From Acidimicrobiaceae bacterium (GTDB lineage Bacteria > Actinomycetota > Acidimicrobiia > Acidimicrobiales > RAAP-2): 64,000 nucleotides of DNA. Position 1 is the first letter of the stretch. Each line of letters opens with the position of its first letter. This document shows positions 1-64,000 of this stretch, in pieces. The stretch lies in NCBI GenBank assembly GCA_003132205.1, contig PKWY01000046.1:1121-65120 (forward strand), written 5' to 3'. The notes below the pieces were generated by a model. It saw only the letters and a list, made by a program, of their open reading frames with translations. It had not been told where the DNA came from and searched no databases. The position numbers and the translations under genes are program-made.

Positions 1-133
1 GGTCCCAGGACACCTCGATCTCTTGCCAACTTTCAATCCCGCCATTGATGATGTTGGCGACTGCGATCCACTCCGCGCGGCCCCAACGGTGGTCGACCTG
101 TCCATCACTGGTCACGGGCACACAAACGATCAT
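1..133 (-). CDS. Dinitrogenase FeMo-cofactor (NifX/NafY-like) domain protein, partial
   Basis: Only the first 44 codons are in the window; the gene continues past the left edge. The visible protein starts MIVCVPVTSDGQVDHRWGRA and goes on to a WIAVANIINGGI stretch. This fits the N-terminal pattern of the Nitro_FeMo-Co domain family: a short beta strand, the glycine turn, an H-x-GRA-type motif, then a second strand. Such proteins bind or carry metal clusters, but in organisms without nitrogenase the small stand-alone members have no settled role, so I do not infer nitrogen fixation. The ATG at 133 has no Shine-Dalgarno. A TACCCT hexamer lies exactly 6 nt upstream, which suggests a leaderless transcript. 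It is divergent from the gene at 237. Confidence 0.65.
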   Translation of the reverse strand, partial: MIVCVPVTSDGQVDHRWGRAEWIAVANIINGGIESWQEIEVSWD

Positions 134-139
134 GCCCGG

Positions 140-145
140 AGGGTA
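140..145 (-). promoter_or_regulatory. -10 element (TACCCT), leaderless promoter of the FeMo-Co domain gene
   Basis: TACCCT on the minus strand is followed by 6 nt and then the ATG at 133, putting the expected transcription start on the start codon. No convincing -35 is visible. Confidence 0.5.
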
Positions 146-224
146 CTCTCTAGATCCCCGCCCGGGCGAATCTGGGGCCCGTTTCAAGACGGAACCGTCT
201 GGCTCCATGCCCCGCAAGTGGCCC

Positions 225-230
225 TAGTCT
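225..230 (+). promoter_or_regulatory. -10 element (TAGTCT), leaderless promoter of the 151-aa protein gene
   Basis: TAGTCT, a 6-nt spacer, then GTG at 237. The fixed spacing favours GTG 237 over ATG 240 as the start. Confidence 0.5.
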
Positions 231-236
231 TGGTGA

Positions 237-692
237 GTGATGCGACGATTGCCGCGCCGACGAATCCTGCGCATCGCTGCGCTCGTTCTTGGGCTTGCGG
301 TCGTGTTGTCCGCGTGGAGACTATACGATCGGCCCGCTCACCAGTACAACACGGCCTACGAGCCTTGTTGGCACGCCGCCGCCCTGGCGGCGCTTGGTGC
401 ACAGTCCACTTTCGCTCCAAAGATGTGCAGTTCGCCTTCGGGGAATCTTCCTGGGGTCGGTCGCCTTCTTGGAACGTGGCCGTCCAGCTCGAGCCCCGGT
501 CACGACCTCGTGATCTTCGCCACGGCACATAGCCCTGGCCGAGGAGTCGAAGGTCTCGCTTACGTCGTTGGAGAACCGCCTCCATCGGACAACTGCGCCC
601 TTCCGCTTGGCGGACCCTGGTGGCAACTAGCGTTCATGAACATTCCGTCGATGTCCTGTCCGCGCGGCTTCACTTATCAACCTGGAGGTTGA
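237..692 (+). CDS. Small membrane-anchored or secreted protein of unknown function
   Basis: The 151-aa product opens with a basic stretch (MMRRLPRRR) followed by a hydrophobic helix at about residues 11-26. This indicates a signal anchor or signal peptide with the rest outside the cytoplasm. The remainder contains four cysteines (near residues 44, 63, 119 and 140) that could form two disulfides, and many Pro and Gly residues. I do not recognise a family. The start is either GTG 237, supported by the 6-nt spacing to TAGTCT, or the next codon ATG 240. It stands alone between a divergent FeMo-Co domain gene and the convergent marR, so neighbours give no hint of function. Confidence 0.6.
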   Translation: MMRRLPRRRILRIAALVLGLAVVLSAWRLYDRPAHQYNTAYEPCWHAAALAALGAQSTFAPKMCSSPSGNLPGVGRLLGTWPSSSSPGHDLVIFATAHSPGRGVEGLAYVVGEPPPSDNCALPLGGPWWQLAFMNIPSMSCPRGFTYQPGG

Positions 693-840
693 CTGGCGCA
701 TCCACTGTTGGTGTGGATCATGCGTCCTAGTCTCGGCAACTCACTTCTGCTCTAGGACACTACGGTCTGCATTCTCCGACACCGTTCCTTTTTATCGGAG
801 GCCCGACGTGAACCCGCACTCACCATTGGACCAAGATTGG

Positions 841-1389
841 TTACTGGCTTCTTGGAATTGGACTAACAGGTTCCTCGACGGTGCTGATATGTCCGAGTAC
901 GAGGCGCAGGAGTCGAGCCAGCTCTCGTTGCTCAGCCAGCGTGAGCGCTCCCACGGCAAGCGTTTCGTGGCGGTTGAATTGGGGAAACAGCGTTTCGATC
1001 AATCGCTCACCGGCCTTGGTAAGCGCAATCGAAACTCGGCGCCGATCGTCGCGATGGGGGAGTCTGCGAATCAAGCGCCGAGACTGAAGTGTCTTGATCA
1101 CTCCAGTGAGCGTGCCCTTCGTGATACCGGCTTCCGATGCGACGTGGCCCGTTTCTTGGGTACCCCAAATCCACAGCACCCACAGGACAGTGAACGCCGC
1201 CCAACTCAGGTCGTACTCGCTCAACACCGAGCGTTCCATGTGGTTGCGGACCGCCGATCCTGAACGGTAGATGTTCGAAACTGCGCTCATGGCCGTGAAG
1301 TCCAGCTCGTGGTCGCTGAGGCGGCTGCGGATGTCCTGCTCGGCGGCCGAAACGACCGAAGCACGAGAACTGGCGATCTTCTTGGACAT
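841..1389 (-). CDS. MarR-family transcriptional regulator
   Basis: The 182-aa protein has the MarR winged-helix layout: an N-terminal dimerisation helix, a helix-turn-helix around residues 80-105 (ASEAGITKGTLTGVIKTL), and the wing motif with PHRDDRRRVSIALTKAG near residues 110-125, where the DxRRR signature is intact. MarR proteins usually repress catabolic or resistance genes and release DNA when they bind an aromatic acid or CoA-thioester. It is the last gene of a tight minus-strand operon; its ATG lies 2 nt after the stop of the acetoacetate-decarboxylase-like gene. It is therefore the best candidate to bind the palindrome CGTTTG-N4-CAAACG found at three promoters of this island. That link is inference. 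Confidence 0.9.
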   Translation of the reverse strand: MSKKIASSRASVVSAAEQDIRSRLSDHELDFTAMSAVSNIYRSGSAVRNHMERSVLSEYDLSWAAFTVLWVLWIWGTQETGHVASEAGITKGTLTGVIKTLQSRRLIRRLPHRDDRRRVSIALTKAGERLIETLFPQFNRHETLAVGALTLAEQRELARLLRLVLGHISTVEEPVSPIPRSQ

Positions 1390-1391
1390 CC

Positions 1392-2186
1392 TTAGGCTTC
1401 GAGCGTTCTGCCGCCGGCGAAAGTGGTGCCAATCGAGCGGAAATATCCGCCGATGATCTCGCGCGGAGAAATGGAGAGCAACTCCTCGCTTGGCGATTCG
1501 AAGAGTTCGAGCGTCGCACTACCCCCGAAGGCGGGGCCGAGGTCCGCGTCGACTCCCGACATGGTCACGACCTCGGCCAGGCTGTCGCGACCGTCGAGCT
1601 CGATGCCGGGGAACCAGCGGTGGTGGAGCATGGCGTGGCCGTTGACGAATCCGTTGGTGTCCGATGCCTCCGCGAGCGTTACCGTCGCTTCGGCGAGTCG
1701 TCGATCGCTGGCGGCGAGGGTCATGCCGAAGACCGCTCCGGACTCGAGGCGAGGGCCAGCCCTTCCGCGGGTCACAGGACGGGTCTGATGGATCGAGCCC
1801 AGCTTCTTCGGGTATCCCTGAAGGTAGCCACGGACGAGCGCAAAATCCTTGTCGACCCAGATGAAAATGCAGCGGCTGTAGACCTGACCCTGGTAGCGAC
1901 AGCGCACGACGACGAACGCCTCGCGGTACTGGGAACGCACCGGGTCGAGCAGCTCTGTACCGTCGGCGCCGCAACTCTGCCAGTCGGCCCAGATGAACGC
2001 CACCGCGCCGGGATCCTCGTTGTCGTTGACGAGCGTGACGCCCTCGGGAAGCAGCGCGGCAATCGCCGAGGGGTCGGTCCGGTACTCGACCGTCAAGAGG
2101 TCTCCCGAGTAGTGCCACGGAGGCGACGGCAGGAGCGACGCTCGGCCGCTGGCTGTGCGCGGGAATGGCAGTCCCTTGAGCGTCAT
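1392..2186 (-). CDS. Acetoacetate decarboxylase family protein
   Basis: The 264-aa product matches the acetoacetate decarboxylase (ADC) superfamily in length and in landmarks: an N-terminal strand with VEYRTDP and LLPEGVTL, then the GYLQGYPKKLGSI segment. In ADC the equivalent GEPKK-type segment carries the Schiff-base lysine pair, and here PKK is present. ADC relatives act on beta-keto acids or catalyse aldol-type reactions. The start is ATG 2186, which overlaps the hpaD stop in an ATGA arrangement and has AAGGAG about 6 nt upstream; the long in-frame extension upstream is not used. Its place between hpaD and marR suggests it handles an acid from ring cleavage, but the substrate is unknown. 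Confidence 0.85.
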   Translation of the reverse strand: MTLKGLPFPRTASGRASLLPSPPWHYSGDLLTVEYRTDPSAIAALLPEGVTLVNDNEDPGAVAFIWADWQSCGADGTELLDPVRSQYREAFVVVRCRYQGQVYSRCIFIWVDKDFALVRGYLQGYPKKLGSIHQTRPVTRGRAGPRLESGAVFGMTLAASDRRLAEATVTLAEASDTNGFVNGHAMLHHRWFPGIELDGRDSLAEVVTMSGVDADLGPAFGGSATLELFESPSEELLSISPREIIGGYFRSIGTTFAGGRTLEA

Positions 2187-3070
2187 GCCTTCTCCTTGGT
2201 CCATCCGCCGGCCGGTCGGTCGAACCACACGTGGACCTGTCCCGTGCCGATGGCGTTTTCGTACTCCGAGAACAGCCGTCCCTCGGCCACGCACTCGGTC
2301 CCTCCGAGGGCCGCGACCATCATCTGGTAATGGCCAAAACGTCCCTCGGGCTTGACCGCCAGGAACGCTCCTAGTCCACTGATCACCGAGGCGTGGTCGC
2401 CGCGCAGCCAGGCGTCGATGACGCTGTGGTCGGCGTCGCGCGACGCGGGAGAGAAGATGTGCTCTTCACCAGCCGCCTCGTGGCTGCGAAGAGTGCGCAG
2501 CGTGTGGAACGTGTGGCTGAGCGCTCCCGAGGCGATCAGCACTACTCGCAGGTCGCTCTGAGCAACCGCTTCGGCGAGGACGCGTCCCACGGTCTCAAAG
2601 TCAGCCGGCTCGGCTGTCTGACAGACGCTGAGCGAGATCCACGCCTCGTCGCCCTGCAGGAAACCCAGGAAGTTTGTGGTGGCGTACGTAATTGGGAGAT
2701 GCTCATTGTCGACCGGAGTGATCCAGCACTCTGGAGTGTTGTCGGCGATTCGACCGACCAGCTTGGCGAACTCCGGATTGCCCGGAATGTCGTAAGGGAC
2801 GCTCGACATCCCGCGAGGCAGCTCGTCGGAGGTGTAGAGGCCCTTGCGGCGCTCGTGAGCGCTGATCACGAACTCCACGGTCGTGAACCAGTGGCTGTCG
2901 AGAACGATCACGAGGTCGGGCTTCAACTCGTCGAAGACCTCCCGCTTGAGCCGATGCAGCCCCGTGTAGAGCGTGCTCTCCTCGCCGTTGTTGAGCGCGC
3001 GGCGCTCGCCGTCTGGCAAGACAATTGTCGGGACGTGCGCCAGCACCCCCGCGCCGATGATTTCACCCAT
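2183..3070 (-). CDS. hpaD: Class III extradiol ring-cleavage dioxygenase, homoprotocatechuate 2,3-dioxygenase-like
   Basis: The 295-aa protein belongs to the LigB/HpaD class III extradiol dioxygenases, which use Fe(II) to cleave a catechol ring next to the hydroxyls. Candidate iron ligands are His12 (LAHVP) and His60 (DSHW), with a late Glu near the C-terminus before GTGQVHVWF. His186 in SGALSH matches the conserved SGSLSH segment of the family. The motifs GLYTSDELP, YDIPGNPE and GTGQV resemble E. coli-type HpaD, which acts on 3,4-dihydroxyphenylacetate. hpaE overlaps it upstream by 8 bp and the ADC-like gene overlaps downstream by 4 bp, so these genes are co-translated. Exact ring substrate is unproven; a related catechol is possible. 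Confidence 0.88.
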   Translation of the reverse strand: MGEIIGAGVLAHVPTIVLPDGERRALNNGEESTLYTGLHRLKREVFDELKPDLVIVLDSHWFTTVEFVISAHERRKGLYTSDELPRGMSSVPYDIPGNPEFAKLVGRIADNTPECWITPVDNEHLPITYATTNFLGFLQGDEAWISLSVCQTAEPADFETVGRVLAEAVAQSDLRVVLIASGALSHTFHTLRTLRSHEAAGEEHIFSPASRDADHSVIDAWLRGDHASVISGLGAFLAVKPEGRFGHYQMMVAALGGTECVAEGRLFSEYENAIGTGQVHVWFDRPAGGWTKEKA

Positions 3071-4529
3071 GAGTGGTGCCTTCCTTTACTTGGTAGGTCT
3101 TCAGGTCGCTGTAGAAGTCGAGGGCGTAGTCGCCGCCTTCACGCCCGATGCCGCTGACGCCGGTCCCTCCGAAGGGGGCGGTCAGGTCCCTCACGAGAAA
3201 GCAGTTGACCCAGACGGTGCCGGCACGAACGGCGCTGGCGACGCGGTCGGCCTTGGCCTGGTCGCTCGTGTAGACGATGGCGGAGAGTCCGTAGGGCGTC
3301 GAGTTCGCCAGGCGGATGGCCTCGTCCTCGGTCTCGAACGCCTGGAGTGTCAGCACGGGTCCGAAGACCTCGTTCTGGACGATCTCGGAGTCGTTTGAGC
3401 GCGGTTCGATCAGCGTCGGCTCGAACCACAGGCCGTTAGCTGCCAGACGATGGCCACCGAACACCAAGCGGTCGCCCTCGGACACGGCGCGGTTCACGAA
3501 ACCCTCGACGCGCTCCAGGTGCTGGGGGTGGATGAGGGGCGACATGGTGGTTGTGGGGTCGCGGCTGTCGCCGAGGATGTGGCGTCCGGCGGTTTCGGTG
3601 AAGCGCTCAACGAAGGCGTCGCGGCAGCTCGACTCGACGAGCAACCGGGTGCCGGCGAGGCATACCTGTCCGGCGTCGTCGTACATCAACGCGGCCTTCT
3701 CGGCCGCGGCGTCGAGGTCCGCGTCGGAAAAGACCATGAACGGTCCCTTGCCGCCGAGCTCGGCCGTGAAGGGGACCAGGTTCTTCGCCGCGGCGACGCC
3801 GATTGCTCGCCCGGTCGCGGGCGAACCGGTGAAGGAGATCCGCCGCACGCGCGGGTCGGCGACCAAGGCCGCGCCCACCTCGGAGCCGATGCCCTGGACC
3901 ATATTGAAGACGCCCCGCGGGAAAGCGGCGTCGTCGACGAGGTCCATCAAGAACGAGCAGCTGAGCGGCGACCATTCGGCGGGCTTGAGGATGACGGTGT
4001 TGCCGGCGGCGAGCGCGGGCGCACACTTCCATGTCGAGAGCATGAAGGGGGCGTTCCAGGGGGTGATGACCGCGCTCGGCCCGGCGGGCATGCGCAGCAC
4101 CGTGTTGTGGGTGCCGTTGGAATCCCACTGGCGCGCTTCGTAGGCAACGGCGAGGTCGGCGTAAGCACGGAAGTTGCGAGCTCCGCGCCCGATAACCCTG
4201 AGGCGCAGGCTCTCTTCGAGCATGGCCATGTCCAGACATTCGACGGCGGCGATCCGCTCGACGTTGGAGTCGATCAAATCCGCCAGGCGGTGGAGATAGC
4301 CCTGACGCTCCACGGTCGAAAGTGCGGCCCAAGCGGGGAAGGCTTCGAGCGCTGCCGATACGGCAGCGTGGGCTTCGGCCTCGCCGCCACGCGCGACGTC
4401 GGCGAGCTTCAGGTCCCAGTCGAGCGGGGAGCGATCTTCGAAGGTCGTGGCGGACTGGACTCGCACACCGTCGATGAAGTGCCCGGTCGCGACCTCGACC
4501 CCGGCGACACTCACCCTTTCGACGATCAT
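3063..4529 (-). CDS. hpaE: Aldehyde dehydrogenase, 5-carboxymethyl-2-hydroxymuconate semialdehyde dehydrogenase-like
   Basis: The 488-aa NAD(P)-dependent aldehyde dehydrogenase has all catalytic landmarks: Asn159 (TPWNAPF), Lys182 (LKPAEWSP), the FTGSPATGRAIG nucleotide loop, Glu257 (TAELGGKGP) and the nucleophile Cys290 (AGQVCLAG). The start is ATG 4529, which overlaps the hpaG-like stop as ATGA; a long in-frame extension upstream to 4967 lies within hpaG and is rejected. Between HpaG- and HpaD-like genes the obvious role is oxidation of the ring-cleavage semialdehyde to the dicarboxylic acid. The ALDH fold alone would not prove this; the assignment rests on context. Confidence 0.87.
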   Translation of the reverse strand: MIVERVSVAGVEVATGHFIDGVRVQSATTFEDRSPLDWDLKLADVARGGEAEAHAAVSAALEAFPAWAALSTVERQGYLHRLADLIDSNVERIAAVECLDMAMLEESLRLRVIGRGARNFRAYADLAVAYEARQWDSNGTHNTVLRMPAGPSAVITPWNAPFMLSTWKCAPALAAGNTVILKPAEWSPLSCSFLMDLVDDAAFPRGVFNMVQGIGSEVGAALVADPRVRRISFTGSPATGRAIGVAAAKNLVPFTAELGGKGPFMVFSDADLDAAAEKAALMYDDAGQVCLAGTRLLVESSCRDAFVERFTETAGRHILGDSRDPTTTMSPLIHPQHLERVEGFVNRAVSEGDRLVFGGHRLAANGLWFEPTLIEPRSNDSEIVQNEVFGPVLTLQAFETEDEAIRLANSTPYGLSAIVYTSDQAKADRVASAVRAGTVWVNCFLVRDLTAPFGGTGVSGIGREGGDYALDFYSDLKTYQVKEGTTHG

Positions 4530-5419
4530 GACTGATGCCGGGGAAGCACGCGAGGGTAGGGGAGTGTGGAGCGCTCGGTGGGGTTGGGCCTGCGCTGGCC
4601 GCGAAACTCCCAGTCGCCTCCCAGGGCCGTCGAGAGGACCTCCTCGGTCGAGGTCGGCTGGGCGCCGACCTCGTCGCTCACCGGATCGGGGGAGGCGACG
4701 ACGTAGTTCGTGAGTGCACCGAGACCCTCGACCTCGACGGTCACGACGTCGCCGGGCTGCACGGGACGCGAGAAGGCGGGTGTTCCAGAAAGGATGATGT
4801 CGCCCGGAAGCAAGGTGATCAAACGCGCCATGTCGGTGACGAGGTAGTGCATGTCCCACGCCATCTCGTCGGTCGAGCCGTCCTGAAGCACGTTGCCGTT
4901 CACGAGCGTGCGCATCGACTTGTGGTGGAAGTCCCAGTCGGTGACGACGCCGGGCCCGACGGGGCAAAGGGTGTCGGCCCCCTTGACGCGGAGCATTGAC
5001 CCGGCGTCGGTATCGCGGAAGTCGTGTAGTCCGAAGTCGTTGGCGATGGTGTAGCCCGCGATGAAGTCAGCCGCATCGGCCAGGGCGATGTTGCGCGCGA
5101 TGCGTCCGATCACGATGGCGACCTCACCCTCGAAGTTGAGGTAGTGGCAGTTGGACGGACGCACGACGTCACCGCCGTGAGCGTTGAGTGCCGATACCGG
5201 CTTCTGGAACCACGTAGGCGCGGGTGGCAGCTCGACCTCGAACTCGCGCACGCGCGAAACGTGGTTGAGGTGACAGCAGAGGATCTTGCTCGGTACGACT
5301 GGAGGAAGGTGCTGCGCCGTCGCCGCCTCGACTCGCCGACCATCGTTCGTGACGAGCATGTCGCCGTCGCGCGTCGCGTCGAGAGCGACGCCGTCGAGAA
5401 GAATTCGGCGATACTCCAC
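4526..5419 (-). CDS. hpaG: Fumarylacetoacetate hydrolase-family protein, HpaG-like isomerase/decarboxylase
   Basis: The 297-aa protein has the FAH catalytic domain, with conserved HLNHVSR, PTWFQKP, the metal ligands in NFEGEVAIVIG, and GDIILSGTP. It resembles enzymes that decarboxylate or isomerise 5-carboxymethyl-2-oxo-hex-3-ene-1,7-dioate in homoprotocatechuate degradation. I place the start at GTG 5419, preceded by GGAGG (short spacing); the family typically begins just before YRRILLDG. An ATG at 5485 would add 22 residues without family likeness, has no ribosome site, and would put the operator at 5434-5449 inside the gene. It is the first gene of hpaG-hpaE-hpaD-ADC-marR and is divergent from the GS-like gene. 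Classical HpaF, HpaH and HpaI are not seen in the window. Confidence 0.85.
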   Translation of the reverse strand: MEYRRILLDGVALDATRDGDMLVTNDGRRVEAATAQHLPPVVPSKILCCHLNHVSRVREFEVELPPAPTWFQKPVSALNAHGGDVVRPSNCHYLNFEGEVAIVIGRIARNIALADAADFIAGYTIANDFGLHDFRDTDAGSMLRVKGADTLCPVGPGVVTDWDFHHKSMRTLVNGNVLQDGSTDEMAWDMHYLVTDMARLITLLPGDIILSGTPAFSRPVQPGDVVTVEVEGLGALTNYVVASPDPVSDEVGAQPTSTEEVLSTALGGDWEFRGQRRPNPTERSTLPYPRVLPRHQS

Positions 5420-5433
5420 AGCCCTCCAGAAGT

Positions 5434-5449
5434 CGTTTGTATTCAAATG
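5434..5449. promoter_or_regulatory. Palindromic operator, copy 1 (hpaG / GS-like divergent promoter)
   Basis: CGTTTG-TATT-CAAATG, one mismatch from a perfect 6-4-6 inverted repeat. It lies between the hpaG-like start at 5419 and the GS-like start at 5519, where it could control both directions. Confidence 0.6.
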
Positions 5450-5450
5450 G

Positions 5451-5478
5451 TTGCTCCACACTACAAACTCCGTACGCT
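5451..5478 (+). promoter_or_regulatory. Candidate promoter of the GS-like gene
   Basis: TTGCTC, 16 nt, TACGCT, about 35 nt before the expected leader end at ATG 5519. The operator at 5434-5449 sits directly upstream of the -35. Confidence 0.35.
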
Positions 5479-5518
5479 GGGGCATGCTATTTTCGCCAAA
5501 GTCACAGTGGAGGGAATT

Positions 5519-6808
5519 ATGAGCGAATCATTCGACCGCGTCAGGGTCCTCTGGCCGGATCACCTGGGCCTCGCACGAGGCAAGTACGTCCCGGCGTCCC
5601 TGGCGGACAAGGGCACCCACCACTGCACCGGCACCTGGTCGCTCGGTTACGACCGAGGCATGACGCCCGGCACGGTCGGCAGCTACTGGGACGAGGGCCT
5701 GCCCGACTTCGACGCTACCTACGACATGTCCGATCTTCGTCCCAGCTGGGAGGAGGGAACCCGCGTGGTCGTGGCCGACGTCGAACGTCACGGCGTGCCC
5801 TTCTCGGTCTCCCCGCGCACCGCGCTGCACAAGGCAATCGCCGACTGGCGCACCCAGGGCTACGAACCCTACGTGGGCATGGAGTTCGAGGCCTACGTGT
5901 TCACGCCTGACGGCCAAGGGGGATGGAAGCCGATGGAGACGCCCGGGGCCTTCGTGTACGGCACCGGTCCGAGCGTCGACCCCCACGGGCTCATCGACGC
6001 CATCTGGGCGGCCTGTGCCATGGCCGACGTGCCGCTCGAGTCGGTCAACTCCGAGTACGACTCGCCGCAGTTCGAGTTCACGCTGCGCTACACCAACGCG
6101 CTGCGATCGGCCGATGACGGCTTTCTCTTCAAGGTGCTGGCGCGCGAGGTGGCGCACCGCTTCGGATTGCTGCTCAGTTTCATGGGCAAGCCCATGTCCG
6201 ATCGCGGTGGGTCGGGCCTGCACTTCAACTTCTCGTTCCGCAACGACGAGCAGGAGAACGTGATCAACGACGCCGCGAAGCCCGACGGGCTCTCGGACCT
6301 CGCCATGCACTCGGTGGGCGGGCTGCTCGCGCACCATCAGGCCCTGGCGGGACTCTGCGCGCCGACGGTCAACGCGTACAAGCGCCTGCGCCCGGCTTCG
6401 CTGTCGGGCTACTGGGCCAACTGGGGCTACGACCACCGCGGTGCGACGATCCGGATCCCCAATGAGCGCGGCGCCGCCGCCCGGCTCGAGCACCGCCTCA
6501 GCGACGGCGGGGCAGTGGTCCATACGTCGATGGCGGCCGTGCTCCAAGCGGCGTTGCTGGGTGCGAAGTCCGAGACGAATCCAGGTCCCGCCGAGAGTGG
6601 CAACGGCCTCGACACCATCGACGCCACCGTCGGCGTGCCGCCCACGCTCTCGGCTGCCCTGGACGCGCTCGAGGCCGACGAGGAGCTCGTCGCGGCCGTG
6701 GGTTCCGATCTCGTGGCCCAGCACGTCGCTGTCAAGCGTGCGGAGTGGGAGCGCTACCTCAGCGCCACGACCGACTGGGAGCTGCGCGAGTACCTGCCGT
6801 TCCTCTAG
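5519..6808 (+). CDS. Glutamine-synthetase-like ligase (probable gamma-glutamyl-amine ligase)
   Basis: The 429-aa protein has the GS catalytic fold with metal and substrate residues in order: Glu122/Glu124 (GMEFEAY), Glu179 and Glu186 (SEYDSPQFE), His235 (GSGLHFNFS), NAYKRLRP near 285-292 and the RIP...EHR block near 311-326. The adenylylation loop Tyr motif of true GlnA is not seen. Relatives of this length ligate glutamate to amines (PuuA for putrescine, IpuC for isopropylamine, the aniline gamma-glutamylating enzymes). ATG 5519 has GGAGGGA 3-4 nt upstream; the long in-frame extension before it lies inside hpaG on the other strand and is rejected. The PuuD-like hydrolase and APC permease close by support a gamma-glutamylated amine route. 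Confidence 0.85.
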   Translation: MSESFDRVRVLWPDHLGLARGKYVPASLADKGTHHCTGTWSLGYDRGMTPGTVGSYWDEGLPDFDATYDMSDLRPSWEEGTRVVVADVERHGVPFSVSPRTALHKAIADWRTQGYEPYVGMEFEAYVFTPDGQGGWKPMETPGAFVYGTGPSVDPHGLIDAIWAACAMADVPLESVNSEYDSPQFEFTLRYTNALRSADDGFLFKVLAREVAHRFGLLLSFMGKPMSDRGGSGLHFNFSFRNDEQENVINDAAKPDGLSDLAMHSVGGLLAHHQALAGLCAPTVNAYKRLRPASLSGYWANWGYDHRGATIRIPNERGAAARLEHRLSDGGAVVHTSMAAVLQAALLGAKSETNPGPAESGNGLDTIDATVGVPPTLSAALDALEADEELVAAVGSDLVAQHVAVKRAEWERYLSATTDWELREYLPFL

Positions 6809-8049
6809 CGCCAGGTGACACGGATCGGCAGCTGCTTGGTGCCGCCGATGAAGTTCGAACGAAGGCGCTCTGACGGACCCGCCGATTCGACCGACGACCA
6901 CCGCGCGGCGATCTCTTCGAAGAGCACGCGCATCTCTAAGCGCGCGAGGTGCGCTCCCAGGCAGAGGTGCGGGCTGAAGAGACCGAAGGCCACGTGGTCG
7001 TTGTGCGCGCGGTCGGCGCGGAATTCGTACGGGCTGTCGAAGTGGTCCTCGTCGAAGTTCGCCGAGGTGAACCACATGACGACCTTGTCGCCGGCCTTGA
7101 TGGTCTTGGCGCCGATCTCGACGTCCTGGGTGGCGGTACGACGGAAGTGCATGGTCACGCTCGACCAGCGGAGCATCTCCTCGACCAGCCCCTTGCGCTG
7201 CTCGAGGGTCATCGACGGAAGCTGGGCGAAGAGATCGGGCCGCTCGATGAGTGCCTGGAGGCCCGCGGTCATGGAGTAGCGCGTCGTGTCGTTGCCGGCA
7301 GCGACCATCAGCGTGAAGAAGTTCTGCAGGGCGAGCTCGTCAAGCGTGTCGCCCTCGACCGTGGTCTCGAGCAGCGAGGAGAGGACGTCGTGGGTCGGCG
7401 TGATGCGCCGCTCCTCGAGGGCCTGACTGGCGTACTCGAAGAGCTCGAGCGACACCGGACTGCGAAAGGGCAGGAGGCGGTAGGCGGACGTGTCGACTTG
7501 ATCGACGACGTACTCGGTGAAGTCAGGGTCGGTATTGCCGATGAGAGCGTCGCCACGCAGTACCAGCCACTCGAGGTCCTCGTTCGGCAGCCCGAGCAGG
7601 CGTCCGAGCATCCGCATGGGCAGACCGCGCGACACGCTCGAGACGAAATCGAACTCGTCCTTGCCCTTCAAGGAGTCGAGCAGGTCCACGGCGATCTCGC
7701 GAACGGCGTCTTCGTAGGTGGCGATCGACTTCGGGGCGAAGGGTCGGCTGACGAGTCGACGGAGGCGGGTGTGCTCGGGAGCGTCCATCTCCATCAGCGT
7801 GCGGCGCGCTTCGGTCTCCTCCTCGTCCATGTCCTCGAGGCGGATGCCTTGGCGGCTGGAGAAGATCTCGCTGTGGCGGCTCGCGAAGACGACGTCCTCG
7901 TGCTTGGTGAGGCTCCAGAATCCCCGGCCGCCGTCGCTCTCCTCTGTCCAGTGCACCGGGTCGTTCGCGCGCAGGTACGCGAACGTCTCGTGGGGCACGC
8001 CGTCGACGAAGGTGTCGTGCGAAGTGATGTCCTTCAGCGGTTCTGTCAT
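6805..8049 (-). CDS. Cytochrome P450
   Basis: The 414-aa soluble bacterial P450 has an I-helix AGNDTT at 251-256, a K-helix E291-x-x-R294 pair, and the haem cysteine Cys363 within AFGLFSPHLCLGAHLAR. The length of the haem loop equals that of CYP125-type enzymes (FGGTGAHYC), but both glycines after FG are replaced, giving FGLFSPHLC, which is unusual. Start ATG 8049 has GAGGGAG 5 nt upstream. It converges on the GS-like gene with a 4-bp overlap and is divergent from the PuuD-like gene across an operator palindrome. The shared regulation suggests it oxygenates the amine or its gamma-glutamyl derivative; no adjacent redox partner is present. Confidence 0.93.
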   Translation of the reverse strand: MTEPLKDITSHDTFVDGVPHETFAYLRANDPVHWTEESDGGRGFWSLTKHEDVVFASRHSEIFSSRQGIRLEDMDEEETEARRTLMEMDAPEHTRLRRLVSRPFAPKSIATYEDAVREIAVDLLDSLKGKDEFDFVSSVSRGLPMRMLGRLLGLPNEDLEWLVLRGDALIGNTDPDFTEYVVDQVDTSAYRLLPFRSPVSLELFEYASQALEERRITPTHDVLSSLLETTVEGDTLDELALQNFFTLMVAAGNDTTRYSMTAGLQALIERPDLFAQLPSMTLEQRKGLVEEMLRWSSVTMHFRRTATQDVEIGAKTIKAGDKVVMWFTSANFDEDHFDSPYEFRADRAHNDHVAFGLFSPHLCLGAHLARLEMRVLFEEIAARWSSVESAGPSERLRSNFIGGTKQLPIRVTWR

Positions 8050-8072
8050 GGGGCTCCCTCGAGCGAAGTCTC

Positions 8073-8088
8073 CGTTTGCGTCCAAACG
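8073..8088. promoter_or_regulatory. Palindromic operator, copy 2 (P450 / puuD-like divergent promoter)
   Basis: CGTTTG-CGTC-CAAACG, a perfect 6-bp inverted repeat with a 4-nt centre, 24 bp upstream of the P450 start. Neighbouring bases (CTC before, ATTG after) also resemble copy 1. Confidence 0.65.
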
Positions 8089-8123
8089 ATTGGGCTATTA
8101 CAGCACATCGCTGACGCGGCCCG

Positions 8124-8129
8124 TACTAT
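8124..8129 (+). promoter_or_regulatory. -10 element (TACTAT), leaderless promoter of the puuD-like gene
   Basis: TACTAT, then ggcaac (6 nt), then ATG 8136. No Shine-Dalgarno precedes the gene. Confidence 0.55.
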
Positions 8130-8135
8130 GGCAAC

Positions 8136-8864
8136 ATGGCGAAACCCCTAATCGGCATTTCCGGGCGCAGATTGCCGGCGACGATGCTGGGGACGCACCT
8201 GCCGGCCGCCATGAACTCGCTGCGCTTCGACCTGCACTTCTCGGACTATCCGAAGTCGATCGCCGCCGCCGGGGGACTGCCGGTCGAGCTCGCCCGCGAC
8301 GCCGACGTCGACGGTATCATCGAGCGCCTGGACGGGTTGGTGCTGAGCGGGGGAGCGGACCTCGATCCTTCGCTCTACGGCCGTGAGTCCCATCCCAATC
8401 TCGGATCGCTCGAGCGCGAGCGTGACGAGTGGGAACTGGCGCTGCTGATGGCGGCGCGCAAGAGCGACATGCCGGTCCTGGCGATCTGCCGCGGGTTCCA
8501 ACTGGTGAACGTGGCCTTCGGCGGCACGCTGCATCAGCACGTCGAACTCGAAGAGGGCGCGGGGCACCCTCAGTGGGACGTCGACGGTCGCACCGCGACC
8601 CACGAAGTGGAGGTCCTCGCCGGCACGCTGACCTCGAAGATCCTGCCTTCGCAGTGGCCGGTGAACTCACTTCACCACCAGACGGTCGACACGGTCGGTG
8701 AGGGCCTGACCATTTCTGCCACCGCGCCCGACGGTGTGGTCGAGGGGCTCGAGACCCCCGACGGGAACCTGCTCGCGGTCCAGTGGCACCCTGAACTTCT
8801 TGCGGCACCCGACCCGACTTTTCTTTGGCTGGTGCGCGAAGCCGGCATTCGTCTCAGCCAATGA
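8136..8864 (+). CDS. Class I glutamine amidotransferase-like gamma-glutamyl hydrolase (peptidase C26, PuuD-like)
   Basis: The 242-aa enzyme has the C26 pattern: LDGLVLSGGADLDPSLYG near 65-82, the nucleophile Cys118 in AICRGFQ, GGTLHQ, and the His218/Glu220 pair in VQWHPE. Such proteins hydrolyse gamma-glutamyl amides; the best-known is PuuD, acting on gamma-glutamyl-GABA. ATG 8136 is likely a leaderless start. With the GS-like ligase this gives a make-and-break pair for gamma-glutamyl intermediates, as in putrescine or aniline-type pathways. The acyl acceptor is unknown. Confidence 0.88.
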   Translation: MAKPLIGISGRRLPATMLGTHLPAAMNSLRFDLHFSDYPKSIAAAGGLPVELARDADVDGIIERLDGLVLSGGADLDPSLYGRESHPNLGSLERERDEWELALLMAARKSDMPVLAICRGFQLVNVAFGGTLHQHVELEEGAGHPQWDVDGRTATHEVEVLAGTLTSKILPSQWPVNSLHHQTVDTVGEGLTISATAPDGVVEGLETPDGNLLAVQWHPELLAAPDPTFLWLVREAGIRLSQ

Positions 8865-8865
8865 C

Positions 8866-8894
8866 TTGACTTGGTTCGTTTGACCCCGTACGGT
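8866..8894 (+). promoter_or_regulatory. Promoter of the APC permease (TTGACT-17-TACGGT)
   Basis: TTGACT at 8866-8871, a 17-nt spacer and TACGGT at 8889-8894 form a good sigma70-type promoter. A degenerate copy of the island operator lies within the spacer and -10. Confidence 0.6.
8877..8892. promoter_or_regulatory. Degenerate palindromic operator, copy 3 (permease promoter)
   Basis: CGTTTG-ACCC-CGTACG: the left arm is identical to the other copies, the right arm matches CAAACG at 4 of 6 positions. It overlaps the spacer and -10 of the promoter, a typical repressor position. Confidence 0.4.
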
Positions 8895-8946
8895 TTCGCA
8901 ACGGCTGAAGCCAGCCAGAGCGGGTCAAATCCAAATCGGGGGGAAA

Positions 8947-10425
8947 ATGACTGGTAGTAAAACGGCCAAGACGTCGCTGGGCGGCAAGCGAAAGCTGACG
9001 CTGATTGACACGATCGCGCAGTCAGTGGGACTGATGGGGCCAGTGTTCTCGATCGCGTTCCTCGTGCCGCTGCTCGTCGGTCTCAACGCGTCGGGTAACG
9101 GCGCCGGCGGTGCGGCGTCGCTCGCGGTGATCATCGCCGCCGTGGGCGTGCTCGGACTCGGGTGGATCGTGGCGGAGTACACGCGCAAGATCCAGGCCGC
9201 CGGGTCGCTCTATGACTACGTGACCGACGGCCTCGGCAGTCGGGTCGGAACGGCCGCGGGATGGCTCTACTACACGGGCATCCTGGCCCTGGGCGCGGGA
9301 ATCCTGCCGATGATCGGCGGGACGATCCACGACACGTTGCTGGCGGAGTTCAACGTGGCGCCGTTCTCCTACCTCGTGTGGGACATCCTGCTCTTCGCGC
9401 TCGTCGCGATCGTCATGTTCTTCGGCGTCGTGCTCTCGACGCGCATGCAGCTGACGCTGGCCATGATCTCGATCACGGTCGTGCTGGTCTTTTCGATCGT
9501 CGTCATCGTCAAGAGCGGCGGCGTGCACCACCTGGCGACCGGATTCTCGCCCCACAGTTCACCCACCGACTGGAAGGGGATCCTCTTCGGCGTGCTCTAC
9601 GGCGTGCTCTTGTTCACTGGATTCGAGACTTCGGCCAACCTGGGAGAGGAGACCGAGAATCCTCAGCACAACATCCCACGGGCGGTGCTGATCTCGGTGC
9701 TCGCGATCGCCGGCTTCTACGTCATCGGCACGTACGCCCAGGTGTCGGGTTACCACTTCAGCATGAACCTGCTGGGCAAGAACTCGGGCGCTCCCTTGTT
9801 CGGCCTCGCGGGTCCGGCGTCGGCCGGGGGATACGCCTCGGTGTGGATACGTCGCCTCGTGGAGCTCGTCGTGATTTTCGACATGATCGCGGTCCTCATC
9901 GGGTGTGCCGTCTCGGCGTCGCGCGGTATCTTCGCGCTCTCGCGCGACCGTCGACTGCCCTCGGCGTTGAAGAAGATCTCTCGTCACGGCACGCCCACCG
10001 GCGCGAGCAACATCGTGATCGGGATCTACGCCGTCGTGATCGCGCTCGTGACCTGGACGACGGTGTTCGCGTTGCCCGGCGGCACGCCGGAGTACGCGTC
10101 GATGTTCGTGTGGATGTCGACCTACGGCGGGTTCGCGATCGCCGCCATCTATCTGCTGATCTCGGTGGGGGCGCTGCGCGGTCTGCGCAGCGTCGGCAAG
10201 ACCTGGCAGCTCTACTCGGCCAGCACGGTCGGGGGAGTGGTGACCGCCGCGGCGATCTTCGGCGCGATCTACAAGGTGACCGCACCCACCGTCTACGCGC
10301 CCTATACGGCGGTCGTGATCCTCGTGGTCGGTCTGGTGGCGGCGGGGATGATGCCCGAGGCGCCGACCGGGACGGCGGACTTCACCGGCCTGGCTGAGGC
10401 CGAGGAGGGTCCGATCAAGATCTGA
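8947..10425 (+). CDS. APC-superfamily amino acid/amine permease
   Basis: The 492-aa protein has about twelve hydrophobic helices starting near residue 22 and the APC signature around LFTGFETSANLGEETENPQHNIPRA in the middle (consensus family segment: a Gly-Phe-Glu stretch followed by acidic residues and PRA). Members import amino acids or amines by proton symport or exchange. ATG 8947 follows GGGGGAAA. It is transcribed from its own promoter at 8866-8894 and shares the island operator motif. Its position directly after the PuuD-like gene makes it the likely importer of the substrate. Confidence 0.92.
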   Translation: MTGSKTAKTSLGGKRKLTLIDTIAQSVGLMGPVFSIAFLVPLLVGLNASGNGAGGAASLAVIIAAVGVLGLGWIVAEYTRKIQAAGSLYDYVTDGLGSRVGTAAGWLYYTGILALGAGILPMIGGTIHDTLLAEFNVAPFSYLVWDILLFALVAIVMFFGVVLSTRMQLTLAMISITVVLVFSIVVIVKSGGVHHLATGFSPHSSPTDWKGILFGVLYGVLLFTGFETSANLGEETENPQHNIPRAVLISVLAIAGFYVIGTYAQVSGYHFSMNLLGKNSGAPLFGLAGPASAGGYASVWIRRLVELVVIFDMIAVLIGCAVSASRGIFALSRDRRLPSALKKISRHGTPTGASNIVIGIYAVVIALVTWTTVFALPGGTPEYASMFVWMSTYGGFAIAAIYLLISVGALRGLRSVGKTWQLYSASTVGGVVTAAAIFGAIYKVTAPTVYAPYTAVVILVVGLVAAGMMPEAPTGTADFTGLAEAEEGPIKI

Positions 10426-10439
10426 GAGTGCGCGATCCT

Positions 10440-10461
10440 GAGCCCAACCCGGGTTGGGCTC
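10440..10461. terminator. Bidirectional hairpin terminator between permease and crcB genes
   Basis: GAGCCCAACCC and GGGTTGGGCTC form a perfect 22-bp palindrome (about 8 bp stem with a CCCGGG loop) between convergent genes. No U-tract follows. Confidence 0.55.
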
Positions 10462-10473
10462 GTCGCAGAGATG

Positions 10474-10833
10474 TCAGTGGGCGAGTCCCATGCCGATCGC
10501 GAACGCTGCGCCACACAGCAGCGGGGTAGTGACCACCAGGGCGACCGAGTAGCCGACGTGGTGTTCGCGTTGGAGCAGGGCGGGGATGGCCATTGCCGAA
10601 GAGAACGTGGTCAATCCCCCGCAGAAACCCGTGATTACAATTTCATGAAGATGCAGATCGCCATTTCCGATCAGTCGGTACGCCGCCCAGCCGGCGAGTG
10701 CGCTGCCCACCGTGTTGGCGGCCACCGTCGCCCATGGGCGCAGCGTCGGATGGTGGCGACGCACCACGTACTCCGAGACGAACCTCACGACGCACCCGAG
10801 CGCGCCGAAGATTGCGATGAGTAGCAGGGTCAC
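10474..10833 (-). CDS. crcB: Fluoride ion channel CrcB/Fluc, second subunit
   Basis: The 119-aa membrane protein has four helices and the Fluc hallmarks: GALGCVVRF at the N-terminus, an Asn-containing NTVGS in helix 2, and GFCGGLTTFSSA in helix 3 with the Phe-box and TM3 break. Fluc channels export fluoride as dual-topology dimers. The GTG start at 10833 overlaps the stop of the upstream crcB as GTGA, so the two subunits are translationally coupled and probably form a heterodimer. The longer reading frame to 11187 overlaps the first crcB and is rejected. Confidence 0.88.
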   Translation of the reverse strand: MTLLLIAIFGALGCVVRFVSEYVVRRHHPTLRPWATVAANTVGSALAGWAAYRLIGNGDLHLHEIVITGFCGGLTTFSSAMAIPALLQREHHVGYSVALVVTTPLLCGAAFAIGMGLAH

Positions 10834-11246
10834 CTCGTGCGCCGCCGCAGCCCGAGCCACCCGGCGAACACGCCGCTCAGGATCGCCATTAGGGCCATGA
10901 AAATGCTCCCGAGTACTGAGACATGCCAGATGGCCGCCAGGTCGACGAAAAGGCTCGAATAGGACGTGAAGCCACCGAAAAGACCTGTGATCAGGAGAAG
11001 TCGCGTCACGTCGTTGGGATCGTGGTGGCGCAGCGGCCCGCGCAGCAGCTTCGTGGCGGCGTAGGCGCCGACGACATTGATCGCGAGCAGGACCCAGGGA
11101 ATTCGTGAGACCCAATCGGACCCTATGGCTTGTGGCTCGAGCTTGAGGAGCAGATCGCGCGCGATTGTGCCGGCCGCACCGCCGCACGCAACGACGAGTA
11201 GTGCGAGCGCCAAACGCTTGGGACTGAGAGTTGTGTGGGCGCGCAT
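10830..11246 (-). CDS. crcB: Fluoride ion channel CrcB/Fluc, first subunit
   Basis: The 138-aa paralogue has the same four-helix layout with GGAAGTIARD, NVVGAYAAT and GLFGGFTSYSS. It has a charged N-terminal tail (MRAHTTLSPKR) and a C-terminal RRRTR, consistent with positive-inside asymmetry that would fix its orientation in a heterodimer. A TAGTTT hexamer lies 10 nt before the ATG, so the leader would be only a few nucleotides. I looked for a fluoride riboswitch upstream and did not recognise one. Confidence 0.88.
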   Translation of the reverse strand: MRAHTTLSPKRLALALLVVACGGAAGTIARDLLLKLEPQAIGSDWVSRIPWVLLAINVVGAYAATKLLRGPLRHHDPNDVTRLLLITGLFGGFTSYSSLFVDLAAIWHVSVLGSIFMALMAILSGVFAGWLGLRRRTR

Positions 11247-11390
11247 CGGTACTTCAAAACTACTGGAGTGATCCTGGAGGAAGAAGAGTGGGGAGAGGGC
11301 CGCGAGACGTCTGATCCTAAGGGTTCGGAATCATCCCTGTTTGACTTTACATAACGTACATTATCGGCGGCACCTACGCCAACCGCTAAG

Positions 11391-11396
11391 TATAAT
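11391..11396 (+). promoter_or_regulatory. -10 element (perfect TATAAT), leaderless promoter of the secreted protein gene
   Basis: TATAAT, 6 nt, ATG 11403. The best -10 match in the window. Confidence 0.6.
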
Positions 11397-11402
11397 GCCT
11401 AT

Positions 11403-11816
11403 ATGCGTCGGACTCTCTGTGCTGCTCTCTTGGCAGTGTCATTCATCGGTTTTTTTGGCGTTCCTGCCGGGGCCATGTTGATTCCGTCAGTTTCGTCCGG
11501 GCAGTCAGCCATCAACCTTTCCTTCGATTACAGCGACAATTCGAGCGCCGCCACTTCGAGCAACGGTCCATTCAACATTATCGTCGACGTGCTCCCCGGC
11601 CATATTGCGGGCGCCATACGGATCATCGCCGTGTCGCCGGACGGCTCGGGCGTCTCGAACCTCGTCTGCAGTTACCAAGAGATCAAGAAGTTCCAGGTGG
11701 AATGCCCTTTCAACTTCACCACCGATGGCGTCTGGTCGATCCGCGCTCAGATGGTCGATGACGATCGCTCCAACGTTCTTGCCACGGCCGTGACGAATCT
11801 GCGCGTCGCCAACTGA
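11403..11816 (+). CDS. Secreted protein of unknown function
   Basis: The 137-aa product begins with a Sec signal peptide (basic MRR, hydrophobic residues about 5-22, likely cleavage after VPAGA near residue 24). The mature part of about 113 residues is rich in Ser, Val and Asn and predicted to be beta-strand heavy, with two cysteines (in NLVCSYQE and VECPFNF) that could form one disulfide. It looks like a single Ig-like or beta-sandwich extracellular domain, but I do not recognise the family. It is expressed from a strong leaderless TATAAT promoter. A 58-codon ORF follows 2 nt after its stop. Confidence 0.75.
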   Translation: MRRTLCAALLAVSFIGFFGVPAGAMLIPSVSSGQSAINLSFDYSDNSSAATSSNGPFNIIVDVLPGHIAGAIRIIAVSPDGSGVSNLVCSYQEIKKFQVECPFNFTTDGVWSIRAQMVDDDRSNVLATAVTNLRVAN

Positions 11817-11818
11817 CC

Positions 11819-11995
11819 GTGACCCCCGCTGGTCCGGTCCAATTCCGGGTCCTGTGGGGTGACCCCTTCAAGGGTCTGACCCAGGAGGTCGTCCTGGCCC
11901 ACGATGTCGATGAAGCCCTCGTGACGGCCCGCGAGCTGCGACCGGACCTGCCTCGACCCCGCACCGCCTACCTGGTGGCCGAGACCGGCGCCTAG
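11819..11995 (+). CDS. Possible small protein (58 aa)
   Basis: A GTG-initiated ORF starts 2 nt after the stop of the secreted protein gene and ends at TAG 11995, just before the SDR gene. The product (VTPAGPVQFRVLWGDPFK... ending LVAETGA) has mixed composition and strongly GC-rich third positions, as in the real genes around it. No Shine-Dalgarno is visible, no family is recognised, and the opposite strand also has an open frame. It could be chance. Confidence 0.35.
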   Translation: MTPAGPVQFRVLWGDPFKGLTQEVVLAHDVDEALVTARELRPDLPRPRTAYLVAETGA

Positions 11996-12003
11996 CCCTG
12001 TTC

Positions 12004-12009
12004 TACACT
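12004..12009 (+). promoter_or_regulatory. -10 element (TACACT), leaderless promoter of the SDR gene
   Basis: TACACT, tcagct (6 nt), ATG 12016. Confidence 0.5.
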
Positions 12010-12015
12010 TCAGCT

Positions 12016-12783
12016 ATGAATCCACTCTTTGACGTCTCAGGCAAGGTCGTACTCGTCACTGGCGGCAGCCGAGGCATCGGCGAGATGATCGCGCGAGGCT
12101 TCATCGACGCCGGCGCGAAGGTCTATATCTCGTCTCGCAAGGCCGACGCGTGCGATTCGTTGGCGGCCGAACTCTCCAGGAACGGGGAGTGCATATCGTT
12201 GCCCGCCGACCTCTCGAGCGAAGCGGAGTGCCGTCGCCTCGCTGGCGAAGTCGCCTCGCGTGAGACCCGTCTCGACGTGCTGGTCAACAACGCCGGGGCG
12301 ACGTGGGGTGCGCCCATGGCCGACTACGACGAGGCCGCCTTCGAGCGGGTCCTGGCGCTCAACGTGAAGGCGGTCTTTCACGTGACCAAGTTCCTGCGGC
12401 CCCTGCTCGAGGCGTCCGGCACCCCCGAGAACCCGGCACGGGTCATCAACATCGGTTCCATCGACGGTCTGCACGTGCCGGCCCTCGAGACCTACGCCTA
12501 CTCGGCCTCCAAGGCCGCCGTGCACCAGCTGACGCGCCACCTCGCCAAGTTCATGGCGCCCGACGTCACCGTGAACGCAATCGCCCCCGGTCCCTTCGAG
12601 TCCAAGATGATGCGAGCCACCCTGGAGGCGTTCGGCGAGCAAATCGCCGCCAGCGCGCCCTTGAAGAGGATCGGTCGGCCCTCGGACATGGCCGGGGCGG
12701 CCATATTCCTCGCCTCCCCCGCCGCGAGTTACATCACCGGCGTCGTGCTCCCCGTCGACGGGGGCATCTCGACGCTGAATTAG
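12016..12783 (+). CDS. Short-chain dehydrogenase/reductase
   Basis: The 255-aa classical SDR has TGGSRGIG at residues 15-22 for the NAD(P) Rossmann fold, NNAG near 93, the active-site YSASK motif near 161, and the C-terminal GVVLPVDGG. The sequence resembles 3-oxoacyl-ACP reductase-like or gluconate dehydrogenase-like SDRs; the substrate cannot be read from sequence. SRK in the second strand region (ISSRKAD) suggests NADPH preference. It overlaps the convergent htrA gene by 4 bp. Confidence 0.9.
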   Translation: MNPLFDVSGKVVLVTGGSRGIGEMIARGFIDAGAKVYISSRKADACDSLAAELSRNGECISLPADLSSEAECRRLAGEVASRETRLDVLVNNAGATWGAPMADYDEAAFERVLALNVKAVFHVTKFLRPLLEASGTPENPARVINIGSIDGLHVPALETYAYSASKAAVHQLTRHLAKFMAPDVTVNAIAPGPFESKMMRATLEAFGEQIAASAPLKRIGRPSDMAGAAIFLASPAASYITGVVLPVDGGISTLN

Positions 12784-14138
12784 CTCGCGGGCTGAGTGCC
12801 GAGCGTGATGTGCAGGGTGAGGCGCTTCGTGCCGCGCACGACCTTCAGGGTGATCCGGTCGCCCGGGTGTAGGCCCGAGAGCACGCTCGTGAGGTCCTGG
12901 GCACCGTTGATGGTCGTGGCGTTGATGCCGATGATGATATCGCCCTGCTTGACGCCGCCTGACGCCGCGCCCGTTCCCGCGATCACGCTCATCACCACCG
13001 CGCCCGTGGAGATGCTGAAGCGGTACTCCGCCTGCACCGTTGGAGTGTTCGACATGATCTCGACACCGATGAAGGCGTGGTGGTTCACCACGCTCTCGCC
13101 GGCCATCAGCGACTTGAGGAGCGACTGTATCGTCGCGGCTGGGATGGCGAAGCCGATGTTCTGAGCGCTCGTGCCGTCGGGCAAGGTCCCCGCGACGGCG
13201 GTGTTCATTCCGATTACGTCACCTTCGGAGTCGAGCAGTGGTCCACCGGAGTTGCCGGGGTTGATCGCGGCGTCGGTTTGGATCATGTTGTTGAGGGTCT
13301 CGGTGGTGCTGGCCGTGCCGGCCGTCACGGTGCGTCCCAGCGCCGAGACAATCCCCTGGGTCACGGTCGGAGTGCCGGCGGCGAGGCCGAGCGCGTTTCC
13401 AATCGCGACCACGGCGTCACCCGCTTCGAGCGCGTTCGAGTTCCCGAATGTGATCGTGGGCAGTCCCGACGCACCGTTGATTCGAATGAGGGAGACGTCG
13501 TCGATGGGATTAGTGCCGATCAGCGTAGCCGGGAGGCTCTTAGTGGACCCCGAGCGAGTCACGGTGATCGTGCCTCCTCCGACCGCCGCGGCGATCACGT
13601 GGTTATTGGTGATCACGAGCCCGCTCTTGGTGATGATCATGCCGGTGCCCTGGTCTTCAGATCCCCCACCCGTGACGTCAATCGAGACGACCGACGGAAG
13701 GAGCCTATGGACCAGGGTCGGGATGCTCATCCCGCTAGGCAGGACCGCCGCGCCCGGTGAGTTGGTGACGGCGTTGATCGTCACGCCGCCGGGACCGCCC
13801 GAGGAGGGTGCTGCGTAGTGACCGGCGAGACCGCCGACCAGGGCCGCCACCAAGAGCAAAGAAATACGCCCAGACCAAGGAATACGTGACGTTCGGCCTT
13901 GCGAGGACAGCGGCGCCGCGTCCGCCAGCGCTGCGGCTCCGCCACGCTGAAGGTACGGTTCCGGCTCGGGCGCTCGAGCACTCCCCTGTTCGCCATCCCC
14001 AAGGTGAGGGGCCGGGCTCGTGGCGGAGTGGTCGCTGCTCAAAGCGTCGGGCGCGCGGACCTCTTCGCTCGGCGAGCGAACTTCGGCGGATTCGACTTCG
14101 GGCGTGCCCTCTGGGCTCTCGGTGGGGAAATCACTCAC
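12780..14138 (-). CDS. htrA: Membrane-anchored HtrA/DegP-type serine protease with PDZ domain
   Basis: The 452-aa protein has a disordered, acidic cytoplasmic N-terminus of about 90 residues, one membrane helix at about 91-109, a trypsin-like domain with the triad in TNNHV (His), DDVSLIRI (Asp) and NPGNSGGPL (Ser), and a C-terminal PDZ domain ending in LHPGDRITLKVVRG. It is expected to degrade misfolded proteins outside the membrane. The start is GTG 14138: TATCAT lies exactly 6 nt upstream, and the alternative TTG 14159 lies upstream of that -10. It is convergent with the SDR and divergent from the gene at 14224. Confidence 0.92.
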   Translation of the reverse strand: MSDFPTESPEGTPEVESAEVRSPSEEVRAPDALSSDHSATSPAPHLGDGEQGSARAPEPEPYLQRGGAAALADAAPLSSQGRTSRIPWSGRISLLLVAALVGGLAGHYAAPSSGGPGGVTINAVTNSPGAAVLPSGMSIPTLVHRLLPSVVSIDVTGGGSEDQGTGMIITKSGLVITNNHVIAAAVGGGTITVTRSGSTKSLPATLIGTNPIDDVSLIRINGASGLPTITFGNSNALEAGDAVVAIGNALGLAAGTPTVTQGIVSALGRTVTAGTASTTETLNNMIQTDAAINPGNSGGPLLDSEGDVIGMNTAVAGTLPDGTSAQNIGFAIPAATIQSLLKSLMAGESVVNHHAFIGVEIMSNTPTVQAEYRFSISTGAVVMSVIAGTGAASGGVKQGDIIIGINATTINGAQDLTSVLSGLHPGDRITLKVVRGTKRLTLHITLGTQPAS

Positions 14139-14144
14139 GGCGAC

Positions 14145-14150
14145 ATGATA
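14145..14150 (-). promoter_or_regulatory. -10 element (TATCAT), leaderless promoter of htrA
   Basis: TATCAT, gtcgcc (6 nt), GTG 14138 on the minus strand. This decides the htrA start. Confidence 0.55.
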
Positions 14151-14209
14151 GGTGCCCAACGTAAATTTGACCTAAATCTGCCTAATAATTTTGGCCGTAG
14201 CGCAGCGAC

Positions 14210-14215
14210 TAGATT
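14210..14215 (+). promoter_or_regulatory. -10 element (TAGATT) of the repeat-rich protein gene
   Basis: TAGATT, 8 nt, ATG 14224; near-leaderless. Confidence 0.4.
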
Positions 14216-14223
14216 GGAACCCT

Positions 14224-15642
14224 ATGTCTCGCCGAATTGAGATCGAAATCACTAGCTTGCAGGGCGACGTCGCTACGTGGCGCGCCGCGGGCGCGAAGCT
14301 CCCCAAAGGAGTGCTCAGCGCATCCTTGGTACCGGGAGGTCCCGTCGTTGGCAACGTGTACCGGGCCGACATCGAGCAGATGATGGAGGGAATCGAGATC
14401 CTTTCGGTGATGGCTCCCAAGACCGCCTCCCCCCTCGACCCCCGTCACGAGCGCCTCGAGCTGATCCCGAGCGCGAAGACCGGACCGGACGTGATCGTTA
14501 CCTACGCCCCCAAGGGTCGAGGAGGCGCGCGTCGCGACGGCGAGCGACGCGAGGGTGAGGGCCGCCGTGACGGCGCCAAGCGCCCCTCGAGCCGTCCGAC
14601 TTCCAAGGACCGCCCCGCGTCGGCGGAGCGACCCGACCGCGCGCCACGCGCCGAAGGCTCGGAGCGTGGACCTCGCACTGAAGGCAGCGAGCGCGGACCG
14701 CGTCCCGAGCGCAGCGAGCGCGGACCGCGTCCAGAACGCACCGAGCGAGGCCCACGAAGTGAGAGCACCGGACGTGGGGGCCCTCGCGTCGAGAGTGGTC
14801 GCGGCGGACCTCGCAGCGAGCACGCCGGCCGCACCGGTCGACCGGGCCGAGGCGAGCGCCCGAGTGGTCCCGTCCAACCGCCGATGACGACGACGCACCG
14901 AAACGCTCTCCTCGCAACCCTTTCCCCTGAGCAGCTTCCCGTAGCCGAGCAGTTGCTGCGCGGCGGCATGCCGGCCGTTCGCGCGGCGGTCGCTGAGCAG
15001 AACAAGAACGCCACCGCTCAAGGTCGCACGACCATCGACCCGGCGACCATCGACCGGATCGCGGAGGACCTGCTCGGCAGGACCACTCTCGCGCTCTGGA
15101 AGGACCGTGCCTCCGGCGCCGTCGGTGCCGGCAAGGAACTGCGACTCCGGGACCTGCGCGCGGTCGTGACTTCGGCCAAGACCGTCTCGTTGGACGAGGA
15201 GTCTCGCGCCCAACTGAAGGAACTTCAGGCCGCGCTGAGCGTGCGTCTGGAAGCGCTGCGGGTCCAGTGGACCGAGCGCCTCGAGACCGCCATTACTTCT
15301 AAGAACGTTCCCGAGGCCCTTCGTCTGGTCGCGAGCCCGCCGGACATGTCGACGCGCGTCAGCGGTGAGACGGCGACCAGGGTCGTGGCATTGACATCCG
15401 AGGCCCTCACGAGCGAGCAGGATGTTGCTCGGTGGAAGGAAATCGTGAACCTGGCGGTCGACACGTCGATCCGTCGCAACGTGAAGCCGCAGGGCATCCC
15501 GGCCGACGAGTCCTGCAAGGCCCTCGCAATCAAGAACGCGGGAGCGATACCTGAACTAGCCAAGCTGCTGGGCATGAAAGTGCCACCCCCGCCGCCACTG
15601 ACGCGTCCAGCGCGCCGCGTGGTTACTCGCCGCGCATCGTAA
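14224..15642 (+). CDS. Repeat-containing basic protein of unknown function
   Basis: The 472-aa protein has three parts. Residues 1-95 form a compact, probably beta-rich domain (MSRRIEIEITSLQGDVATW, later ADIEQMMEGIEIL). Residues about 96-220 are a low-complexity Arg/Gly/Glu/Pro linker with near-repeats of SERGPRPE and later RGGPR units. Residues about 222-460 are helical, with LSPEQLPVAEQLL and long charged helices, ending in a poly-proline and basic tail (PPPPPLTRPARR). RGG-like linkers often bind RNA, so an RNA-associated role is possible, but I recognise no family. The ATG at 14224 sits 8 nt after a -10; the earlier in-frame starts lack support. Its end overlaps the convergent GNAT gene by 20 bp. 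Confidence 0.85.
   Translation: MSRRIEIEITSLQGDVATWRAAGAKLPKGVLSASLVPGGPVVGNVYRADIEQMMEGIEILSVMAPKTASPLDPRHERLELIPSAKTGPDVIVTYAPKGRGGARRDGERREGEGRRDGAKRPSSRPTSKDRPASAERPDRAPRAEGSERGPRTEGSERGPRPERSERGPRPERTERGPRSESTGRGGPRVESGRGGPRSEHAGRTGRPGRGERPSGPVQPPMTTTHRNALLATLSPEQLPVAEQLLRGGMPAVRAAVAEQNKNATAQGRTTIDPATIDRIAEDLLGRTTLALWKDRASGAVGAGKELRLRDLRAVVTSAKTVSLDEESRAQLKELQAALSVRLEALRVQWTERLETAITSKNVPEALRLVASPPDMSTRVSGETATRVVALTSEALTSEQDVARWKEIVNLAVDTSIRRNVKPQGIPADESCKALAIKNAGAIPELAKLLGMKVPPPPPLTRPARRVVTRRAS
14660..14830 (+). repeat. In-frame tandem-like coding repeat (SERGPR units)
   Basis: Degenerate copies of a unit coding for [GRT]-[ST]-E-R-G-P-R-[PTS]-E recur about every 27-30 bp, with identical blocks such as gagcgcggaccgcgtcc seen twice, then shift into RGGPR units. 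They make the flexible linker of the 472-aa protein. Confidence 0.7.
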
Positions 15643-16051
15643 GAAGCCGCGCCTTCCACCCAATTGACTCATAGAGCGACTTGGTCGCCCGGTCCCCCGG
15701 CAGCGCCAGAGCGTCCACGGGAGGGTTGTCACTGTTCGCGAGCGTGGCCAGGATAGAGCGAGCGACTCCTTGGCGCCGATATGCGCGCTCGACGTGCAGC
15801 AGCTCGATGAGCCCATCTCGACAGAGCGCAAACCCTAGAAGCGCGTCGTGATCGTCGCGTGCGACCCACACGCACCCGGCGCCGATCAGATGCTCAGCCC
15901 GTTCGCTGTCGGTTCGACCCTGACGGATCGTCTCGACGACCTCGCGTCCTCCGCGCCACTTGACGCACTCTTCGAGCGCGTGGCTCCACAGCAACAAGAA
16001 TTCGGGATCGAGCTCCGTGGCGACGCTGACGCTCGCGCGCTGTGCCGGCAC
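15623..16051 (-). CDS. GNAT-family N-acetyltransferase
   Basis: The 142-aa product contains the acetyl-CoA binding motif A segment LLHVERAYRRQGVARSIL (R/Q-x-x-G-x-G/A pattern) after strands FALCRDGLIE, and the following motif B with NPPVDALALPGDRATKSLYESIGW. The substrate is not predictable. The start is uncertain: GTG 16051 begins 17 nt after the DUF4193 stop and seems best, while the reading frame itself stays open to 16138 inside DUF4193. It is probably co-transcribed with the DUF4193 gene. Confidence 0.75.
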   Translation of the reverse strand: MPAQRASVSVATELDPEFLLLWSHALEECVKWRGGREVVETIRQGRTDSERAEHLIGAGCVWVARDDHDALLGFALCRDGLIELLHVERAYRRQGVARSILATLANSDNPPVDALALPGDRATKSLYESIGWKARLLTMRGE

Positions 16052-16068
16052 GCCGCGTTGACTTACGC

Positions 16069-16485
16069 TCAGACGCAGTCGCGGCAGAGCGACCTGGCGC
16101 GATTCGCGAGCTGGCTCGTCTTCTTCAGAAGCCGGCACGAAGCGCAGCGGAACTCGTCGTCCTGCTTGGGCAGGATGGCCTCGGCGGCGTCGACGGTGGT
16201 GTCGACCTCGCCAATGATCTCGTCGTCATCCTCGGGGGTGCTGGTGCGCCGGATGGTCTCGGCCAGCACCTCGTCCAGGGCCAGTTCCACGTCCGCGTCG
16301 TCGGGGACGTCCTCGTCCTCCTCGGGCACGGCGACTTCGACGAGTACTTCCTCGTCGTCGATCTCGACTACGTCGTCGCCCTCGACGTCGGCGTCTTCGA
16401 GATCTTCCTCAATTACGATCTCTTCGTCGAGGCCCTCGGCGAGTTCCTCCTCGTCGAATGCTTCTTCTCTGTCGCCATCACTCAT
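16069..16485 (-). CDS. DUF4193-like acidic protein with C-terminal zinc-ribbon
   Basis: The 138-aa protein has a very acidic central region (Asp/Glu runs over about 90 residues) followed by ILPKQDDEF-RCASC-(about 18 residues)-CRDC. This C-x2-C...C-x2-C tail after PKQxDEF is the hallmark of the actinobacterial DUF4193 family, whose function is unknown; the cysteines probably bind zinc. ATG 16485 is chosen because a near-consensus promoter lies 30-56 bp upstream and an AAGGG lies in the leader. It is one of the few genes here with a normal leader. Confidence 0.85.
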   Translation of the reverse strand: MSDGDREEAFDEEELAEGLDEEIVIEEDLEDADVEGDDVVEIDDEEVLVEVAVPEEDEDVPDDADVELALDEVLAETIRRTSTPEDDDEIIGEVDTTVDAAEAILPKQDDEFRCASCRLLKKTSQLANRARSLCRDCV

Positions 16486-16513
16486 CTTCAAAGCCCTTCT
16501 TAGTAGCGCAGGC

Positions 16514-16541
16514 ATTGTAGGCCGTTTTCAGCAGTTGTCAA
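16514..16541 (-). promoter_or_regulatory. Strong sigma70-type promoter of the DUF4193 gene
   Basis: On the minus strand TTGACA (16536-16541), 16-nt spacer, TACAAT (16514-16519). Both hexamers are consensus or nearly so. Confidence 0.7.
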
Positions 16542-16578
16542 GCATATTTGCCTAAAGAATGACTAAATACCTTTTTTA

Positions 16579-18186
16579 TCATCGATTGAGGCGATTTCGC
16601 TCCGACGCACGCTCCGCCTCGAGCCTTTCTAGGTCGGTGTCGGAGAAGTCCACGAACGTCATGGCACCGGCGATTGCCCGGTGACCGGCCTCTTCCCTAA
16701 TGAGCCTGGCCATCTCGTGGGCCACGCGACGGTAGCTCGGGTGACCCTGGGGGCCGGATCGTAGCTCGATCAGATGCATGGCCTCGCGGGCGTTCATCTG
16801 CATGACGTAGCGGATCCGGTAGGCCAGCGCCACGACGTACTGGCTCTGGTCGGGGAACTCCACGCGCATGTCGTTGAAGAGCGCGCCCGAGCGCGCCAGG
16901 GACTCCTCGTAGCGTGGGGCCAGTCCGGCCTCTCGGATGGCCTCGGGAACGTCGTAGCCGAGGTCGACGGTGAGAGGCTGCCATTCGATGGTGAGCAACC
17001 GGTGCCGCTGCAGGTCCCGGAAGGCCCCGTAGTCGGTCACGAGCTCGAATCGGTAGTCGGTGCGCTCGAACGCCCGGCCGGGCCGGTGCCGGCGGTTCTT
17101 GCGCTCGCCGACGTAGGCCGACATCAGCGCCGCGCGCTGCTCGTCGTCCATGCCCCGAACCCGTGTCACCGCGTCGGCGTGCGACATCGAGGAATTGCCA
17201 AAGACGATCGCCTCGAGTACGCGCTGCTCGCCGAGGGGGTCGAAGGCCACCAGGCGCACGTGCTCGCCCGGCTCGCGTGAGGCGACGTCGGGCCACATCG
17301 ACTCGATGAGCCGGTGCGTGGTGGTCTTGGTGCTCGCGAGGTAGTGGCTCCAGGCCACTCCCCTCTCGGCGACCTCCACGCGCTTCAAGAATGAAGGTAT
17401 GACCTTGACCAGTTCGTCCAGCATCATCGCGGCGTACTCGCGTACCTCGGGCAGTGGGTGGGCTCGCATGTGAAGCAGCAGCGACTCATAGGCCTGGCCC
17501 GACGCGTAGATGCCGAGATTGGAGAGGGCGCTCGCGGGCAGCAGACCGCGCACGGCGTCGAGGGCCTTGGCCCGGATGGCCTGGCGGTAGACGAAGTCGG
17601 TGTCGGCGGGGGTCTTGGGGTACTTCTTGGCGAGCCAGTCGGTCAACTCGGGCAGCAGCTCGGCGTAGGTGTCGAACATCCGGTCCATCTCGCCGATGTA
17701 GCGCGCGCCGAATCGCGACTCCAGGACGTCGTTGTCGCGGTAGAAGCGGTAGTGCCCGTTGCCGAGGCGCCGGTCATAGCCGAGGTAGCGGGTCGACTGC
17801 TCGAGGTAACTCATCAGGCGACCCCATTCGAGCACCTTGGTGAGGACGTTGCTCGCCTGCTCGCACGCCAAGTGCACTCCGCCGAGCTGGGCGACCGAGT
17901 CGTCGCCGTACTCGAAGAAGATCCTCTGGTAGAGCTCGTCGGCCCGGTCGAGGCCCACCGTCGCGTCGATGCTCACGTCGCCCGTGAGGTCGAGGTCGCC
18001 CACGAACTCGTCGAGGAAGAGGCGCCGCAGGCTCTTTGAGGAACGTGAGTAGCGCGCGAAGAGGGCCCCCTTCACCACCTCGGGCAGGTTCACCAGCGCG
18101 AAGACGGGACCTTCCAGGTTGGTGAAATAGCGCCGCAGCACGCCAACCTCGGTCTCGGTGAACTCTTCGGCGACGTAGGGGTGCAT
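16579..18186 (-). CDS. thyX: Double-domain ThyX-like (FAD-dependent thymidylate synthase family) protein
   Basis: The 535-aa protein is about twice the length of classical ThyX. Residues about 85-265 form a first ThyX-like unit with VLEWGRLMSYLEQSTRYLGYD at 118-138; residues about 370-505 form a second with FRDLQRHRLLTIEWQ at 389-403 and the C-terminal MNAREAMHLIELR...YRRVAHEMARLI. The classical RHR-x7-S motif is split: RHR (394-396) survives only in the second half, while the EQS-type serine is only in the first. It may make dTMP or have another flavin-dependent role. TAATCT lies 9 nt before the ATG, so the leader is very short. It follows helY in the same direction. Confidence 0.85.
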   Translation of the reverse strand: MHPYVAEEFTETEVGVLRRYFTNLEGPVFALVNLPEVVKGALFARYSRSSKSLRRLFLDEFVGDLDLTGDVSIDATVGLDRADELYQRIFFEYGDDSVAQLGGVHLACEQASNVLTKVLEWGRLMSYLEQSTRYLGYDRRLGNGHYRFYRDNDVLESRFGARYIGEMDRMFDTYAELLPELTDWLAKKYPKTPADTDFVYRQAIRAKALDAVRGLLPASALSNLGIYASGQAYESLLLHMRAHPLPEVREYAAMMLDELVKVIPSFLKRVEVAERGVAWSHYLASTKTTTHRLIESMWPDVASREPGEHVRLVAFDPLGEQRVLEAIVFGNSSMSHADAVTRVRGMDDEQRAALMSAYVGERKNRRHRPGRAFERTDYRFELVTDYGAFRDLQRHRLLTIEWQPLTVDLGYDVPEAIREAGLAPRYEESLARSGALFNDMRVEFPDQSQYVVALAYRIRYVMQMNAREAMHLIELRSGPQGHPSYRRVAHEMARLIREEAGHRAIAGAMTFVDFSDTDLERLEAERASERNRLNR

Positions 18187-18198
18187 GGAGTTACGAGA

Positions 18199-20340
18199 TT
18201 AGAGCGGAAACTCGCCGCGCGGGTGGACGCTGGAGGCGCCCGCCACGACGCTGCGCAGCACCGCCTCGCGGGCCTCTGCGGCGACGCCCGCCACTTCGCT
18301 CAGGTGGCGCATGCGCGAGAGTTGTTCGCACAGGTCAGCCACCTGCTTGGCGTTTCGCACGAAGTCCCCCGGTGAAGTCTGGCCCACCTCCGCGTCGGCC
18401 AGGTCCAGGACCGTGCTCAACGACGCGCCCCTCGCCCAGGCCGCGATGGTCGTGGCGAACTTGCCGTCGGGCTCTTTGGCGTGCGGAACCCCGTAGCGGT
18501 CCTCGACCTCTCGAATCGTGGCCGCGGTCACCGTGATCGCCCTCATTCTCTCGTTGATGCTCCCCCGGCGCTCCTGGCCCAGGCGGTCGTTGAGCGAACG
18601 GCGCTTCTTCGTGGTGACCTGCTTGGCGGCGTGGGGCGTGCGCGACGCCCGCTTGGACTCATAGACGAAGCACGACAGCAACCCGGCCAGCGCGGCGGGC
18701 TCGAGGCCCTCGAAGGCACCTGACGCGATCGATTCGGCGATCAGGAGGTCGCACTCGTGGTAGATCGAGCGAAGTAGCTGGCCTTGGCGATTCAGCTTCC
18801 AGCCCTCTGCGTAGCCGAGCTCCTCGAGCACGTGGTGGCGCGCGACCATCTGCTCGCCGAGTGGCCGCTTGGAGCCCGCGGGTCGCCGGTCCGACTCGAA
18901 TTGGGCGAAGGAACGCTGCACCACCTCAAGGGCGGTGTCGAACTCGAAGTGGTCAATCAGGTTCGCGGTGAGGTTGTAGGTGGGGCGGAACGTCGAGTGC
19001 AGGTCCGACGGAGCGGCGAGCGCCACCCGTCCCACGTCGTGCAGCGCGACCTCGTTGGCGAAGCAGACTATCGCGTGGCCTTCGTCGTCGAGGCCCCGTC
19101 GCCCGGCCCTGCCCGTCATCTGGGAATATTCGCCGCTGGTGAGGAACTTGCGGCCGGCGTCGGAGTACTTGGAGAACCTCTCGAGGGCCACCGAGCGAGC
19201 CGGCATGTTGACCCCGAGCGCCAAGGTCTCGGTCGCGAAGACCACCGCGAGGAGGTTTCGCTCGAAGCATATCTCGACGATCTCCCGGAAGGCGGGCACC
19301 ATCCCGGCGTGGTGGGCGGAGAGTCCTCGTCGCAGGCAGTCGAGGAAGTCGGCGTATTCCAGCGCCTGGAGGTCGTCGTCGGAGAAGGCGCTCAGCCGCG
19401 AGAGCGCGATTGACTCGATCTCGCGGCGTTGCTCGGGCGTGGTGAAGAGCAGTCCGTCGCGGCGGCACTGGTGCATCGCGTCATCGCACGCCGCTCGGGA
19501 GAAGATGAAGACGATCACCGGCAAGAGGTCGTCGCGCTCGAGAGCCATGAGCAACTCGCTGCGTCGAGGCGCGCGAAAGGGCGGTGGCGGCGAGCTCGAC
19601 TTAGGGCCCTGCCACCTCGGGCCGGGTCGGAACCGTCGCGTGGCCTTCATCATGTTGTCGATGCGCCGCGATTCGTCCGACAGCCGCGCTCCGTCGAGCA
19701 GGTCCACGATGTCGGCGCTCGTGTGGCCGCGCTTCACGATGGCGAGGTGGTTGTGCAACTCGATGGGACGATTCTCCTCGACAACGATGGCGGTCGGACC
19801 GCGAACGGCGCTGAACCACTCCCCCACGAACTTCGCGTTGCCAACCGTGGCCGACAGCGCCACGAACCTGACCGCCGCGGGGGTCAGGATGAGGACCTCC
19901 TCCCATACGCCACCGCGGAACGGGTCCTGGAGGTAGTGCACCTCGTCGAGCACCACCAGGCCCAGCGTCATCAGTTGGAGGGATTCGGTGAGCAGCATGT
20001 TGCGCAGGACCTCGGTGGTCATCACGATGATGTCGGCGTCACGATTGATAGAGATGTCCCCGGTGAGCAGCCCGACGCGGTCATCGCCAAACAAGGCGCT
20101 CAGTTCGTGGAACTTCTGGTTCGACAGGGCCTTTAGGGGGGTCGTGTAGAACGCGCGCTCGCCTCGCTCGAGGACGCGGCCGATGGCGTAGTTCGCGATC
20201 AACGTCTTGCCGGAACCGGTAGGGGCGCTCACCAGGACGTTCACGTGTCGGTCGATGGCCTCGATGGCCTCGATCTGGAAGTCGTCGGGACCGAACCCGA
20301 GGGCGTCAATGAACTGGGTGCGGTAATCGCTGACGGTCAC
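18199..20340 (-). CDS. helY: DEAD/DEAH-box RNA helicase, Ski2/Mtr4-like (HelY)
   Basis: The 713-aa superfamily 2 helicase has Walker A SAPTGSGKT at 38-46, YTTPLKALSNQKF (motif Ia), LDEVHYL (DEVH box), LSATVGN (motif III) and QMTGRAGRRG (motif VI), followed by the helical C-terminal region of the Ski2/Mtr4 group. It presumably unwinds structured RNA during decay or processing. The GTG start at 20340 overlaps the tatC stop as GTGA; the upstream open frame lies within tatC and is rejected. tatC followed directly by helY is also seen in mycobacteria. Confidence 0.93.
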   Translation of the reverse strand: MTVSDYRTQFIDALGFGPDDFQIEAIEAIDRHVNVLVSAPTGSGKTLIANYAIGRVLERGERAFYTTPLKALSNQKFHELSALFGDDRVGLLTGDISINRDADIIVMTTEVLRNMLLTESLQLMTLGLVVLDEVHYLQDPFRGGVWEEVLILTPAAVRFVALSATVGNAKFVGEWFSAVRGPTAIVVEENRPIELHNHLAIVKRGHTSADIVDLLDGARLSDESRRIDNMMKATRRFRPGPRWQGPKSSSPPPPFRAPRRSELLMALERDDLLPVIVFIFSRAACDDAMHQCRRDGLLFTTPEQRREIESIALSRLSAFSDDDLQALEYADFLDCLRRGLSAHHAGMVPAFREIVEICFERNLLAVVFATETLALGVNMPARSVALERFSKYSDAGRKFLTSGEYSQMTGRAGRRGLDDEGHAIVCFANEVALHDVGRVALAAPSDLHSTFRPTYNLTANLIDHFEFDTALEVVQRSFAQFESDRRPAGSKRPLGEQMVARHHVLEELGYAEGWKLNRQGQLLRSIYHECDLLIAESIASGAFEGLEPAALAGLLSCFVYESKRASRTPHAAKQVTTKKRRSLNDRLGQERRGSINERMRAITVTAATIREVEDRYGVPHAKEPDGKFATTIAAWARGASLSTVLDLADAEVGQTSPGDFVRNAKQVADLCEQLSRMRHLSEVAGVAAEAREAVLRSVVAGASSVHPRGEFPL

Positions 20341-21065
20341 TTCTTGCACAGCTTGCCGACGCCTATGGACATGAAATAGAAGAACGTCAGTGGGACCGCG
20401 AGGGCGAGCATCGAGAGGGGGTCGCCGCTCGGCGTGAACACCGCCGACGCGACGGTGATCGCGATGATGGCGTAGCGCCACGAGCGCAGCAATTGCCGAG
20501 GGGTGACGATCCCCGCCAGTTCGAGTGCGACCAAGACGACGGGAAACTCGAAGGTCAACCCGAAGATGAACATCATCAGCACGAAGAGGCCGAGGTACTG
20601 ATTCGGGTTGTAGAAGGCGACGAGCTCCTTGCCGCCAATGGACTGAAGGAAGCGGATCGCGTGCCCGAAGCTGTAGTACGCGATCGCGACGCCGCCGGCG
20701 AAGAAGAGTACCGACGACGCGACGAAGGGAATGGCGTACTTCCGCTCGCGGGCCTTCATCCCCGGGGTGATGAATCGCCAGCACTGCCACAGGAGCACGG
20801 GCAGCGAGAAGAAGAAGCCTCCGTAGAAGGCGATCTTGACGCGTAGCGTCAGCCCGTCGAGCGGGTTGGTGACCAGGAAGGTGCAGCGCTTTGGTGTGGC
20901 GCGGCAGTAGGGCTCTTGGAGGAGGTGCAGGATGTTCGGGTAGAAGATGAACGAGAGCACCGCGAGCACCAGCACGGCGGCCGCTGAGACGAAGAACCGG
21001 TAGCGTGCCTCGGCCAGGTGCTCAGCCAAGGTCATGCCAGTCGCCGCTTTTCTGAATTTCGCCAT
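20337..21065 (-). CDS. tatC: Twin-arginine translocase subunit TatC
   Basis: The 242-aa integral membrane protein has six predicted helices and TatC landmarks: MTLAEHLAEARYR at the N-terminus (the E/L-HL-E-R signal-peptide contact region), FSLPVLLWQCWRFITPGMKARERKY, and FGLTFEFPVVLV. It recognises RR signal peptides of folded exported proteins. It lies 7 bp after the TatA/B-like gene, forming a tatA-tatC-helY unit. Confidence 0.96.
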   Translation of the reverse strand: MAKFRKAATGMTLAEHLAEARYRFFVSAAAVLVLAVLSFIFYPNILHLLQEPYCRATPKRCTFLVTNPLDGLTLRVKIAFYGGFFFSLPVLLWQCWRFITPGMKARERKYAIPFVASSVLFFAGGVAIAYYSFGHAIRFLQSIGGKELVAFYNPNQYLGLFVLMMFIFGLTFEFPVVLVALELAGIVTPRQLLRSWRYAIIAITVASAVFTPSGDPLSMLALAVPLTFFYFMSIGVGKLCKK

Positions 21066-21072
21066 TTGACCC

Positions 21073-21486
21073 CTAGTTGAGCGAGGGATCGGGCGGCTGG
21101 GGTGTGTAGTCGCTTCGCACGGCTAGCGGCGTTGGTGTCGCCGGTGTGGAATCGTCGGGCGGGCTCTCATCGGGCCCCTCCCCGGTGGGTAATGGATCGG
21201 TTGCGTCAGGGTCCGCTCGCGCCGACACCGCGTCGCGCGCCTCGGCCATGTCGGCCAGCTGGTTGAGCATGTTGACCGGGCTGCGCGCGATACGCACGAG
21301 GTCGCTCGAACTCGGCAGGTCGGGAATCGCCTCACGGACCTCAGCCTCGACCTTCTCCTGGAGCCGCTTCAGCGCCCGCCAGGAAGAACCCAGCTTGTGG
21401 GCGACCTCGGGGAGCTTGTCGGGTCCGAGAAGCAACAACGCCACGGCCACCACCACCATGATCTTTATCGGGCTGAGGCTGAACAC
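21073..21486 (-). CDS. tatA: Twin-arginine translocase TatA/TatB-family subunit
   Basis: The 137-aa protein has the hydrophobic helix IKIMVVVAVALLLLGP, the family hinge GPDKLPEVAHKLG, then a long amphipathic helix and an acidic, proline-rich cytoplasmic tail. The length and the long amphipathic helix are as compatible with TatB as with TatA. The start is GTG 21486: TACAAT lies exactly 6 nt upstream. The long in-frame extension overlaps lepB and is rejected. Confidence 0.88.
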   Translation of the reverse strand: MFSLSPIKIMVVVAVALLLLGPDKLPEVAHKLGSSWRALKRLQEKVEAEVREAIPDLPSSSDLVRIARSPVNMLNQLADMAEARDAVSARADPDATDPLPTGEGPDESPPDDSTPATPTPLAVRSDYTPQPPDPSLN

Positions 21487-21492
21487 GCTCCC

Positions 21493-21498
21493 ATTGTA
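21493..21498 (-). promoter_or_regulatory. -10 element (TACAAT), leaderless promoter of tatA
   Basis: TACAAT, gggagc (6 nt), GTG 21486 on the minus strand. Confidence 0.55.
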
Positions 21499-21521
21499 CG
21501 TGGGGTCGCTGCGGGGACCGC

Positions 21522-22151
21522 CTAGGGGAAGCCGATTCTTGACAGCGGCCAAATCCTCACGAACGCCTTGCCAATCAGATCCTTCTTGGGTACGGTCCCC
21601 CACGTGCGGCTGTCGCAGGAGTAGGTGTGGTTGTCGCCCATCATGAAGTAATGGCCGGTCGGCACGGTGACGTGCCCGATGGCGGAACCCAGCGGCTCGG
21701 TGTGGGACCACTTCTCGTCGAGGGCCTTGAACGTCGAGCTGCCCGGGGTCTTGATGTAGATGGTGTTGCCCTTGGAGGTCAGCTGATCGCCCGGTGTTCC
21801 GATGACGCGCTTGACGAATACCTTGACGCCCGGTGAACTGCAGTCCTGGAGGGCGGCGGGTGGTGCGTTAAAGACCACGATGTCGCCGGTGTGGATGGTG
21901 CCGAAGTCGACGCTGATCTTGTTGACGATGATACGGTCGCCGATCATCAGGGTTGGCTCCATCGATGACGACGGAATGACGTATGTCTGGAAGAGGAAGG
22001 TTCGCACTACGAACGATGCCACGACCGCGATGACGACGATCATTGCCCACTCGAGCACGGCCCGCCGGCGATGCTTCACGGGCCGCTTTCTGGGGGTCAT
22101 TTCCTCTGGCGGAGTGTCGCCGAGGAGGTCGTCGGGGATCAATTCGCTCAT
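21522..22151 (-). CDS. lepB: Signal peptidase I
   Basis: The 209-aa S26 protease has a charged cytoplasmic N-terminus, one membrane helix at about 35-52, the catalytic Ser63 in PSSSMEPT, the general base Lys114 in VFVKRVIGTPGD, and the C-terminal box FMMGDNHTYSCDSRTWG. It removes Sec signal peptides outside the membrane. The start ATG 22151 is leaderless by the 6-nt rule. It is downstream of pafA on the same strand with 21 bp between. Confidence 0.95.
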   Translation of the reverse strand: MSELIPDDLLGDTPPEEMTPRKRPVKHRRRAVLEWAMIVVIAVVASFVVRTFLFQTYVIPSSSMEPTLMIGDRIIVNKISVDFGTIHTGDIVVFNAPPAALQDCSSPGVKVFVKRVIGTPGDQLTSKGNTIYIKTPGSSTFKALDEKWSHTEPLGSAIGHVTVPTGHYFMMGDNHTYSCDSRTWGTVPKKDLIGKAFVRIWPLSRIGFP

Positions 22152-22157
22152 CCGACA

Positions 22158-22163
22158 ACCCTA
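22158..22163 (-). promoter_or_regulatory. -10 element (TAGGGT), leaderless promoter of lepB
   Basis: TAGGGT, tgtcgg (6 nt), ATG 22151 on the minus strand. Confidence 0.5.
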
Positions 22164-22172
22164 GTCGTGCCG

Positions 22173-23540
22173 CTAATGTCGCTCGAGCGAGGCGAGGAGC
22201 TTCTGGAACCTCTCGTCATTGTTCTTGAAGGGGTCCTTCAGCAGCACGGTGCGCTGCATCTCGTCGTTGAGCTTCAGGTGCACCCAGTCCACTGTGTAAT
22301 CGCGGCGCCATTCCTTGGCGGCCTTGATGAAGGTGCCACGCATGTGGGCCCTGGTCGAGGCGGGAGGGGTCTGGGACGCCGCCGCGATATCCTCGTCGGT
22401 GACCGCGCGACGGAAGTGGCCGCGCGCCTGGCGCCGGTAGTAGAGGCCCCGCTCGTAGTTCGTGTCGTGGTACAGCAGGTCGATGAGGGCGATCTTGGGA
22501 TCGCTCAGCTCGAGGCCCCGCCGCTCGCGTTCGCGCTCGATGATCTGGAGCTTCGCAATCCAGTCGACGCGGTCGGCGAGACCCATCGGATCGGTCCGGT
22601 ACTGCTCGATCACCTCGTGCCAGAGTCGCACGGCGTGCACCTGGTCGGCGGGCAGGTCGTGATTCTGGATGAACAGCTCCGCGCGCCCGCAGAGGTCCTC
22701 TTGGATCTCGAGCGCGGTCATGTCACGACCGCTCGTGAGCTTCACGGGCTCCTTGCTCCACAGGTCGTAGGAGATGTCTCGCAGGGCGTTGATGGGCGAC
22801 GCCATGTTGTAGTCGCGCAGCACCGTGGTCTTGTCCTCGATCATCGCGAGCACGACCGACGCCGTACCCAGCTTCAGGTAGGTGGCGAACTCGCTCATGT
22901 TCGAGTCGCCGACGATCACGTGCAGGCGTCGGTACTTCTCGGGGTCGGCGTGGGGTTCGTCGCGCGTGTTGATGATGGGCCGGCTGCGCGTGGTGGCCGA
23001 AGAGATCGACTCCCATATGTGCTCCGCGCGCTGGCTCATCGAATAGGCCGTGCCCTTGGCGTTGGTGACGACCTTGCCGGCGCCGGTGAAGATCTGGCGG
23101 CTGATCAGGTACGGGATGAAGACCTGCTCGAGCCGGCTCAGGTCGTCGATCCGTTCGATGCAGTAGTTCTCGTGACAGCCGTAGGAATTGCCCGACGAGT
23201 CGGTGTTGTTCTTGAAGAGGAAGATGTCGCCGCGGATGCCCTCGTCGGACAGCTGGCCCTGGGCGTAGTCGACCAGCTCGCGCAAGATCGCCTCGCCGGC
23301 CTTGTCCTGGGCCACGACGTCGCGCAGCGAGTCGCATTCGGCCGTAGCGTACTCCGGATGGCTGCCGACGTCGAGGTAGAGGCGGCTGCCGTTCTCGAGA
23401 AAGACGTTGCTCGAGCGTCCCCACGCGACGACCTTGCGGAAGAGGAACCTGGAGACCTCATCAGGGCTGAGCCGGCGTTGGCCGCGGAGGGAAAAGGTGA
23501 TTCCGTACTCGGTCTCGATCCCGTAGATGCGCCGCAGCAT
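22173..23540 (-). CDS. pafA: Pup--protein ligase
   Basis: The 455-aa protein begins MLRRIYGIETEYGITFSLRG, the ATP-binding GIETEYG motif of the PafA/Dop carboxylate-amine ligases, and contains the SNMSEFATYLKLGTA and NTRDEPHADPEKYRRLH blocks. It joins the C-terminal Glu side chain of Pup to substrate lysines, marking them for the proteasome. The presence of the short GSRLYLDVGSHPEY block and the gene order prcB-prcA-pafA distinguish it from dop at 25234. It closes the arc-dop-pup-prcB-prcA-pafA locus. Confidence 0.96.
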   Translation of the reverse strand: MLRRIYGIETEYGITFSLRGQRRLSPDEVSRFLFRKVVAWGRSSNVFLENGSRLYLDVGSHPEYATAECDSLRDVVAQDKAGEAILRELVDYAQGQLSDEGIRGDIFLFKNNTDSSGNSYGCHENYCIERIDDLSRLEQVFIPYLISRQIFTGAGKVVTNAKGTAYSMSQRAEHIWESISSATTRSRPIINTRDEPHADPEKYRRLHVIVGDSNMSEFATYLKLGTASVVLAMIEDKTTVLRDYNMASPINALRDISYDLWSKEPVKLTSGRDMTALEIQEDLCGRAELFIQNHDLPADQVHAVRLWHEVIEQYRTDPMGLADRVDWIAKLQIIERERERRGLELSDPKIALIDLLYHDTNYERGLYYRRQARGHFRRAVTDEDIAAASQTPPASTRAHMRGTFIKAAKEWRRDYTVDWVHLKLNDEMQRTVLLKDPFKNNDERFQKLLASLERH

Positions 23541-23557
23541 GGTGGGTCGCCTATTCC

Positions 23558-24235
23558 CTAGCTCAGGAGCTCGTCAATTTGCTGATCGGTGAGTCGCACG
23601 AACGTGCGCCGGTTCCCGCGGTCCTCGAGGATGCCCACCTCGAGGTCGGACGTCGGCAGGGTGCGCTCTGGTCCGGCCAGCGCCGCCACCGCGTCCTTGA
23701 GGGTGCGCGCGAGGGGCTGGACCGTCTCGTCCGCCTCGGCGAAGCGGGCCATTATGGTCTCGGCGTCGCCGCCGAGGATCGCGAAGCGCGGCTCGTCGGC
23801 GATGGTTCCCTCGTAGGCAATGCGGTAGAGCTTGGTGGGGCGCAGGCTACTGCCGAGCTGGGCGACAAGTATCTCGACCTCGAGGGGCTTCTGGCCCTCG
23901 GTGAACATGTCGCCGAGATGCTGGGCGTAGTAGTTCGCGAGGGCCCGGGCGTCGACGTCCTCGCGTGAGTACGTGAATCCGGTTCCGTCGGCCCAACGTA
24001 TGCCGGCCTCGCGCAGCCGGTCGAACTCGTTGTACTTGCCGACCCCGGCGAAGGCGATGCGGTCGTAGATCTCCGAGATCTTGTAGAGAGAGGCCGAGGG
24101 ATTCTCCGCCACCAGCAGCACTCCACGGTCGTAGATCGCCGCGACCATCGATCGCCCGCGGGCGATGCCCTTCTGGGCGAACTCCGCGCGGTCCTTGATG
24201 AGCTGTTCGGGTGAGACGTAGAACGGCATGCTCAT
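23558..24235 (-). CDS. prcA: 20S proteasome alpha subunit
   Basis: The 225-aa alpha subunit has the start typical for actinobacteria (MSMPFYVSPEQLIKDRAEFAQ) with the RSMVAAIYDRGVLLVAENPS strand pair, and lacks an N-terminal Thr nucleophile. Alpha rings gate the chamber and dock the Arc ATPase. ATG 24235 overlaps the prcB stop as ATGA, so the ring partners are translationally coupled; the upstream open frame is inside prcB and is rejected. Confidence 0.95.
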   Translation of the reverse strand: MSMPFYVSPEQLIKDRAEFAQKGIARGRSMVAAIYDRGVLLVAENPSASLYKISEIYDRIAFAGVGKYNEFDRLREAGIRWADGTGFTYSREDVDARALANYYAQHLGDMFTEGQKPLEVEILVAQLGSSLRPTKLYRIAYEGTIADEPRFAILGGDAETIMARFAEADETVQPLARTLKDAVAALAGPERTLPTSDLEVGILEDRGNRRTFVRLTDQQIDELLS

Positions 24236-25026
24236 CGCAGCGTCCCTCCCGGGATCCCGCCGGACTGGGTCCGACGATCGTTGATGACGCGAAAGCGTTC
24301 CGCGACCTCTTCGGTCGCAAGCTCCTGGAAGCCCTTCTCGTTGACGGTGACCATCATCGGAAAGAGGCTGCGGACGAAGTCCGGTCCGGCGGTGCTCGGG
24401 TCGTTGTCGCCGGCTTCGTAGAGGGCGAGAGCGCCGAGGTCGAGCGCCCCGTCGAGGTCGAGGTCGCTGCGAAAGCCGAGTCGCAGCGTGCTCTCGGCGA
24501 AGGGTGAACCTGAGCCGATGGTGGCGAAGTCGAGTCGCTCGTAGCACCCTCCCGCCCCGTCGTACTCGAAGATTCGTCCCACCTGGTGGCTGGGGTCCCA
24601 GCCCGCGAGCAGCGGGATCACCATCAGAGGCGTCGTGAGGTTGTTGCGCTGGATTATCGGCGAGAGGTAGTTGGCCTTGCCCTCGAGGCTGAGCGCCGAG
24701 TCGGTCATCTTCTCGTAGTGCTCGAAGGACAGCTGGGCCATTCTGATGAACTCCATGCCCCGCGCGGCGGTGCCGGCGATGGCGAGGGCCGTGAAGAAGT
24801 CCGCCGGCTCGATCTTGCGCACGTCGCGGCTCGCGATGTAGTTGCTAGTGGCCTGGCGATCGCCGACCATCACGACCCCGCCGACGTAGCGCACCGCGAT
24901 CACCGTTGTGGCGTGGGCGGAGTCACGCTCTGCGAGCCCGGTCTGGCTGGTGAGCCCGGTCATCTCGGCGTAGTGGAAGAAGGACGGTCCCGGGTCAGAG
25001 TGAGCACTGAAGAGGGGCAGCCCCAT
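24232..25026 (-). CDS. prcB: 20S proteasome beta subunit
   Basis: The 264-aa precursor has a propeptide of about 39 residues; cleavage before Thr40 (HA-TTVIAVRYVGG) would expose the catalytic threonine. Residue -1 is Ala rather than the more usual Gly. The GDRQATSNYIASRDVRKIEP segment is characteristic of bacterial beta subunits. The start ATG 25026 lies 2 nt after the pup stop with GGAG inside the end of pup. Confidence 0.95.
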   Translation of the reverse strand: MGLPLFSAHSDPGPSFFHYAEMTGLTSQTGLAERDSAHATTVIAVRYVGGVVMVGDRQATSNYIASRDVRKIEPADFFTALAIAGTAARGMEFIRMAQLSFEHYEKMTDSALSLEGKANYLSPIIQRNNLTTPLMVIPLLAGWDPSHQVGRIFEYDGAGGCYERLDFATIGSGSPFAESTLRLGFRSDLDLDGALDLGALALYEAGDNDPSTAGPDFVRSLFPMMVTVNEKGFQELATEEVAERFRVINDRRTQSGGIPGGTLR

Positions 25027-25028
25027 AC

Positions 25029-25223
25029 TTACTCTCCGCCCTTTTGGATGTAGTTGCGGACGAACTCCTCCGCGTTCTCCTCAAGGACCTCGTCAATCTC
25101 GTCGAGCAGGTCGTCCAGGTCGGCCTTGAGCTGGTCGCCCTTGGTGACGTCCACCGAGACGTCGTCGTGCGCTGGGGCGGTGCGTTCGGTGCGCTGTTTT
25201 TGGATTCGTTCTTGTTCTGTCAT
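25029..25223 (-). CDS. pup: Prokaryotic ubiquitin-like protein Pup
   Basis: The 64-aa, acidic, largely disordered protein has the helical Arc-binding region LKADLDDLLDEIDEVLEENAEEF and ends in KGGE. The C-terminal residue is already Glu, so it can be ligated by PafA without deamidation. ATG 25223 has a GAAGAGAAG ribosome site and lies 10 nt after the dop stop. Confidence 0.97.
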   Translation of the reverse strand: MTEQERIQKQRTERTAPAHDDVSVDVTKGDQLKADLDDLLDEIDEVLEENAEEFVRNYIQKGGE

Positions 25224-25233
25224 ATCTTCTCTT

Positions 25234-26721
25234 CTACCTGTCTAGCCTCTCAAGGAGATCATCAGCCGTAGGACATGTTTCTAGCAAGTCTTTGGTCAGT
25301 GCTGCGGTACCCCTCATCGGGTCCATCATCGGGACCCGCTGCAGCGGTCCCTGGCCGAGGTCAAAGACCACCGAATCCCAGTTGGCGGCCACGATCTGGT
25401 CGGGGTATCTGGCCACGCACTGGCCACGGAAATAGGCCCTCGTCGAAGTGGGCGGATTGTGAACTGCTTCACGAACCTTGTCGGAGTCGAAGAGCGAGCG
25501 CAGGCCCACACGCTGAGCCAGCGAGCGTTCCGAGCGCAGGTCGTGGTACTGCAGGTCGATTGCGCGCAGCTTCGCGTCTCCCTCGCCCAGATCGTAGCGT
25601 CCCTGGTAGCCCCTGAGTATCCGCAGCTTCGCCACCCAGTCCACGCGGTCGGCCACGGCGTCGGCGTTATCACGCACGCCGTCGAGCATCTCGCGCCACT
25701 GGCTCAGGATGACCTGGACCTCGTCCTCGTCCGCGACCGCCTGGGCGCCATAGAGATTCGCGTAGTCGTTGGCGAGGTGCCAGAGTTCGTCTTGGAAGTC
25801 CCAGGCGCTGCGCTGGCGACCGTCCTCGCAGGCCACGGTCTGGGTCAGTGTCGTGTCCAGCGCGAAGGCCCGCACCGCTTGGACGGGATGGCGCGGAAGG
25901 CTCGGAAAGACGTCGGCCCCACGGTCCTCGAGGACGCTGAGCAGTAGCGACGTGGCGCCCAGTTTGACCATGGTCGCGACCTGGCTCATGTTGGCGTCGC
26001 CGATGATCACGTGAAGACGCCGGAAGCGCTCGGCATCGCAGTGGGGCTCGTCGCGGGTGTTGATGATGGGCCGCTTGAGCGTCGTCTCGAGTCCGACGAC
26101 CTCTTCGAAGAACTCAGCACGCTGGCTCAGCTGGAACGCGGGGCTGCTCTCGAGGCCGTACTTCGTCTCGGCGCCGACCTTGCCGGCGCCCACGATGATC
26201 TGTCGCGACACGAAGTGCGGCACCATGGCGCGCACGACGTGGCCGAACTCCATGTCGCGCGTGATCAGGTAGTTCTCATGGCAACCGTACGAATTGCCCT
26301 TGCCGTCGGAGTTGTTCTTGTAGAGGTTGATCGACTGGTGGGCCGCCATCGACTCATTGGCCACCAGCAGCGCGCGGCGCATGACCTCCTCACCGGCCGC
26401 GTCGTAGAGCGTCGCCTCGAAGGGCGTGCGGCACTCCGGCGACGAGTACTCGGGGTGCGCGTGGTCCACGTAGAGGCGCGCGCCGTTGGTGAGGACCGTG
26501 TTGGCCAGGTGCGTCTCGACGACCGGGGCGAAGGACGTGAGGCTGGGAAGGCCCCGGGCGTCGAGGTCGGGAGTCTCGCCCTCGAAGTCCCAGTTAACCC
26601 GGGTGCGTCCCTGCTGGGCGTAGGCGTTGACAACGATGCTCGAAGCCACAATCGGGTCCAACTCCGGGCCGCCCGCGATGCCGTACTCGGTCTCGATGCC
26701 GAGCACCTTTGGGATGGCCAT
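25234..26721 (-). CDS. dop: Depupylase / Pup deamidase
   Basis: The 495-aa PafA paralogue begins MAIPKVLGIETEYGIAGGPE and carries the long insert with NAYAQQGRTRVNWDFEGE that marks Dop, plus ARLYVDHAHPEYSSPEC. Dop removes Pup from substrates and, where Pup ends in Gln, deamidates it. Because this Pup ends in Glu, depupylation is the likely role here. It follows arc by 4 bp. Confidence 0.95.
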   Translation of the reverse strand: MAIPKVLGIETEYGIAGGPELDPIVASSIVVNAYAQQGRTRVNWDFEGETPDLDARGLPSLTSFAPVVETHLANTVLTNGARLYVDHAHPEYSSPECRTPFEATLYDAAGEEVMRRALLVANESMAAHQSINLYKNNSDGKGNSYGCHENYLITRDMEFGHVVRAMVPHFVSRQIIVGAGKVGAETKYGLESSPAFQLSQRAEFFEEVVGLETTLKRPIINTRDEPHCDAERFRRLHVIIGDANMSQVATMVKLGATSLLLSVLEDRGADVFPSLPRHPVQAVRAFALDTTLTQTVACEDGRQRSAWDFQDELWHLANDYANLYGAQAVADEDEVQVILSQWREMLDGVRDNADAVADRVDWVAKLRILRGYQGRYDLGEGDAKLRAIDLQYHDLRSERSLAQRVGLRSLFDSDKVREAVHNPPTSTRAYFRGQCVARYPDQIVAANWDSVVFDLGQGPLQRVPMMDPMRGTAALTKDLLETCPTADDLLERLDR

Positions 26722-26725
26722 TGGT

Positions 26726-28471
26726 CTACAGGTACTGGCCGGTGCCGACGTGTTGGATGGAGCGTCCGCCCTTGACGTCGGTCTCTTCTCGGTTTATGAG
26801 GGTGCGGATGAAGATGATTCGCTCGCCCTTCTTGCCCGAGATCCGGGCCCAGTCGTCGGGGTTCGTCGTGTTGGGCAGGTCCTCGTTCTCGCGGAACTCC
26901 TGGCGGATCGACTCGAGGAGGTCGGCGCTGCGAAGCCCGCGTCCCTGGTCGACGATCTCTCGCTTCACCGCGAGTTTCTTGGCCCGACGAACGATATTCT
27001 CGATCATGGCACCCGACGCGAAGTCCTTGAAGTAGAGGATCTCCTTGTCGCCGCCTTGGTAGGTGACTTCGAGGAATCGGTTCTCGTCGTCGACGCGGTA
27101 CATCGTCGAGACGGTCTCTTCGATCATGGCGACAACCGCCTTGTGGCAGTCTCCCCCACCGAACTCATTCACGTACTCCTGGTCGATCGGCAGGTCGGCG
27201 TGCAGATATCGCTGGAAGATCTGCGCGGCGGCCTCGGCGTTGGGACGCTCGATCTTGATCTTCACGTCGAGGCGACCCGGACGCAGGATCGCCGGATCGA
27301 TCAAGTCCTCGCGGTTCGTCGCGCCGATGACGATGACGTCGCGCAGCGACTCGACCCCATCGATCTCAGCGAGCAGCTGGGGCACGATGGTCGATTCCAT
27401 GTCCGAACTGATGCCGGTGCCGCGGGTGCGAAACAGCGAGTCCATCTCGTCGAAGAAGATGATGACCGGCATGCCCTCTTCGGCCTTCTCCCTCGCGCGC
27501 TGGAAGACGATCCGGATTTGGCGTTCGGTCTCGCCAACGTACTTGTTCAGCAGTTCAGGACCCTTGATGTTGAGGAAGTAGGAGCGGACGTTGCGGTTAC
27601 CCGAGAGATCGGCGACCTTCTGGGACAGCGAGTTGGCGACCGCCTTGGCGATAAGGGTCTTGCCGCACCCCGGTGGACCGTAGAGCAGAATGCCCTTGGG
27701 AGCGGGAAGCTCGTAGTCCGCAAACAGCGCGCGGTGCAGGTAGGGCAGCTCGACGGCATCGGTGATCGATTCGATCTGTGCGTCGAGACCTCCCACGTCG
27801 GCGTAAGTGATGTCGGGCACCTCTTCGAGAACGAGTTCCTCGGCCTCTTGGCGCACGAGCTTCTCCACGAGCAGGCCCGAGCGTAGGTCGAGCAGTAATG
27901 CGTCGCCGCTTCGCAGCTTGACGTCACGGAGCGCATCGGCGAGCTCGACCACTCGCTCCTCGTCAGCGCGTCCATAGACCAGCACGCGACGCTCGTCGAG
28001 GACTTCCTTTACGGTCACGACCTCGCCCTGACCGTCGGCGACCCGCACACCGATCACGGTGAAGGACTCGTTCAGTACGACTTCATTGCCACGTTCGATC
28101 TGACCGGGGTCGAGGGCCGGATGCAGTGCCACTCGCATCTTGCGTCCGGAGGCGAATATGTCGACTGATCCATCATCGTTAAAGTCGATGAAGGTGCCAT
28201 AGACCGCCGGAGGCTGGGTGAGCTTCTCGACTTCGTCGCGCAACGCGCCGATCTGGTCGCGCGTCTGTTGGATTGTGATGGTGAGCTTCTCGTTGTTGGA
28301 CCGGGTCTGGGCGATCTGGCCCCGGGCCTCGAGCAACTGCTCCTCGAGCATCTCGATTCGCCGCGCCGCGTGCTCGGCGTCGATCGCGGCGTGCTCGCGC
28401 CGCGGGCTGACGACAATCTGGTCGTCTCGCTCCTGGCCTTCAGACTCAGGGTTTCGTTCTGAATGCTCCAT
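26726..28471 (-). CDS. arc: Proteasome-associated AAA ATPase Arc/Mpa
   Basis: The 581-aa ATPase has a coiled coil at about 30-86 that captures Pup, tandem OB domains at about 90-210, Walker A GPPGCGKT at 265-272, Walker B IIFFDEMD, and the C-terminal GQYL that inserts between alpha subunits to open the proteasome gate. It is the first gene of the Pup-proteasome operon and has a leaderless TAGGGT-N6-ATG promoter. Confidence 0.97.
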
Positions 28472-28477
28472 ATCCTC

Positions 28478-28483
28478 ACCCTA
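28478..28483 (-). promoter_or_regulatory. -10 element (TAGGGT), leaderless promoter of the Pup-proteasome operon
   Basis: TAGGGT, gaggat (6 nt), ATG 28471 on the minus strand. Confidence 0.55.
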
Positions 28484-28567
28484 GTGAGCAGCGAAGGACA
28501 GCGAAAGTCACGGTCCGGGGTTCTCTCCCGCTAAAGTCAAAGGACTAGTTAGGCCACGGAGGCGCGC

Positions 28568-28804
28568 ATGAAGGTTTGGATCGACCAGGATCTCTGTACT
28601 GGTGACGGACTGTGCGAAGAAATCTGCCCCACCGTCTTCACCCTTCTCGACGATGGCCTCGCCTACGTAAAAGAGGGCACCGAGGTCAAGAGTTCCCCGG
28701 GCGGGGCCGAGGGGCTGGCCTTCGTGGGACCGGAGTTCGAGGACGCCGTGGTGGAGGCGTCCGAGGAGTGTCCCGGCGAGTGCATCTTCATCGAGCGCGA
28801 CTAA
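28568..28804 (+). CDS. Single-cluster ferredoxin ([3Fe-4S] type likely)
   Basis: The 78-aa acidic ferredoxin has Cys10-x5-Cys16-x3-Cys20-Pro (CTGDGLCEEICP) and a last ligand in EECPGECIF. The second cysteine of the usual CxxC is Asp, which typically gives a [3Fe-4S] cluster as in P450-partner ferredoxins of actinobacteria. ATG 28568 follows GGAGG. It is divergent from the proteasome operon and ends 4 bp into the convergent trmI. A link to the P450 at 6805 is possible but only speculation. Confidence 0.92.
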   Translation: MKVWIDQDLCTGDGLCEEICPTVFTLLDDGLAYVKEGTEVKSSPGGAEGLAFVGPEFEDAVVEASEECPGECIFIERD

Positions 28805-29586
28805 TCCGTTCCGAGTCTTCGCACCAGACGCCGCGCAGAGGTCAAAAAGCCCGTGTGGGCGACCATCCGGTGATCGGGGCGTACCGAGCGTCCGTCGATG
28901 TGCCACGTGCGCCTTAGGATCTCGACCGTCTCTTCCATTCCGAAGGAATGCTGGCGCAGCGTCTCGCGCAAGAGCTGGGTCTGGTTGATCGTCGGGAGGT
29001 AGGCCAGGAGTATCCCGCCGGGGCGAAGAGCGGACTCCGCGTGCTTCACCACGGCCGACGGCTCGGGCATGTCCAGGATGATCCGGTCGAGGTCAACCTC
29101 ATCGATGCCCAGGGTCACGTCGCGAATCTGGATGCCGTAGGCGACGTCGGTGCCGAGCATGTCGTGGACGTTCTTCGTCGCCTGTTGGGCGAAGTCTTCT
29201 CGAATCTCGTAGCCGGTGATGAGTGCCCCGGCGCGAAGCAGCGTCATCGAAAGCGCCCCTGAGCCAATCCCCGCCTCCAGCACCCGCATCCCGGGCCCGA
29301 TGTCGGCCTGCATCAGGATCGCCCCAAGGTCCTTGGGGTAGATCACCTGGGCGCCTCGGGGCATCTTCAAGACCACGTCGGACAATGTGGGGCGAAGCAC
29401 CAGGAAGCTCCGCTCGGTGTTGCCCTTGATGACCGATCCCTCGAGGGCGCCGATGACGTCGTTGTGCTGAACGATGCCCGCGTGAGTGTGAAACGCGGCA
29501 CCCTCACGCAGATTGATCAGGTAGTGACGATCCTTGGCGTCGATCAGCATGACGCGCTCGCCTTCCTTCAGTTCTGCGTTGCTCAC
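28801..29586 (-). CDS. trmI: tRNA (adenine-58-N1)-methyltransferase
   Basis: The 261-aa enzyme has the N-terminal small barrel (VMLIDAKDRHYLINL), QVIYPKDLGAILMQADI, the SAM-binding VLEAGIGSGALSM, and the LDMPEP motif near 170. TrmI makes m1A58 in the T-loop of tRNAs. In actinobacteria it is usually next to arc, as here. Its ATG overlaps the stop of the preceding small ORF. Confidence 0.93.
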   Translation of the reverse strand: MSNAELKEGERVMLIDAKDRHYLINLREGAAFHTHAGIVQHNDVIGALEGSVIKGNTERSFLVLRPTLSDVVLKMPRGAQVIYPKDLGAILMQADIGPGMRVLEAGIGSGALSMTLLRAGALITGYEIREDFAQQATKNVHDMLGTDVAYGIQIRDVTLGIDEVDLDRIILDMPEPSAVVKHAESALRPGGILLAYLPTINQTQLLRETLRQHSFGMEETVEILRRTWHIDGRSVRPDHRMVAHTGFLTSARRLVRRLGTD

Positions 29587-29750
29587 GCGCTCTTCCTCTT
29601 GGCACGTTTACCGGCGTTGGCAGCGCGTTTGTCGATGAAACGAAACAACACGATGGCCCCCGCGATCGAGACCCACCGGGGTGACTTCTGCGCCCACGCC
29701 CGTCCCAGGGTCGCGGCCAGACCAATTCGAAAGAGCCGTCGCAGGATCAA
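29583..29750 (-). CDS. Small membrane protein of unknown function
   Basis: The 55-aa product (ILRRLFRIGLAATLGRAW ... WVSIAGAIVLFRFI) has one hydrophobic segment and a strongly basic tail (KRAKRKSA). I set the start at TTG 29750, which overlaps the preceding stop as TTGA, matching the coupled style of this operon; GTG 29795 would give 70 residues. It overlaps the trmI start by 4 bp. No family recognised. Confidence 0.55.
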   Translation of the reverse strand: MILRRLFRIGLAATLGRAWAQKSPRWVSIAGAIVLFRFIDKRAANAGKRAKRKSA

Positions 29751-29941
29751 CGCCTGCGCCTCGGACGGGACCGTCGACCGCGGATCCAGCCCCACACGTA
29801 ACCGGTGAAGAGGCCGCCCAAGCCGACGGCCGCGGTCGTGGAGCCCTGTGACGTCAGAGAACTCCCCTTTGAAAGTTCGTCGGGCAAGAGCGCTCGGATC
29901 GAAAGCTCGAGGTCACGCCTGGTCGGAGACTGCTCAGTCAC
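29747..29941 (-). CDS. Small protein with hydrophobic segment, unknown function
   Basis: The 64-aa product (MTEQSPTRRDLELSIRALL ... AAVGLGGLFTGYVWGWIRGRR) has an N-terminal amphipathic stretch, a glycine-rich hydrophobic segment and an Arg-rich tail. GTG 29941 overlaps the stop of the holin-X-like gene as GTGA. Two small membrane proteins with basic tails in a row suggest an envelope-associated set. Confidence 0.55.
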   Translation of the reverse strand: MTEQSPTRRDLELSIRALLPDELSKGSSLTSQGSTTAAVGLGGLFTGYVWGWIRGRRSRPRRRR

Positions 29942-30291
29942 TTGGTTGCCTTGAGCCGCCGCTTGGCGGTTCCGCTCACTATCCGCCAGAGTGTCAGTGC
30001 GGCGACCCCGGCCGCGATGAGGGCGACGATGAGGTAAGGAAGCCAGGAAAGGCTGCCGTCGAGGACCCGGAACTGCTCCTGGAGGAAACGCAGAGCTCCG
30101 AGCAGGAGCATCGTGACGCCGAAACCCACGAAGATACTGCCGAGGGCGCCGTAAAGAATGAACCGACCCATTTCCTTGAGGGGTTGGACCGTCTCTTCTT
30201 TGACGTATTGGACGAAAAGGTCGCGAATTTCCTCGAGGTCGCGCTGGATGGTCGCCCCTCGAAGGAACTTGCGCCACGGCGGGTTCTTCAC
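29938..30291 (-). CDS. Holin-X-like (phage holin superfamily III) membrane protein
   Basis: The 117-aa product has an amphipathic N-terminal helix (IQRDLEEIRDLFVQYVKEETVQPLKEMGRF), two membrane helices (GALGSIFVGFGVTMLLLGALRFL and LPYLIVALIAAGVAALTLWRI) and a basic tail. This is the architecture of the actinobacterial Holin-X proteins, which despite the name are chromosomal and of unknown function. Start GTG 30291 is set by TAGGCT 6 nt upstream. Confidence 0.7.
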   Translation of the reverse strand: MKNPPWRKFLRGATIQRDLEEIRDLFVQYVKEETVQPLKEMGRFILYGALGSIFVGFGVTMLLLGALRFLQEQFRVLDGSLSWLPYLIVALIAAGVAALTLWRIVSGTAKRRLKATK

Positions 30292-30297
30292 GCCCAA

Positions 30298-30303
30298 AGC
30301 CTA
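30298..30303 (-). promoter_or_regulatory. -10 element (TAGGCT), leaderless promoter of the holin-X-like gene
   Basis: TAGGCT, ttgggc (6 nt), GTG 30291 on the minus strand. Its TAG is also the stop codon of the upstream thioesterase gene. Confidence 0.5.
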
Positions 30304-30702
30304 CTCAGTGCGTTCCCTGATGAGGTACGACGAGCTCGCAGTGGCGACGAGCTCGCCACGATGGTTGACAATGCGCCCCTCCAGGAAGGAAATCACGCTT
30401 CCGGCCTTCAAGACCCTTGCAGTACACGTGAGTTCGTCGCCCAACTGTGCCGCGCGCAGAAACGAGACCTTCATCTCGGTGTTGGCGACTGACACCTTGC
30501 GCCCCCCCGCCGCGCCGGTTACCGCCGAGGCGCCCATCGCGGAGTCGAGCATCGCGGAAAGAAAGCCGCCTTGGACAATGCCCGCCGGGTTGAGAAAGCG
30601 CTCGTCGACGCGCATCGACCAGATCGTCGTTCCGGGCGCCGACTTGTCAACGCACGTGAGACCCAGCGTAAGGTCGCAGTTCGGCGGTATTTGTAGGGCC
30701 AC
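30301..30702 (-). CDS. PaaI-type hotdog thioesterase
   Basis: The 133-aa single hotdog-fold protein has the PaaI signature region PAGIVQGGFLSAMLDSAMG, with Gln in place of the usual His of the HGG motif, and a conserved ANTEMKVSFLRAAQLGDELTC strand. It probably hydrolyses acyl- or aryl-CoA thioesters. Start GTG 30702 is set by TAGCCT 6 nt upstream. It is divergent from tkt. Confidence 0.88.
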   Translation of the reverse strand: MALQIPPNCDLTLGLTCVDKSAPGTTIWSMRVDERFLNPAGIVQGGFLSAMLDSAMGASAVTGAAGGRKVSVANTEMKVSFLRAAQLGDELTCTARVLKAGSVISFLEGRIVNHRGELVATASSSYLIRERTE

Positions 30703-30708
30703 GGTTCA

Positions 30709-30714
30709 AGGCTA
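30709..30714 (-). promoter_or_regulatory. -10 element (TAGCCT), leaderless promoter of the thioesterase gene
   Basis: TAGCCT, tgaacc (6 nt), GTG 30702 on the minus strand. Confidence 0.5.
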
Positions 30715-30752
30715 CCGTCGGCGTCCTCCCAAACGGGTGGTGCGGGATTCAC

Positions 30753-30758
30753 TACTGT
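30753..30758 (+). promoter_or_regulatory. -10 element (TACTGT), leaderless promoter of tkt
   Basis: TACTGT, 7 nt, ATG 30766. Confidence 0.5.
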
Positions 30759-30765
30759 CGTAGCC

Positions 30766-32763
30766 ATGGCTGACGACTTATTCCAAGGGGCGACCGAACT
30801 CGAAGGACGAGCAATTCGCGAGATTTCGGCCCTCGCAATGGACGCGCCCGCAGCGGCCAAATCGGGCCACAGCGGCACCGCGATGGCCCTCGCGCCCCTG
30901 GGCGTCATGTTGTTTTCGCGCGTGCTGCGCCACGACCCGTCCGACGCGCTCTGGAGTGACCGCGACCGCTTCATCCTCAGTTGCGGACACGCGTCGATCC
31001 TGCAGTACGGTCTCGCCCACGCGTTCGGTTACGACCTTCAGCCCGAAGACCTGCGAGCGTTTCGCCAACCTCATTCGCGCACCCCGGGACACCCCGAAAA
31101 GGGCGTCGCGCCGACGGTTGAGGTCACGACCGGTCCACTCGGCCAGGGAATCGCCAACGGCGTTGGCATGGCGATCGCGGAGCGCATTCTGCGTAGCGAC
31201 TACGGCGAGGAGCTGGTGAACCACCGCACCTGGGTCATTGCCAGCGACGGATGCCTTGAGGAGGGGATCAGCCACGAGGCCGCATCGCTCGCGGGAACGC
31301 TGGGCCTCGACCGGCTGACTGTCTTCTACGACGATAACCACATCACGATTGACGGACCCACCGAGTTGGCGCTGCGAGATGATGCCGCGGCGCGATTCGC
31401 CGCCTACGGATGGCACGTCGTCAATGTCGGAGAGAAGGCGAATGATCTTGACGTTCTCGAGGCGGCGGCGCGCGAAGCGGTCGCTGAAACGTCGCGTCCG
31501 ACCTTGATCATCGTCCGTTCGCACATTGGGTTTCCTTCGCCGCAAATGATGGACCGGCGCGAGGCGCACGGCTCTCCATTCTCTGCTCCGGTGATCGCGG
31601 AAGCGAAGAGCATCCTCGGCGTCGTGAACGAGCCGTTCCACTTCGACCCCGAACTCCCCCACGAATTGGTGGAGTCGCTCGGCTCGAAGCGCGCAGACCG
31701 GGTCTCCTGGGAGTCGAGGATCTCGGCGGCGGGCCGCAAGGGTGCGGAACTGCTCGAGCAACTGGAGTTCGACGGCGCCGCGTTGATCGAGGAGCAGGCG
31801 GAGGAGTTCACACCCGATTCAATGGTCGCCACGCGAAAGGCCATGCAGCGGGCCATGGACGTGTTCGCCCCCCAGACCAAGGGGCTCATCGCGGGCTCGG
31901 CGGACCTCACCGACAACACGGGTGTCATCCTCGCCCACTCCTCCGCCCAGAGCGCTTCGAATCCCGGAGGACGTCAGATCTACTACGGCATCCGCGAATT
32001 CGCCATGGGCGCCGTGATGGTTGGACAGGCCCTCCACGGGGGCTTCCGACCGGCTGGTTCGACCTTCTTCGTCTTCAGTGACTACGTCCGTCCCGCTATC
32101 CGGCTCGCCGCCCTCAGTCACGCCGGCGTTCTCTTCGTCTTCACCCACGACTCCGTTGGTGTTGGCGAGGACGGACCGACCCATCAGCCGGTCGAGCACC
32201 TCATGGCCCTTCGCGCGATGCCACGCCTGCACGTGGTGCGTCCGTCGGACGCCAACGAAACGCTCGACCTTGTTGAGCAGTTCTTGACCACGAAGGAGCC
32301 CCCGACGACCGCACTCATTCTCTCACGCCAGGACGTTCCAGTCCTTGGCGGTCCAGACGCCGAGGCGTCGAGGCTCGGAGCTCGCCGTGGCGGCTACGTG
32401 GTTCGAGAGAACGACCAGGCGGTCTTCACGCTCGTCGGCACCGGCTCGGAGCTCGCTCACTGTTTGGCCGCCCACGACGAGCTTCTCGCCAGGGGCGTAA
32501 TCACGCGGGTCGTGGCCCTACCCTGCTGGACGTGTTTCGAGGGTCAGAACCTCGAGTACCGGACCAGGGTCCTTCGACGGACGATTCCGTCGGTCGCCCT
32601 GGAGGCCGGTGCCACACTTGGCTGGACCAAGTACGTGGATCAGGCGATCGGTATTGACACGTTCGGGATGTCAGCTCCCGGCAGCTACGTCTTCGACTAT
32701 TTCAACATCACCCCCGCGACGGTGGTTTGGCACGTCGAGAGTGTTTTAGGAGATTCCCAGTGA
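30766..32763 (+). CDS. tkt: Transketolase
   Basis: The 665-aa TPP enzyme has AAKSGHSGTAMALAP, the first-domain GPLGQGIANGVGMAIAE, the TPP/Mg motif ASDGCLEEGISHEA, the second-domain FAMGAVMVGQALHGG and FTHDSVGVGEDGPTHQPVEHL with its catalytic Glu/His. It transfers two-carbon units in the non-oxidative pentose phosphate pathway. It heads tkt-tal-pgi; tal starts at the tkt stop (GTGA). Confidence 0.96.
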   Translation: MADDLFQGATELEGRAIREISALAMDAPAAAKSGHSGTAMALAPLGVMLFSRVLRHDPSDALWSDRDRFILSCGHASILQYGLAHAFGYDLQPEDLRAFRQPHSRTPGHPEKGVAPTVEVTTGPLGQGIANGVGMAIAERILRSDYGEELVNHRTWVIASDGCLEEGISHEAASLAGTLGLDRLTVFYDDNHITIDGPTELALRDDAAARFAAYGWHVVNVGEKANDLDVLEAAAREAVAETSRPTLIIVRSHIGFPSPQMMDRREAHGSPFSAPVIAEAKSILGVVNEPFHFDPELPHELVESLGSKRADRVSWESRISAAGRKGAELLEQLEFDGAALIEEQAEEFTPDSMVATRKAMQRAMDVFAPQTKGLIAGSADLTDNTGVILAHSSAQSASNPGGRQIYYGIREFAMGAVMVGQALHGGFRPAGSTFFVFSDYVRPAIRLAALSHAGVLFVFTHDSVGVGEDGPTHQPVEHLMALRAMPRLHVVRPSDANETLDLVEQFLTTKEPPTTALILSRQDVPVLGGPDAEASRLGARRGGYVVRENDQAVFTLVGTGSELAHCLAAHDELLARGVITRVVALPCWTCFEGQNLEYRTRVLRRTIPSVALEAGATLGWTKYVDQAIGIDTFGMSAPGSYVFDYFNITPATVVWHVESVLGDSQ

Positions 32764-33872
32764 CCTCACTGCACAGCCTGTTTGATGACTACGGGCAGAG
32801 CCCCTGGATCGACAACATTCGCCGCGATTGGCTGAATGGCGGCACCCTTCAGGGTCTCGTGGATCAGGGCATCCGAGGGGTGACGTCGAATCCGTCGATC
32901 TTCGCCAAGACCTTCGCGACCTCCTCGGCGTACGACGAGTTCCTGGTGGGAGCCGACGTGGGCGACGCCGAGGCCGTCTTCGAATCATTGGCCGTCAACG
33001 ACGTTCGAGATGCCTGCGACGTGCTGCGTACGGTGCACGACGCGTCGCGACTGGATTTCCAGAACGGAGTGCGACGCTACCTTGACGGATTCGTGTCCCT
33101 CGAAGTGTCGCCCCGACTTGCCCGCGATGCCGCCGGAACGATCGCCGCCGCGAAGCGGCTCGCCGCCGAGGTCGGCCGAAAGAACCTGATGATCAAGATT
33201 CCCGCCACGAAAGAGGGACTGCCCGCGATCACCCAGGTGCTCGGTGCGGGCATCAACGTGAACGCCACGCTCATCTTCTCATTGGAGCGCTACGACGAGG
33301 TGTTGAGCGCTTGGATGGCCGGCTTGGAGTTGGCCCGGGAGAAGGATCACGACATTGGCGAGATCGCCAGCGTTGCCTCGTTCTTCGTCTCTCGCGTCGA
33401 TGTCGCCGTCGACGCCCTCCTCAAAGAGGGCGACCCCCGGCGCGGCACGACAGCCAACGCTCAGGTATGCGCCGCGTACGACCAGTACCTCTATCGAATC
33501 TCCAGCGAGCGCGCCGTGGCGCTGCTCGAAAGCGGCGCGCAGGTCCAGCGGCCCCTGTGGGCCTCGACGTCAACGAAGAACCCCGCGTACCACGACCTTC
33601 TCTACGTCGATCGAATCGTGGGCGACGAGACGGTGAACACCATGCCCGACGCCACCCTCGCGGGCGTGCTGGACCACGGCGACTTTTCGACGTCGCTCCT
33701 GTTGAACCTCGAAACGATCGAAGCGGAGGCGGGAAGGCTGAAGACGCTTCCCCACACGATCTCGCTCAAGGCGGTCACGGACCGACTCGAGGCTGACGGG
33801 GTCGACTCGTTCGTCGCCTCCTACGAGGAATTGCTCGCCACGGTGAGCGCGAAGATCGAAAGGTCGAGGTAG
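32760..33872 (+). CDS. tal: Transaldolase
   Basis: The 370-aa protein is the long actinobacterial-type transaldolase with GVTSNPSIFAKTF, the Schiff-base lysine region NLMIKIPATKEGLPAI, NATLIFSLERY and PLWASTSTKNPAY. It transfers a dihydroxyacetone unit between sugar phosphates. GTG 32760 overlaps the tkt stop and has TAGGAG upstream. pgi starts 3 nt after its end. Confidence 0.95.
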   Translation: MTSLHSLFDDYGQSPWIDNIRRDWLNGGTLQGLVDQGIRGVTSNPSIFAKTFATSSAYDEFLVGADVGDAEAVFESLAVNDVRDACDVLRTVHDASRLDFQNGVRRYLDGFVSLEVSPRLARDAAGTIAAAKRLAAEVGRKNLMIKIPATKEGLPAITQVLGAGINVNATLIFSLERYDEVLSAWMAGLELAREKDHDIGEIASVASFFVSRVDVAVDALLKEGDPRRGTTANAQVCAAYDQYLYRISSERAVALLESGAQVQRPLWASTSTKNPAYHDLLYVDRIVGDETVNTMPDATLAGVLDHGDFSTSLLLNLETIEAEAGRLKTLPHTISLKAVTDRLEADGVDSFVASYEELLATVSAKIERSR

Positions 33873-33875
33873 CGC

Positions 33876-35189
33876 ATGGACGAAGCGACCTTGACTGCGA
33901 GGCTCCTGGCGGGCGACGCCACACTCTTCCAAGGATCGACTGCTTCGCACTCGCTCGGTTGGCTGCGCCATCCTGAGCGCTACCTCGGCGATTGGCTTGA
34001 GGAGACCTCCCGTCGCCTGCCAAGTCGATACTTGCGAACACTGCTGCTGGGCATGGGTGGGTCGTCTTCACCCGCTCGTCTCTACGCCGACTGGCGCACG
34101 GACGGCCGACTGACCGTTCTCGACACTTCCAATCCCGACACCATCGCCGGCATCGATTTCAGCCACGCCACGGTCATCGCCTCGTCGAAGTCCGGCGGCA
34201 CGATCGAAACCCAGACACTGCTCGCGCACGCGTTGGCGAACGGTCTCGAGCCAGAGGATCTCGTGATCATCACCGACCCTGGCTCGGCGCTCGTCGAGCT
34301 CGGCGCTTCGCTCGGCGCGCTCGTGATCGAGGGTGATCCCGATACGGGTGGTCGGTTCTCCGGCTTGTCGCCCTTCGGACTCATTCCGGCCCTGTACGCG
34401 GGATGGTCGGTGGAGCAGCTTCGCGAGGAACTCAGCGGATGCGTCTTGACCGAGGAGTTGGTTTCGGGCGCAGTTGAGGAAGCCGCGCGCCACGCCCAGC
34501 GCGTCAGCAATGCTCAAGCCACCTACGCGCTCGCGGCCGATCCCATCACGTCGGGAGGCGCCCTCTGGCTCGAGCAGTTGATCGCCGAGACGACCGGTAA
34601 GGACGATCGAGGTTTCGTTCCTATCCTCGAAGGCCCGCCCTCCTCCTACCGGCCGGGTGACATGCAGCACCACCATCTCGTCGCTGCGCTCCTGGCGTGG
34701 CATCTGGAAGTCGACCCCTTCAACCAGCCGAATGTGGAAAGCGCCAAGAAAAACGTCTTCGCGCTCTTGCAAGCGCCGGTGTCGTGGGACGCGCGTGATG
34801 AAGACGTCGAGCGGATGCGCGACTCGCTCGCGAACTCCACGTACAACGCGCTGCAGGTGTACGCCCCTCTTGAAGCCTCCGAGCAACTCGGTTCGCTGCG
34901 CACGAGAGTCAGCGAGCGCTACGGCACCACTACGGCCAACCTCGGTCCTCGTTACTTGCATTCAACGGGTCAACTGCACAAGGGTGGCCCGTTCGGTGTG
35001 GTGGGACTGCAGATCGTGCAGCGCCCGAAGAGCGCGCCGGTGCGCATATCGGGGCGCGACTATTCATTCCACGACCTACACATGGCTCAGGCGACCGGTG
35101 ACTACCGGGCGATGAAGGAAGCGAACCGGCCGGTGTTCCAACTCCTCGTTGACCACCTCGACGATGCTGCGGGGATTCTTGACCTCTAA
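33876..35189 (+). CDS. pgi: Glucose-6-phosphate isomerase
   Basis: The 437-aa protein has the two SIS-domain PGI pattern: [24 protein letters not shown] for phosphate binding, and C-terminal LGPRYLHSTGQLHKGG. It is shorter than the E. coli enzyme and resembles the C-terminal half of actinobacterial transaldolase-PGI fusion proteins; here the two genes are separate but only 3 nt apart. It interconverts glucose-6-P and fructose-6-P. Confidence 0.92.
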   Translation: MDEATLTARLLAGDATLFQGSTASHSLGWLRHPERYLGDWLEETSRRLPSRYLRTLLLGMGGSSSPARLYADWRTDGRLTVLDTSNPDTIAGIDFSHATVIASSKSGGTIETQTLLAHALANGLEPEDLVIITDPGSALVELGASLGALVIEGDPDTGGRFSGLSPFGLIPALYAGWSVEQLREELSGCVLTEELVSGAVEEAARHAQRVSNAQATYALAADPITSGGALWLEQLIAETTGKDDRGFVPILEGPPSSYRPGDMQHHHLVAALLAWHLEVDPFNQPNVESAKKNVFALLQAPVSWDARDEDVERMRDSLANSTYNALQVYAPLEASEQLGSLRTRVSERYGTTTANLGPRYLHSTGQLHKGGPFGVVGLQIVQRPKSAPVRISGRDYSFHDLHMAQATGDYRAMKEANRPVFQLLVDHLDDAAGILDL

Positions 35190-35192
35190 CCC

Positions 35193-35198
35193 TAGGAT
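35193..35198 (+). promoter_or_regulatory. -10 element (TAGGAT), leaderless promoter of fbiC
   Basis: TAGGAT, gccact (6 nt), ATG 35205, just after the pgi stop. Confidence 0.5.
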
Positions 35199-35204
35199 GC
35201 CACT

Positions 35205-37466
35205 ATGACGACGAACGAGAGTATCGCGACGATGAGCGAACTGCTGCACGCGCCGCTCCACGAACTCGCCCGAGAGGCCTTCGCGAAGGCGCGGCGCAGA
35301 AACGGGTACGTGGTCACCTACTCGCCGAAGGTCTTCATTCCGCTCACGAAACTCTGTCGCGACCGTTGCGGGTATTGCACCTTCGCACAGGCGCCCGCGC
35401 ACGTGGCGTCGCCGTACATGAGCCTCGACGAAGTGATGGACGTCGCCCAGGCGGGCAAGGACGCCGGCTGCACCGAAGCCCTGTTCACCCTGGGCGAGCG
35501 TCCGGAGCTCAGGTACGACGAGGCGGCGCGTTGGCTCGCCGCGCGCGGCTACAAGTCCACGGTCGACTACGTGGCGAACGCGGCCCAAATGGTGCTCGAG
35601 GGCACCGGACTTCTTCCCCACGCCAACGCGGGCGCCCTCTACGGCCACGAACTGAGCCAACTCCGCGGGGTCAGCGCATCCCAGGGCATGATGCTTGAAT
35701 CCCTCGCCGAGCTGAGCGCCCATCGACTCTCCCCGGACAAGGACCCCGAGCGGCGCCTCGACACGTTGCGCTTCGCCGGTGAGCAGAGGATCCCCTTCAC
35801 CACGGGGCTGCTCGTAGGCATCGGCGAGTCGCGCTCGGACCGCATCGAAGCGCTCGAAGCGATCCGCCGGGTGCACGAGGAGTTCGGTCACGTCCAAGAG
35901 GTGATCGTCCAGAACTTCCTCCCGAAGCCCCGCACGCAGATGGCCCACGAGCCGGCGGCGAGCGACGAGGAGTTCCACTGGACCATCGCCGTCGCGAGGC
36001 TGCTTCTGCCGGACTCGATTCATCTGCAGGCCCCGCCCAACCTCAGCGACAACCCCACCGGTCTGCTGGATTACGGCATCGACGACTTCGGCGGCATCTC
36101 GCCCGTCACCCGCGATCACGTCAACCCTGAACGAGCATGGCCGGCGGTCGATTCGCTCGCGACCGAGTGCGACGAACGGGGCTTCACGTTGACCCCGCGA
36201 CTCACCGTCTATCCCGAGTTCATCGGACTGGCGTCAGAGTTCATCGACGCCGGCGTGCGTCCCTACGTGCTCGCCCACTGCGATGCGAGCTTTCTGGCAC
36301 GTGATGACCACTGGTTCTCGGGTTCGGACGTGACACCACCGTCACCCCCCGTTGCGACGTCGCGCACCAGCGCGGTGGGCGACCTCCTTCGTCGATACGA
36401 GCCGGGCTACGAGTTCAACCGAGAGGAACTCAACTCGCTGTTCAACGCGCGCGGCGGTGACTTCAATGCGGTGGTGGAGCGCGCTGACGCCCTGCGCAGC
36501 GAACTCGTCGGTGAAGGTGTGAGCTTCGTCATCAATCGGAACATCAACTACACCAACGTCTGCACCTTCAAGTGTCGCTTCTGCGCCTTCTCGAAGGGTC
36601 CTCTCTCGCTGAACCTGCGCGGTGACCCCTACCTCCTGACGTTGGACGAGATCTCCGAACGCGTTCGCGAGGCCGAGGCCAAGGGGGCGACCGAGGTCTG
36701 TCTTCAAGGCGGGATCCACCCCAAGTTCGACGGCGACTACTACATCGACGTGGTCGCTGCGGTGAGGGCCGGTTCACCGACCATCCACATCCATGCGTTC
36801 AGCGCCCTGGAGGTCTTCGAGGGCGCGCGGCGCTCGGAACAGGATCTCGCGACGTACCTGACCCGCTTGAAAGAAGCGGGTCTGAAGACGCTTCCCGGCA
36901 CGGCCGCCGAGATTCTCGACGACTCCGTTCGAGCGATCCTCTGCCCCGACAAGATCAACTCGGACCAGTGGCTCGAGGTGCACCGGGCCGCGCACGCAGT
37001 GGGACTCCATTCGAACATCACCATCATGTTCGGCGCCGTCGAGGGTGTCGACACGTGGGTGACGCACCTGCTGCGCACCCGCGAGCTCCAGCAGGAGACG
37101 GGCGGGTTCACCGAGTTCGTCCCGCTCCCCTTCGTGCACATGGCGACGCCGATCTTCCTGAAGGGCCGCTCCCGTCGCGGGCCCACGTTCCGTGAGGCGG
37201 TTCTCATGCACGCGGTGCCGCGGCTGCACTACGCGAACCTGATCAACAACATTCAAGTCAGTTGGGTGAAGATGGGTGTCGAGGGCTCGAGGCGGATCCT
37301 CCAAGCCGGTGCGAACGACCTCGGCGGCACCCTGATGGACGAGAACATATCGAGGGCCGCCGGCGCCACGCACGGCCAGGAGATGGATGTGGAGACGCTG
37401 CGCGAGCTCGTCGCTCCGCTCGGGCGTCCCCTCGTTCAGCGAAGCACCCTGTACCAGACGCTCTAG
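35205..37466 (+). CDS. fbiC: 7,8-didemethyl-8-hydroxy-5-deazariboflavin (Fo) synthase FbiC
   Basis: The 753-aa fusion has two radical SAM modules. The N-terminal CofG-like half has Cys51-x3-Cys55-x2-Cys58 (CRDRCGYC); the C-terminal CofH-like half has Cys453-x3-Cys457-x2-Cys460 (CTFKCRFC). Together they build the deazaflavin chromophore of coenzyme F420 from tyrosine and a riboflavin precursor. The presence of FbiC implies F420-dependent enzymes in this organism. Confidence 0.97.
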   Translation: MTTNESIATMSELLHAPLHELAREAFAKARRRNGYVVTYSPKVFIPLTKLCRDRCGYCTFAQAPAHVASPYMSLDEVMDVAQAGKDAGCTEALFTLGERPELRYDEAARWLAARGYKSTVDYVANAAQMVLEGTGLLPHANAGALYGHELSQLRGVSASQGMMLESLAELSAHRLSPDKDPERRLDTLRFAGEQRIPFTTGLLVGIGESRSDRIEALEAIRRVHEEFGHVQEVIVQNFLPKPRTQMAHEPAASDEEFHWTIAVARLLLPDSIHLQAPPNLSDNPTGLLDYGIDDFGGISPVTRDHVNPERAWPAVDSLATECDERGFTLTPRLTVYPEFIGLASEFIDAGVRPYVLAHCDASFLARDDHWFSGSDVTPPSPPVATSRTSAVGDLLRRYEPGYEFNREELNSLFNARGGDFNAVVERADALRSELVGEGVSFVINRNINYTNVCTFKCRFCAFSKGPLSLNLRGDPYLLTLDEISERVREAEAKGATEVCLQGGIHPKFDGDYYIDVVAAVRAGSPTIHIHAFSALEVFEGARRSEQDLATYLTRLKEAGLKTLPGTAAEILDDSVRAILCPDKINSDQWLEVHRAAHAVGLHSNITIMFGAVEGVDTWVTHLLRTRELQQETGGFTEFVPLPFVHMATPIFLKGRSRRGPTFREAVLMHAVPRLHYANLINNIQVSWVKMGVEGSRRILQAGANDLGGTLMDENISRAAGATHGQEMDVETLRELVAPLGRPLVQRSTLYQTL

Positions 37467-37468
37467 AC

Positions 37469-38446
37469 ATGACCGACCTAGTTGAGAAGTTCCTCGAGGA
37501 GTTGGACCACGAATCAAAGCAGTCGCCCGAGCGCCTCGAGATCCTGCGACGCCTGGTCATGAGGGTCATTGAACTGGCGGAGCTCGATTCGGATACATCG
37601 GACTTGCGGATCGCCTCGACTGCCCTCAACGAGCTTCTGGAGGCCTCTCAGCTCTTCGCAGCATGGAAGGAGCGACCGAAGCTCACCGTCTTTGGTTCGG
37701 CCCGCACCCGCAACGACAGCCCCCTGTACGAGATGGCGCGTCTCTTCAGCGCCGAGATGGCTCGCCGCGGCTGGATGACGGTCTCGGGAGCCGGTCCGGG
37801 AATCATGGAGGCCTCTTCAAAGGGCGCCGGCAAGGAGTGGACCCTCGGCATAAACATCGAGCTGCCGTTCGAGCATGGTGCGAACGAGTTCATCGACGTC
37901 GACCAGATGCACGTCGCGATGAAGTTCTTCTTCACCCGGAAGGTCGCCATGACCCGGTCCTCGCACGGCTTCGTGGCCTTTCCCGGCGGCGTGGGGACCA
38001 TGGACGAGCTCTTCGAGGTCCTGACGCTCGTGCACACCGGGAAGTCCGATCCCGCCCCTATCGTCCTCGTCGACCAGCCCGGGGGCACCTTCTGGACGAG
38101 GTGGCTCGACTTCATCGAGGAGTGCGTCATCGCCGACGGCTACCTGGACGACGTGGACAAGCGCCTCTTCGTCCTGTGCACGACCGTCGAGGACGCGATC
38201 GGCGAGGTCGAGCGCTTCTACCGCAACTACCGCGGGTTCTCCATGGACAGCGGACGGGCGCGTGTGAAGGTGCACCACCTTCCGAACGCCGAGCAGCTCG
38301 AGCAGCTCGAGCGGAGGTACGCGAGGTTCTCGTCCGACGATGGTTTTCGGATCGAGAACGATGACGAGTTCTCCTTCACCTTCGACGGGCGAAACTACGT
38401 GAGCCTTCGAATGCTGATCGACGACGTCAACGGGTGGCCCGGCTAG
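37469..38446 (+). CDS. TIGR00730/LOG-family Rossmann-fold protein
   Basis: The 325-aa protein has an N-terminal helical extension of about 65 residues (EKFLEELDHESKQSPERLEILRRL) before the LOG core, with VFGSART, GAGPGIMEA, the signature PGGVGTMDELFE and a C-terminal extension. Core members are cytokinin-riboside phosphate phosphoribohydrolases or nucleotide-monophosphate glycosidases; the long form may act on another nucleotide. ATG 37469 is 2 nt after the fbiC stop, so it is co-transcribed. Confidence 0.88.
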   Translation: MTDLVEKFLEELDHESKQSPERLEILRRLVMRVIELAELDSDTSDLRIASTALNELLEASQLFAAWKERPKLTVFGSARTRNDSPLYEMARLFSAEMARRGWMTVSGAGPGIMEASSKGAGKEWTLGINIELPFEHGANEFIDVDQMHVAMKFFFTRKVAMTRSSHGFVAFPGGVGTMDELFEVLTLVHTGKSDPAPIVLVDQPGGTFWTRWLDFIEECVIADGYLDDVDKRLFVLCTTVEDAIGEVERFYRNYRGFSMDSGRARVKVHHLPNAEQLEQLERRYARFSSDDGFRIENDDEFSFTFDGRNYVSLRMLIDDVNGWPG

Positions 38447-38640
38447 TCGGTGGCTTCCTTGCGAAGGAGGAACTCGGCCTTTTGGAGACTCCGTCGCACC
38501 TTCGAGAGCCGGCGCTCGAGATCCTTCGCCGCCGCCTCGTCATCGTCTCGCAACTGGGAGCGCAGGGTGTCGAAGATCGCGTCGGAAACCCGACTCTCTA
38601 TCTGGGCGATCTCGTCAGCGAGCGAATCGAACGAGTCCAT
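38443..38640 (-). CDS. Small coiled-coil protein, unknown function
   Basis: The 65-aa charged, all-helical product (MDSFDSLADEIAQIESRV ... LERRLSKVRRSLQKAEFLL) is predicted to form a coiled coil. ATG 38640 overlaps the acyl-CoA ligase stop (TGATG), so it is coupled to that gene. It converges with the LOG-family gene by 4 bp. No family recognised. Confidence 0.65.
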   Translation of the reverse strand: MDSFDSLADEIAQIESRVSDAIFDTLRSQLRDDDEAAAKDLERRLSKVRRSLQKAEFLLRKEATD

Positions 38641-40256
38641 CAACCGAGTTCAATGACGTCGAGCTCGCCGTCGTGGTACTGCGCGCGCAGCACCTTCTTG
38701 TCGAACTTGCCGACGCTGGTCTTTGGTACCGCGTCAATGAAGGTCCAGCGCTCGGGCAGCCACCACTTGGCGACGCGCTCGGCGAGGAAGGCCCGGAGCT
38801 CCTCGGCCGTGGCCGTCTCACCCGGACGCAGTACGACGCAGCAGAGCGGACGTTCCTGCCACTTCTCGTCAGGAATCGCGACGACCGCCGCCTCGAAAAC
38901 CGACGGATGGGCCATCATGGTGCTCTCCAGCTCCACCGAGCTGATCCACTCCCCGCCCGACTTGATGACGTCCTTGGTGCGGTCGCTGATGACCATGAAG
39001 CCCTCGGCGTCGAGCGTGCCGATGTCGCCCGTGCGCAGCCAGCCGTCGTGGAACTTGTCGGGCTCGTCCACGCCGAAGTAGGAGGCGGTGATCCAAGGGC
39101 CGCGGATTTCGAACTCCCCCACCGTCTTGCCGTCCTTCTCGAGGGTTGTCCCTTCGTCATCGACGAGGCGCATCTGCACGCCGGCGACGACGCGTCCGGC
39201 CTTCACTCGGTAGTCGATCTCGAGCTCCGGGGGGGTGCCTGCCGGAGGCAGCGAGACGGCCGCCAAGGGGCTGGTCTCGGTCATGCCCCAGCCCTGGACC
39301 ATGTTGATGCCGTACTTGTCACGGAAAGTCTCGATCATGAAGCGCGGCACCGCGGATCCGCCGGCGAGCAGGCCGCGAAGGCTGCTGAAGTCGACGTCGG
39401 GGTCGGTTTCGGCGACGCGAAGGACGTCGTTCCAGATCGTGGGCACGCCGAGCGAAATGGTTGGGCGAAGCTCGCGGATCATTTTCACGATTGGCCCGCC
39501 CTGCAAGAACATCTGGGGCATGATCAGCTCGGTGCCCGCGAAGAAGGACGTGTAGGCGGCCCCCCACGCGTTCACGTGGAACATCGGCACGATGAGCAGG
39601 CAGCGGTCGCCTTCGCACATTCCGATCGAATTGGCCGTCGTGGACGCCATGGAGTGGAGCCAGGTCGAGCGATGCGAGTAGACGACGCCCTTGGGGTTTC
39701 CGGTCGTGCCCGACGTGTAACACATGATGGCGGCCGAGCGCTCGTCGAGGTCGGGCCACACGAAGCCCGGCTGCTGGGCGCTCACCAGGGTCTCGTAGTC
39801 GAGCGTGTCGCCGAGCAGGCCGGTCGTCTCGGGTCCGTTCACGATGATGCACTTGACGCTCGGGATCTGGTCGCGCACTTTGGCGAGGAGAGGAACGAGC
39901 GAGCTGTCGACGATGATGATCTCGTCTTCGGCGTGCTGGATGATGTAGGCGAGTTGCTCGGGGAAGAGTCGGATGTTGAGCGTGTGCAGCACCGCCCCCA
40001 TGCACGGGATGGCGATGTAGGCCTCCATATGGGCTTGGTTGTTCCACATGAACGTGGCGACCCGGTCACCCTGTCCAATGCCGAGCTCCACGAGCGCCGC
40101 GGCGAGGCGCTCCGCGCGCTTCGAGACTTCGTAGAACGTCGCCACGTCGACGCCGTCGGGCGTGACCGTGAAGATCTTCTTGTCGGCGTAGATCCACTCA
40201 CCGTGGCGAATGATGTCGCTGATGAGCAGTGGCGCGTCCTGCATTGTGCTCTGCAT
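38640..40256 (-). CDS. AMP-dependent acyl-CoA synthetase (FadD-like)
   Basis: The 538-aa ANL-superfamily ligase has the AMP-binding P-loop CYTSGTTGNPKGVVYSHRS, the GWGMTETSPLAA motif A5, and YRVKAG...GWLRTGDIGTLDAEG and the C-terminal Lys region (PKTSVGKFDKK). It activates a fatty or other carboxylic acid to the CoA thioester. ATG 40256 is preceded by GAGGGG. The chain length or type of acid cannot be read from sequence. Confidence 0.92.
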   Translation of the reverse strand: MQSTMQDAPLLISDIIRHGEWIYADKKIFTVTPDGVDVATFYEVSKRAERLAAALVELGIGQGDRVATFMWNNQAHMEAYIAIPCMGAVLHTLNIRLFPEQLAYIIQHAEDEIIIVDSSLVPLLAKVRDQIPSVKCIIVNGPETTGLLGDTLDYETLVSAQQPGFVWPDLDERSAAIMCYTSGTTGNPKGVVYSHRSTWLHSMASTTANSIGMCEGDRCLLIVPMFHVNAWGAAYTSFFAGTELIMPQMFLQGGPIVKMIRELRPTISLGVPTIWNDVLRVAETDPDVDFSSLRGLLAGGSAVPRFMIETFRDKYGINMVQGWGMTETSPLAAVSLPPAGTPPELEIDYRVKAGRVVAGVQMRLVDDEGTTLEKDGKTVGEFEIRGPWITASYFGVDEPDKFHDGWLRTGDIGTLDAEGFMVISDRTKDVIKSGGEWISSVELESTMMAHPSVFEAAVVAIPDEKWQERPLCCVVLRPGETATAEELRAFLAERVAKWWLPERWTFIDAVPKTSVGKFDKKVLRAQYHDGELDVIELG

Positions 40257-40315
40257 GGTTCCCCTCGATGAATGGTCTTTGTCGATGCTACAAAATGTTC
40301 GGCGACGTTGAAGCG

Positions 40316-41746
40316 CTACCAGGAGAGGCCGTAGGGTTCGACCGGTGCCGGAAGCACCGAGGCTTCGCCCGAGAGGTGCGCGTCGATCGCCGCCGCGGCG
40401 CTGCGACCCTCCGCGATGGCCCAGACGATGAGGCTCTGGCCCCTCACCGCGTCGCCGCAGGCGTAGACGGGGCTCGACCCCAGCACGGCTTCGACCCGCC
40501 AGTCGTCGCTAACCAACAGGGTCGCCCTCTGGCTGACAAAGGACGGTGCGTCGAGCCCCAACCCCTCCAGCTCGGGGCCGACGAAGCCGGCGGCGATGAG
40601 GACCAGGTCCGCCGGAGCACGAAACGTATCGGCGGTCGAGTGATCCTCGAGCACGATCCCGCGAAGACGGTCCGGACCAACGAACTCGAGGGTCTCGGTG
40701 GAGAACCTGCGCTCGCCGCCCTCTTCGTGTGCGGATGTGGTCTTGAAGAGCCGGGCCATGGTCGGCCAAGGCTGGTCGTTCGGGCGCTCGTCGGGCGGGC
40801 GGTCCATGATCTCGATCTGCACGATCGACGCGGCACCCTGGCGATGGGCGGTGCCGAGGCAGTCGGCACCGGTGTCGCCGCCACCGAGGATGATGACGTG
40901 GCGTCCGCCCGCGTCGATCGGCGAGGTCTCGCCGTCGCGCACGGCTCGATTGGCCGCCTCGAGGTAGGTCATGGCGGGATAGACGCCCTCGAGATCAGCT
41001 CCCGGCACCGCAATGAGCCGCGGGATGGTCGATCCGACGGCGAGCAGCACCGCGTCGAAGTTGCGTTGAAGGTCAGCCAGCGGCGATCCCCCGGCTCCCA
41101 CGGTGACGTTCGTATGGAACTTGATGCCGGACTCGCGCATCACGGCGAGGCGGCGATCGAGAATGCTCTTCTCCAGCTTGAACTCTGGGATTCCGTAGCG
41201 CAGGAGGCCGCCGACCGCGTCGCTGCGCTCGTAGACGGTGACGGCGTGACCGACACTGCGCAGTTGGGCGGCGGCGGCGAGGCCGGCCGGTCCCGATCCG
41301 ACGATCGCGACGCGCTTGCCCGTCTCTCGGGTGGCTTCTTGCGCCACGTCGAAGCCGTTGGCGAAGGCGTGCTCGGCCACTTCGTACTCGATGCGCTCAA
41401 TGGTCACCGGGTCGCTCGCGATGCCGAGCACGCAGGACGACTCGCACGGCGCCGGGCAGAGCCGGCCGGTGAACTCCGGGAAATTGTTGGTGCTGAAGAG
41501 CTGCTCGGCGGCCCGTCGCCACTTCGCCCGGTAGACCTGATCGTTGAAGACCGGGATCCGGTTCCCGAGCGGACAGCCCTGCATGCAGAAGGGAATGCCG
41601 CAGTCCATGCAGCGCGCCCCCTGCTCGGCGACCGCCTGGTCGTCCTGGGGCTCGTACACTTCGTGCCAGTCGCGCAGCCGTACGGGAACCGGGCGATAGG
41701 AAGGTCCCTTGCGGGGGAACTCGAGGAATCCGGTGGGCTTACCCAT
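40316..41746 (-). CDS. gltD: Glutamate synthase (NADPH) small subunit
   Basis: The 476-aa beta subunit has N-terminal [4Fe-4S] motifs (CMDCGIPFCMQGCPLGN and CPAPCESSCVLGI), FAD-binding IVGSGPAGLAAAAQL, and the NADPH domain with ILGGGDTGADCLG. It passes electrons from NADPH to GltB. Its start overlaps the gltB stop by 8 bp. Confidence 0.96.
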   Translation of the reverse strand: MGKPTGFLEFPRKGPSYRPVPVRLRDWHEVYEPQDDQAVAEQGARCMDCGIPFCMQGCPLGNRIPVFNDQVYRAKWRRAAEQLFSTNNFPEFTGRLCPAPCESSCVLGIASDPVTIERIEYEVAEHAFANGFDVAQEATRETGKRVAIVGSGPAGLAAAAQLRSVGHAVTVYERSDAVGGLLRYGIPEFKLEKSILDRRLAVMRESGIKFHTNVTVGAGGSPLADLQRNFDAVLLAVGSTIPRLIAVPGADLEGVYPAMTYLEAANRAVRDGETSPIDAGGRHVIILGGGDTGADCLGTAHRQGAASIVQIEIMDRPPDERPNDQPWPTMARLFKTTSAHEEGGERRFSTETLEFVGPDRLRGIVLEDHSTADTFRAPADLVLIAAGFVGPELEGLGLDAPSFVSQRATLLVSDDWRVEAVLGSSPVYACGDAVRGQSLIVWAIAEGRSAAAAIDAHLSGEASVLPAPVEPYGLSW

Positions 41747-44700
41747 TGCGCAACTCGTCTCGCACTCGCTGGTACTCGGAGGTCTCGATGCGCACGAAGT
41801 CCATGCGGGCCTCGCGCCACTTCTGCAGGAGGCTCGAGGCCTTCATTGACCCGGTTTCGTCGCGGTACCGCTCGAGCAGTGCCACGAGCCGCTCGTCGTC
41901 GTCGTATTCGAGCGGGTCGATCTCGTAGACACCGGCGCTCAGGTGGTCGTGAACCTTCTGGTCAGGGTCGTAAAGGTACAGCGTACCGCCGGACATGCCG
42001 GCGGCCAGGTTGCGTCCGACGTTTCCGAGCACCACCACGACGCCACCGGTCATGTACTCGCCGGCGTGGTCGCCCGCGCCCTCGACGATGATGGTCGCGC
42101 CCGAGTTTCTGACCGCGCAACGTTCGCCCACGACGCCGCTGATGAAAATCTCGCCACTGGTCGCTCCGTAGCCAATGACGTTGCCGGCGATGATGTTCTC
42201 GTCGCTCGCGAATGTGGAGTCAGGCGAGGGCTTGATGATGATGCGCCCACCCGAGAGCCCCTTGCCGGCGTAATCGTTGGTGTCGCCCGTCAGACGTAGG
42301 GTGAGCCCGCTCGGAATGAAGGCGCCGAGGCTCTGGCCCGACGAGCCTTCGAGATCGATCTGGATGTGGTCGTCGGGAAGGGTTCGGGCCCCGAGGAGCC
42401 GCGTGATGGCACTTCCCGTGAGGGTGCCCACCGCGCGGTTCACGTTTCGGATGGGGCTCTGGAGACGGACCGGGACGTTCTTGGCGGCGGCACTCAGCGC
42501 CGCGTCCATGAATCGCCAGTCGAGGGCGTCGTCGAGCCCGTGCTCCTGCTTCATGCTCTGGCGGCGCTGGTCAAGGGGCACCGGCTTGAGCAGCGCCGAC
42601 AGGTCGAGGTCATTGGTCGGATCACCGAGGGAGTCGACCGAGATGCGCGCAACGTCGCCGATGAGCTCGTCCAGGGTTCTGACGCCCAGCATTGCCAGGT
42701 ACTCGCGGACCTCCTCGGCGATGAATTCGAAGAAGTTCTCGACGAACTCTGGCTTGCCGGTGAAGCGCTCGCGCAGCTTCGGATTCTGGGTGGCGATGCC
42801 GACCGGGCAGGTGTCGAGGTGGCAGACGCGCATCATGACGCATCCCGACACCACGAGCGGGGCCGTGGCGAATCCGAATTCCTCCGCGCCGAGCAAGGCG
42901 GCGATGATGACGTCGCGGCCGGTCTTCAGCTGGCCGTCGACTTGCAGCACCACGCGGCTGCGTAGCCCGTTCGCGGCGAGGGTCTGGTGGGCCTCGGCGA
43001 GCCCGAGCTCCCACGGGGTTCCCGCGTGCTTCAACGACGTCAGCGGCGCCGCCCCGGTGCCGCCGTCGTGGCCCGAGATCAGGATGACGTCGGCGTGGGC
43101 CTTGGCGACGCCGGCGGCGATGGTGCCGACGCCCTGCTCGCTCACGAGCTTCACGTGAATTCGCGCCTGGTCGTTCGCGTTCTTCAGGTCGTAGATGAGC
43201 TGGGCCAAGTCCTCGATCGAGTAGATGTCGTGGTGTGGCGGCGGCGAGATGAGGCCGACGCCGGGCGTCGAGTGGCGGGTCTTGGCGACCCACGGGTAGA
43301 CCTTGGAGCCGGGAAGCTGTCCGCCTTCGCCGGGTTTGGCGCCCTGGGCCATCTTGATCTGAATGTCGTCCGCGTTCACGAGGAACCGGCTGGTCACGCC
43401 GAACCGGCCCGACGCGACCTGCTTGATCGCAGAACGCTTGTTATTGCGCGGATCCGAGGTGTCGAAACGGTCCTCGTCCTCCCCACCCTCTCCGGTGTTG
43501 GATTTGCCTCCGATGCGGTTCATGGCGATGGCGAGGGTCGTGTGGGCTTCGGAGGAGATCGAGCCGTAGGACATGGCGCCGGTCGAGAAACGCTTGATGA
43601 TCGAAGACGTGCTCTCGACCTCGTCAATGGGCAGCTGCGCCGGACTCGGAATCAGGTTGAACAGCCCGCGAAGGGTGAGTCTTCCCGCCGACTGGTCATC
43701 CACTAGCTTCGTGTACTCCTTGAAGATGTCGAAGCGCTTCTCGCGTGTCGCGTGCTGCAGCTTCTGCACCGTGCGGGGGTTGAAGAGGTGGAGCTCTCCG
43801 TCGCGGCGCCACTGGTACTCGCCGCGGTTGCGAATCTCGATCCGCTCGCCGCGCGCGGGGACGTAGGCACTCGCGTGCAGGGCGAGGACGCTTCGCGCGA
43901 TGTGCTCGAGGGTTATGCCGCCAATGCGCGACCTGAAGCCCGGGAAGTACTTTCGAAGGACCTCCTCGGAGATCCCGACCGCTTCGAAGAGCTGGGAGCC
44001 CACGTAACTCGCTACCGTGCTCACGCCCATCTTGGACATCGTCTTCACGATGCCCTTGTTGAGGCCCTTGCCGAACTGGTAGCGGGCCTCCATTGCGGTG
44101 AGATCGTTGAGTTCACCCTCTTCGACGAGGGCGTCGATCGACTCGTACGCGAGGTACGGGCATACCGCCGAAGCGCCAAAGCCCAGCAGCAGGGCCACGT
44201 GATGGATCTCGCGCACGTCGCCGGCATCGATGATCAACGCCGCGCTGGTTCGAAGGTGCTCATCGACGAGGCGGTGGTGCACGGCCGATGCGAGAAGGAG
44301 GCTCGGAATCGCCGCGTGCTCGCTCGAGGTGTTGCGATCGGACAGGATGACGATGTTGGCGCCCGCCCGCACGTGGTCGACGACCTCACTGGTCACGTCA
44401 TCGATCGCGTTCGCGAGGCGCTCCGCGTCGCTCGAAGGGCCCTTCGCGTCGAACAGGCCGTCGACGACCACGGTCTTGAACCCCCGGATGACCTCGTGCT
44501 CTTCGATGTAGCGGATCTTCGCGAGCTCTTCGATGCTCAACACCGGCGACGGCAGGACAATCTGGTGGCAGTGCTGCGCAGTTTCGCTGAGGAGGTTCTC
44601 CTCGCCGCCAATGGCGACCCGCGTTGACGTGACCAACTCCTCACGAATCGCGTCGAGGGGCGGATTCGTCACTTGCGCGAAGAGCTGGGTGAAGAAATCG

Positions 44701-46187
44701 AAGAGCGGACGGTGCTCTCTCGAGAGTGTCGGCAGCGTCGCGTCGGATCCCATCGAGCCAATGGGTTCTTCGCCGACCTGTGCCATGTGTCGGATGATGA
44801 GTCGCAGGTCCTCCTCGCTGTAGCCGAAGTTCTTTTGTTGGCGAACGATCGACGCGTGGCTGGGCGTGAGCATCGGACGCGCCTCGAGCTCGTCGAGCGA
44901 CACCTGCTGCTCTCGGAGCCACTCCCCGTAGGGGGACTGCGTCGCGAGCGAGGCCTTCAACTCATCGTCATCGATGATACGGCCCTGCTCGATGTCGACG
45001 AGGAAGACCCGCCCCGGCTGGAGGCGGCCCTTTCGTTCGATGTTTGATGGCTCGATGGGCAGCACGCCCACTTCGCTCGCGAAGATGACCCGGCGGTCCT
45101 TCGTGACCCAGTAACGGGCCGGGCGAAGCCCGTTGCGGTCGAGTACCGCTCCAACGACTTTGCCGTCGCAGAACGTCACCGAAGCCGGTCCGTCCCACGG
45201 TTCCATCAGAGCCGCGTGGTAGCGGTAGAAATCGCGTCGTTCGGCGCTCATCGCCGTCGATCGCTCCCACGCTTCGGGGATCATCATGAGGACCGCGTGA
45301 GGAAGCGATCGTCCCGACTGCACCAGGAGTTCGACAACCTCGTCGAAACTCGCCGAGTCGCTCATTCCATCGGTGATGATCGGAGTCAACTGGCTCATTG
45401 GCAGCGCGAGCGCGTCGCTCTCGAGCGTCGTTTCACGCGCGGTCATCCAGTTCCGATTGCCGCGAACGGTGTTGATCTCGCCGTTGTGGGCGATGTAGCG
45501 AAAGGGCTGGGCCAGGTCCCATCGGGGCAGCACGTTCGTGGAAAAGCGACTGTGCACGACTGCGATGGCCGACGTGAGTCGTTCGTCGCGCAGATCGTCG
45601 AAATACAGTCGAAGCTGGGGCGACGAGAGCATCCCCTTGTAGATGAGGACGTTGGGCGAGCACGACGACGCGTAGATATCGAGCTCGTGCTCGAGCACCT
45701 TGCGGGCGCTGAACATGGCGCTCTCCAGGTTCGCCATCGCATCGCTCTTCGCGATGAGCTGCTGGACGAAACGCGGCTCGCTCGCTGCTGACGTGGGCCC
45801 GAGGATCGACGAATCAACCGGCACATCGCGCCAGCCAATGGAGCACAGCCCAACAGAAGCAAGAGTCGTGTCGATCGCTTCCCTGACCGTCTCGAGGACG
45901 AGGTCCTTCGGAATCATCCAAAAGGCGACGCCGTACTCCCCTTTCGCTGGAACGTCATCGGCGAACACCGCGCGCACGAAGGAGTCCGGCATCTGCACCA
46001 GTAACCCCGCGCCATCGCCGGAGTCGGGGTCAGCGCCGGTGGCGCCACGATGCTCGAGATTCTCGAGAATTGTGAGTGCGTCATCGACCGTGGCGTGCGT
46101 GGCACTGGCGGTCAGGTTCGCCACCATGCCAACGCCGCAGGCGTCGTGTTCAAAAGATGGGTCGTAAAGAGAAAGAGTGTCTATCAT
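41739..46187 (-). CDS. gltB: Glutamate synthase large subunit
   Basis: The 1482-aa alpha subunit has a short propeptide before the Cys nucleophile in DACGVGMVANL, the glutaminase domain, the FMN-binding synthase domain (KPGEGGQLPGSKVYPWVAKTRHS shortened here as the conserved GGQLPG block), the [3Fe-4S] ligands in CHLDTCPVG, and the C-terminal GXGXG barrel. It makes two glutamates from glutamine and 2-oxoglutarate. ATG 46187 is chosen to place the Cys near residue 14; the 12-residue upstream extension is rejected. TATAGT at 46223-46228 on the minus strand is a candidate -10. Confidence 0.96.
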   Translation of the reverse strand: MIDTLSLYDPSFEHDACGVGMVANLTASATHATVDDALTILENLEHRGATGADPDSGDGAGLLVQMPDSFVRAVFADDVPAKGEYGVAFWMIPKDLVLETVREAIDTTLASVGLCSIGWRDVPVDSSILGPTSAASEPRFVQQLIAKSDAMANLESAMFSARKVLEHELDIYASSCSPNVLIYKGMLSSPQLRLYFDDLRDERLTSAIAVVHSRFSTNVLPRWDLAQPFRYIAHNGEINTVRGNRNWMTARETTLESDALALPMSQLTPIITDGMSDSASFDEVVELLVQSGRSLPHAVLMMIPEAWERSTAMSAERRDFYRYHAALMEPWDGPASVTFCDGKVVGAVLDRNGLRPARYWVTKDRRVIFASEVGVLPIEPSNIERKGRLQPGRVFLVDIEQGRIIDDDELKASLATQSPYGEWLREQQVSLDELEARPMLTPSHASIVRQQKNFGYSEEDLRLIIRHMAQVGEEPIGSMGSDATLPTLSREHRPLFDFFTQLFAQVTNPPLDAIREELVTSTRVAIGGEENLLSETAQHCHQIVLPSPVLSIEELAKIRYIEEHEVIRGFKTVVVDGLFDAKGPSSDAERLANAIDDVTSEVVDHVRAGANIVILSDRNTSSEHAAIPSLLLASAVHHRLVDEHLRTSAALIIDAGDVREIHHVALLLGFGASAVCPYLAYESIDALVEEGELNDLTAMEARYQFGKGLNKGIVKTMSKMGVSTVASYVGSQLFEAVGISEEVLRKYFPGFRSRIGGITLEHIARSVLALHASAYVPARGERIEIRNRGEYQWRRDGELHLFNPRTVQKLQHATREKRFDIFKEYTKLVDDQSAGRLTLRGLFNLIPSPAQLPIDEVESTSSIIKRFSTGAMSYGSISSEAHTTLAIAMNRIGGKSNTGEGGEDEDRFDTSDPRNNKRSAIKQVASGRFGVTSRFLVNADDIQIKMAQGAKPGEGGQLPGSKVYPWVAKTRHSTPGVGLISPPPHHDIYSIEDLAQLIYDLKNANDQARIHVKLVSEQGVGTIAAGVAKAHADVILISGHDGGTGAAPLTSLKHAGTPWELGLAEAHQTLAANGLRSRVVLQVDGQLKTGRDVIIAALLGAEEFGFATAPLVVSGCVMMRVCHLDTCPVGIATQNPKLRERFTGKPEFVENFFEFIAEEVREYLAMLGVRTLDELIGDVARISVDSLGDPTNDLDLSALLKPVPLDQRRQSMKQEHGLDDALDWRFMDAALSAAAKNVPVRLQSPIRNVNRAVGTLTGSAITRLLGARTLPDDHIQIDLEGSSGQSLGAFIPSGLTLRLTGDTNDYAGKGLSGGRIIIKPSPDSTFASDENIIAGNVIGYGATSGEIFISGVVGERCAVRNSGATIIVEGAGDHAGEYMTGGVVVVLGNVGRNLAAGMSGGTLYLYDPDQKVHDHLSAGVYEIDPLEYDDDERLVALLERYRDETGSMKASSLLQKWREARMDFVRIETSEYQRVRDELRNG

Positions 46188-46238
46188 GGCGTTACCTAGC
46201 GGGGCAACGCTGACCCACCACAACTATAACGAAAAACT

Positions 46239-46260
46239 GTAGGGCCGCGTTCGGCCCTAC
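46239..46260. promoter_or_regulatory. Perfect inverted repeat between gltB and thiO
   Basis: GTAGGGCCG-CGTT-CGGCCCTAC, 9-bp arms with a 4-nt centre, in an 82-bp gap between divergent genes. It ends on the -10 of thiO, so an operator is more likely than a terminator. Confidence 0.5.
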
Positions 46261-46263
46261 GCT
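46258..46263 (+). promoter_or_regulatory. -10 element (TACGCT), leaderless promoter of thiO
   Basis: TACGCT, ggagag (6 nt), GTG 46270. The ggagag could also act as a Shine-Dalgarno, but with zero spacing. Confidence 0.4.
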
Positions 46264-46269
46264 GGAGAG

Positions 46270-47343
46270 GTGAGTTCGCAAGAGAAGAATGTACTGGTCG
46301 TCGGCGGTGGGATCATCGGCATGGTGAGCGCTTTTCGACTCGCCCAGGCCCACCACCACGTCACCCTGTTCGACCCCGCACCGGCGAAAGGCGCGACCTG
46401 GGCCGCAGCCGGCATGGTCGCGCCGAGTGCGGAAATCGCGCCCGGCGAACAGTCGAACTACGAACTTCAAAAGGGGGCGCTCGCGGCGTGGCGTGACGTA
46501 GCGCACACCCTCGGATCGATGACCGGTGAAGAGATGACCATCGCCCAGACTGGGACGTTGTTTGTCGGGTGGGATGCGAGTGATCGCCGCCTTATCGAAC
46601 AGTTCGCCCAAGTCGCGAGTGATTTTCGCGCACCGATGGAGGCCGTCACGAGGATGGAGTCTCCGGAACTCTTCGAAGGCGTCTCGCCGCGAATCAGCGA
46701 AGGGCTCCTGATGGGCGACGACGCGTGGGTGAACCCAGACCAGGTCGTGCGAATGCTCCTGAACGGGCTCGAGCTGCTGGGTGTGCGAATCATCCGTGAA
46801 GAGGTGACGAGCATCGGCTCTGACGCCGAACACGTGGTCGCATCGACCGGTACCGACGAAATTCGCGGCGACCGCGGGATTCTCGCCACCGGAGCACATC
46901 GTCTACCGAAGGGCGCGCTGACGAGCGGCGACAACGTCGTGAGGCCTATCCGCGGTGTCACGGTCCGCGTCCAAGGTATCGACCGGAGCGCGCAGCCAAT
47001 CGTTCGCGCGTTCGTACGGGGCCGGGCCTTCTACATGGTCAGCAGGTCCGGGGGCTACTGCGTGCTCGGCGCGACAGCCGAGGAGCGGGCCGAGGCCGTC
47101 CTCGAAGTCGGCGAGCTGCAGCGTCTCCTTCGAGACGCGCTCGACATCGTTCCCGAGCTCGAGACGGCGAACGTGCTTGACACCCGGATGGGGCTTCGAC
47201 CCGCGAGCGCCGACCTTGAGCCGTTCTTCGAGGTGTTGGCCACGCGCGGTTGGGCCTGGTCGTCGGGTTATTACCGTCACGGAGTGGCGCTCGCGCCCAT
47301 CGCGGCCGAGCACGCTCTTCAATTCGTCGAAGGAGCGTCGTGA
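46270..47343 (+). CDS. thiO: Glycine oxidase ThiO (FAD-dependent)
   Basis: The 357-aa DAO-family enzyme has the FAD-binding VVGGGIIGMVSAFRLAQ at its N-terminus, ATWAAAGMVAPSAE typical of ThiO, and the C-terminal GMRPxS-type block (MGLRPASADLEP) with GYYRHGVALAP. It oxidises glycine to dehydroglycine for the thiazole of thiamine. thiS overlaps its end (GTGA), which supports the assignment. Confidence 0.9.
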   Translation: MSSQEKNVLVVGGGIIGMVSAFRLAQAHHHVTLFDPAPAKGATWAAAGMVAPSAEIAPGEQSNYELQKGALAAWRDVAHTLGSMTGEEMTIAQTGTLFVGWDASDRRLIEQFAQVASDFRAPMEAVTRMESPELFEGVSPRISEGLLMGDDAWVNPDQVVRMLLNGLELLGVRIIREEVTSIGSDAEHVVASTGTDEIRGDRGILATGAHRLPKGALTSGDNVVRPIRGVTVRVQGIDRSAQPIVRAFVRGRAFYMVSRSGGYCVLGATAEERAEAVLEVGELQRLLRDALDIVPELETANVLDTRMGLRPASADLEPFFEVLATRGWAWSSGYYRHGVALAPIAAEHALQFVEGAS

Positions 47344-47534
47344 TTCGCGTGAACGGTGCCGAACATGCGCTCGATGCGGTGTCCGTGCAGGAACTCCTCG
47401 GGCTCTTGGAGATCGAGCCACGAGGCATAGCCGTTGCCCACAACGGGGAGATTGTGCGACGCTCTGAATGGGCAAACACGAAAGTGCTGAGTGGAGACTC
47501 CGTGGAGATTGTGACGGCCGCCGCGGGTGGCTGA
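47340..47534 (+). CDS. thiS: Sulfur carrier protein ThiS
   Basis: The 64-aa ubiquitin-fold protein ends in AAAGG, the Gly-Gly tail that is adenylated and thiocarboxylated. GTG 47340 overlaps the thiO stop; the longer in-frame upstream region lies within thiO. No thiG follows, which is unusual for this pair. Confidence 0.93.
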   Translation: MIRVNGAEHALDAVSVQELLGLLEIEPRGIAVAHNGEIVRRSEWANTKVLSGDSVEIVTAAAGG

Positions 47535-47549
47535 GAGAAGGTGTCAAGG

Positions 47550-47705
47550 ATGATGACCAGTGAACTGATTGAAGCGTTGGACGAGCGGATCCTCGAGGCG
47601 CTGCGGGCCAAGGCGACCGGTGAGACAATCGCGTTCCTCTGCGAGGCGCGGGCGTGGCTCACCAACCCCGACCAGTCGCATGGAGCGCATCGTCAGGCGA
47701 ACTGA
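47550..47705 (+). CDS. Possible small protein (51 aa)
   Basis: ATG 47550 follows an AAGG-containing stretch (gagaaggtgtcaagg) and gives MTSELIEALDERILEALRAK... ending at TGA 47705, a helical, charged product. In-frame GTG 47541 is an alternative start. It sits 15 nt after thiS and 30 nt before tRNA-Pro. No family recognised. Confidence 0.5.
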   Translation: MMTSELIEALDERILEALRAKATGETIAFLCEARAWLTNPDQSHGAHRQAN

Positions 47706-47735
47706 GCAAGCCGACCGGCTAGGATTCATCTTTCG

Positions 47736-47814
47736 CGGGCTGTGGCTTAGTTTGGTCTAGAGCGCTCGGCTGGGGGCCGAGAGATCGGGAGTTCAAATCT
47801 CCCCAGCCCGACCA
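47736..47814 (+). tRNA. tRNA-Pro (anticodon GGG)
   Basis: The full cloverleaf folds: acceptor CGGGCTG with CAGCCCG, D-arm GCTT/GAGC, anticodon stem CTCGG/CCGAG around loop CTGGGGG with anticodon GGG at 47772-47774, and T-arm GGGAG-TTCAAAT-CTCCC. Discriminator A and an encoded CCA end at 47814. The 5' CGGG and the GGG anticodon identify proline. Confidence 0.95.
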
Positions 47815-47820
47815 TTTCTC

Positions 47821-47844
47821 GCTCGCCGTCCATCGACGGCGAGC
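47821..47844 (+). terminator. Hairpin downstream of tRNA-Pro
   Basis: GCTCGCCGTC-CATC-GACGGCGAGC, a perfect 10-bp stem with 4-nt loop, starting 7 nt after the CCA end. No U-tract follows. Confidence 0.5.
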
Positions 47845-47962
47845 ATCGCGAAGCGTCGACCCTGCTCATTTTCGTGCCGGAAGCGCCCCGCAGGAGCGGC
47901 GAACGGCGTCCGCTCGGATGATCGTCGCCAAAATTGTGACTAAATACCTGACCCCCCACGTC

Positions 47963-47991
47963 CTGACATCGGATCCCTACGGGCATACTTT
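47963..47991 (+). promoter_or_regulatory. Candidate promoter of prpE (CTGACA-17-TACTTT)
   Basis: CTGACA at 47963-47968, 17 nt, TACTTT at 47986-47991, about 45 bp before ATG 48036, which has its own ribosome site. The rest of 47845-48035 holds nothing else I recognise. Confidence 0.5.
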
Positions 47992-48035
47992 CGACTGTAC
48001 AGTGGCCGAGGTTGGCGAAATTCATTGGGGGAACC

Positions 48036-49916
48036 ATGGGTGCTTATAAGGATGTCTGGGAGCGGAGCATTAACGACCCCGAGGGTTTCTGGGGCGAGGC
48101 GGCGAAGGGAATCGACTGGTACCGCGAGCCCACGGTGATCCTCGACGACAGCGAGGCGCCGATCTACCACTGGTTCTCCGACGGGCTGATGAACACCTGT
48201 TTCAACGCCCTCGACCGTCACGTGGAGAACGGCCTCGGTGACCGGCTCGCCCTCATCTACGACAGCCCCGTCACCGACAGCAAGGCCACGTACACGTACC
48301 ACCAGCTCCTCGACCAGGTGGCCCACTTCGCCGGCGTGCTCAAGGGCCTGGGCGTGGAGAAGGGCGACCGCGTGGTCATTTACATGCCGATGATTCCGGA
48401 AGCGGCGATCGCGATGCTGGCGTGCGCTCGGCTGGGTGCGGTGCACTCGGTCGTCTTCGGGGGCTTCGCCGCCCACGAGCTGGCCCTGCGCATTGAGGAC
48501 GCTCAACCCAAGCTGGTGGTCACCGCATCGTGTGGCATCGAGGTGAACCGTGTCATCGAGTACAAGCCCCTGATCGACGCTGCCCTCGATGAGTCGACCC
48601 ATAAGCCAACCCACTGCATCCTCTTCCAGCGCCCCCAGGCAAGGGCCTCGATGACGCCGGGCCGCGACGTCGACTGGGCTGAAGCCATGGACCGCTCGAC
48701 GCCGGCCGAGTGCGTTCCAGTCGCTGCGACCGATCCGCTCTACATTCTCTACACCTCTGGCACGACGGGTCGACCGAAGGGGGTGGTGCGCGATAACGGC
48801 GGCCACGCGGTCGCCCTGCACTGGAGCATGTCGCACATCTACGACACCCACCCTGGCGAGGTCTTCTGGGCCGCGTCGGACGTCGGTTGGGTCGTGGGGC
48901 ACTCCTACATCGTGTACGCGCCGCTCCTCGCCGGATGCACGACGCTTCTCTACGAGGGAAAGCCAGTCGGGACCCCCGACGCGGGCGCCTACTGGCGGGT
49001 GATCTCAGAGTACGGCGTCAAGACACTCTTCACGGCTCCGACGGGCTTTCGCGCCATCAAGCGCGAGGACCCGAAGGGGGAACTTCTCGCCCAGTACGAC
49101 ATGTCAAAGTTCAAGTATCTCTTCCTCGCCGGGGAGCGCCTCGATCCCGAGACCTACTCGTGGGCGAGCGAACTGCTCGGCGTGCCGGTGATCGACCACT
49201 GGTGGCAGACCGAAACGGGCTGGCCTATCGCCGCGAACCATATGGGGCTCGATGCCATGCAGACCAAGCCGGGATCCCCCACCGTTCCGGTGCCGGGATT
49301 CGACGTGCACATCTTCGACGAGACCGGCGAGGAGGTGAAGCCTGGCAAGGAAGGACTCATCATGCTGCGCACTCCACTGCCCCCGGGCTGCATGGCCGAG
49401 GTCTGGGGCGACGAGAACAAGTTCTTCGAGGCGTATCTCAGCCATACCCCCGGGTACTACCTCACGGGTGACGGCGGGCACTTCGACGAGGACGGTTACC
49501 TCTTCGTGATGGGCCGGGTCGACGACGTCATCAACGTGGCCGGGCACCGACTTTCCACCGGTGAGGTGGAAGAGATCCTCGCGTCGCACCCCGACGTGGC
49601 TGAATGCGCGGTCATTGGGGTCGTCGACAGCCTGAAGGGACAGGTGCCGAGGGGCCTCGTCGTTCTCAAGGCCGGCGTCGACCGCGACCACGAGGTGATC
49701 GCGGCGGAGTTGGTGCAGCGGGTTCGCGACCAGTTGGGAGCGGTCGTGAGCCTGCGTCAGGTCAACGTCATCGCGGCACTGCCGAAGACGAGGTCGGGCA
49801 AGGTGCTGCGAAAGAACATGCGCTCCATCGCCGACGGTGTGGAGATACCGGTTCCTTCGACGATCGACAATCCCGCGGCACTCGAGGCGTTGAGGCCGAT
49901 CCTGCGCGCAGAGTAG
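48036..49916 (+). CDS. prpE: Propionyl-CoA synthetase (acetyl-CoA synthetase-like)
   Basis: The 626-aa ANL ligase begins MGAYKDVWERSINDPEGFW and has YTSGTTGRPKGVVRDNGGH (P-loop), VIDHWWQTETGWP, and INVAGHRLSTGEVEE, the last resembling PrpE more than AcsA (INVSGHRLGT). The catalytic lysine lies in KTRSGKVLRK. It activates propionate, and possibly acetate. ATG 48036 follows GGGGGAA; the earlier in-frame TTG lacks support. Confidence 0.88.
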   Translation: MGAYKDVWERSINDPEGFWGEAAKGIDWYREPTVILDDSEAPIYHWFSDGLMNTCFNALDRHVENGLGDRLALIYDSPVTDSKATYTYHQLLDQVAHFAGVLKGLGVEKGDRVVIYMPMIPEAAIAMLACARLGAVHSVVFGGFAAHELALRIEDAQPKLVVTASCGIEVNRVIEYKPLIDAALDESTHKPTHCILFQRPQARASMTPGRDVDWAEAMDRSTPAECVPVAATDPLYILYTSGTTGRPKGVVRDNGGHAVALHWSMSHIYDTHPGEVFWAASDVGWVVGHSYIVYAPLLAGCTTLLYEGKPVGTPDAGAYWRVISEYGVKTLFTAPTGFRAIKREDPKGELLAQYDMSKFKYLFLAGERLDPETYSWASELLGVPVIDHWWQTETGWPIAANHMGLDAMQTKPGSPTVPVPGFDVHIFDETGEEVKPGKEGLIMLRTPLPPGCMAEVWGDENKFFEAYLSHTPGYYLTGDGGHFDEDGYLFVMGRVDDVINVAGHRLSTGEVEEILASHPDVAECAVIGVVDSLKGQVPRGLVVLKAGVDRDHEVIAAELVQRVRDQLGAVVSLRQVNVIAALPKTRSGKVLRKNMRSIADGVEIPVPSTIDNPAALEALRPILRAE

Positions 49917-49941
49917 GACCAGTACAGAACCGCTCTCGCGG

Positions 49942-50922
49942 CTACGACCGGGCTTGCTTCGTTCGACCCTGCTCGATCAGGCCTCTCGCCGAGCGTGGTC
50001 GAACGACGTAACGCTGACCGTGGCTCGGGTTCAACGCCTTGGCCTGATCGTGGGTCAACTGCACCCACGAGGACTCCCCCGTCTGGTTGGTGAGGACGAC
50101 TCGAACCTCGAAGCCGAGGCGAATGACGTCGGTGACGGTGGCCTTCTCGCCCTCATCGCCGTCAAGGGACAGTTCGAGTTCGTGCGGACGGTAGCTGATC
50201 CCCCAGAGGGTGGTGATCGGGCCGAGGAACCCGGCCACGAAATCGGTGGAGGGGTGGTCGTAGACGAACGAGGGCTTTCCGGTCTGTTCGATCTTTCCCT
50301 CGTTGAGGATCACGAGCCGATCGGCGATCTCCATGGCCTCGCTCTGGTCGTGGGTCACCAGTACCGTGGTGATCCCCAACTCCTTCTGCAGCGAGCGCAC
50401 CCAACTTCGAAGCTCCCCCCGAACCTGGGCGTCGAGGGCCGCGAACGGCTCGTCGAGCAGTAGTATCTCGGGCTTGATGGCGAGCGCGCGGGCCAGGGCC
50501 ATTCGCTGGCGCTGTCCTCCGGAGAGCTGGTGGGGGTATCGGTCGGCGAAATCCTCGAGGCGCACCAGGCCGAGCAGCTCCTCGACCCGGGCCTTGCGTT
50601 GGGCGCGCGGGACCCGCTGGACCTTGAGGCCGTAGGCGACATTGGCGAACACCGAGAGGTGGCGAAACGGCGCGTAGTCCTGGAAGCAGAAACCAATGTG
50701 ACGCTCGCGCGCGGGCGACGAGGTCACGTCGCGCTCCCCCAGGCGAACCCGACCGCTGTCGAGCGGCGTGAGCCCCGCGATGATCCGCAACAGCGTCGAC
50801 TTCCCGGAACCGGATGGTCCGAGTAGCGCGGTCATCTCGCCGTCGGCGAAGACGTCGGTGATGTCGTCAAGCACGAGGGACTTGGCGAAGGACTTGGATA
50901 CTCCATCAAGCGAAACTGTCAT
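49942..50922 (-). CDS. cysA: Sulfate ABC transporter ATP-binding protein
   Basis: The 326-aa ATPase has Walker A GPSGSGKST, the signature LSGGQRQRM, Walker B ILLLDEPFAALD and the H-loop VLVTHDQSEAM, followed by a TOBE-like regulatory tail with YRPHELELS. It powers uptake of sulfate or thiosulfate through CysT and CysW. It starts 17 bp inside the end of cysW with AAGGAAA upstream. Confidence 0.92.
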   Translation of the reverse strand: MTVSLDGVSKSFAKSLVLDDITDVFADGEMTALLGPSGSGKSTLLRIIAGLTPLDSGRVRLGERDVTSSPARERHIGFCFQDYAPFRHLSVFANVAYGLKVQRVPRAQRKARVEELLGLVRLEDFADRYPHQLSGGQRQRMALARALAIKPEILLLDEPFAALDAQVRGELRSWVRSLQKELGITTVLVTHDQSEAMEIADRLVILNEGKIEQTGKPSFVYDHPSTDFVAGFLGPITTLWGISYRPHELELSLDGDEGEKATVTDVIRLGFEVRVVLTNQTGESSWVQLTHDQAKALNPSHGQRYVVRPRSARGLIEQGRTKQARS

Positions 50923-51721
50923 GGCGTTTCCTTTCTAGGCGGTGGCGGGCGACCGCAATGACGAGCAGCACGGCGACCGACACGAAGGCGAGCAGGAGAG
51001 CTCCCACGAAACCCTGGTAACTGTTGAAGTTGTCGAAGTTCGCCCCGATGTTGAGGGTGAGGGTCTGGGTCAGCAGCGCGATGTTTCCCGACACGATGAG
51101 CACCGCGCCGTACTCGCCGATCACCCGGGCCAGGGTCAGGGTGACCCCGTACGCGGCGGCCCACGCAATGGATCGCAGCGTAATCGTGAAGAAGATCCTG
51201 ATGGGACTCGCCCCGAGGGTCGCCGCGGTCTGCTCTTGATGGTCGCCGATCTCACGAAGGAGGGGAATGACCTGGCGCGACACCAATGGGAGCGACACGA
51301 AGATCGAGGCGATCACGATGCCCGGTAACGAGAACATGACCCGCCAGCCCAACTTCGCCAGGGCCGGTCCGAACCAGCCGTTCTGCGCGTACGCGAGCTC
51401 GAGGATGAGTCCAACCACGATTGGTGATATGGCCAGGGGGACGTCGATGAGCACGTCGAGGACGTGGCTGAGCCGCGAAGGCCGGCGTACGATCCAGAGA
51501 GAAGCGCCGATTCCGAAGAAGATGTTGAGCGGCACCGCCACCACCACGACCTTCGCCGTCAAGAGGATCGCGAGGACCATGGCGTGGTCGTGGAGCGCCG
51601 TCCAGAGCTCGGACCAGCCGTGGCTGAAGGCCTGCTGGAAGACGAAGAGGAGCGGTATCCCGAGCAGCGCCGAGACGTAGGCCAGCACAAGCACTCGTAG
51701 CAGCAGCGATTGCTTCTTCAT
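50906..51721 (-). CDS. cysW: Sulfate ABC transporter permease CysW
   Basis: The 271-aa permease has about six helices and the EAA-type loop ATLGASPIRIFFTITLRS that docks CysA, with TLARVIGEYGAVLIVSGNIALLTQTL. Sequence and order (after cysT, before cysA) fit CysW. ATG 51721 overlaps the cysT stop as ATGA. Confidence 0.92.
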   Translation of the reverse strand: MKKQSLLLRVLVLAYVSALLGIPLLFVFQQAFSHGWSELWTALHDHAMVLAILLTAKVVVVAVPLNIFFGIGASLWIVRRPSRLSHVLDVLIDVPLAISPIVVGLILELAYAQNGWFGPALAKLGWRVMFSLPGIVIASIFVSLPLVSRQVIPLLREIGDHQEQTAATLGASPIRIFFTITLRSIAWAAAYGVTLTLARVIGEYGAVLIVSGNIALLTQTLTLNIGANFDNFNSYQGFVGALLLAFVSVAVLLVIAVARHRLERKRHDSFA

Positions 51722-52590
51722 CCGCGCCGCCTCGCAAGCCGGCGCGCGATGACGTTGCTCGCAACGAGAACCAGCAGCGCGCCCGTGAGCAGGATCAGGG
51801 CAACCGACGCGGCGCTCGACACCTGTCCAGACGACACCAGTGAGTAGATGTAGGAGCTGGCGACTTCCGAACGGTAGGGCAGGTTGTTGGAGATGAAGAC
51901 CACCGAGCCGTACTCCCCGAGCGCCCTGGCGAAGGCGAGGCCCGTGCCGGTCAGCAGGGCCGGCAGGATGGCGGGAAAGGTGATGGTTCGAAAGACGTAG
52001 AACGACGAGGCGCCCAGGGTCGACGCGGCCGCTTCAGCGTCGCCAGAGAGCGATTCGAGGACCGGCTGCACCGTTCGGACGCTGAACGGGAGCGTGACGA
52101 ACATGATGGCCACCGTGATGCCGATCCAGCTTCCTGTTATGTTCACGTGAAACGGCGAGTGCGGACCGTAGAGCGTGTAGAACGTCACGCCAGCCACCAC
52201 CGTCGGCAGCGCGAACGGGAGATCAATGATCGCGTTGAGCGCGGACTTGCCCCAAAAATGGTCGCGCACCAGCACGAACGCGGTCGCGGTCCCCGCGAGC
52301 GCGTTGAACGCCGCCGCGAGGAGCGAGCAGGTCACCGTCAAACGGAGCGCGTCGAGCGATTCGGTGCTCGTGGCGGCGTTCCAGAAAGAGCCCAAGCCGT
52401 GGTTGAACGCGTTCGTCAGGAGCGCGGCGAGGGGTATGAGGACGATCAAACTGATGTAGAACAGCACCAGCCCCTTCGCCGCGGCGGCGGACGACTTTTC
52501 CACCGTTCGCGCAGCACGAGGCGACCGCCACCTGAGTGACGGCCCCTCGGTTGTTGCCACCGATTGGTTATCCAATAGATTGACCGGCAA
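51718..52590 (-). CDS. cysT: Sulfate ABC transporter permease CysT (CysU)
   Basis: The 290-aa permease has six helices and the EAA loop ASTLGASSFYVFRTITFPAILPALL, with FARALGEYGSVVFISNNLPYRSEV diagnostic of sulfate systems. I use TTG 52590, which has GGAG 4 nt upstream inside the end of the binding-protein gene (23-bp overlap); GTG 52560 is an alternative. Confidence 0.9.
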   Translation of the reverse strand: MPVNLLDNQSVATTEGPSLRWRSPRAARTVEKSSAAAAKGLVLFYISLIVLIPLAALLTNAFNHGLGSFWNAATSTESLDALRLTVTCSLLAAAFNALAGTATAFVLVRDHFWGKSALNAIIDLPFALPTVVAGVTFYTLYGPHSPFHVNITGSWIGITVAIMFVTLPFSVRTVQPVLESLSGDAEAAASTLGASSFYVFRTITFPAILPALLTGTGLAFARALGEYGSVVFISNNLPYRSEVASSYIYSLVSSGQVSSAASVALILLTGALLVLVASNVIARRLARRRG

Positions 52591-53689
52591 ATTGCTCCAG
52601 GTAGGTAACTATTCCAGCATTCGGGTGGTTGGAGTCATTCTTCGGGAACTTCACGGTCGATCCGAAGAACTCCGGATCCGTACCGGACCAGCCGTTCTTG
52701 TTCAGGTTCGTGATCGTCAGCAACTTGGTGGGTGCCGTGAACGACGCGAAGTCCCCCTTCGTCAGGTTCCACACCGACGTCAGCACGCTGCGGTAACCGA
52801 GGTTCGCGAATATGCCCTGACCGGTACGCGAGAACAGGAACTTGTAGAAAGCGGTGGCGGAGGTGTTGTTGATCCCGGTGTTGGTGAGGGCGATCGGGTT
52901 CTGGATCAGCAGCGTCTGAGCCGGAACAACAATCTGCACGGGGTCCCCGGCTGCAACGGCAGCCTGGGCATCATCCTCGTACGCGAGCAACACGTTGCCT
53001 TCGCCCGTCAGGAATGTGGCGAGGGCCGACGAACCGCTCGTTGGCTGGGCAATCGTGTGCGAGAGCAGCGACTTCAGGTAGTTCTGGGCCTGCACCGGAG
53101 TGTGCTTCTGCGTGAGCCATCCCGCGTAGCCGGCCAGGAGGTTCCACTTGGCGCTGCCGGATGTGGCGGGGTTGGGAGTGATTATCTCCGCACCGGGTCG
53201 AATGATGTCCTTCCATCCGCGAATCCCGAGTGAATTTCCCTTTCGAACCACGATGACGACGGTTGAGTTCGTGACGATGCCGGGCTCGTTGTAGGTCGTC
53301 TGCTGCTTCTTGCCGGTCAATGAGGTGTTGACGCCGGCGATCGACTTCTCCTGACTCTTCCAGTTGCCCGGCACGAGGTTGTCGCTCACGAGCGTCGATA
53401 CGTTGGGTTCGTACGAGAGGTTGACGATGTCGGCGGCTTGTCCGTTCGCGACGTTGCTCGTCTCGGTGTCAGACGCGCCGAACGAGTTCGTGAACGTCAC
53501 GCCCTGCCCCGCTGGAGCTGCTTGGAAAGCCGCCTCGAGCGCCTTGAACGCCGGACCGACGATTGAGTAGCCAACAACGTTCACGTTGGTGGTGGTGGCG
53601 CTGGCTGGAAGCACGAACGCCATGCACGAAATGGCTCCAGTGACACCAATCGCCAGTAAATTGAACCAATTTCGGGAATGGGACTTCAT
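52568..53689 (-). CDS. sbp: Sulfate/thiosulfate-binding protein
   Basis: The 373-aa secreted protein has a signal peptide of about 32 residues ending ASA, then NVVGYSIVGPAFKALEAAF, DIVNLSYEPNVSTLV and IVVRKGNSLGIRGWKDIIRPGAEIITPNPATSGSAKW-like blocks typical of Sbp/CysP ligand loops. It captures sulfate outside the membrane for CysTWA. No lipobox is present. It is the first gene of the operon, with a good promoter at 53741-53769. Confidence 0.92.
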   Translation of the reverse strand: MKSHSRNWFNLLAIGVTGAISCMAFVLPASATTTNVNVVGYSIVGPAFKALEAAFQAAPAGQGVTFTNSFGASDTETSNVANGQAADIVNLSYEPNVSTLVSDNLVPGNWKSQEKSIAGVNTSLTGKKQQTTYNEPGIVTNSTVVIVVRKGNSLGIRGWKDIIRPGAEIITPNPATSGSAKWNLLAGYAGWLTQKHTPVQAQNYLKSLLSHTIAQPTSGSSALATFLTGEGNVLLAYEDDAQAAVAAGDPVQIVVPAQTLLIQNPIALTNTGINNTSATAFYKFLFSRTGQGIFANLGYRSVLTSVWNLTKGDFASFTAPTKLLTITNLNKNGWSGTDPEFFGSTVKFPKNDSNHPNAGIVTYLEQFAGQSIG

Positions 53690-53713
53690 TGTTAGATCTC
53701 TCCTGGTTATTTG

Positions 53714-53728
53714 CTAGTTATTCACTAG
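53714..53728. promoter_or_regulatory. Inverted repeat in the leader of the sulfate operon
   Basis: CTAGT-TATTC-ACTAG lies between the predicted transcription start (about 53734, minus strand) and the sbp ATG at 53689; possible operator or attenuating structure. Confidence 0.35.
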
Positions 53729-53740
53729 TAATTATGGAGA

Positions 53741-53769
53741 ATACTAACAAGGCGGACTTTCAGTGTCAA
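53741..53769 (-). promoter_or_regulatory. Promoter of the sulfate transport operon (TTGACA-17-TAGTAT)
   Basis: Minus strand TTGACA (53764-53769), 17 nt, TAGTAT (53741-53746). Consensus -35 and good -10. The remaining bases to 53901 hold no gene I can support. Confidence 0.7.
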
Positions 53770-53901
53770 GGACACTCGGGTGCGCTACGGATCATCGGAG
53801 CGCATCGTCAAGGGACCAAAGGGTTTAGAGCCCGATGCGAACGCTTCGAGATTGATGAGTTCAGTAGCTGGTCGACGAGTTGCGACCGATCGGACTGGTG
53901 T

Positions 53902-55149
53902 TCAGTTCGTGTCACTCGCTCTTAGGAGACCGAGTTCCGTTGCGGCCTCGCGCAGCTGCGCCCGAGCCTTGGGATGAGCAGTCTGATCGATCAAGAGCCG
54001 TGCCTGCGCGTGCTGGCTGCGGCCAAAGAGCGGCGCCAGTCCCTGCTCGGTGACGACCACCGAGTGCTGGAACGAACAGATCGGATCGTGCAGGATCGGC
54101 AGGATGTTGGAGGTCTCACTCTTGTCGTGCCAGGAGCGAAGCGCCAGCACCGATTGGCCGTCTGCCGAGTGGAGCGCTCCGCTCACGAAGTCCGGCTGTC
54201 CGCCGTAACCCGAGTAGATCCTGCCTCGCACGTAACTAGCGTTGGCCTGCGCGTAGAGGTCGACTTGAATCGCCGTATTGATCGACAGCATCGAAGGGTG
54301 TTCGGCGATTCTCGCCGGATCGTTGACGGTCTCAGTGCGCCGCATCGAGAGCCGCGAGTTGTCATTGGCCCACTCGTAGAGCTCCGGGGTTCCGAAAAGG
54401 AACGTCGCGACAATGAGGCGCGAGCGATCAAGGACTCCCGCGCGTTCCAGGCGCATCACGCCATCGCTCACAAGTTCTGACCAGACCCCCATGCTTCTCA
54501 GTCCGTTCATGTGCGACAAGGCGGCATCGGGAAGCTGGCCGATGCCCATTTGCAGCGTGCCGTGGTCTCTGGCCAGCGATGCCACGTGCGCGCCGATTGC
54601 CTGAGCTGCGTCATCGGCCGGGCGGTCATTCGGTGAAGGAAGTCGCTGATCGACTTCGATGGCGTAGTCAACGATGTCGACGCTCACTTCACCGTCTCCT
54701 CGTGTGTAGGGCATGTTGGGGTTTATCTGGGCGATGACGAGTCCGCCGCGTCGACGTACCTCTTCAATCGCGGCTGGCAGAATGTTGACCTCGATGCCGA
54801 GCGAGACTCTTCCAGCGCGGGGCGTCGAGGTGTGGAGCAGGACGGCGTCCGGGGGCCGGTTGAGGGCGAAGAGCCGTGGCACCAGTGACAGGCGCATGGG
54901 TAGATAGTCGAGAAAGGGATCCTGTCGCACACCAGGGCCGACGAAGGGTGACTCGGTGAGGAATCCTTCGCGAACCGGCCACCCCGCTTGCGGGTTCATC
55001 ACGAAGGCCCTGCACCGCGGCAGCGTTGCATCAAGGATGCGCACTAACTCCCATGGCGTGGCGTAGTTTCCCGACACCACAACCCGCGGCTCCGGTCCCG
55101 GAAGGGCCGTCAGGTGGCGAGCAAGCTCGGCCTCGGTGACTATCTGCAT
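53902..55149 (-). CDS. Acetyl-CoA hydrolase/transferase-family protein
   Basis: The 415-aa protein has two family I CoA-transferase domains. The C-terminal part has LQMGIGQLPDAALSHM and the catalytic-Glu block GVWSELVSDGVM, then ATFLFGTPELYEW and YSGYGGQPDFVSGA. Relatives move CoA between acetyl-CoA and 4-hydroxybutyrate, propionate or succinate, or hydrolyse acetyl-CoA. ATG 55149 is chosen because the family starts near LARHL; no clear ribosome site is visible. The intergenic stretch 55150-55381 holds nothing I recognise. Confidence 0.88.
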   Translation of the reverse strand: MQIVTEAELARHLTALPGPEPRVVVSGNYATPWELVRILDATLPRCRAFVMNPQAGWPVREGFLTESPFVGPGVRQDPFLDYLPMRLSLVPRLFALNRPPDAVLLHTSTPRAGRVSLGIEVNILPAAIEEVRRRGGLVIAQINPNMPYTRGDGEVSVDIVDYAIEVDQRLPSPNDRPADDAAQAIGAHVASLARDHGTLQMGIGQLPDAALSHMNGLRSMGVWSELVSDGVMRLERAGVLDRSRLIVATFLFGTPELYEWANDNSRLSMRRTETVNDPARIAEHPSMLSINTAIQVDLYAQANASYVRGRIYSGYGGQPDFVSGALHSADGQSVLALRSWHDKSETSNILPILHDPICSFQHSVVVTEQGLAPLFGRSQHAQARLLIDQTAHPKARAQLREAATELGLLRASDTN

Positions 55150-55381
55150 TGCTTTACACTGCTTTCTCTTCGTTGGAAATATGCGTGGACGCGCACCGTC
55201 GCGTAACTGGGAAAGTGACGCAACCAAGCCGCGATGCAGAGACGCTCCCGATGAAGCCAAGTATAGGTAGCGGCATCATTTTGCTCGCACGCCATGGGTG
55301 AGGACGGCGCGTTCGATTCGTTGCCTCCTCGGGCAGTGCGCCTTGGTCGGAGCGTGAAGTTGCTTTGCGAGAACAACTCCA

Positions 55382-57703
55382 CTACTTTCGTGCTGCCTCG
55401 ATCTGGTGACGATGCTCCGGGTCAGCCGCCTCGAGCATCAGACGCCACTCCGCGCGCTCGATCGCCCGCCGCGCCGCGTCGACCGCATCGGGGTTCACCG
55501 AGATTGAGGTGATGCCGTAGCGGACGAGATGCTCGGCGAAGTCCGGGTGATTGGATGGAGCCTGCCCACACAGCGATGACGTGATGCCGGCACGATGGCT
55601 TTGGGTGATGATCCTCTCAATCGCGTCGAGGACTGCGGCGTCGGATTCATCGAACAGATCCGAGCAGGTCTCGGAGTCGCGGTCGACACCGAGCGTCAGT
55701 TGGGTCAGGTCGTTGCTGCCGATCGACACACCCTTGATGCCCATCTCGGCGTACTCGGGAATCCGGTACGCCACCGAGGGAACCTCCGCCATCACCCAGA
55801 CCGGCAACTCTCCGCCGACGGGGCTGTCGTGCACGAGGTCCAAGCACGCCTGCAACTCCCACTTGGTTCTGACGAACGGAATCATCAACGTGAGATTGGA
55901 ACTCTGCTCCAGCACCTTCTCGAGCACCGCGAGCTCGAGCCGGAATACTTCTGGGTCACGAACGTATCGGTAGCAACCTCGGTAGCCGATCATCGGGTTC
56001 TCCTCGGCCGGCTCGAACTTGGAGCCTCCTTCGAGGTTCGAGAACTCATTGGTTCGAAAGTCGATGCTGCGATAGATGACGGGGCGAGCACCAAACGCCT
56101 TCGTGATTCGAAGCAGCGACGACGCCATCTTGTCGATGAAAACCTTCTGCTCCCCACGTTCGATCAGCAGCTTGGGGTGAACCCCGCCGAGCGCGTCGGT
56201 CACCATGAACTCCGCGCGAAGCAGCCCCACCCCGTCGACGTCGAGTGCGGCAGTCTCTTCGGCGTGTTCGGCGAACGCCAGGTTGACGTACAGGCGTGTC
56301 GCCAGGGGCAGGGCGCCGTGCTCGGCTTCGCTCCGGCCTGCATCGCTCCTCACCTGCACGGTTGTCGTCGTCTCCTTCGTGGGTGCTGCGTTCAGATCAA
56401 CCGATCCCGCGTACACCGCGCCCTCGCCGCCGTCGACGGTCACGAGCTCTCCGGTTCGCAGCACCGTCGTCGCCGTGCGAGCGCCCACCACGCAAGGAAC
56501 GCCCAACTCGCGCGACACGATGGCGGCGTGGCAGGTCGTGCCGCCACCATCGGTCACGAGCGCGCCGGCTCGACGCATTGTCGGCACCCAGTCCGGGCTC
56601 GTCATGCGGGCCACGAGTATCTCTCCGGCGAGCAGTTCATCTCCTTGGTCGGGCGAATCCAGCACCCGAACGTACCCGGTCGCCCGTCCGGACGACGCCG
56701 CGAGACCCTGCAGCAGGGGTTTCAGCGCCACCGACGGGGTTTCGCTCTTCGCCACCGCGGCGAGCGTGGTGATCGGACGTGACTGGACGATGTAGTGATG
56801 ACCATCCGCGATCGCCCATTCGGTATCCTGCGGCGATCCGTAGTGTGCCTCGGTCGCGAGGCCCATACGAGCCAGGTCAACCGCCTCTTCGTCGCTCAGC
56901 ACCCGGCGCGAGCCCTCCTCGGGGCTCAGGTCCACGTGGAGGTCCTTGCCGTCCGGTCCTCTTACCAACTTGAAACTCTTATTGCCGACGCGCACCTGGA
57001 GGAGGGCCGGTCCCGACTTGGCGATGACGTACGTGTCGCATTCGACTTCCCCACTCACCACGACCTCGCCCTGTCCGAAGGCCGCGTCGATGACGATCCG
57101 ACTCGTGTCACCCGTTGACGGGTCAGCGGTGAACATGACCCCCGCGCGCTCCGAGGGGATCATCTCCTGCACGATGACGCCCATCGCAGGGACGTCGTTG
57201 ATCGCACGGGTGAGGCGGTACGAAATGACTCTCGAACCATAGAGCGATGCCCAGCATTCGACGACCTTGGTGAGCAGCTCCTCATCCCCGGCGACGTTGG
57301 TGAACGTCGCGTTCATGCCAGCGAAGGAAGTGTCACCGGCGTCCTCTCCGGTGCCCGAGGAACGAACCGCGACCCGAATATCTGGACCCAACTTATGGAA
57401 CGCCTCGAGGATCGCGCCTGCGAGGTCGTCGGGCAACGTAATGGAGTTGATGAGTCCCCGGGCCTGATCGGATACCTTCTTCAAGTCCGCGGTGCTGTCG
57501 GCACTCGCACCCGCGAAGAGAGCGGCGAGCGGCGCATCGATGCCGGCACGCTGCAGCGCGTAGCGATACGCATCGGACGTGACGACAAATCCCGGAGGAA
57601 CCGGAAGTTTGGCGACCGCCAACTCACCAAGATTCGCGCCCTTCCCACCAACCAGCTTCTCGTCGGAGAGACGAATATTCTCGAACCATCGTACTAATTC
57701 CAT
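55382..57703 (-). CDS. ppsA: Phosphoenolpyruvate synthase
   Basis: The 773-aa enzyme has the N-terminal ATP-grasp domain ([23 protein letters not shown]), the phospho-histidine domain with [18 protein letters not shown], and the PEP-binding barrel ending in [17 protein letters not shown] and [11 protein letters not shown]. It converts pyruvate and ATP to PEP, AMP and phosphate for gluconeogenesis. ATG 57703 has GGAG 6 nt upstream; GTG 57715 is an alternative. It lies upstream of, and in line with, the acetyl-CoA hydrolase-family gene. Bases 57704-57881 show nothing firm. Confidence 0.94.
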
Positions 57704-57881
57704 GTCACGCTCCACTCGATAAAAACCACCGAATTACTTGCATTATTCCTCGACACCGTATTCGCAGGCTAGAGGACAATGTCACTCGGGGCCTTCGGTC
57801 TCGTGCGCACACGGAGACATGAGCCGCTAAGGGTACTCCGCAAGGATTTCGGGGCTGCGAAGTGAATGTGGGCCTCGACGT

Positions 57882-58738
57882 CTACCTAGTTCGACCAGTG
57901 TTTCGAAGCGACCCGAGACCCTCGATGGCGGTCTCGATCACATCACCGGGCTTCAAGAAGACTGGCGGCTCTTGACCTTGCCCGACGCCGTGTGGACTGC
58001 CGGTGAGCATGATGTCGCCGGGTCGAATCTCGCACGCGGACGAAACGTAGGAAACCAGTTCACGGACGCTGAACACCATGTCGCTGGTGTTGGAGTCCTG
58101 AGAAGCATACCGTTCACGCTGCAGGTGATCTCCAGCGCGTTTGGGTCGGTGATCTCGTCGGTGGTGGTGAGCCATGGACCGATCGGCGCGAAATTCTCGT
58201 AGGACTTTCCCAAGGAGAACTGCGCGGGAGTGCCGAGCATCTGCAACGCACGGTCGCTGAGATCCTGGCCTACGCAGTACCCCGCGACGTACCCGAGCGC
58301 CTCATCGACGTCGACGTTGCGTCCTCTCTTGCCAATCACCACGACGAGTTCGTACTCCCAGTCGGTCATCGGCGATGGGATCAGGAACGTCGCGTCTGCT
58401 CCGGCGACCGATGATGAGAACTTCGTGAACACCACTGGTTTGGTGGGGTTCGAGAGGCCCATCTCGTGGGCGTGGGTGCGGTCGTTGAGTCCAATCGCGA
58501 AGACCTGTCGCGGTTGGCTGATCACGGGCCCGAGGCCCGGATCACGCGCCAGTACGGCTGGCGTCGTCAAATCGGTGACCTCTGGGGACGTTTCGTCCAC
58601 CCAGCTGGCGAGCTCTTCCAGCTGCGCGACGAGCTCATCGGTATTGCTCGTGAAGCGTCCCTGGGAAGCCTTCTCCACGTCGATGAGACCTTCGTCGGTG
58701 ACGAGCGTGGCTCTTCCGTTCAGATTCGCGAGTCGCAT
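57882..58738 (-). pseudogene. FAH-family hydrolase broken by a one-base frameshift
   Basis: The first part (ATG 58738, strong GGAGGAGA site) reads through the FAH core, with QVFAIGLNDRTHAHEMGL, PVVFTKFSSSVAG, DWEYELVVVIG and GYVAGYCVGQDLSDR, up to ITCSVNGMLL. At about 58098-58103 the frame shifts and the family sequence continues in another frame as QDSNTSDMVFSVRELV..., GDIMLTGSPHGVG, ending at 57882. A missing C (CTCAGGAC for expected CTCCAGGAC) explains it. Either a pseudogene or a sequencing error; if corrected, an intact protein of about 285 residues results. It is a second, HpaG-related FAH protein. Confidence 0.8.
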
Positions 58739-58892
58739 GGTTCTCCTCCGATTAGCGCATTTCGCTTTTGGCAGTTCCCCAGTTCTAGGACGCCGTGATC
58801 CCCTTCGGCCCAGCGTCGGTGATGCCGGCGCGCAGGGTCGGTCGACTATGCCGCTAATTTGGAGTCCTGCCGCCCGTAGTGAAGGAATCCCC

Positions 58893-59963
58893 TTGTCCAG
58901 TCTCTTCAGCTCTCTTACGCTTCGCGGAACGACCTTCACGAATCGAGCCTGGGTCAGCCCCATGTGCCAGTACTCGGCCAACGATGGGGTCGTTGGCCAG
59001 TGGCATCTCGTTCATCTGGGTTCATTCGCCACCGGCGGAGCAGGTCTGGTCATGGCCGAGGCCTCCGCGGTCACGCCCGAGGGCCGGATCTCAATTCACT
59101 GTCCCGGGCTCTGGAACGACGAGCAGACCATCGCGTGGAAGACGGTGACGGACTTCGTCCACACCCAAGGCACGAAGATCGGCATTCAACTCGCGCACGC
59201 CGGCCGCAAGGCCTCGACCATGACTCCCTGGGACGATCATCTGATGGCGAGCGTGGAGGAAGGCGGATGGGTCGCGGTTGCTCCGAGCCCTCTCGCATTC
59301 GAGGGCTATCCGGTTCCTCGCGAACTGAGCCCTGACGAGATCGTCGAGTTGACGTCCTCGTTCACGCACGCCGCCCGGCGTGCGGTTGAGGCGGGATTCG
59401 ACGTCATCGAGCTCCACGCGGCGCACGGCTATCTCCTGCACCAGTTCCTCTCGCCCCTGTCGAACGAGCGGACCGACGCGTTCGGAGGACCCTTCGAGAA
59501 CCGAATCCGCCTCTTGTTGAATGTCGCCGAGTCCGTGCGCGACGTCATTCCCTCGACGACACCGCTCTTTGTCCGTATTTCGGCGACGGACTACGTCGAG
59601 GGCGGATGGAACATCGACCAGTCGATAGAGCTGTCTCGGCGCCTGAAGTCCAAGGGCGTCGACCTGATCGACGTCTCGTCGGGAGGGAACGTTCACGGCG
59701 TGAGGATTCCCCTGGTTCCCGGCTATCAGGTCGACTTCGCCCAGAAGATCCGCTCGGGGGCCCAGATCCCCACGAGCGCCGTTGGACTGATCACCGAACC
59801 CGAACAGGCTGAGGAGATCATTGCGAACGGTCAGGCCGACGCGACGATGCTCGCTCGGGCCATGCTTCGCAATCCCCGTTGGGCGTTGAACGCCGCCGAA
59901 AGACTCGGCGAGGTCATCGCGTGGCCTCCACAGTTCGAGCGGGCTAGGACCATTCGCCCATAA
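58893..59963 (+). CDS. Old Yellow Enzyme-family NADH:flavin oxidoreductase (YqjM-like)
   Basis: The 356-aa FMN barrel starts SSLFSSLTLRGTTFTNRAWVSPMCQYS as in the YqjM class, with the thermophilic-like Cys in SPMCQYS, LAHAGRK, the substrate-binding ELHAAHGYLLHQFLSP, SNERTDAFGG and the C-terminal MLRNPRW. It reduces activated C=C bonds. I use TTG 58893 with AAGGA 5-6 nt upstream; ATG 58848 would add 15 residues without family likeness. It is divergent from the broken FAH gene. Confidence 0.88.
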   Translation: MSSLFSSLTLRGTTFTNRAWVSPMCQYSANDGVVGQWHLVHLGSFATGGAGLVMAEASAVTPEGRISIHCPGLWNDEQTIAWKTVTDFVHTQGTKIGIQLAHAGRKASTMTPWDDHLMASVEEGGWVAVAPSPLAFEGYPVPRELSPDEIVELTSSFTHAARRAVEAGFDVIELHAAHGYLLHQFLSPLSNERTDAFGGPFENRIRLLLNVAESVRDVIPSTTPLFVRISATDYVEGGWNIDQSIELSRRLKSKGVDLIDVSSGGNVHGVRIPLVPGYQVDFAQKIRSGAQIPTSAVGLITEPEQAEEIIANGQADATMLARAMLRNPRWALNAAERLGEVIAWPPQFERARTIRP

Positions 59964-59988
59964 TCGTCAATCCCGAGGGGTTGGTGGG

Positions 59989-59994
59989 TACAAT
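59989..59994 (+). promoter_or_regulatory. -10 element (TACAAT) before the FAD oxidase leader
   Basis: TACAAT predicts transcription from about 60001, giving a 94-nt leader before ATG 60095. This differs from the leaderless genes around it. Confidence 0.45.
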
Positions 59995-60006
59995 TCAACC
60001 TAAGAG

Positions 60007-60047
60007 GCCGGCGTGAGAACCGGCGTTCGCGTACTGAGCGACGCGAA
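60007..60047 (+). promoter_or_regulatory. Structured 5' leader: two adjacent hairpins
   Basis: Hairpin 1: GCCGG-(CGTGAGAA)-CCGGC at 60007-60024. Hairpin 2: TTCGCGT-(ACTGAGCG)-ACGCGAA at 60026-60047. Both have 8-nt loops containing TGAG. No known riboswitch class is recognised. Confidence 0.4.
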
Positions 60048-60094
60048 AGTGAAAAGCCTAGAGAGGGTGATTCCAGCCGTTGGTTGGACACAGT

Positions 60095-61507
60095 ATGGAG
60101 AAGAAGGATCCCTTCGTCTTACGCCACCTCGCCGAACTGCAACCCGAGTTGTGGTGGCTCGATTCGGACCCCTTGGAGCCGGCGTCGCACTCCGCTCTCA
60201 TCGGTGACATCGGTGCCGACCTCTGTGTCGTGGGAGCCGGCTACACGGGTCTCTGGACCGCCCTGCTGGCCAAGGAGCGTGACCCGGACCGAGAAGTCGT
60301 GGTTGTCGAGCAGTACGAGACCGGCGCCGGGGCTTCTGGACGCAACGGCGGGTTCTGCTCGGCGTCGCTCACCCACGGCTTCGGAAACGGCATGAATCGG
60401 TTCGCGAGCGAGATGCCCGTGATCGAACGCCTGGGCCGCGAGAACCTGAACGAGATCGAAGAGACCATCCGCCGCTACAACATCGAGTGTGACTGGGAAC
60501 GCACCGGTGAGCTCCGCGTGGCAGTGGCTGCCTGGCAGTTCAAGGAGATGAACACGGAGGCGCGGCTTCGAAACGAGATGGGCGACAACGTCGTGGTCCT
60601 CGACCGCGAGCAGGTGCAGGCGCGCATCCACTCGCCGATCTACCAAGGCGCCCTCTACGACAGCGACGGCACCGCGCTCGTCGACCCGGCGCGACTCGTG
60701 TGGGGCCTCGAGAAGGCGTGCCTGTCGCTCGGCGTCAAGATTTTCGAGAACTCCAAGGCCGAGTGGCTGGAGGACGTCGACGACGCGGTTCGGGTCCACA
60801 CCCCCTACGGGGTCGTGACGGCCGGGCGCGTGGCTCTCGCGACCAACGTGTTCCCGTCGCTCGTGCGAAAGGCCCGCAAGTACGTGGTGCCGGTGTTCGA
60901 CTACCAGATCGTCACCGAACCGCTCACGCCCGAGCAGCTCGAGAGCATCGGATGGTCGGGCCGCGAAGGCGTCGCCGACTCCGGGAACCAGTTCCACTAC
61001 TACCGCCTCACCCAGGATCACTGCATCCTCTGGGGCGGCTACGACGCCATCTACAACTTCCGGGGCAAGGTGCAGCGCAACTACGAGTTCAACGCCGAGA
61101 CCTACGCCACCCTCGCCGCCCACTTCTTGAAGACGTTTCCGCAGCTCGCCGGAATCAAGTTCACTCACGCGTGGGGCGGCGCCATCGACACCTGCACGCG
61201 CTTCTCGCCCTTTTGGGGGACCGCGCATCATGGAAAGGTGGCCTACGTCCTCGGCTTCACCGGCCTCGGCGTGGCGTCGACCAGATTCGGGGCCGCGACG
61301 ATGTTGGACCTCCTCGACGATTTCGACACCGAGCGCACCCAACTCACGATGGTCCAGAAGAAGCCTCTCCCCTTTCCCCCCGAGCCCTTCCGATGGATCT
61401 TCATCCGAATGACGCAAGCCGCGCTGAGGAGCGCGGACCGCCACGAGGGCCGACGAAACCTCTGGCTCAAGACGCTCGACTTCTTCGGCCTCGGCTTCGA
61501 CTCGTAA
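60095..61507 (+). CDS. FAD-dependent amine oxidoreductase (PuuB-like, DAO family)
   Basis: The 470-aa protein has the FAD-binding VVGAGYTGLWTALLAKE near residue 46, then GAGASGRNGGFCSASLTHGF, a motif shared with gamma-glutamylputrescine oxidases, and a C-terminal WGGAIDTCTRFSPF and GFTGLGVASTRFGA. It is expected to oxidise a secondary amine or gamma-glutamyl-amine to an aldehyde. ATG 60095 is preferred; TTG 60080 is in frame and also lacks a clear ribosome site. The C-terminal tail of about 45 residues beyond the domain is basic. Confidence 0.87.
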   Translation: MEKKDPFVLRHLAELQPELWWLDSDPLEPASHSALIGDIGADLCVVGAGYTGLWTALLAKERDPDREVVVVEQYETGAGASGRNGGFCSASLTHGFGNGMNRFASEMPVIERLGRENLNEIEETIRRYNIECDWERTGELRVAVAAWQFKEMNTEARLRNEMGDNVVVLDREQVQARIHSPIYQGALYDSDGTALVDPARLVWGLEKACLSLGVKIFENSKAEWLEDVDDAVRVHTPYGVVTAGRVALATNVFPSLVRKARKYVVPVFDYQIVTEPLTPEQLESIGWSGREGVADSGNQFHYYRLTQDHCILWGGYDAIYNFRGKVQRNYEFNAETYATLAAHFLKTFPQLAGIKFTHAWGGAIDTCTRFSPFWGTAHHGKVAYVLGFTGLGVASTRFGAATMLDLLDDFDTERTQLTMVQKKPLPFPPEPFRWIFIRMTQAALRSADRHEGRRNLWLKTLDFFGLGFDS

Positions 61508-61509
61508 AC

Positions 61510-61544
61510 CACGACCCCCCGACCGCGATGGCCGGGGGGTCGTG
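61510..61544 (+). terminator. Strong hairpin after the FAD oxidase gene
   Basis: CACGACCCCCCG and CGGGGGGTCGTG form a perfect 12-bp stem with an 11-nt loop, 3 nt after the stop. No U-tract. Confidence 0.6.
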
Positions 61545-61679
61545 ACCGCTTCTGCCCGTCGCTGTCGAAGTGAGTGTCCATCAAGCCAGAGACCATATTG
61601 ACGACGGTCGGGCCCATTGACACGGCGACAAGAGTCGGTTGCCCGTGTCTCAATCAAAACGGTGGAGGGAAGGGTAACT

Positions 61680-61735
61680 CAATACTTTTGCATCGTGTTC
61701 GCCGCAAATCAAGTGGACACGATGCAAAAGTATTG
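61680..61735. terminator. Perfect 19-bp inverted repeat after the acs gene
   Basis: CAATACTTTTGCATCGTGT (61680-61698), 18 nt, and its exact complement (61717-61735), ending 2 bp before the acs stop. It probably acts as a terminator for acs or a bidirectional barrier. A palindromic mobile remnant is possible. Confidence 0.5.
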
Positions 61736-61736
61736 C

Positions 61737-63875
61737 CTACTCTGCGTGGCCGAAAGACCGGATCGTCTCCAACTCCTCTGCGCTTAGCTCGCGCGGTTCG
61801 TCTCCGCTCGCGACCTTCTCGCTCTGGACGTAGTGACGGATATCGTCGACCACGTCGGGATTTGCCAGAGTCGTGATATCACCGATATCGGTGAAGTTTG
61901 AGATCGCCGCGATGACCCGACGCATGATCTTCCCTGAACGGGTCTTGGGCATGTCTCCCACAATCCAGACGTTCTTAGGGCGCGCGATCTTGCCGATCTC
62001 GGTCTCAATCATGAGCGACACTTTGTCCTCGATCTCTTTGCTCGGATTGATCCCTGGCTTCAGCGCGACGTACATCTCTACCGCACGGCCGCGCACCTCG
62101 TCGACCACCGGGACGGCGGCGGCCTCCGCAATCTCGGGGACCATGATGGCCGCCGACTCGAGCTCCTTCGTGCCGAGACGGTGTCCGGACACGTTGATCA
62201 CGTCGTCCACTCGGCCAAGGATTCGGTAGTATCCGTCGGCGGCCTGCATCGCACCGTCATTGGCGAAATACGGCCAGTCGTGCCAGTCCGTGCTGTCCTT
62301 GTCCTGACAGTACTTCTCGTAGTACGTCTTCACGAACCGGTCAGGGTCTCCCCAAATAGTCTGAAAGATGCCCGGCCAGGGGTTGCGGATACAGATGTTG
62401 CCGGCGTGGCCGCTGCCGGCCTTTACTTCGGCGCCGTTCTCGTCCAGAATCTTCGGGAAGATTCCGAGAACCGCCGGGCCGCAACTGCCTGGCTTCATTG
62501 GGTGAAGTGCGGGCATCGTACTCCCCAAGAACCCACCGTTCTCGGTCTGCCACCAGGTGTCGACGACGACCGCTTCGCCTTTGCCAACGACCTCGTGGTA
62601 CCAACGCCAGACGTCCGGCTCAATCGGCTCACCCACGGTCGTCATGTGCTTGAAGTGGTAGTTGTACTTCGCCGGCTCGTTCGGGCCGAGTTTACGCAGC
62701 GTACGGATTGTCGTGGGTGCCGTGTGGAAGGTTGTCACCCCCAGCCGCTCGGCGATTCGCCACGGCCGACCGGCATCGGGATACGTGGGCACACCCTCGT
62801 AAATGACGGTGGTCGTACCGAGCGCTAACGGCCCGTACACGATGTACGAGTGACCGGTGATCCAGCCGATGTCGGCGGCGCACCAGTACGTGTCCTCCGG
62901 GTGGATGTCCTGGTAGTACTTCGACGTGCCAGCCACGTAGGAGAGGTAGCCACCCGTACTGTGCTGGCAGCCCTTGGGCTTGCCCGTCGTGCCGCTCGAG
63001 TACATGATGAACAGTGGCGCCTCGGCGGGCATCGATACCGGCTCAACCAGTTTCCCCTTGAAGTCCGGCATGATCTCATCGACGAAGAAGTCCCGTCCGG
63101 GGACCATCGGGCTTTTCGAGGCGTACTGGCCGGGATTCCTGCGGAACACCAGCACCTTCTCGACCACAACACCGTCTTCGAGGGCCCTCGCGACCGCCTC
63201 ATCGGCCTTGGCCTTGTGATCTTGCAACTCGCCGTTGCGGTAGTAGCCGTCCATCGTTACGAGGATCTTGCTCTGCGAGTCAGCGATGCGGCCTCCACAC
63301 GCGGCACCGGAGAACCCACCGAACACTTGCGAATGGATGACGCCGAGACGCGCACATGCGAGCATCGCCACCGGCAGTTCCGGCACCATCGGCATGTGGA
63401 ACGTCACCACCTCTCCGGTCTTTGATCCGCAGAATCCGCGAAGCAGTGCAGCGAACTCGTTGACTCGCTCGTACAGTTCCTGATAGGTGATGACCTGCGT
63501 GTCGGCGTCCTCGGGTTCGGGGACCCAGATGATCGCTGCCTTGTTCCGATCGGTGGCCAGATGACGGTCGACGCAGTTGTAGGAGGCATTGAGCCGGCCG
63601 CCCACGAACCACTTCCAAAATGGCGCATTGCTCGAGTCCAGGGTGGTGTGCCAGTAGGTATCCCAAGAGAGAAGGTCCGCGTACTCCTTGAAGCATTCGG
63701 GGAAGTTCTCTTCGCTAAAACGCTCGAAGATGTCCGGATCGGAAGCATTCGCCTGACCGATGAACTTCGCCGAAGGGAAGTAATAACCCTCCTCGCGCCA
63801 GTGCACGGCAATCTGAGCCTCCGAGGCCTGATCGGATTCGAACTCCACAGCCTCTTTCTCACTTTTCGTTGGCAT
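61737..63875 (-). CDS. acs: Acetyl-CoA synthetase
   Basis: The 712-aa ANL ligase is longer at the N-terminus than PrpE and has WFVGGRLNASYNCVDRHL, the P-loop YSSGTTGKPKGCQHS, VDTWWQTENGG, INVSGHRLGTKELE and the catalytic lysine in KTRSGKIMRRV, the usual acetylation site of AcsA. It makes acetyl-CoA from acetate and ATP. ATG 63875 follows GAGGGGGGAAG; the in-frame extension to 63956 is unsupported. Beyond it, 63876-64000 is probably its promoter region, with no clear hexamers. Confidence 0.92.
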   Translation of the reverse strand: MPTKSEKEAVEFESDQASEAQIAVHWREEGYYFPSAKFIGQANASDPDIFERFSEENFPECFKEYADLLSWDTYWHTTLDSSNAPFWKWFVGGRLNASYNCVDRHLATDRNKAAIIWVPEPEDADTQVITYQELYERVNEFAALLRGFCGSKTGEVVTFHMPMVPELPVAMLACARLGVIHSQVFGGFSGAACGGRIADSQSKILVTMDGYYRNGELQDHKAKADEAVARALEDGVVVEKVLVFRRNPGQYASKSPMVPGRDFFVDEIMPDFKGKLVEPVSMPAEAPLFIMYSSGTTGKPKGCQHSTGGYLSYVAGTSKYYQDIHPEDTYWCAADIGWITGHSYIVYGPLALGTTTVIYEGVPTYPDAGRPWRIAERLGVTTFHTAPTTIRTLRKLGPNEPAKYNYHFKHMTTVGEPIEPDVWRWYHEVVGKGEAVVVDTWWQTENGGFLGSTMPALHPMKPGSCGPAVLGIFPKILDENGAEVKAGSGHAGNICIRNPWPGIFQTIWGDPDRFVKTYYEKYCQDKDSTDWHDWPYFANDGAMQAADGYYRILGRVDDVINVSGHRLGTKELESAAIMVPEIAEAAAVPVVDEVRGRAVEMYVALKPGINPSKEIEDKVSLMIETEIGKIARPKNVWIVGDMPKTRSGKIMRRVIAAISNFTDIGDITTLANPDVVDDIRHYVQSEKVASGDEPRELSAEELETIRSFGHAE

Positions 63876-64000
63876 ACTTCCCCCCTCTTTCAGGGCGAAG
63901 CGCGTGCCCGCTCTTCCACCCGCAACAGGCAACCGCACTGTTACAGCAACCCGCATTGGTTATAGCACGGCATAACGACTTAGCGCCACCACCCGCCAAA

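Follow-up and report, generated by a model that had tools for sequence, protein, structure and literature searches.

Results

Layout of the locus

The window analysed here is a 64,000-nt stretch of the Acidimicrobiaceae bacterium assembly GCA_003132205.1 (contig PKWY01000046.1, positions 1,121-65,120, forward strand). Its block from 841 to 10425 holds nine genes (Table 1), which lie at or very near where the initial annotation had put them and whose Pfam and NCBIfam matches agree with the families it named. We revised three start codons relative to the raw list of open reading frames. For the GS-like gene the start is ATG 5519, whose Met is invariant across 25 aligned homologues, and the start of the P450 gene was taken as ATG 8049 rather than TTG 8085. 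The HpaG-like gene most likely starts at GTG 5419, which has GGAGG upstream; its raw frame runs to ATG 5485, a start that is disfavoured because the operator would then fall inside the gene.

Table 1. Genes and operator sites of the island, by position in the window; scores are in bits and "vs" precedes the model cut-off.
Feature	Position	Strand	Matches
MarR-family regulator, HpaR-like	841..1389	-	PF01047 42; best NCBIfam HpaR 45 vs 121
ADC-superfamily enzyme, MppR-like	1392..2186	-	PF06314 174.8; MppR (TIGR04460) 213.7 vs 380
LigB-type extradiol dioxygenase, HpaD-like	2183..3070	-	PF02900 78.9; HpaD_Fe (TIGR02298) 115.7 vs 316; PDB 8iq8 65.6
HpaE-like aldehyde dehydrogenase (predicted for ring-cleavage semialdehyde)	3063..4529	-	PF00171 481; best HpaE, 497 vs 638
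HpaG-like isomerase/decarboxylase (FAH family)	4526..5419	-	PF01557 174.5; HpaG-C 194 vs 276
Operator CGTTTG-N4-CAAATG before HpaG/GS	5434..5449	.	1 mismatch
GS-like, predicted gamma-glutamyl-amine ligase	5519..6808	+	PF00120 246; best PDB glutamate-methylamine ligase 9qur, 193
Cytochrome P450	6805..8049	-	PF00067 78.6; PDB 8vxi (CYP125 ancestor) 361
Operator CGTTTG-N4-CAAACG between P450 and PuuD	8073..8088	.	exact
PuuD-like, predicted gamma-glutamyl amide hydrolase (peptidase C26)	8136..8864	+	PF07722 200; PuuD (NF008471) 102.9 vs 266
Variant operator CGTTTG-N4-CGTACG before permease	8877..8892	.	2 mismatches
APC-family permease	8947..10425	+	PF00324 99; PF13520 90

A shared operator

The claim that one operator ties these units together is borne out by the sites before the HpaG/GS pair and the P450 gene, with a more divergent copy before the permease. 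As a window-wide feature the motif was rejected, since it is not enriched (11 matches at up to three mismatches vs 25.4 expected); the case for it stands on promoter placement and conservation. With up to two mismatches it lies upstream of the GS-like gene at 44 of the 55 loci where GS identity is 64% or higher (0.3 expected), between P450 and PuuD at 37 of 38 (0.1 expected) and before the permease at 16 of 29 (0.2 expected; 27 of 29 at up to three mismatches, 2.2 expected), where the expectations come from single-base shuffles, the loci are akin and hence not independent draws, and the sets take in the window itself and a second copy from the same genome. Loci with a GS identity of 50-64% have the motif upstream of GS in only five of 29 cases.

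Inheritance of the island

Among 37 same-genus genomes, orthologues of the GS-like ligase and HpaD occur together in 22 and are both missing from 14; one genome has the GS-like gene alone, on a short contig. HpaD is thus present in 22 of 23 genomes with the GS-like gene and in none of the 14 without it, and the P450 gives the same counts once a 91-residue fragment is left out (Fisher test for co-inheritance with the GS-like gene, 2.5e-9, kinship among the genomes not corrected). Gene order is largely kept across the 22 loci: all nine genes are found in seven, several contigs ending inside the block. PuuD is gone from between neighbours that are present in four (L045, L048, L058, L059), and the P450 gene is not in the fetched stretch of five, two of them cut by a contig end; it lies 12-14 kb distant in genomes G001 and G031. 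A second full copy of the island occurs in the genome of the window. Co-inheritance and order rule out nine unrelated neighbours, and the island is almost certainly one catabolic unit. Co-inheritance and the shared operator uphold the proposal that a gamma-glutamyl-amine ligase and HpaD-type meta-cleavage belong to a single island, and the idea that its halves never co-occur in relatives is refuted.

A search with bait proteins of the DNA fetched around 51 close loci found no decarboxylase gene (1.1 expected by chance), nor was a PuuC-like gene found in that DNA. The genome of the window, which is 93% complete, has six PF00282 genes, all on other contigs, an unlinked best PuuC homologue (47% identical) and one full-length homologue of flavin amine oxidases (146 bits); Cu amine oxidase (PF01179) and HpaB-type 4-hydroxyphenylacetate 3-hydroxylase (PF03241) were not found in it.

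Features of the enzymes

The GS-like protein shares E122, E124, E179, E186, H235, R312, R322, E324 and R326 with the best-scoring GS of its own genome; we take these to be the gamma-glutamyl-phosphate residues of the GS catalytic domain. We take that GS to be GlnA; its GGEAPV segment is matched in the alignment by ASLSGY of the ligase, in which Leu295, invariant in 25 homologues, replaces the Glu, presumably the ammonium-site flap Glu of true GS. The SLSG part is common to the methylamine ligase 9qur. The protein has two sequence hallmarks of the glutamyl organic amide synthetases (PuuA/AtdA1/NpaA1 class), a GS catalytic domain with its residues kept and no ammonium-site flap Glu, and it very probably gamma-glutamylates an amine; it scores 207 against the PuuA equivalog (NF045547, cut-off 650). 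Most synthetases of this class have an additional 15th N-terminal motif, according to PMC11335346. The PuuD-like hydrolase, also below its equivalog cut-off, has the Cys and His-Glu motifs of the C26 family, its CRG and QWHPE aligning with those of 3fij and 7d4r.

The Hpa-like enzymes all fall below the NCBIfam equivalog cut-offs, and in PDB comparisons the HpaD-like protein matches 2-aminophenol dioxygenases too. None of the nine genes encodes an HpaH hydratase or an HpaI aldolase, nor was an HpaF recognised in the block. What it has is a member, by sequence, of the ADC superfamily (PF06314, above cut-off) that stays short of the MppR equivalog and whose first Lys in PKKLG, presumably the active-site Lys, is aligned in PDB 4jm3 and 4zbo; we propose that this candidate hydratase-aldolase stands in for HpaH/HpaI. 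PMC7820114 quotes aldolase activity for MppR, and a role like the one proposed here has been put forward there for Sso1221/Sso1222 when Saccharolobus degrades phenol. The P450 is proposed to be a ring hydroxylase, although the structures closest to it are those of CYP125/CYP124.

Distant and plasmid-borne loci

Carriers of the gene set include uncultured Acidimicrobiales whose isolate names point to palsa, bog and fen samples, several other phyla, and Streptomyces, Embleya and Novosphingobium strains for which plasmids have been sequenced. The GS-like enzyme of Novosphingobium sp. EMRT-2 is 50% identical to that of the window. Our distant set comprised 29 MAG loci with a GS identity below 64%, the genes of high-GC loci being called by codon usage. 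Most of the gene set is kept in shuffled order (P450 in 24, HpaE in 21, ADC in 19, HpaG in 17, PuuD in 15), and the ring-cleavage enzyme is LigB-type in 12 and type-I in five, never both. An amino-acid decarboxylase gene (PF00282) is present at 16 of the 29, vs about 0.5 expected from its density in same-genus genomes; four of the 13 loci without one span less than 10 kb. DOPA- or tyrosine-decarboxylase-like genes occur at three. The best PDB match of the L133 decarboxylase is DOPA decarboxylase 7xin (714 bits), and the L128 enzyme is 73% identical to the L133 one; L133 also has a TyrDC-like gene, with homologues in L121 and L128, and L121 carries MarR-HpaE-APC-TyrDC-GS-P450-HpaD-hydrolase-ADC-HpaG in one row on one strand. 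Among NCBIfam models, 2,4-diaminobutyrate decarboxylase fits the decarboxylases of L113, L119, L125, L128 and L133 best, with scores that fall far short of its cut-off, and aromatic specificity is suggested only by the PDB matches and TyrDC-like genes.

PuuC-like aldehyde dehydrogenases are found at five of the 29 distant loci, and several distant loci have PuuC-like and PuuD-like genes together. The extra dehydrogenases of L113, L103 and the S. lunaelactis locus match the PuuC model best in NCBIfam, at scores under its cut-off, and homologues occur in L118, L120, L124 and two Embleya. Two plasmid loci include P450 redox partners (both ferredoxin and reductase in S. canus, a ferredoxin in Novosphingobium), and in neither was a PuuC-like, PuuD-like or decarboxylase gene seen. 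The S. lunaelactis locus showed no P450 and only a weak decarboxylase match (89.5 bits), while the plasmid loci of Ruegeria and Arthrobacter citreus have the GS-like gene and no Hpa genes.

The S. lunaelactis copy is plasmid-borne, with an NRPS gene some 10 kb away, and the best model for the ADC protein is the biosynthetic MppR, as a biosynthetic or detoxifying cluster would have it; the genes for ring cleavage, dehydrogenase and decarboxylase of a lower meta pathway nevertheless stay grouped in many bacteria, and we consider a purpose other than growth very improbable. Equally improbable is the catabolism of a ring amine, aniline or aminophenol, in the AtdA/TdnQ manner with the P450 replacing the Rieske dioxygenase. 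The combination of GS-like enzyme, GATase, oxygenase and catechol cleavage does follow aniline logic (as set out in PMC11335346), and the 2-aminophenol dioxygenase matches agree with it, but the nine genes include no Rieske dioxygenase, and the amino-acid decarboxylases and PuuC-like genes of relatives have no obvious place with anilines.

Discussion

A proposed masked-amine pathway

Gene families, co-inheritance and the shared operator are what the DNA provides; from these we infer every reaction that follows. The substrate is probably an amine of the tyramine/dopamine class. We see about an even chance that the island is a catabolic unit for such a phenolic phenethylamine (tyramine and/or dopamine) in which the nitrogen stays masked during breakdown. 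The APC permease would import the amine or the corresponding amino acid, the GS-like ligase would convert tyramine to gamma-glutamyl-tyramine, and the P450 would add the second ring hydroxyl to give gamma-glutamyl-dopamine. The HpaD-like enzyme is predicted to open the ring next to the catechol, the HpaE-like enzyme to oxidise the resulting semialdehyde and the HpaG-like enzyme to remove the carboxyl so formed as CO2, after which the ADC-family enzyme may hydrate the 2-oxo-enoate and split it by retro-aldol cleavage into pyruvate and gamma-glutamyl-4-aminobutanal; the computed atom balance closes at this compound. Its oxidation to gamma-glutamyl-GABA would fall to a PuuC-type dehydrogenase, whose gene is linked in some relatives but not here, and the PuuD-like hydrolase would then release GABA and glutamate. 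The MarR protein would act as a repressor until an aromatic inducer arrives. Against this reading stand the absence of decarboxylase and PuuC-like genes at the close loci and their unlinked position in the genome of the window, the lack of PuuD or of a nearby P450 at some same-genus loci, the 13 distant loci that show no decarboxylase, the diaminobutyrate-type best model of five decarboxylases and the weak match in S. lunaelactis, the genes missing from the plasmid loci, and the closeness of the P450 to CYP125/CYP124.

The initial annotation had favoured a tyramine- or dopamine-like amine whose side chain leads to homoprotocatechuate. The amine class is probably right, in keeping with the DOPA- and tyrosine-decarboxylase-like genes of some distant loci; homoprotocatechuate formation is probably wrong. 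The low Hpa-like scores, the lack of Cu amine oxidase and HpaB in this genome and the PuuC-like and PuuD-like genes linked in several distant loci speak against it, and fit retention of the glutamyl group with gamma-glutamyl-GABA appearing late. That this group is kept on through ring cleavage is a roughly balanced proposition.

In the less likely course that the side chain goes first, the glutamylated amine would be oxidised at the carbon beside the nitrogen, through P450 N-dealkylation or by an unlinked oxidase, and the aldehyde would pass to homoprotocatechuate and through HpaD-HpaE-HpaG-ADC to pyruvate and succinate semialdehyde. The nearest families of the Hpa-like enzymes are those of the homoprotocatechuate pathway, the PuuC-like dehydrogenase of L113 scores 504 bits for phenylacetaldehyde dehydrogenase (597 for PuuC), and the flavin amine oxidase homologue could belong here; against this, besides the absences and sub-cut-off scores above, the PuuD-like hydrolase is left without a clear task. 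It is unlikely, though somewhat less so than the aniline route, that the same architecture serves another phenolic amine, for instance an N-alkyl catecholamine, or an O-methylated phenethylamine that the P450 would O-demethylate: ring hydroxylation by the P450 is a proposal, and the lack of a linked decarboxylase at the close loci means that the amine may be imported, but the DOPA- and tyrosine-decarboxylase-like partners of some distant loci indicate tyrosine-derived amines.

In the masked route, which we hold about as likely as not, gamma-glutamate would serve as a protecting group while the ring is hydroxylated and opened and the product is decarboxylated and split by the aldolase, the Puu pathway would be entered at gamma-glutamyl-4-aminobutanal, and an ADC-superfamily hydratase-aldolase would be a new lower-pathway enzyme. 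If true, this is an unrecognised breakdown route for tyramine and dopamine, hence for tyrosine, that takes an aromatic ring to pyruvate, CO2 and GABA without an amine oxidase, suggests how bacteria evade reactive aminobutanal and dopamine by-products, and gives MppR-like ADC enzymes a catabolic function. It makes the specific prediction of gamma-glutamyl-GABA from an aromatic amine. Among the open-access papers listed by our literature searches, none brings ring cleavage together with a gamma-glutamyl ligase and tyramine or dopamine in its title or the opening of its abstract.

Comparison with known systems

Meta-cleavage of 4-hydroxyphenylacetate and homoprotocatechuate employs HpaBC and HpaDEFGHI. 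The island resembles that pathway in its HpaD-, HpaE- and HpaG-like enzymes adjoining a MarR regulator, and differs in that its genome lacks HpaB and the block has an ADC-family enzyme in place of a recognised HpaF, HpaH or HpaI. Mycobacterial morpholine/piperidine P450 operons carry a GS-like gene and thus likewise pair a P450 with a GS-like partner for amines; to our knowledge they lack ring-cleavage genes, and none of the open-access papers listed by a search on the morpholine P450/GS operons was judged relevant. With the aniline and 1-naphthylamine systems (AtdA, TdnQ, NpaA1-A5) the island shares a GS-like glutamyl organic amide synthetase, a GATase and an oxygenase. There the glutamylated amine is the oxygenase substrate (PMC11335346), turned into a diol by a Rieske dioxygenase, whereas the island has a P450 and an amide proposed to outlast ring cleavage. 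The ADC enzyme is like MppR and 4zbo in its sequence match and aligned Lys, but MppR is biosynthetic and the island enzyme is proposed to work in reverse, in cleavage.

The Puu putrescine pathway of E. coli runs through PuuA-PuuB-PuuC-PuuD. The island has in common with it a gamma-glutamyl ligase and a gamma-glutamyl-GABA-type hydrolase, with a PuuC-type dehydrogenase in some relatives, although the ligase and hydrolase score below the PuuA and PuuD equivalog cut-offs. The block has no PuuB oxidase, the aldehyde being proposed to come from ring cleavage and not from amine oxidation, and gamma-glutamyl-4-aminobutanal and gamma-glutamyl-GABA are the predicted intermediates at which the two pathways would meet.

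A candidate amine-catabolic block

The block contains the nine amine- and aromatic-catabolic genes proposed in the initial annotation, distributed over two strands, and Pfam and NCBIfam agree on the families (table below). Against the NCBIfam equivalog models the proteins reach 115.7 bits for HpaD_Fe (cut-off 316), 497 for HpaE (638), 194 for HpaG-C (276), 207 for PuuA with the GS-like protein (650) and 103 for PuuD (266). Because these scores lie under the cut-offs, the Hpa-, PuuA- and PuuD-like proteins are, as judged by sequence, kin of the textbook enzymes and probably not those enzymes themselves. The GS-like protein retains the residues that serve glutamyl-phosphate formation, and has Leu295 at the position of a Glu in the genome's best-scoring glutamine synthetase, as does methylamine ligase 9qur; because the former are kept and the Glu is replaced, we read it as an amine ligase. 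The ADC protein is MppR-like, with an aligned Lys. For Saccharolobus phenol degradation, PMC7820114 suggests that ADC-family proteins act as aldolases in meta-cleavage.

Coordinates of the block and of features in related loci
Feature	Position	Strand	Basis
HpaG (from about 5419, leftwards)-HpaE-HpaD-ADC-MarR	window 841 to about 5419	-	Pfam, NCBIfam
GS-like	window block 841-10425	+	Pfam, NCBIfam
P450	window block 841-10425	-	Pfam, NCBIfam
PuuD-like	window block 841-10425	+	Pfam, NCBIfam
APC permease	window block 841-10425	+	Pfam, NCBIfam
CrcB-family genes (PF02537)	window 10474-10833, 10830-11246	-	
CrcB pair, second copy	L040 16390-17195	-	
LLM oxidoreductase/second-P450 extras	L040 12603-13550, 15162-16376		
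NicX-like	L039 5536-6627	+	
Beta-lactamase-family hydrolase	L121 13663-14757		
Beta-lactamase-family hydrolase	L132 9234-10337		
P450 fragment	G005:C46:91532-91801		

By record title, the closest named entries come from Acidimicrobiaceae MAGs (isolate names palsa_, bog_, fen_) and from other Acidimicrobiales or actinobacterial MAGs. The genome itself (2.9 Mb, 60 contigs, 93% complete) carries a second full copy of the cluster on another contig (L040), with a GS-like protein 76% identical. Two CrcB-family genes follow the permease; downstream of the second copy there is a CrcB pair as well.

Inheritance and a shared palindrome

The annotation's joining of a GS-like half to an HpaD half is borne out in the genus. 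A GS-like ortholog (at least 69% identity) occurs in 23 of 37 genomes, this one included; HpaD orthologs (at least 70%) accompany it in 22 of the 23 and occur in none of the other 14, a co-inheritance with Fisher p = 2.5e-9, a figure that takes no account of relatedness. The sole exception, G004, has its GS-like gene on a 5.1-kb contig ending at HpaG. P450 orthologs (at least 65%) follow the same pattern (22/23 vs 0/14), leaving out a 91-residue fragment in G005. That fragment (residues 1-91, 90% identical), in a genome without the cluster, may be what is left of a lost copy, or may have arisen in assembly. In the 22 further same-genus loci fetched, several on contigs that end inside the block, we found HpaG in 22, HpaE and HpaD in 21 each, ADC in 20, MarR in 19, P450 in 17, and PuuD and a same-type APC in 11 each; all nine genes are seen in seven. 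PuuD is absent between present neighbours in four (L045, L048, L058, L059). These patterns show the block to be inherited as one unit.

HpaG/GS and the P450-PuuD pair share a palindrome, CGTTTG-N4-CAAACG, placed ahead of the former and in the gap of the latter; the permease is preceded by a variant of it. The position of this proposed shared operator is conserved in relatives: at up to two mismatches the motif recurs upstream of GS in 44 of 55 loci, between P450 and PuuD in 37 of 38 and before APC in 16 of 29 (0.1-0.3 expected from single-base shuffles). At three mismatches it is not over-represented across the 64-kb window. It fades in distant loci (5/29). A putative MarR operator is the natural reading.

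The cluster in other genomes

When 84,980 species genomes were scanned, the pattern matched 222 times; 194 matches were confirmed, and the best 80 of the 194 were examined. Among these best 80, the 51 close loci (GS identity at least 64%) have HpaG in 50, HpaE in 49, HpaD in 47, ADC in 44, P450 in 42, MarR in 40, PuuD in 35 and APC in 27; in the DNA fetched for them, the baits matched neither a decarboxylase nor a PuuC-like gene. The 29 distant loci of the same best 80 (titled Nitriliruptoraceae, Anaerolineales/Anaerolineae, Thermoflexales, Deinococcales and other Acidimicrobiales/actinobacteria) are shuffled in order and retain much content: P450 in 24, HpaE in 21, ADC in 19, HpaG in 17, PuuD in 15 and MarR in 13. 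Seventeen of them have a ring-cleavage gene, LigB-type HpaD in 12 or type-I VOC HpaD in five, never both; the best model for the VOC enzyme of L132 is HpaD TIGR02295 (107.5 bits, cut-off 321), and the remaining four share 50-67% identity with that enzyme.

PF00282 decarboxylases occur in 16 of these 29 loci, against about 0.5 genes expected from the PF00282 density of same-genus genomes; none was found in the other 13, four of them on contigs under 10 kb. That of L133 is a DOPA-decarboxylase relative (PDB 7xin, 714 bits), with which that of L128 shares 73% identity. A further protein of L133 resembles tyrosine decarboxylase (best model TIGR03811, 302, cut-off 905) and has homologs in L121 (62%) and L128 (78%, partial). 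The other decarboxylase types, and the L133 and L128 enzymes too, have 2,4-diaminobutyrate decarboxylase as best NCBIfam model, far under cut-off; the L113 enzyme best matches PDB 4obu (213 bits). Additional ALDHs in L113 and L103 have PuuC as best model (597 and 559 bits, next 507 and 468, cut-off 850), with close homologs in L118, L120 and L124 (74-79%); that of L139 is SSADH-like, not PuuC-like.

In part of the loci there is an F420-type LLM oxidoreductase close to PuuD, APC or ADC (L051, L055, L079, L091-L093, L103-L105, L107, L128 and L132, beside L040), a second P450 near the permease (also L055, L060, L093), or both. In L039, from the order-level relative G053, a NicX-like protein matching 2,5-dihydroxypyridine dioxygenase 7cn3 (180 bits) directly precedes GS-like, in addition to an HpaD-like gene. 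The beta-lactamase-family hydrolase of the PuuD-less Chloroflexota-type loci L121 and L132 may replace PuuD; L128 and L133 have PuuD without it, and weak homologs (24-25%) occur in L056, L057, L085, L110, L117 and L123.

Matches occur in 666 plasmid records; of seven fetched, five share the gene logic. Streptomyces lunaelactis pSLUN1 has HpaG, HpaD, HpaE, PuuC-like, PuuD-like, ADC, MarR, GS-like, permease and a PF00282 gene, which the record calls an aminotransferase and which NCBIfam matches best to tyrosine decarboxylase (129 vs 905), with no P450 found in the fetched stretch. Two Embleya plasmids, whose records carry no gene annotation, have HpaG, HpaD, HpaE, PuuC-like, PuuD-like (35% identity), MarR, ADC, GS-like and P450. 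Streptomyces canus has HpaG, HpaD, HpaE, ADC, ferredoxin reductase, ferredoxins, GS-like and P450; PuuC-like, PuuD-like and decarboxylase genes were not found at that locus. Novosphingobium EMRT-2 has MarR, HpaD, P450, GS-like, HpaE, ADC, HpaG, a 2Fe-2S ferredoxin and a second ALDH whose best model is other than PuuC. In Arthrobacter citreus a 31% GS-like gene is accompanied by acetamidase and permease only. On the Ruegeria sp. TM1040 megaplasmid (L163), P450-GS-like-GATase has paaABCD, a PuuC-like ALDH and a class-III aminotransferase in its vicinity, with no Hpa genes in the fetched locus; this is possibly a related amine pathway.

A proposed masked-amine route

The Hpa pathway's treatment of homoprotocatechuate provides the chemical template for our proposal. 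If the ring of N-gamma-glutamyl-dopamine were processed in the same way, the aldol step would have to yield pyruvate and gamma-glutamyl-4-aminobutanal, a release whose atom balance we checked. The latter is the substrate of PuuC, and its oxidation product, gamma-glutamyl-GABA, is that of PuuD; a PuuC-type oxidation followed by a PuuD-type hydrolase would thus complete the route, and several distant loci add or retain PuuC- and PuuD-like genes matching these two steps. We infer that the gamma-glutamyl mask may be kept through ring cleavage, with entry into the Puu pathway at gamma-glutamyl-4-aminobutanal. Such a route would account for PuuA-, PuuC- and PuuD-like genes without PuuB, for meta-cleavage genes scoring under homoprotocatechuate cut-offs, and for the absence of a Cu amine oxidase and HpaB, neither of which was found in the 93% complete genome.

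Alternatively, side-chain oxidation may come first, since one of the genome's five PF01593 matches (on contig C5) is full-length. Several observations count against the masked route: the window's close relatives have no linked decarboxylase or PuuC-like gene, PuuD is sometimes missing from the cluster, and the window P450 is nearest to CYP125/124, known as hydroxylases of alkyl chains rather than phenols. The genome's best PuuC homolog is unlinked and 47% identical, so aldehyde oxidation would depend on an enzyme encoded outside the cluster. Candidate GABA users are class-III aminotransferases (PF00202), with 12 matches in the genome, two of them fragments on contig C10.

Among the open-access papers listed, none describes a pathway that joins gamma-glutamylation of tyramine or dopamine to ring cleavage. 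The parts are known; to judge by the literature searched, their combination looks new, and so does the masked-amine logic. Set against the E. coli-type Puu set, PuuB is missing from the block; PuuA, PuuC and PuuD have counterparts here or in relatives. The GS-like protein, read as an amine ligase, resembles the GoaS class as described in PMC11335346.
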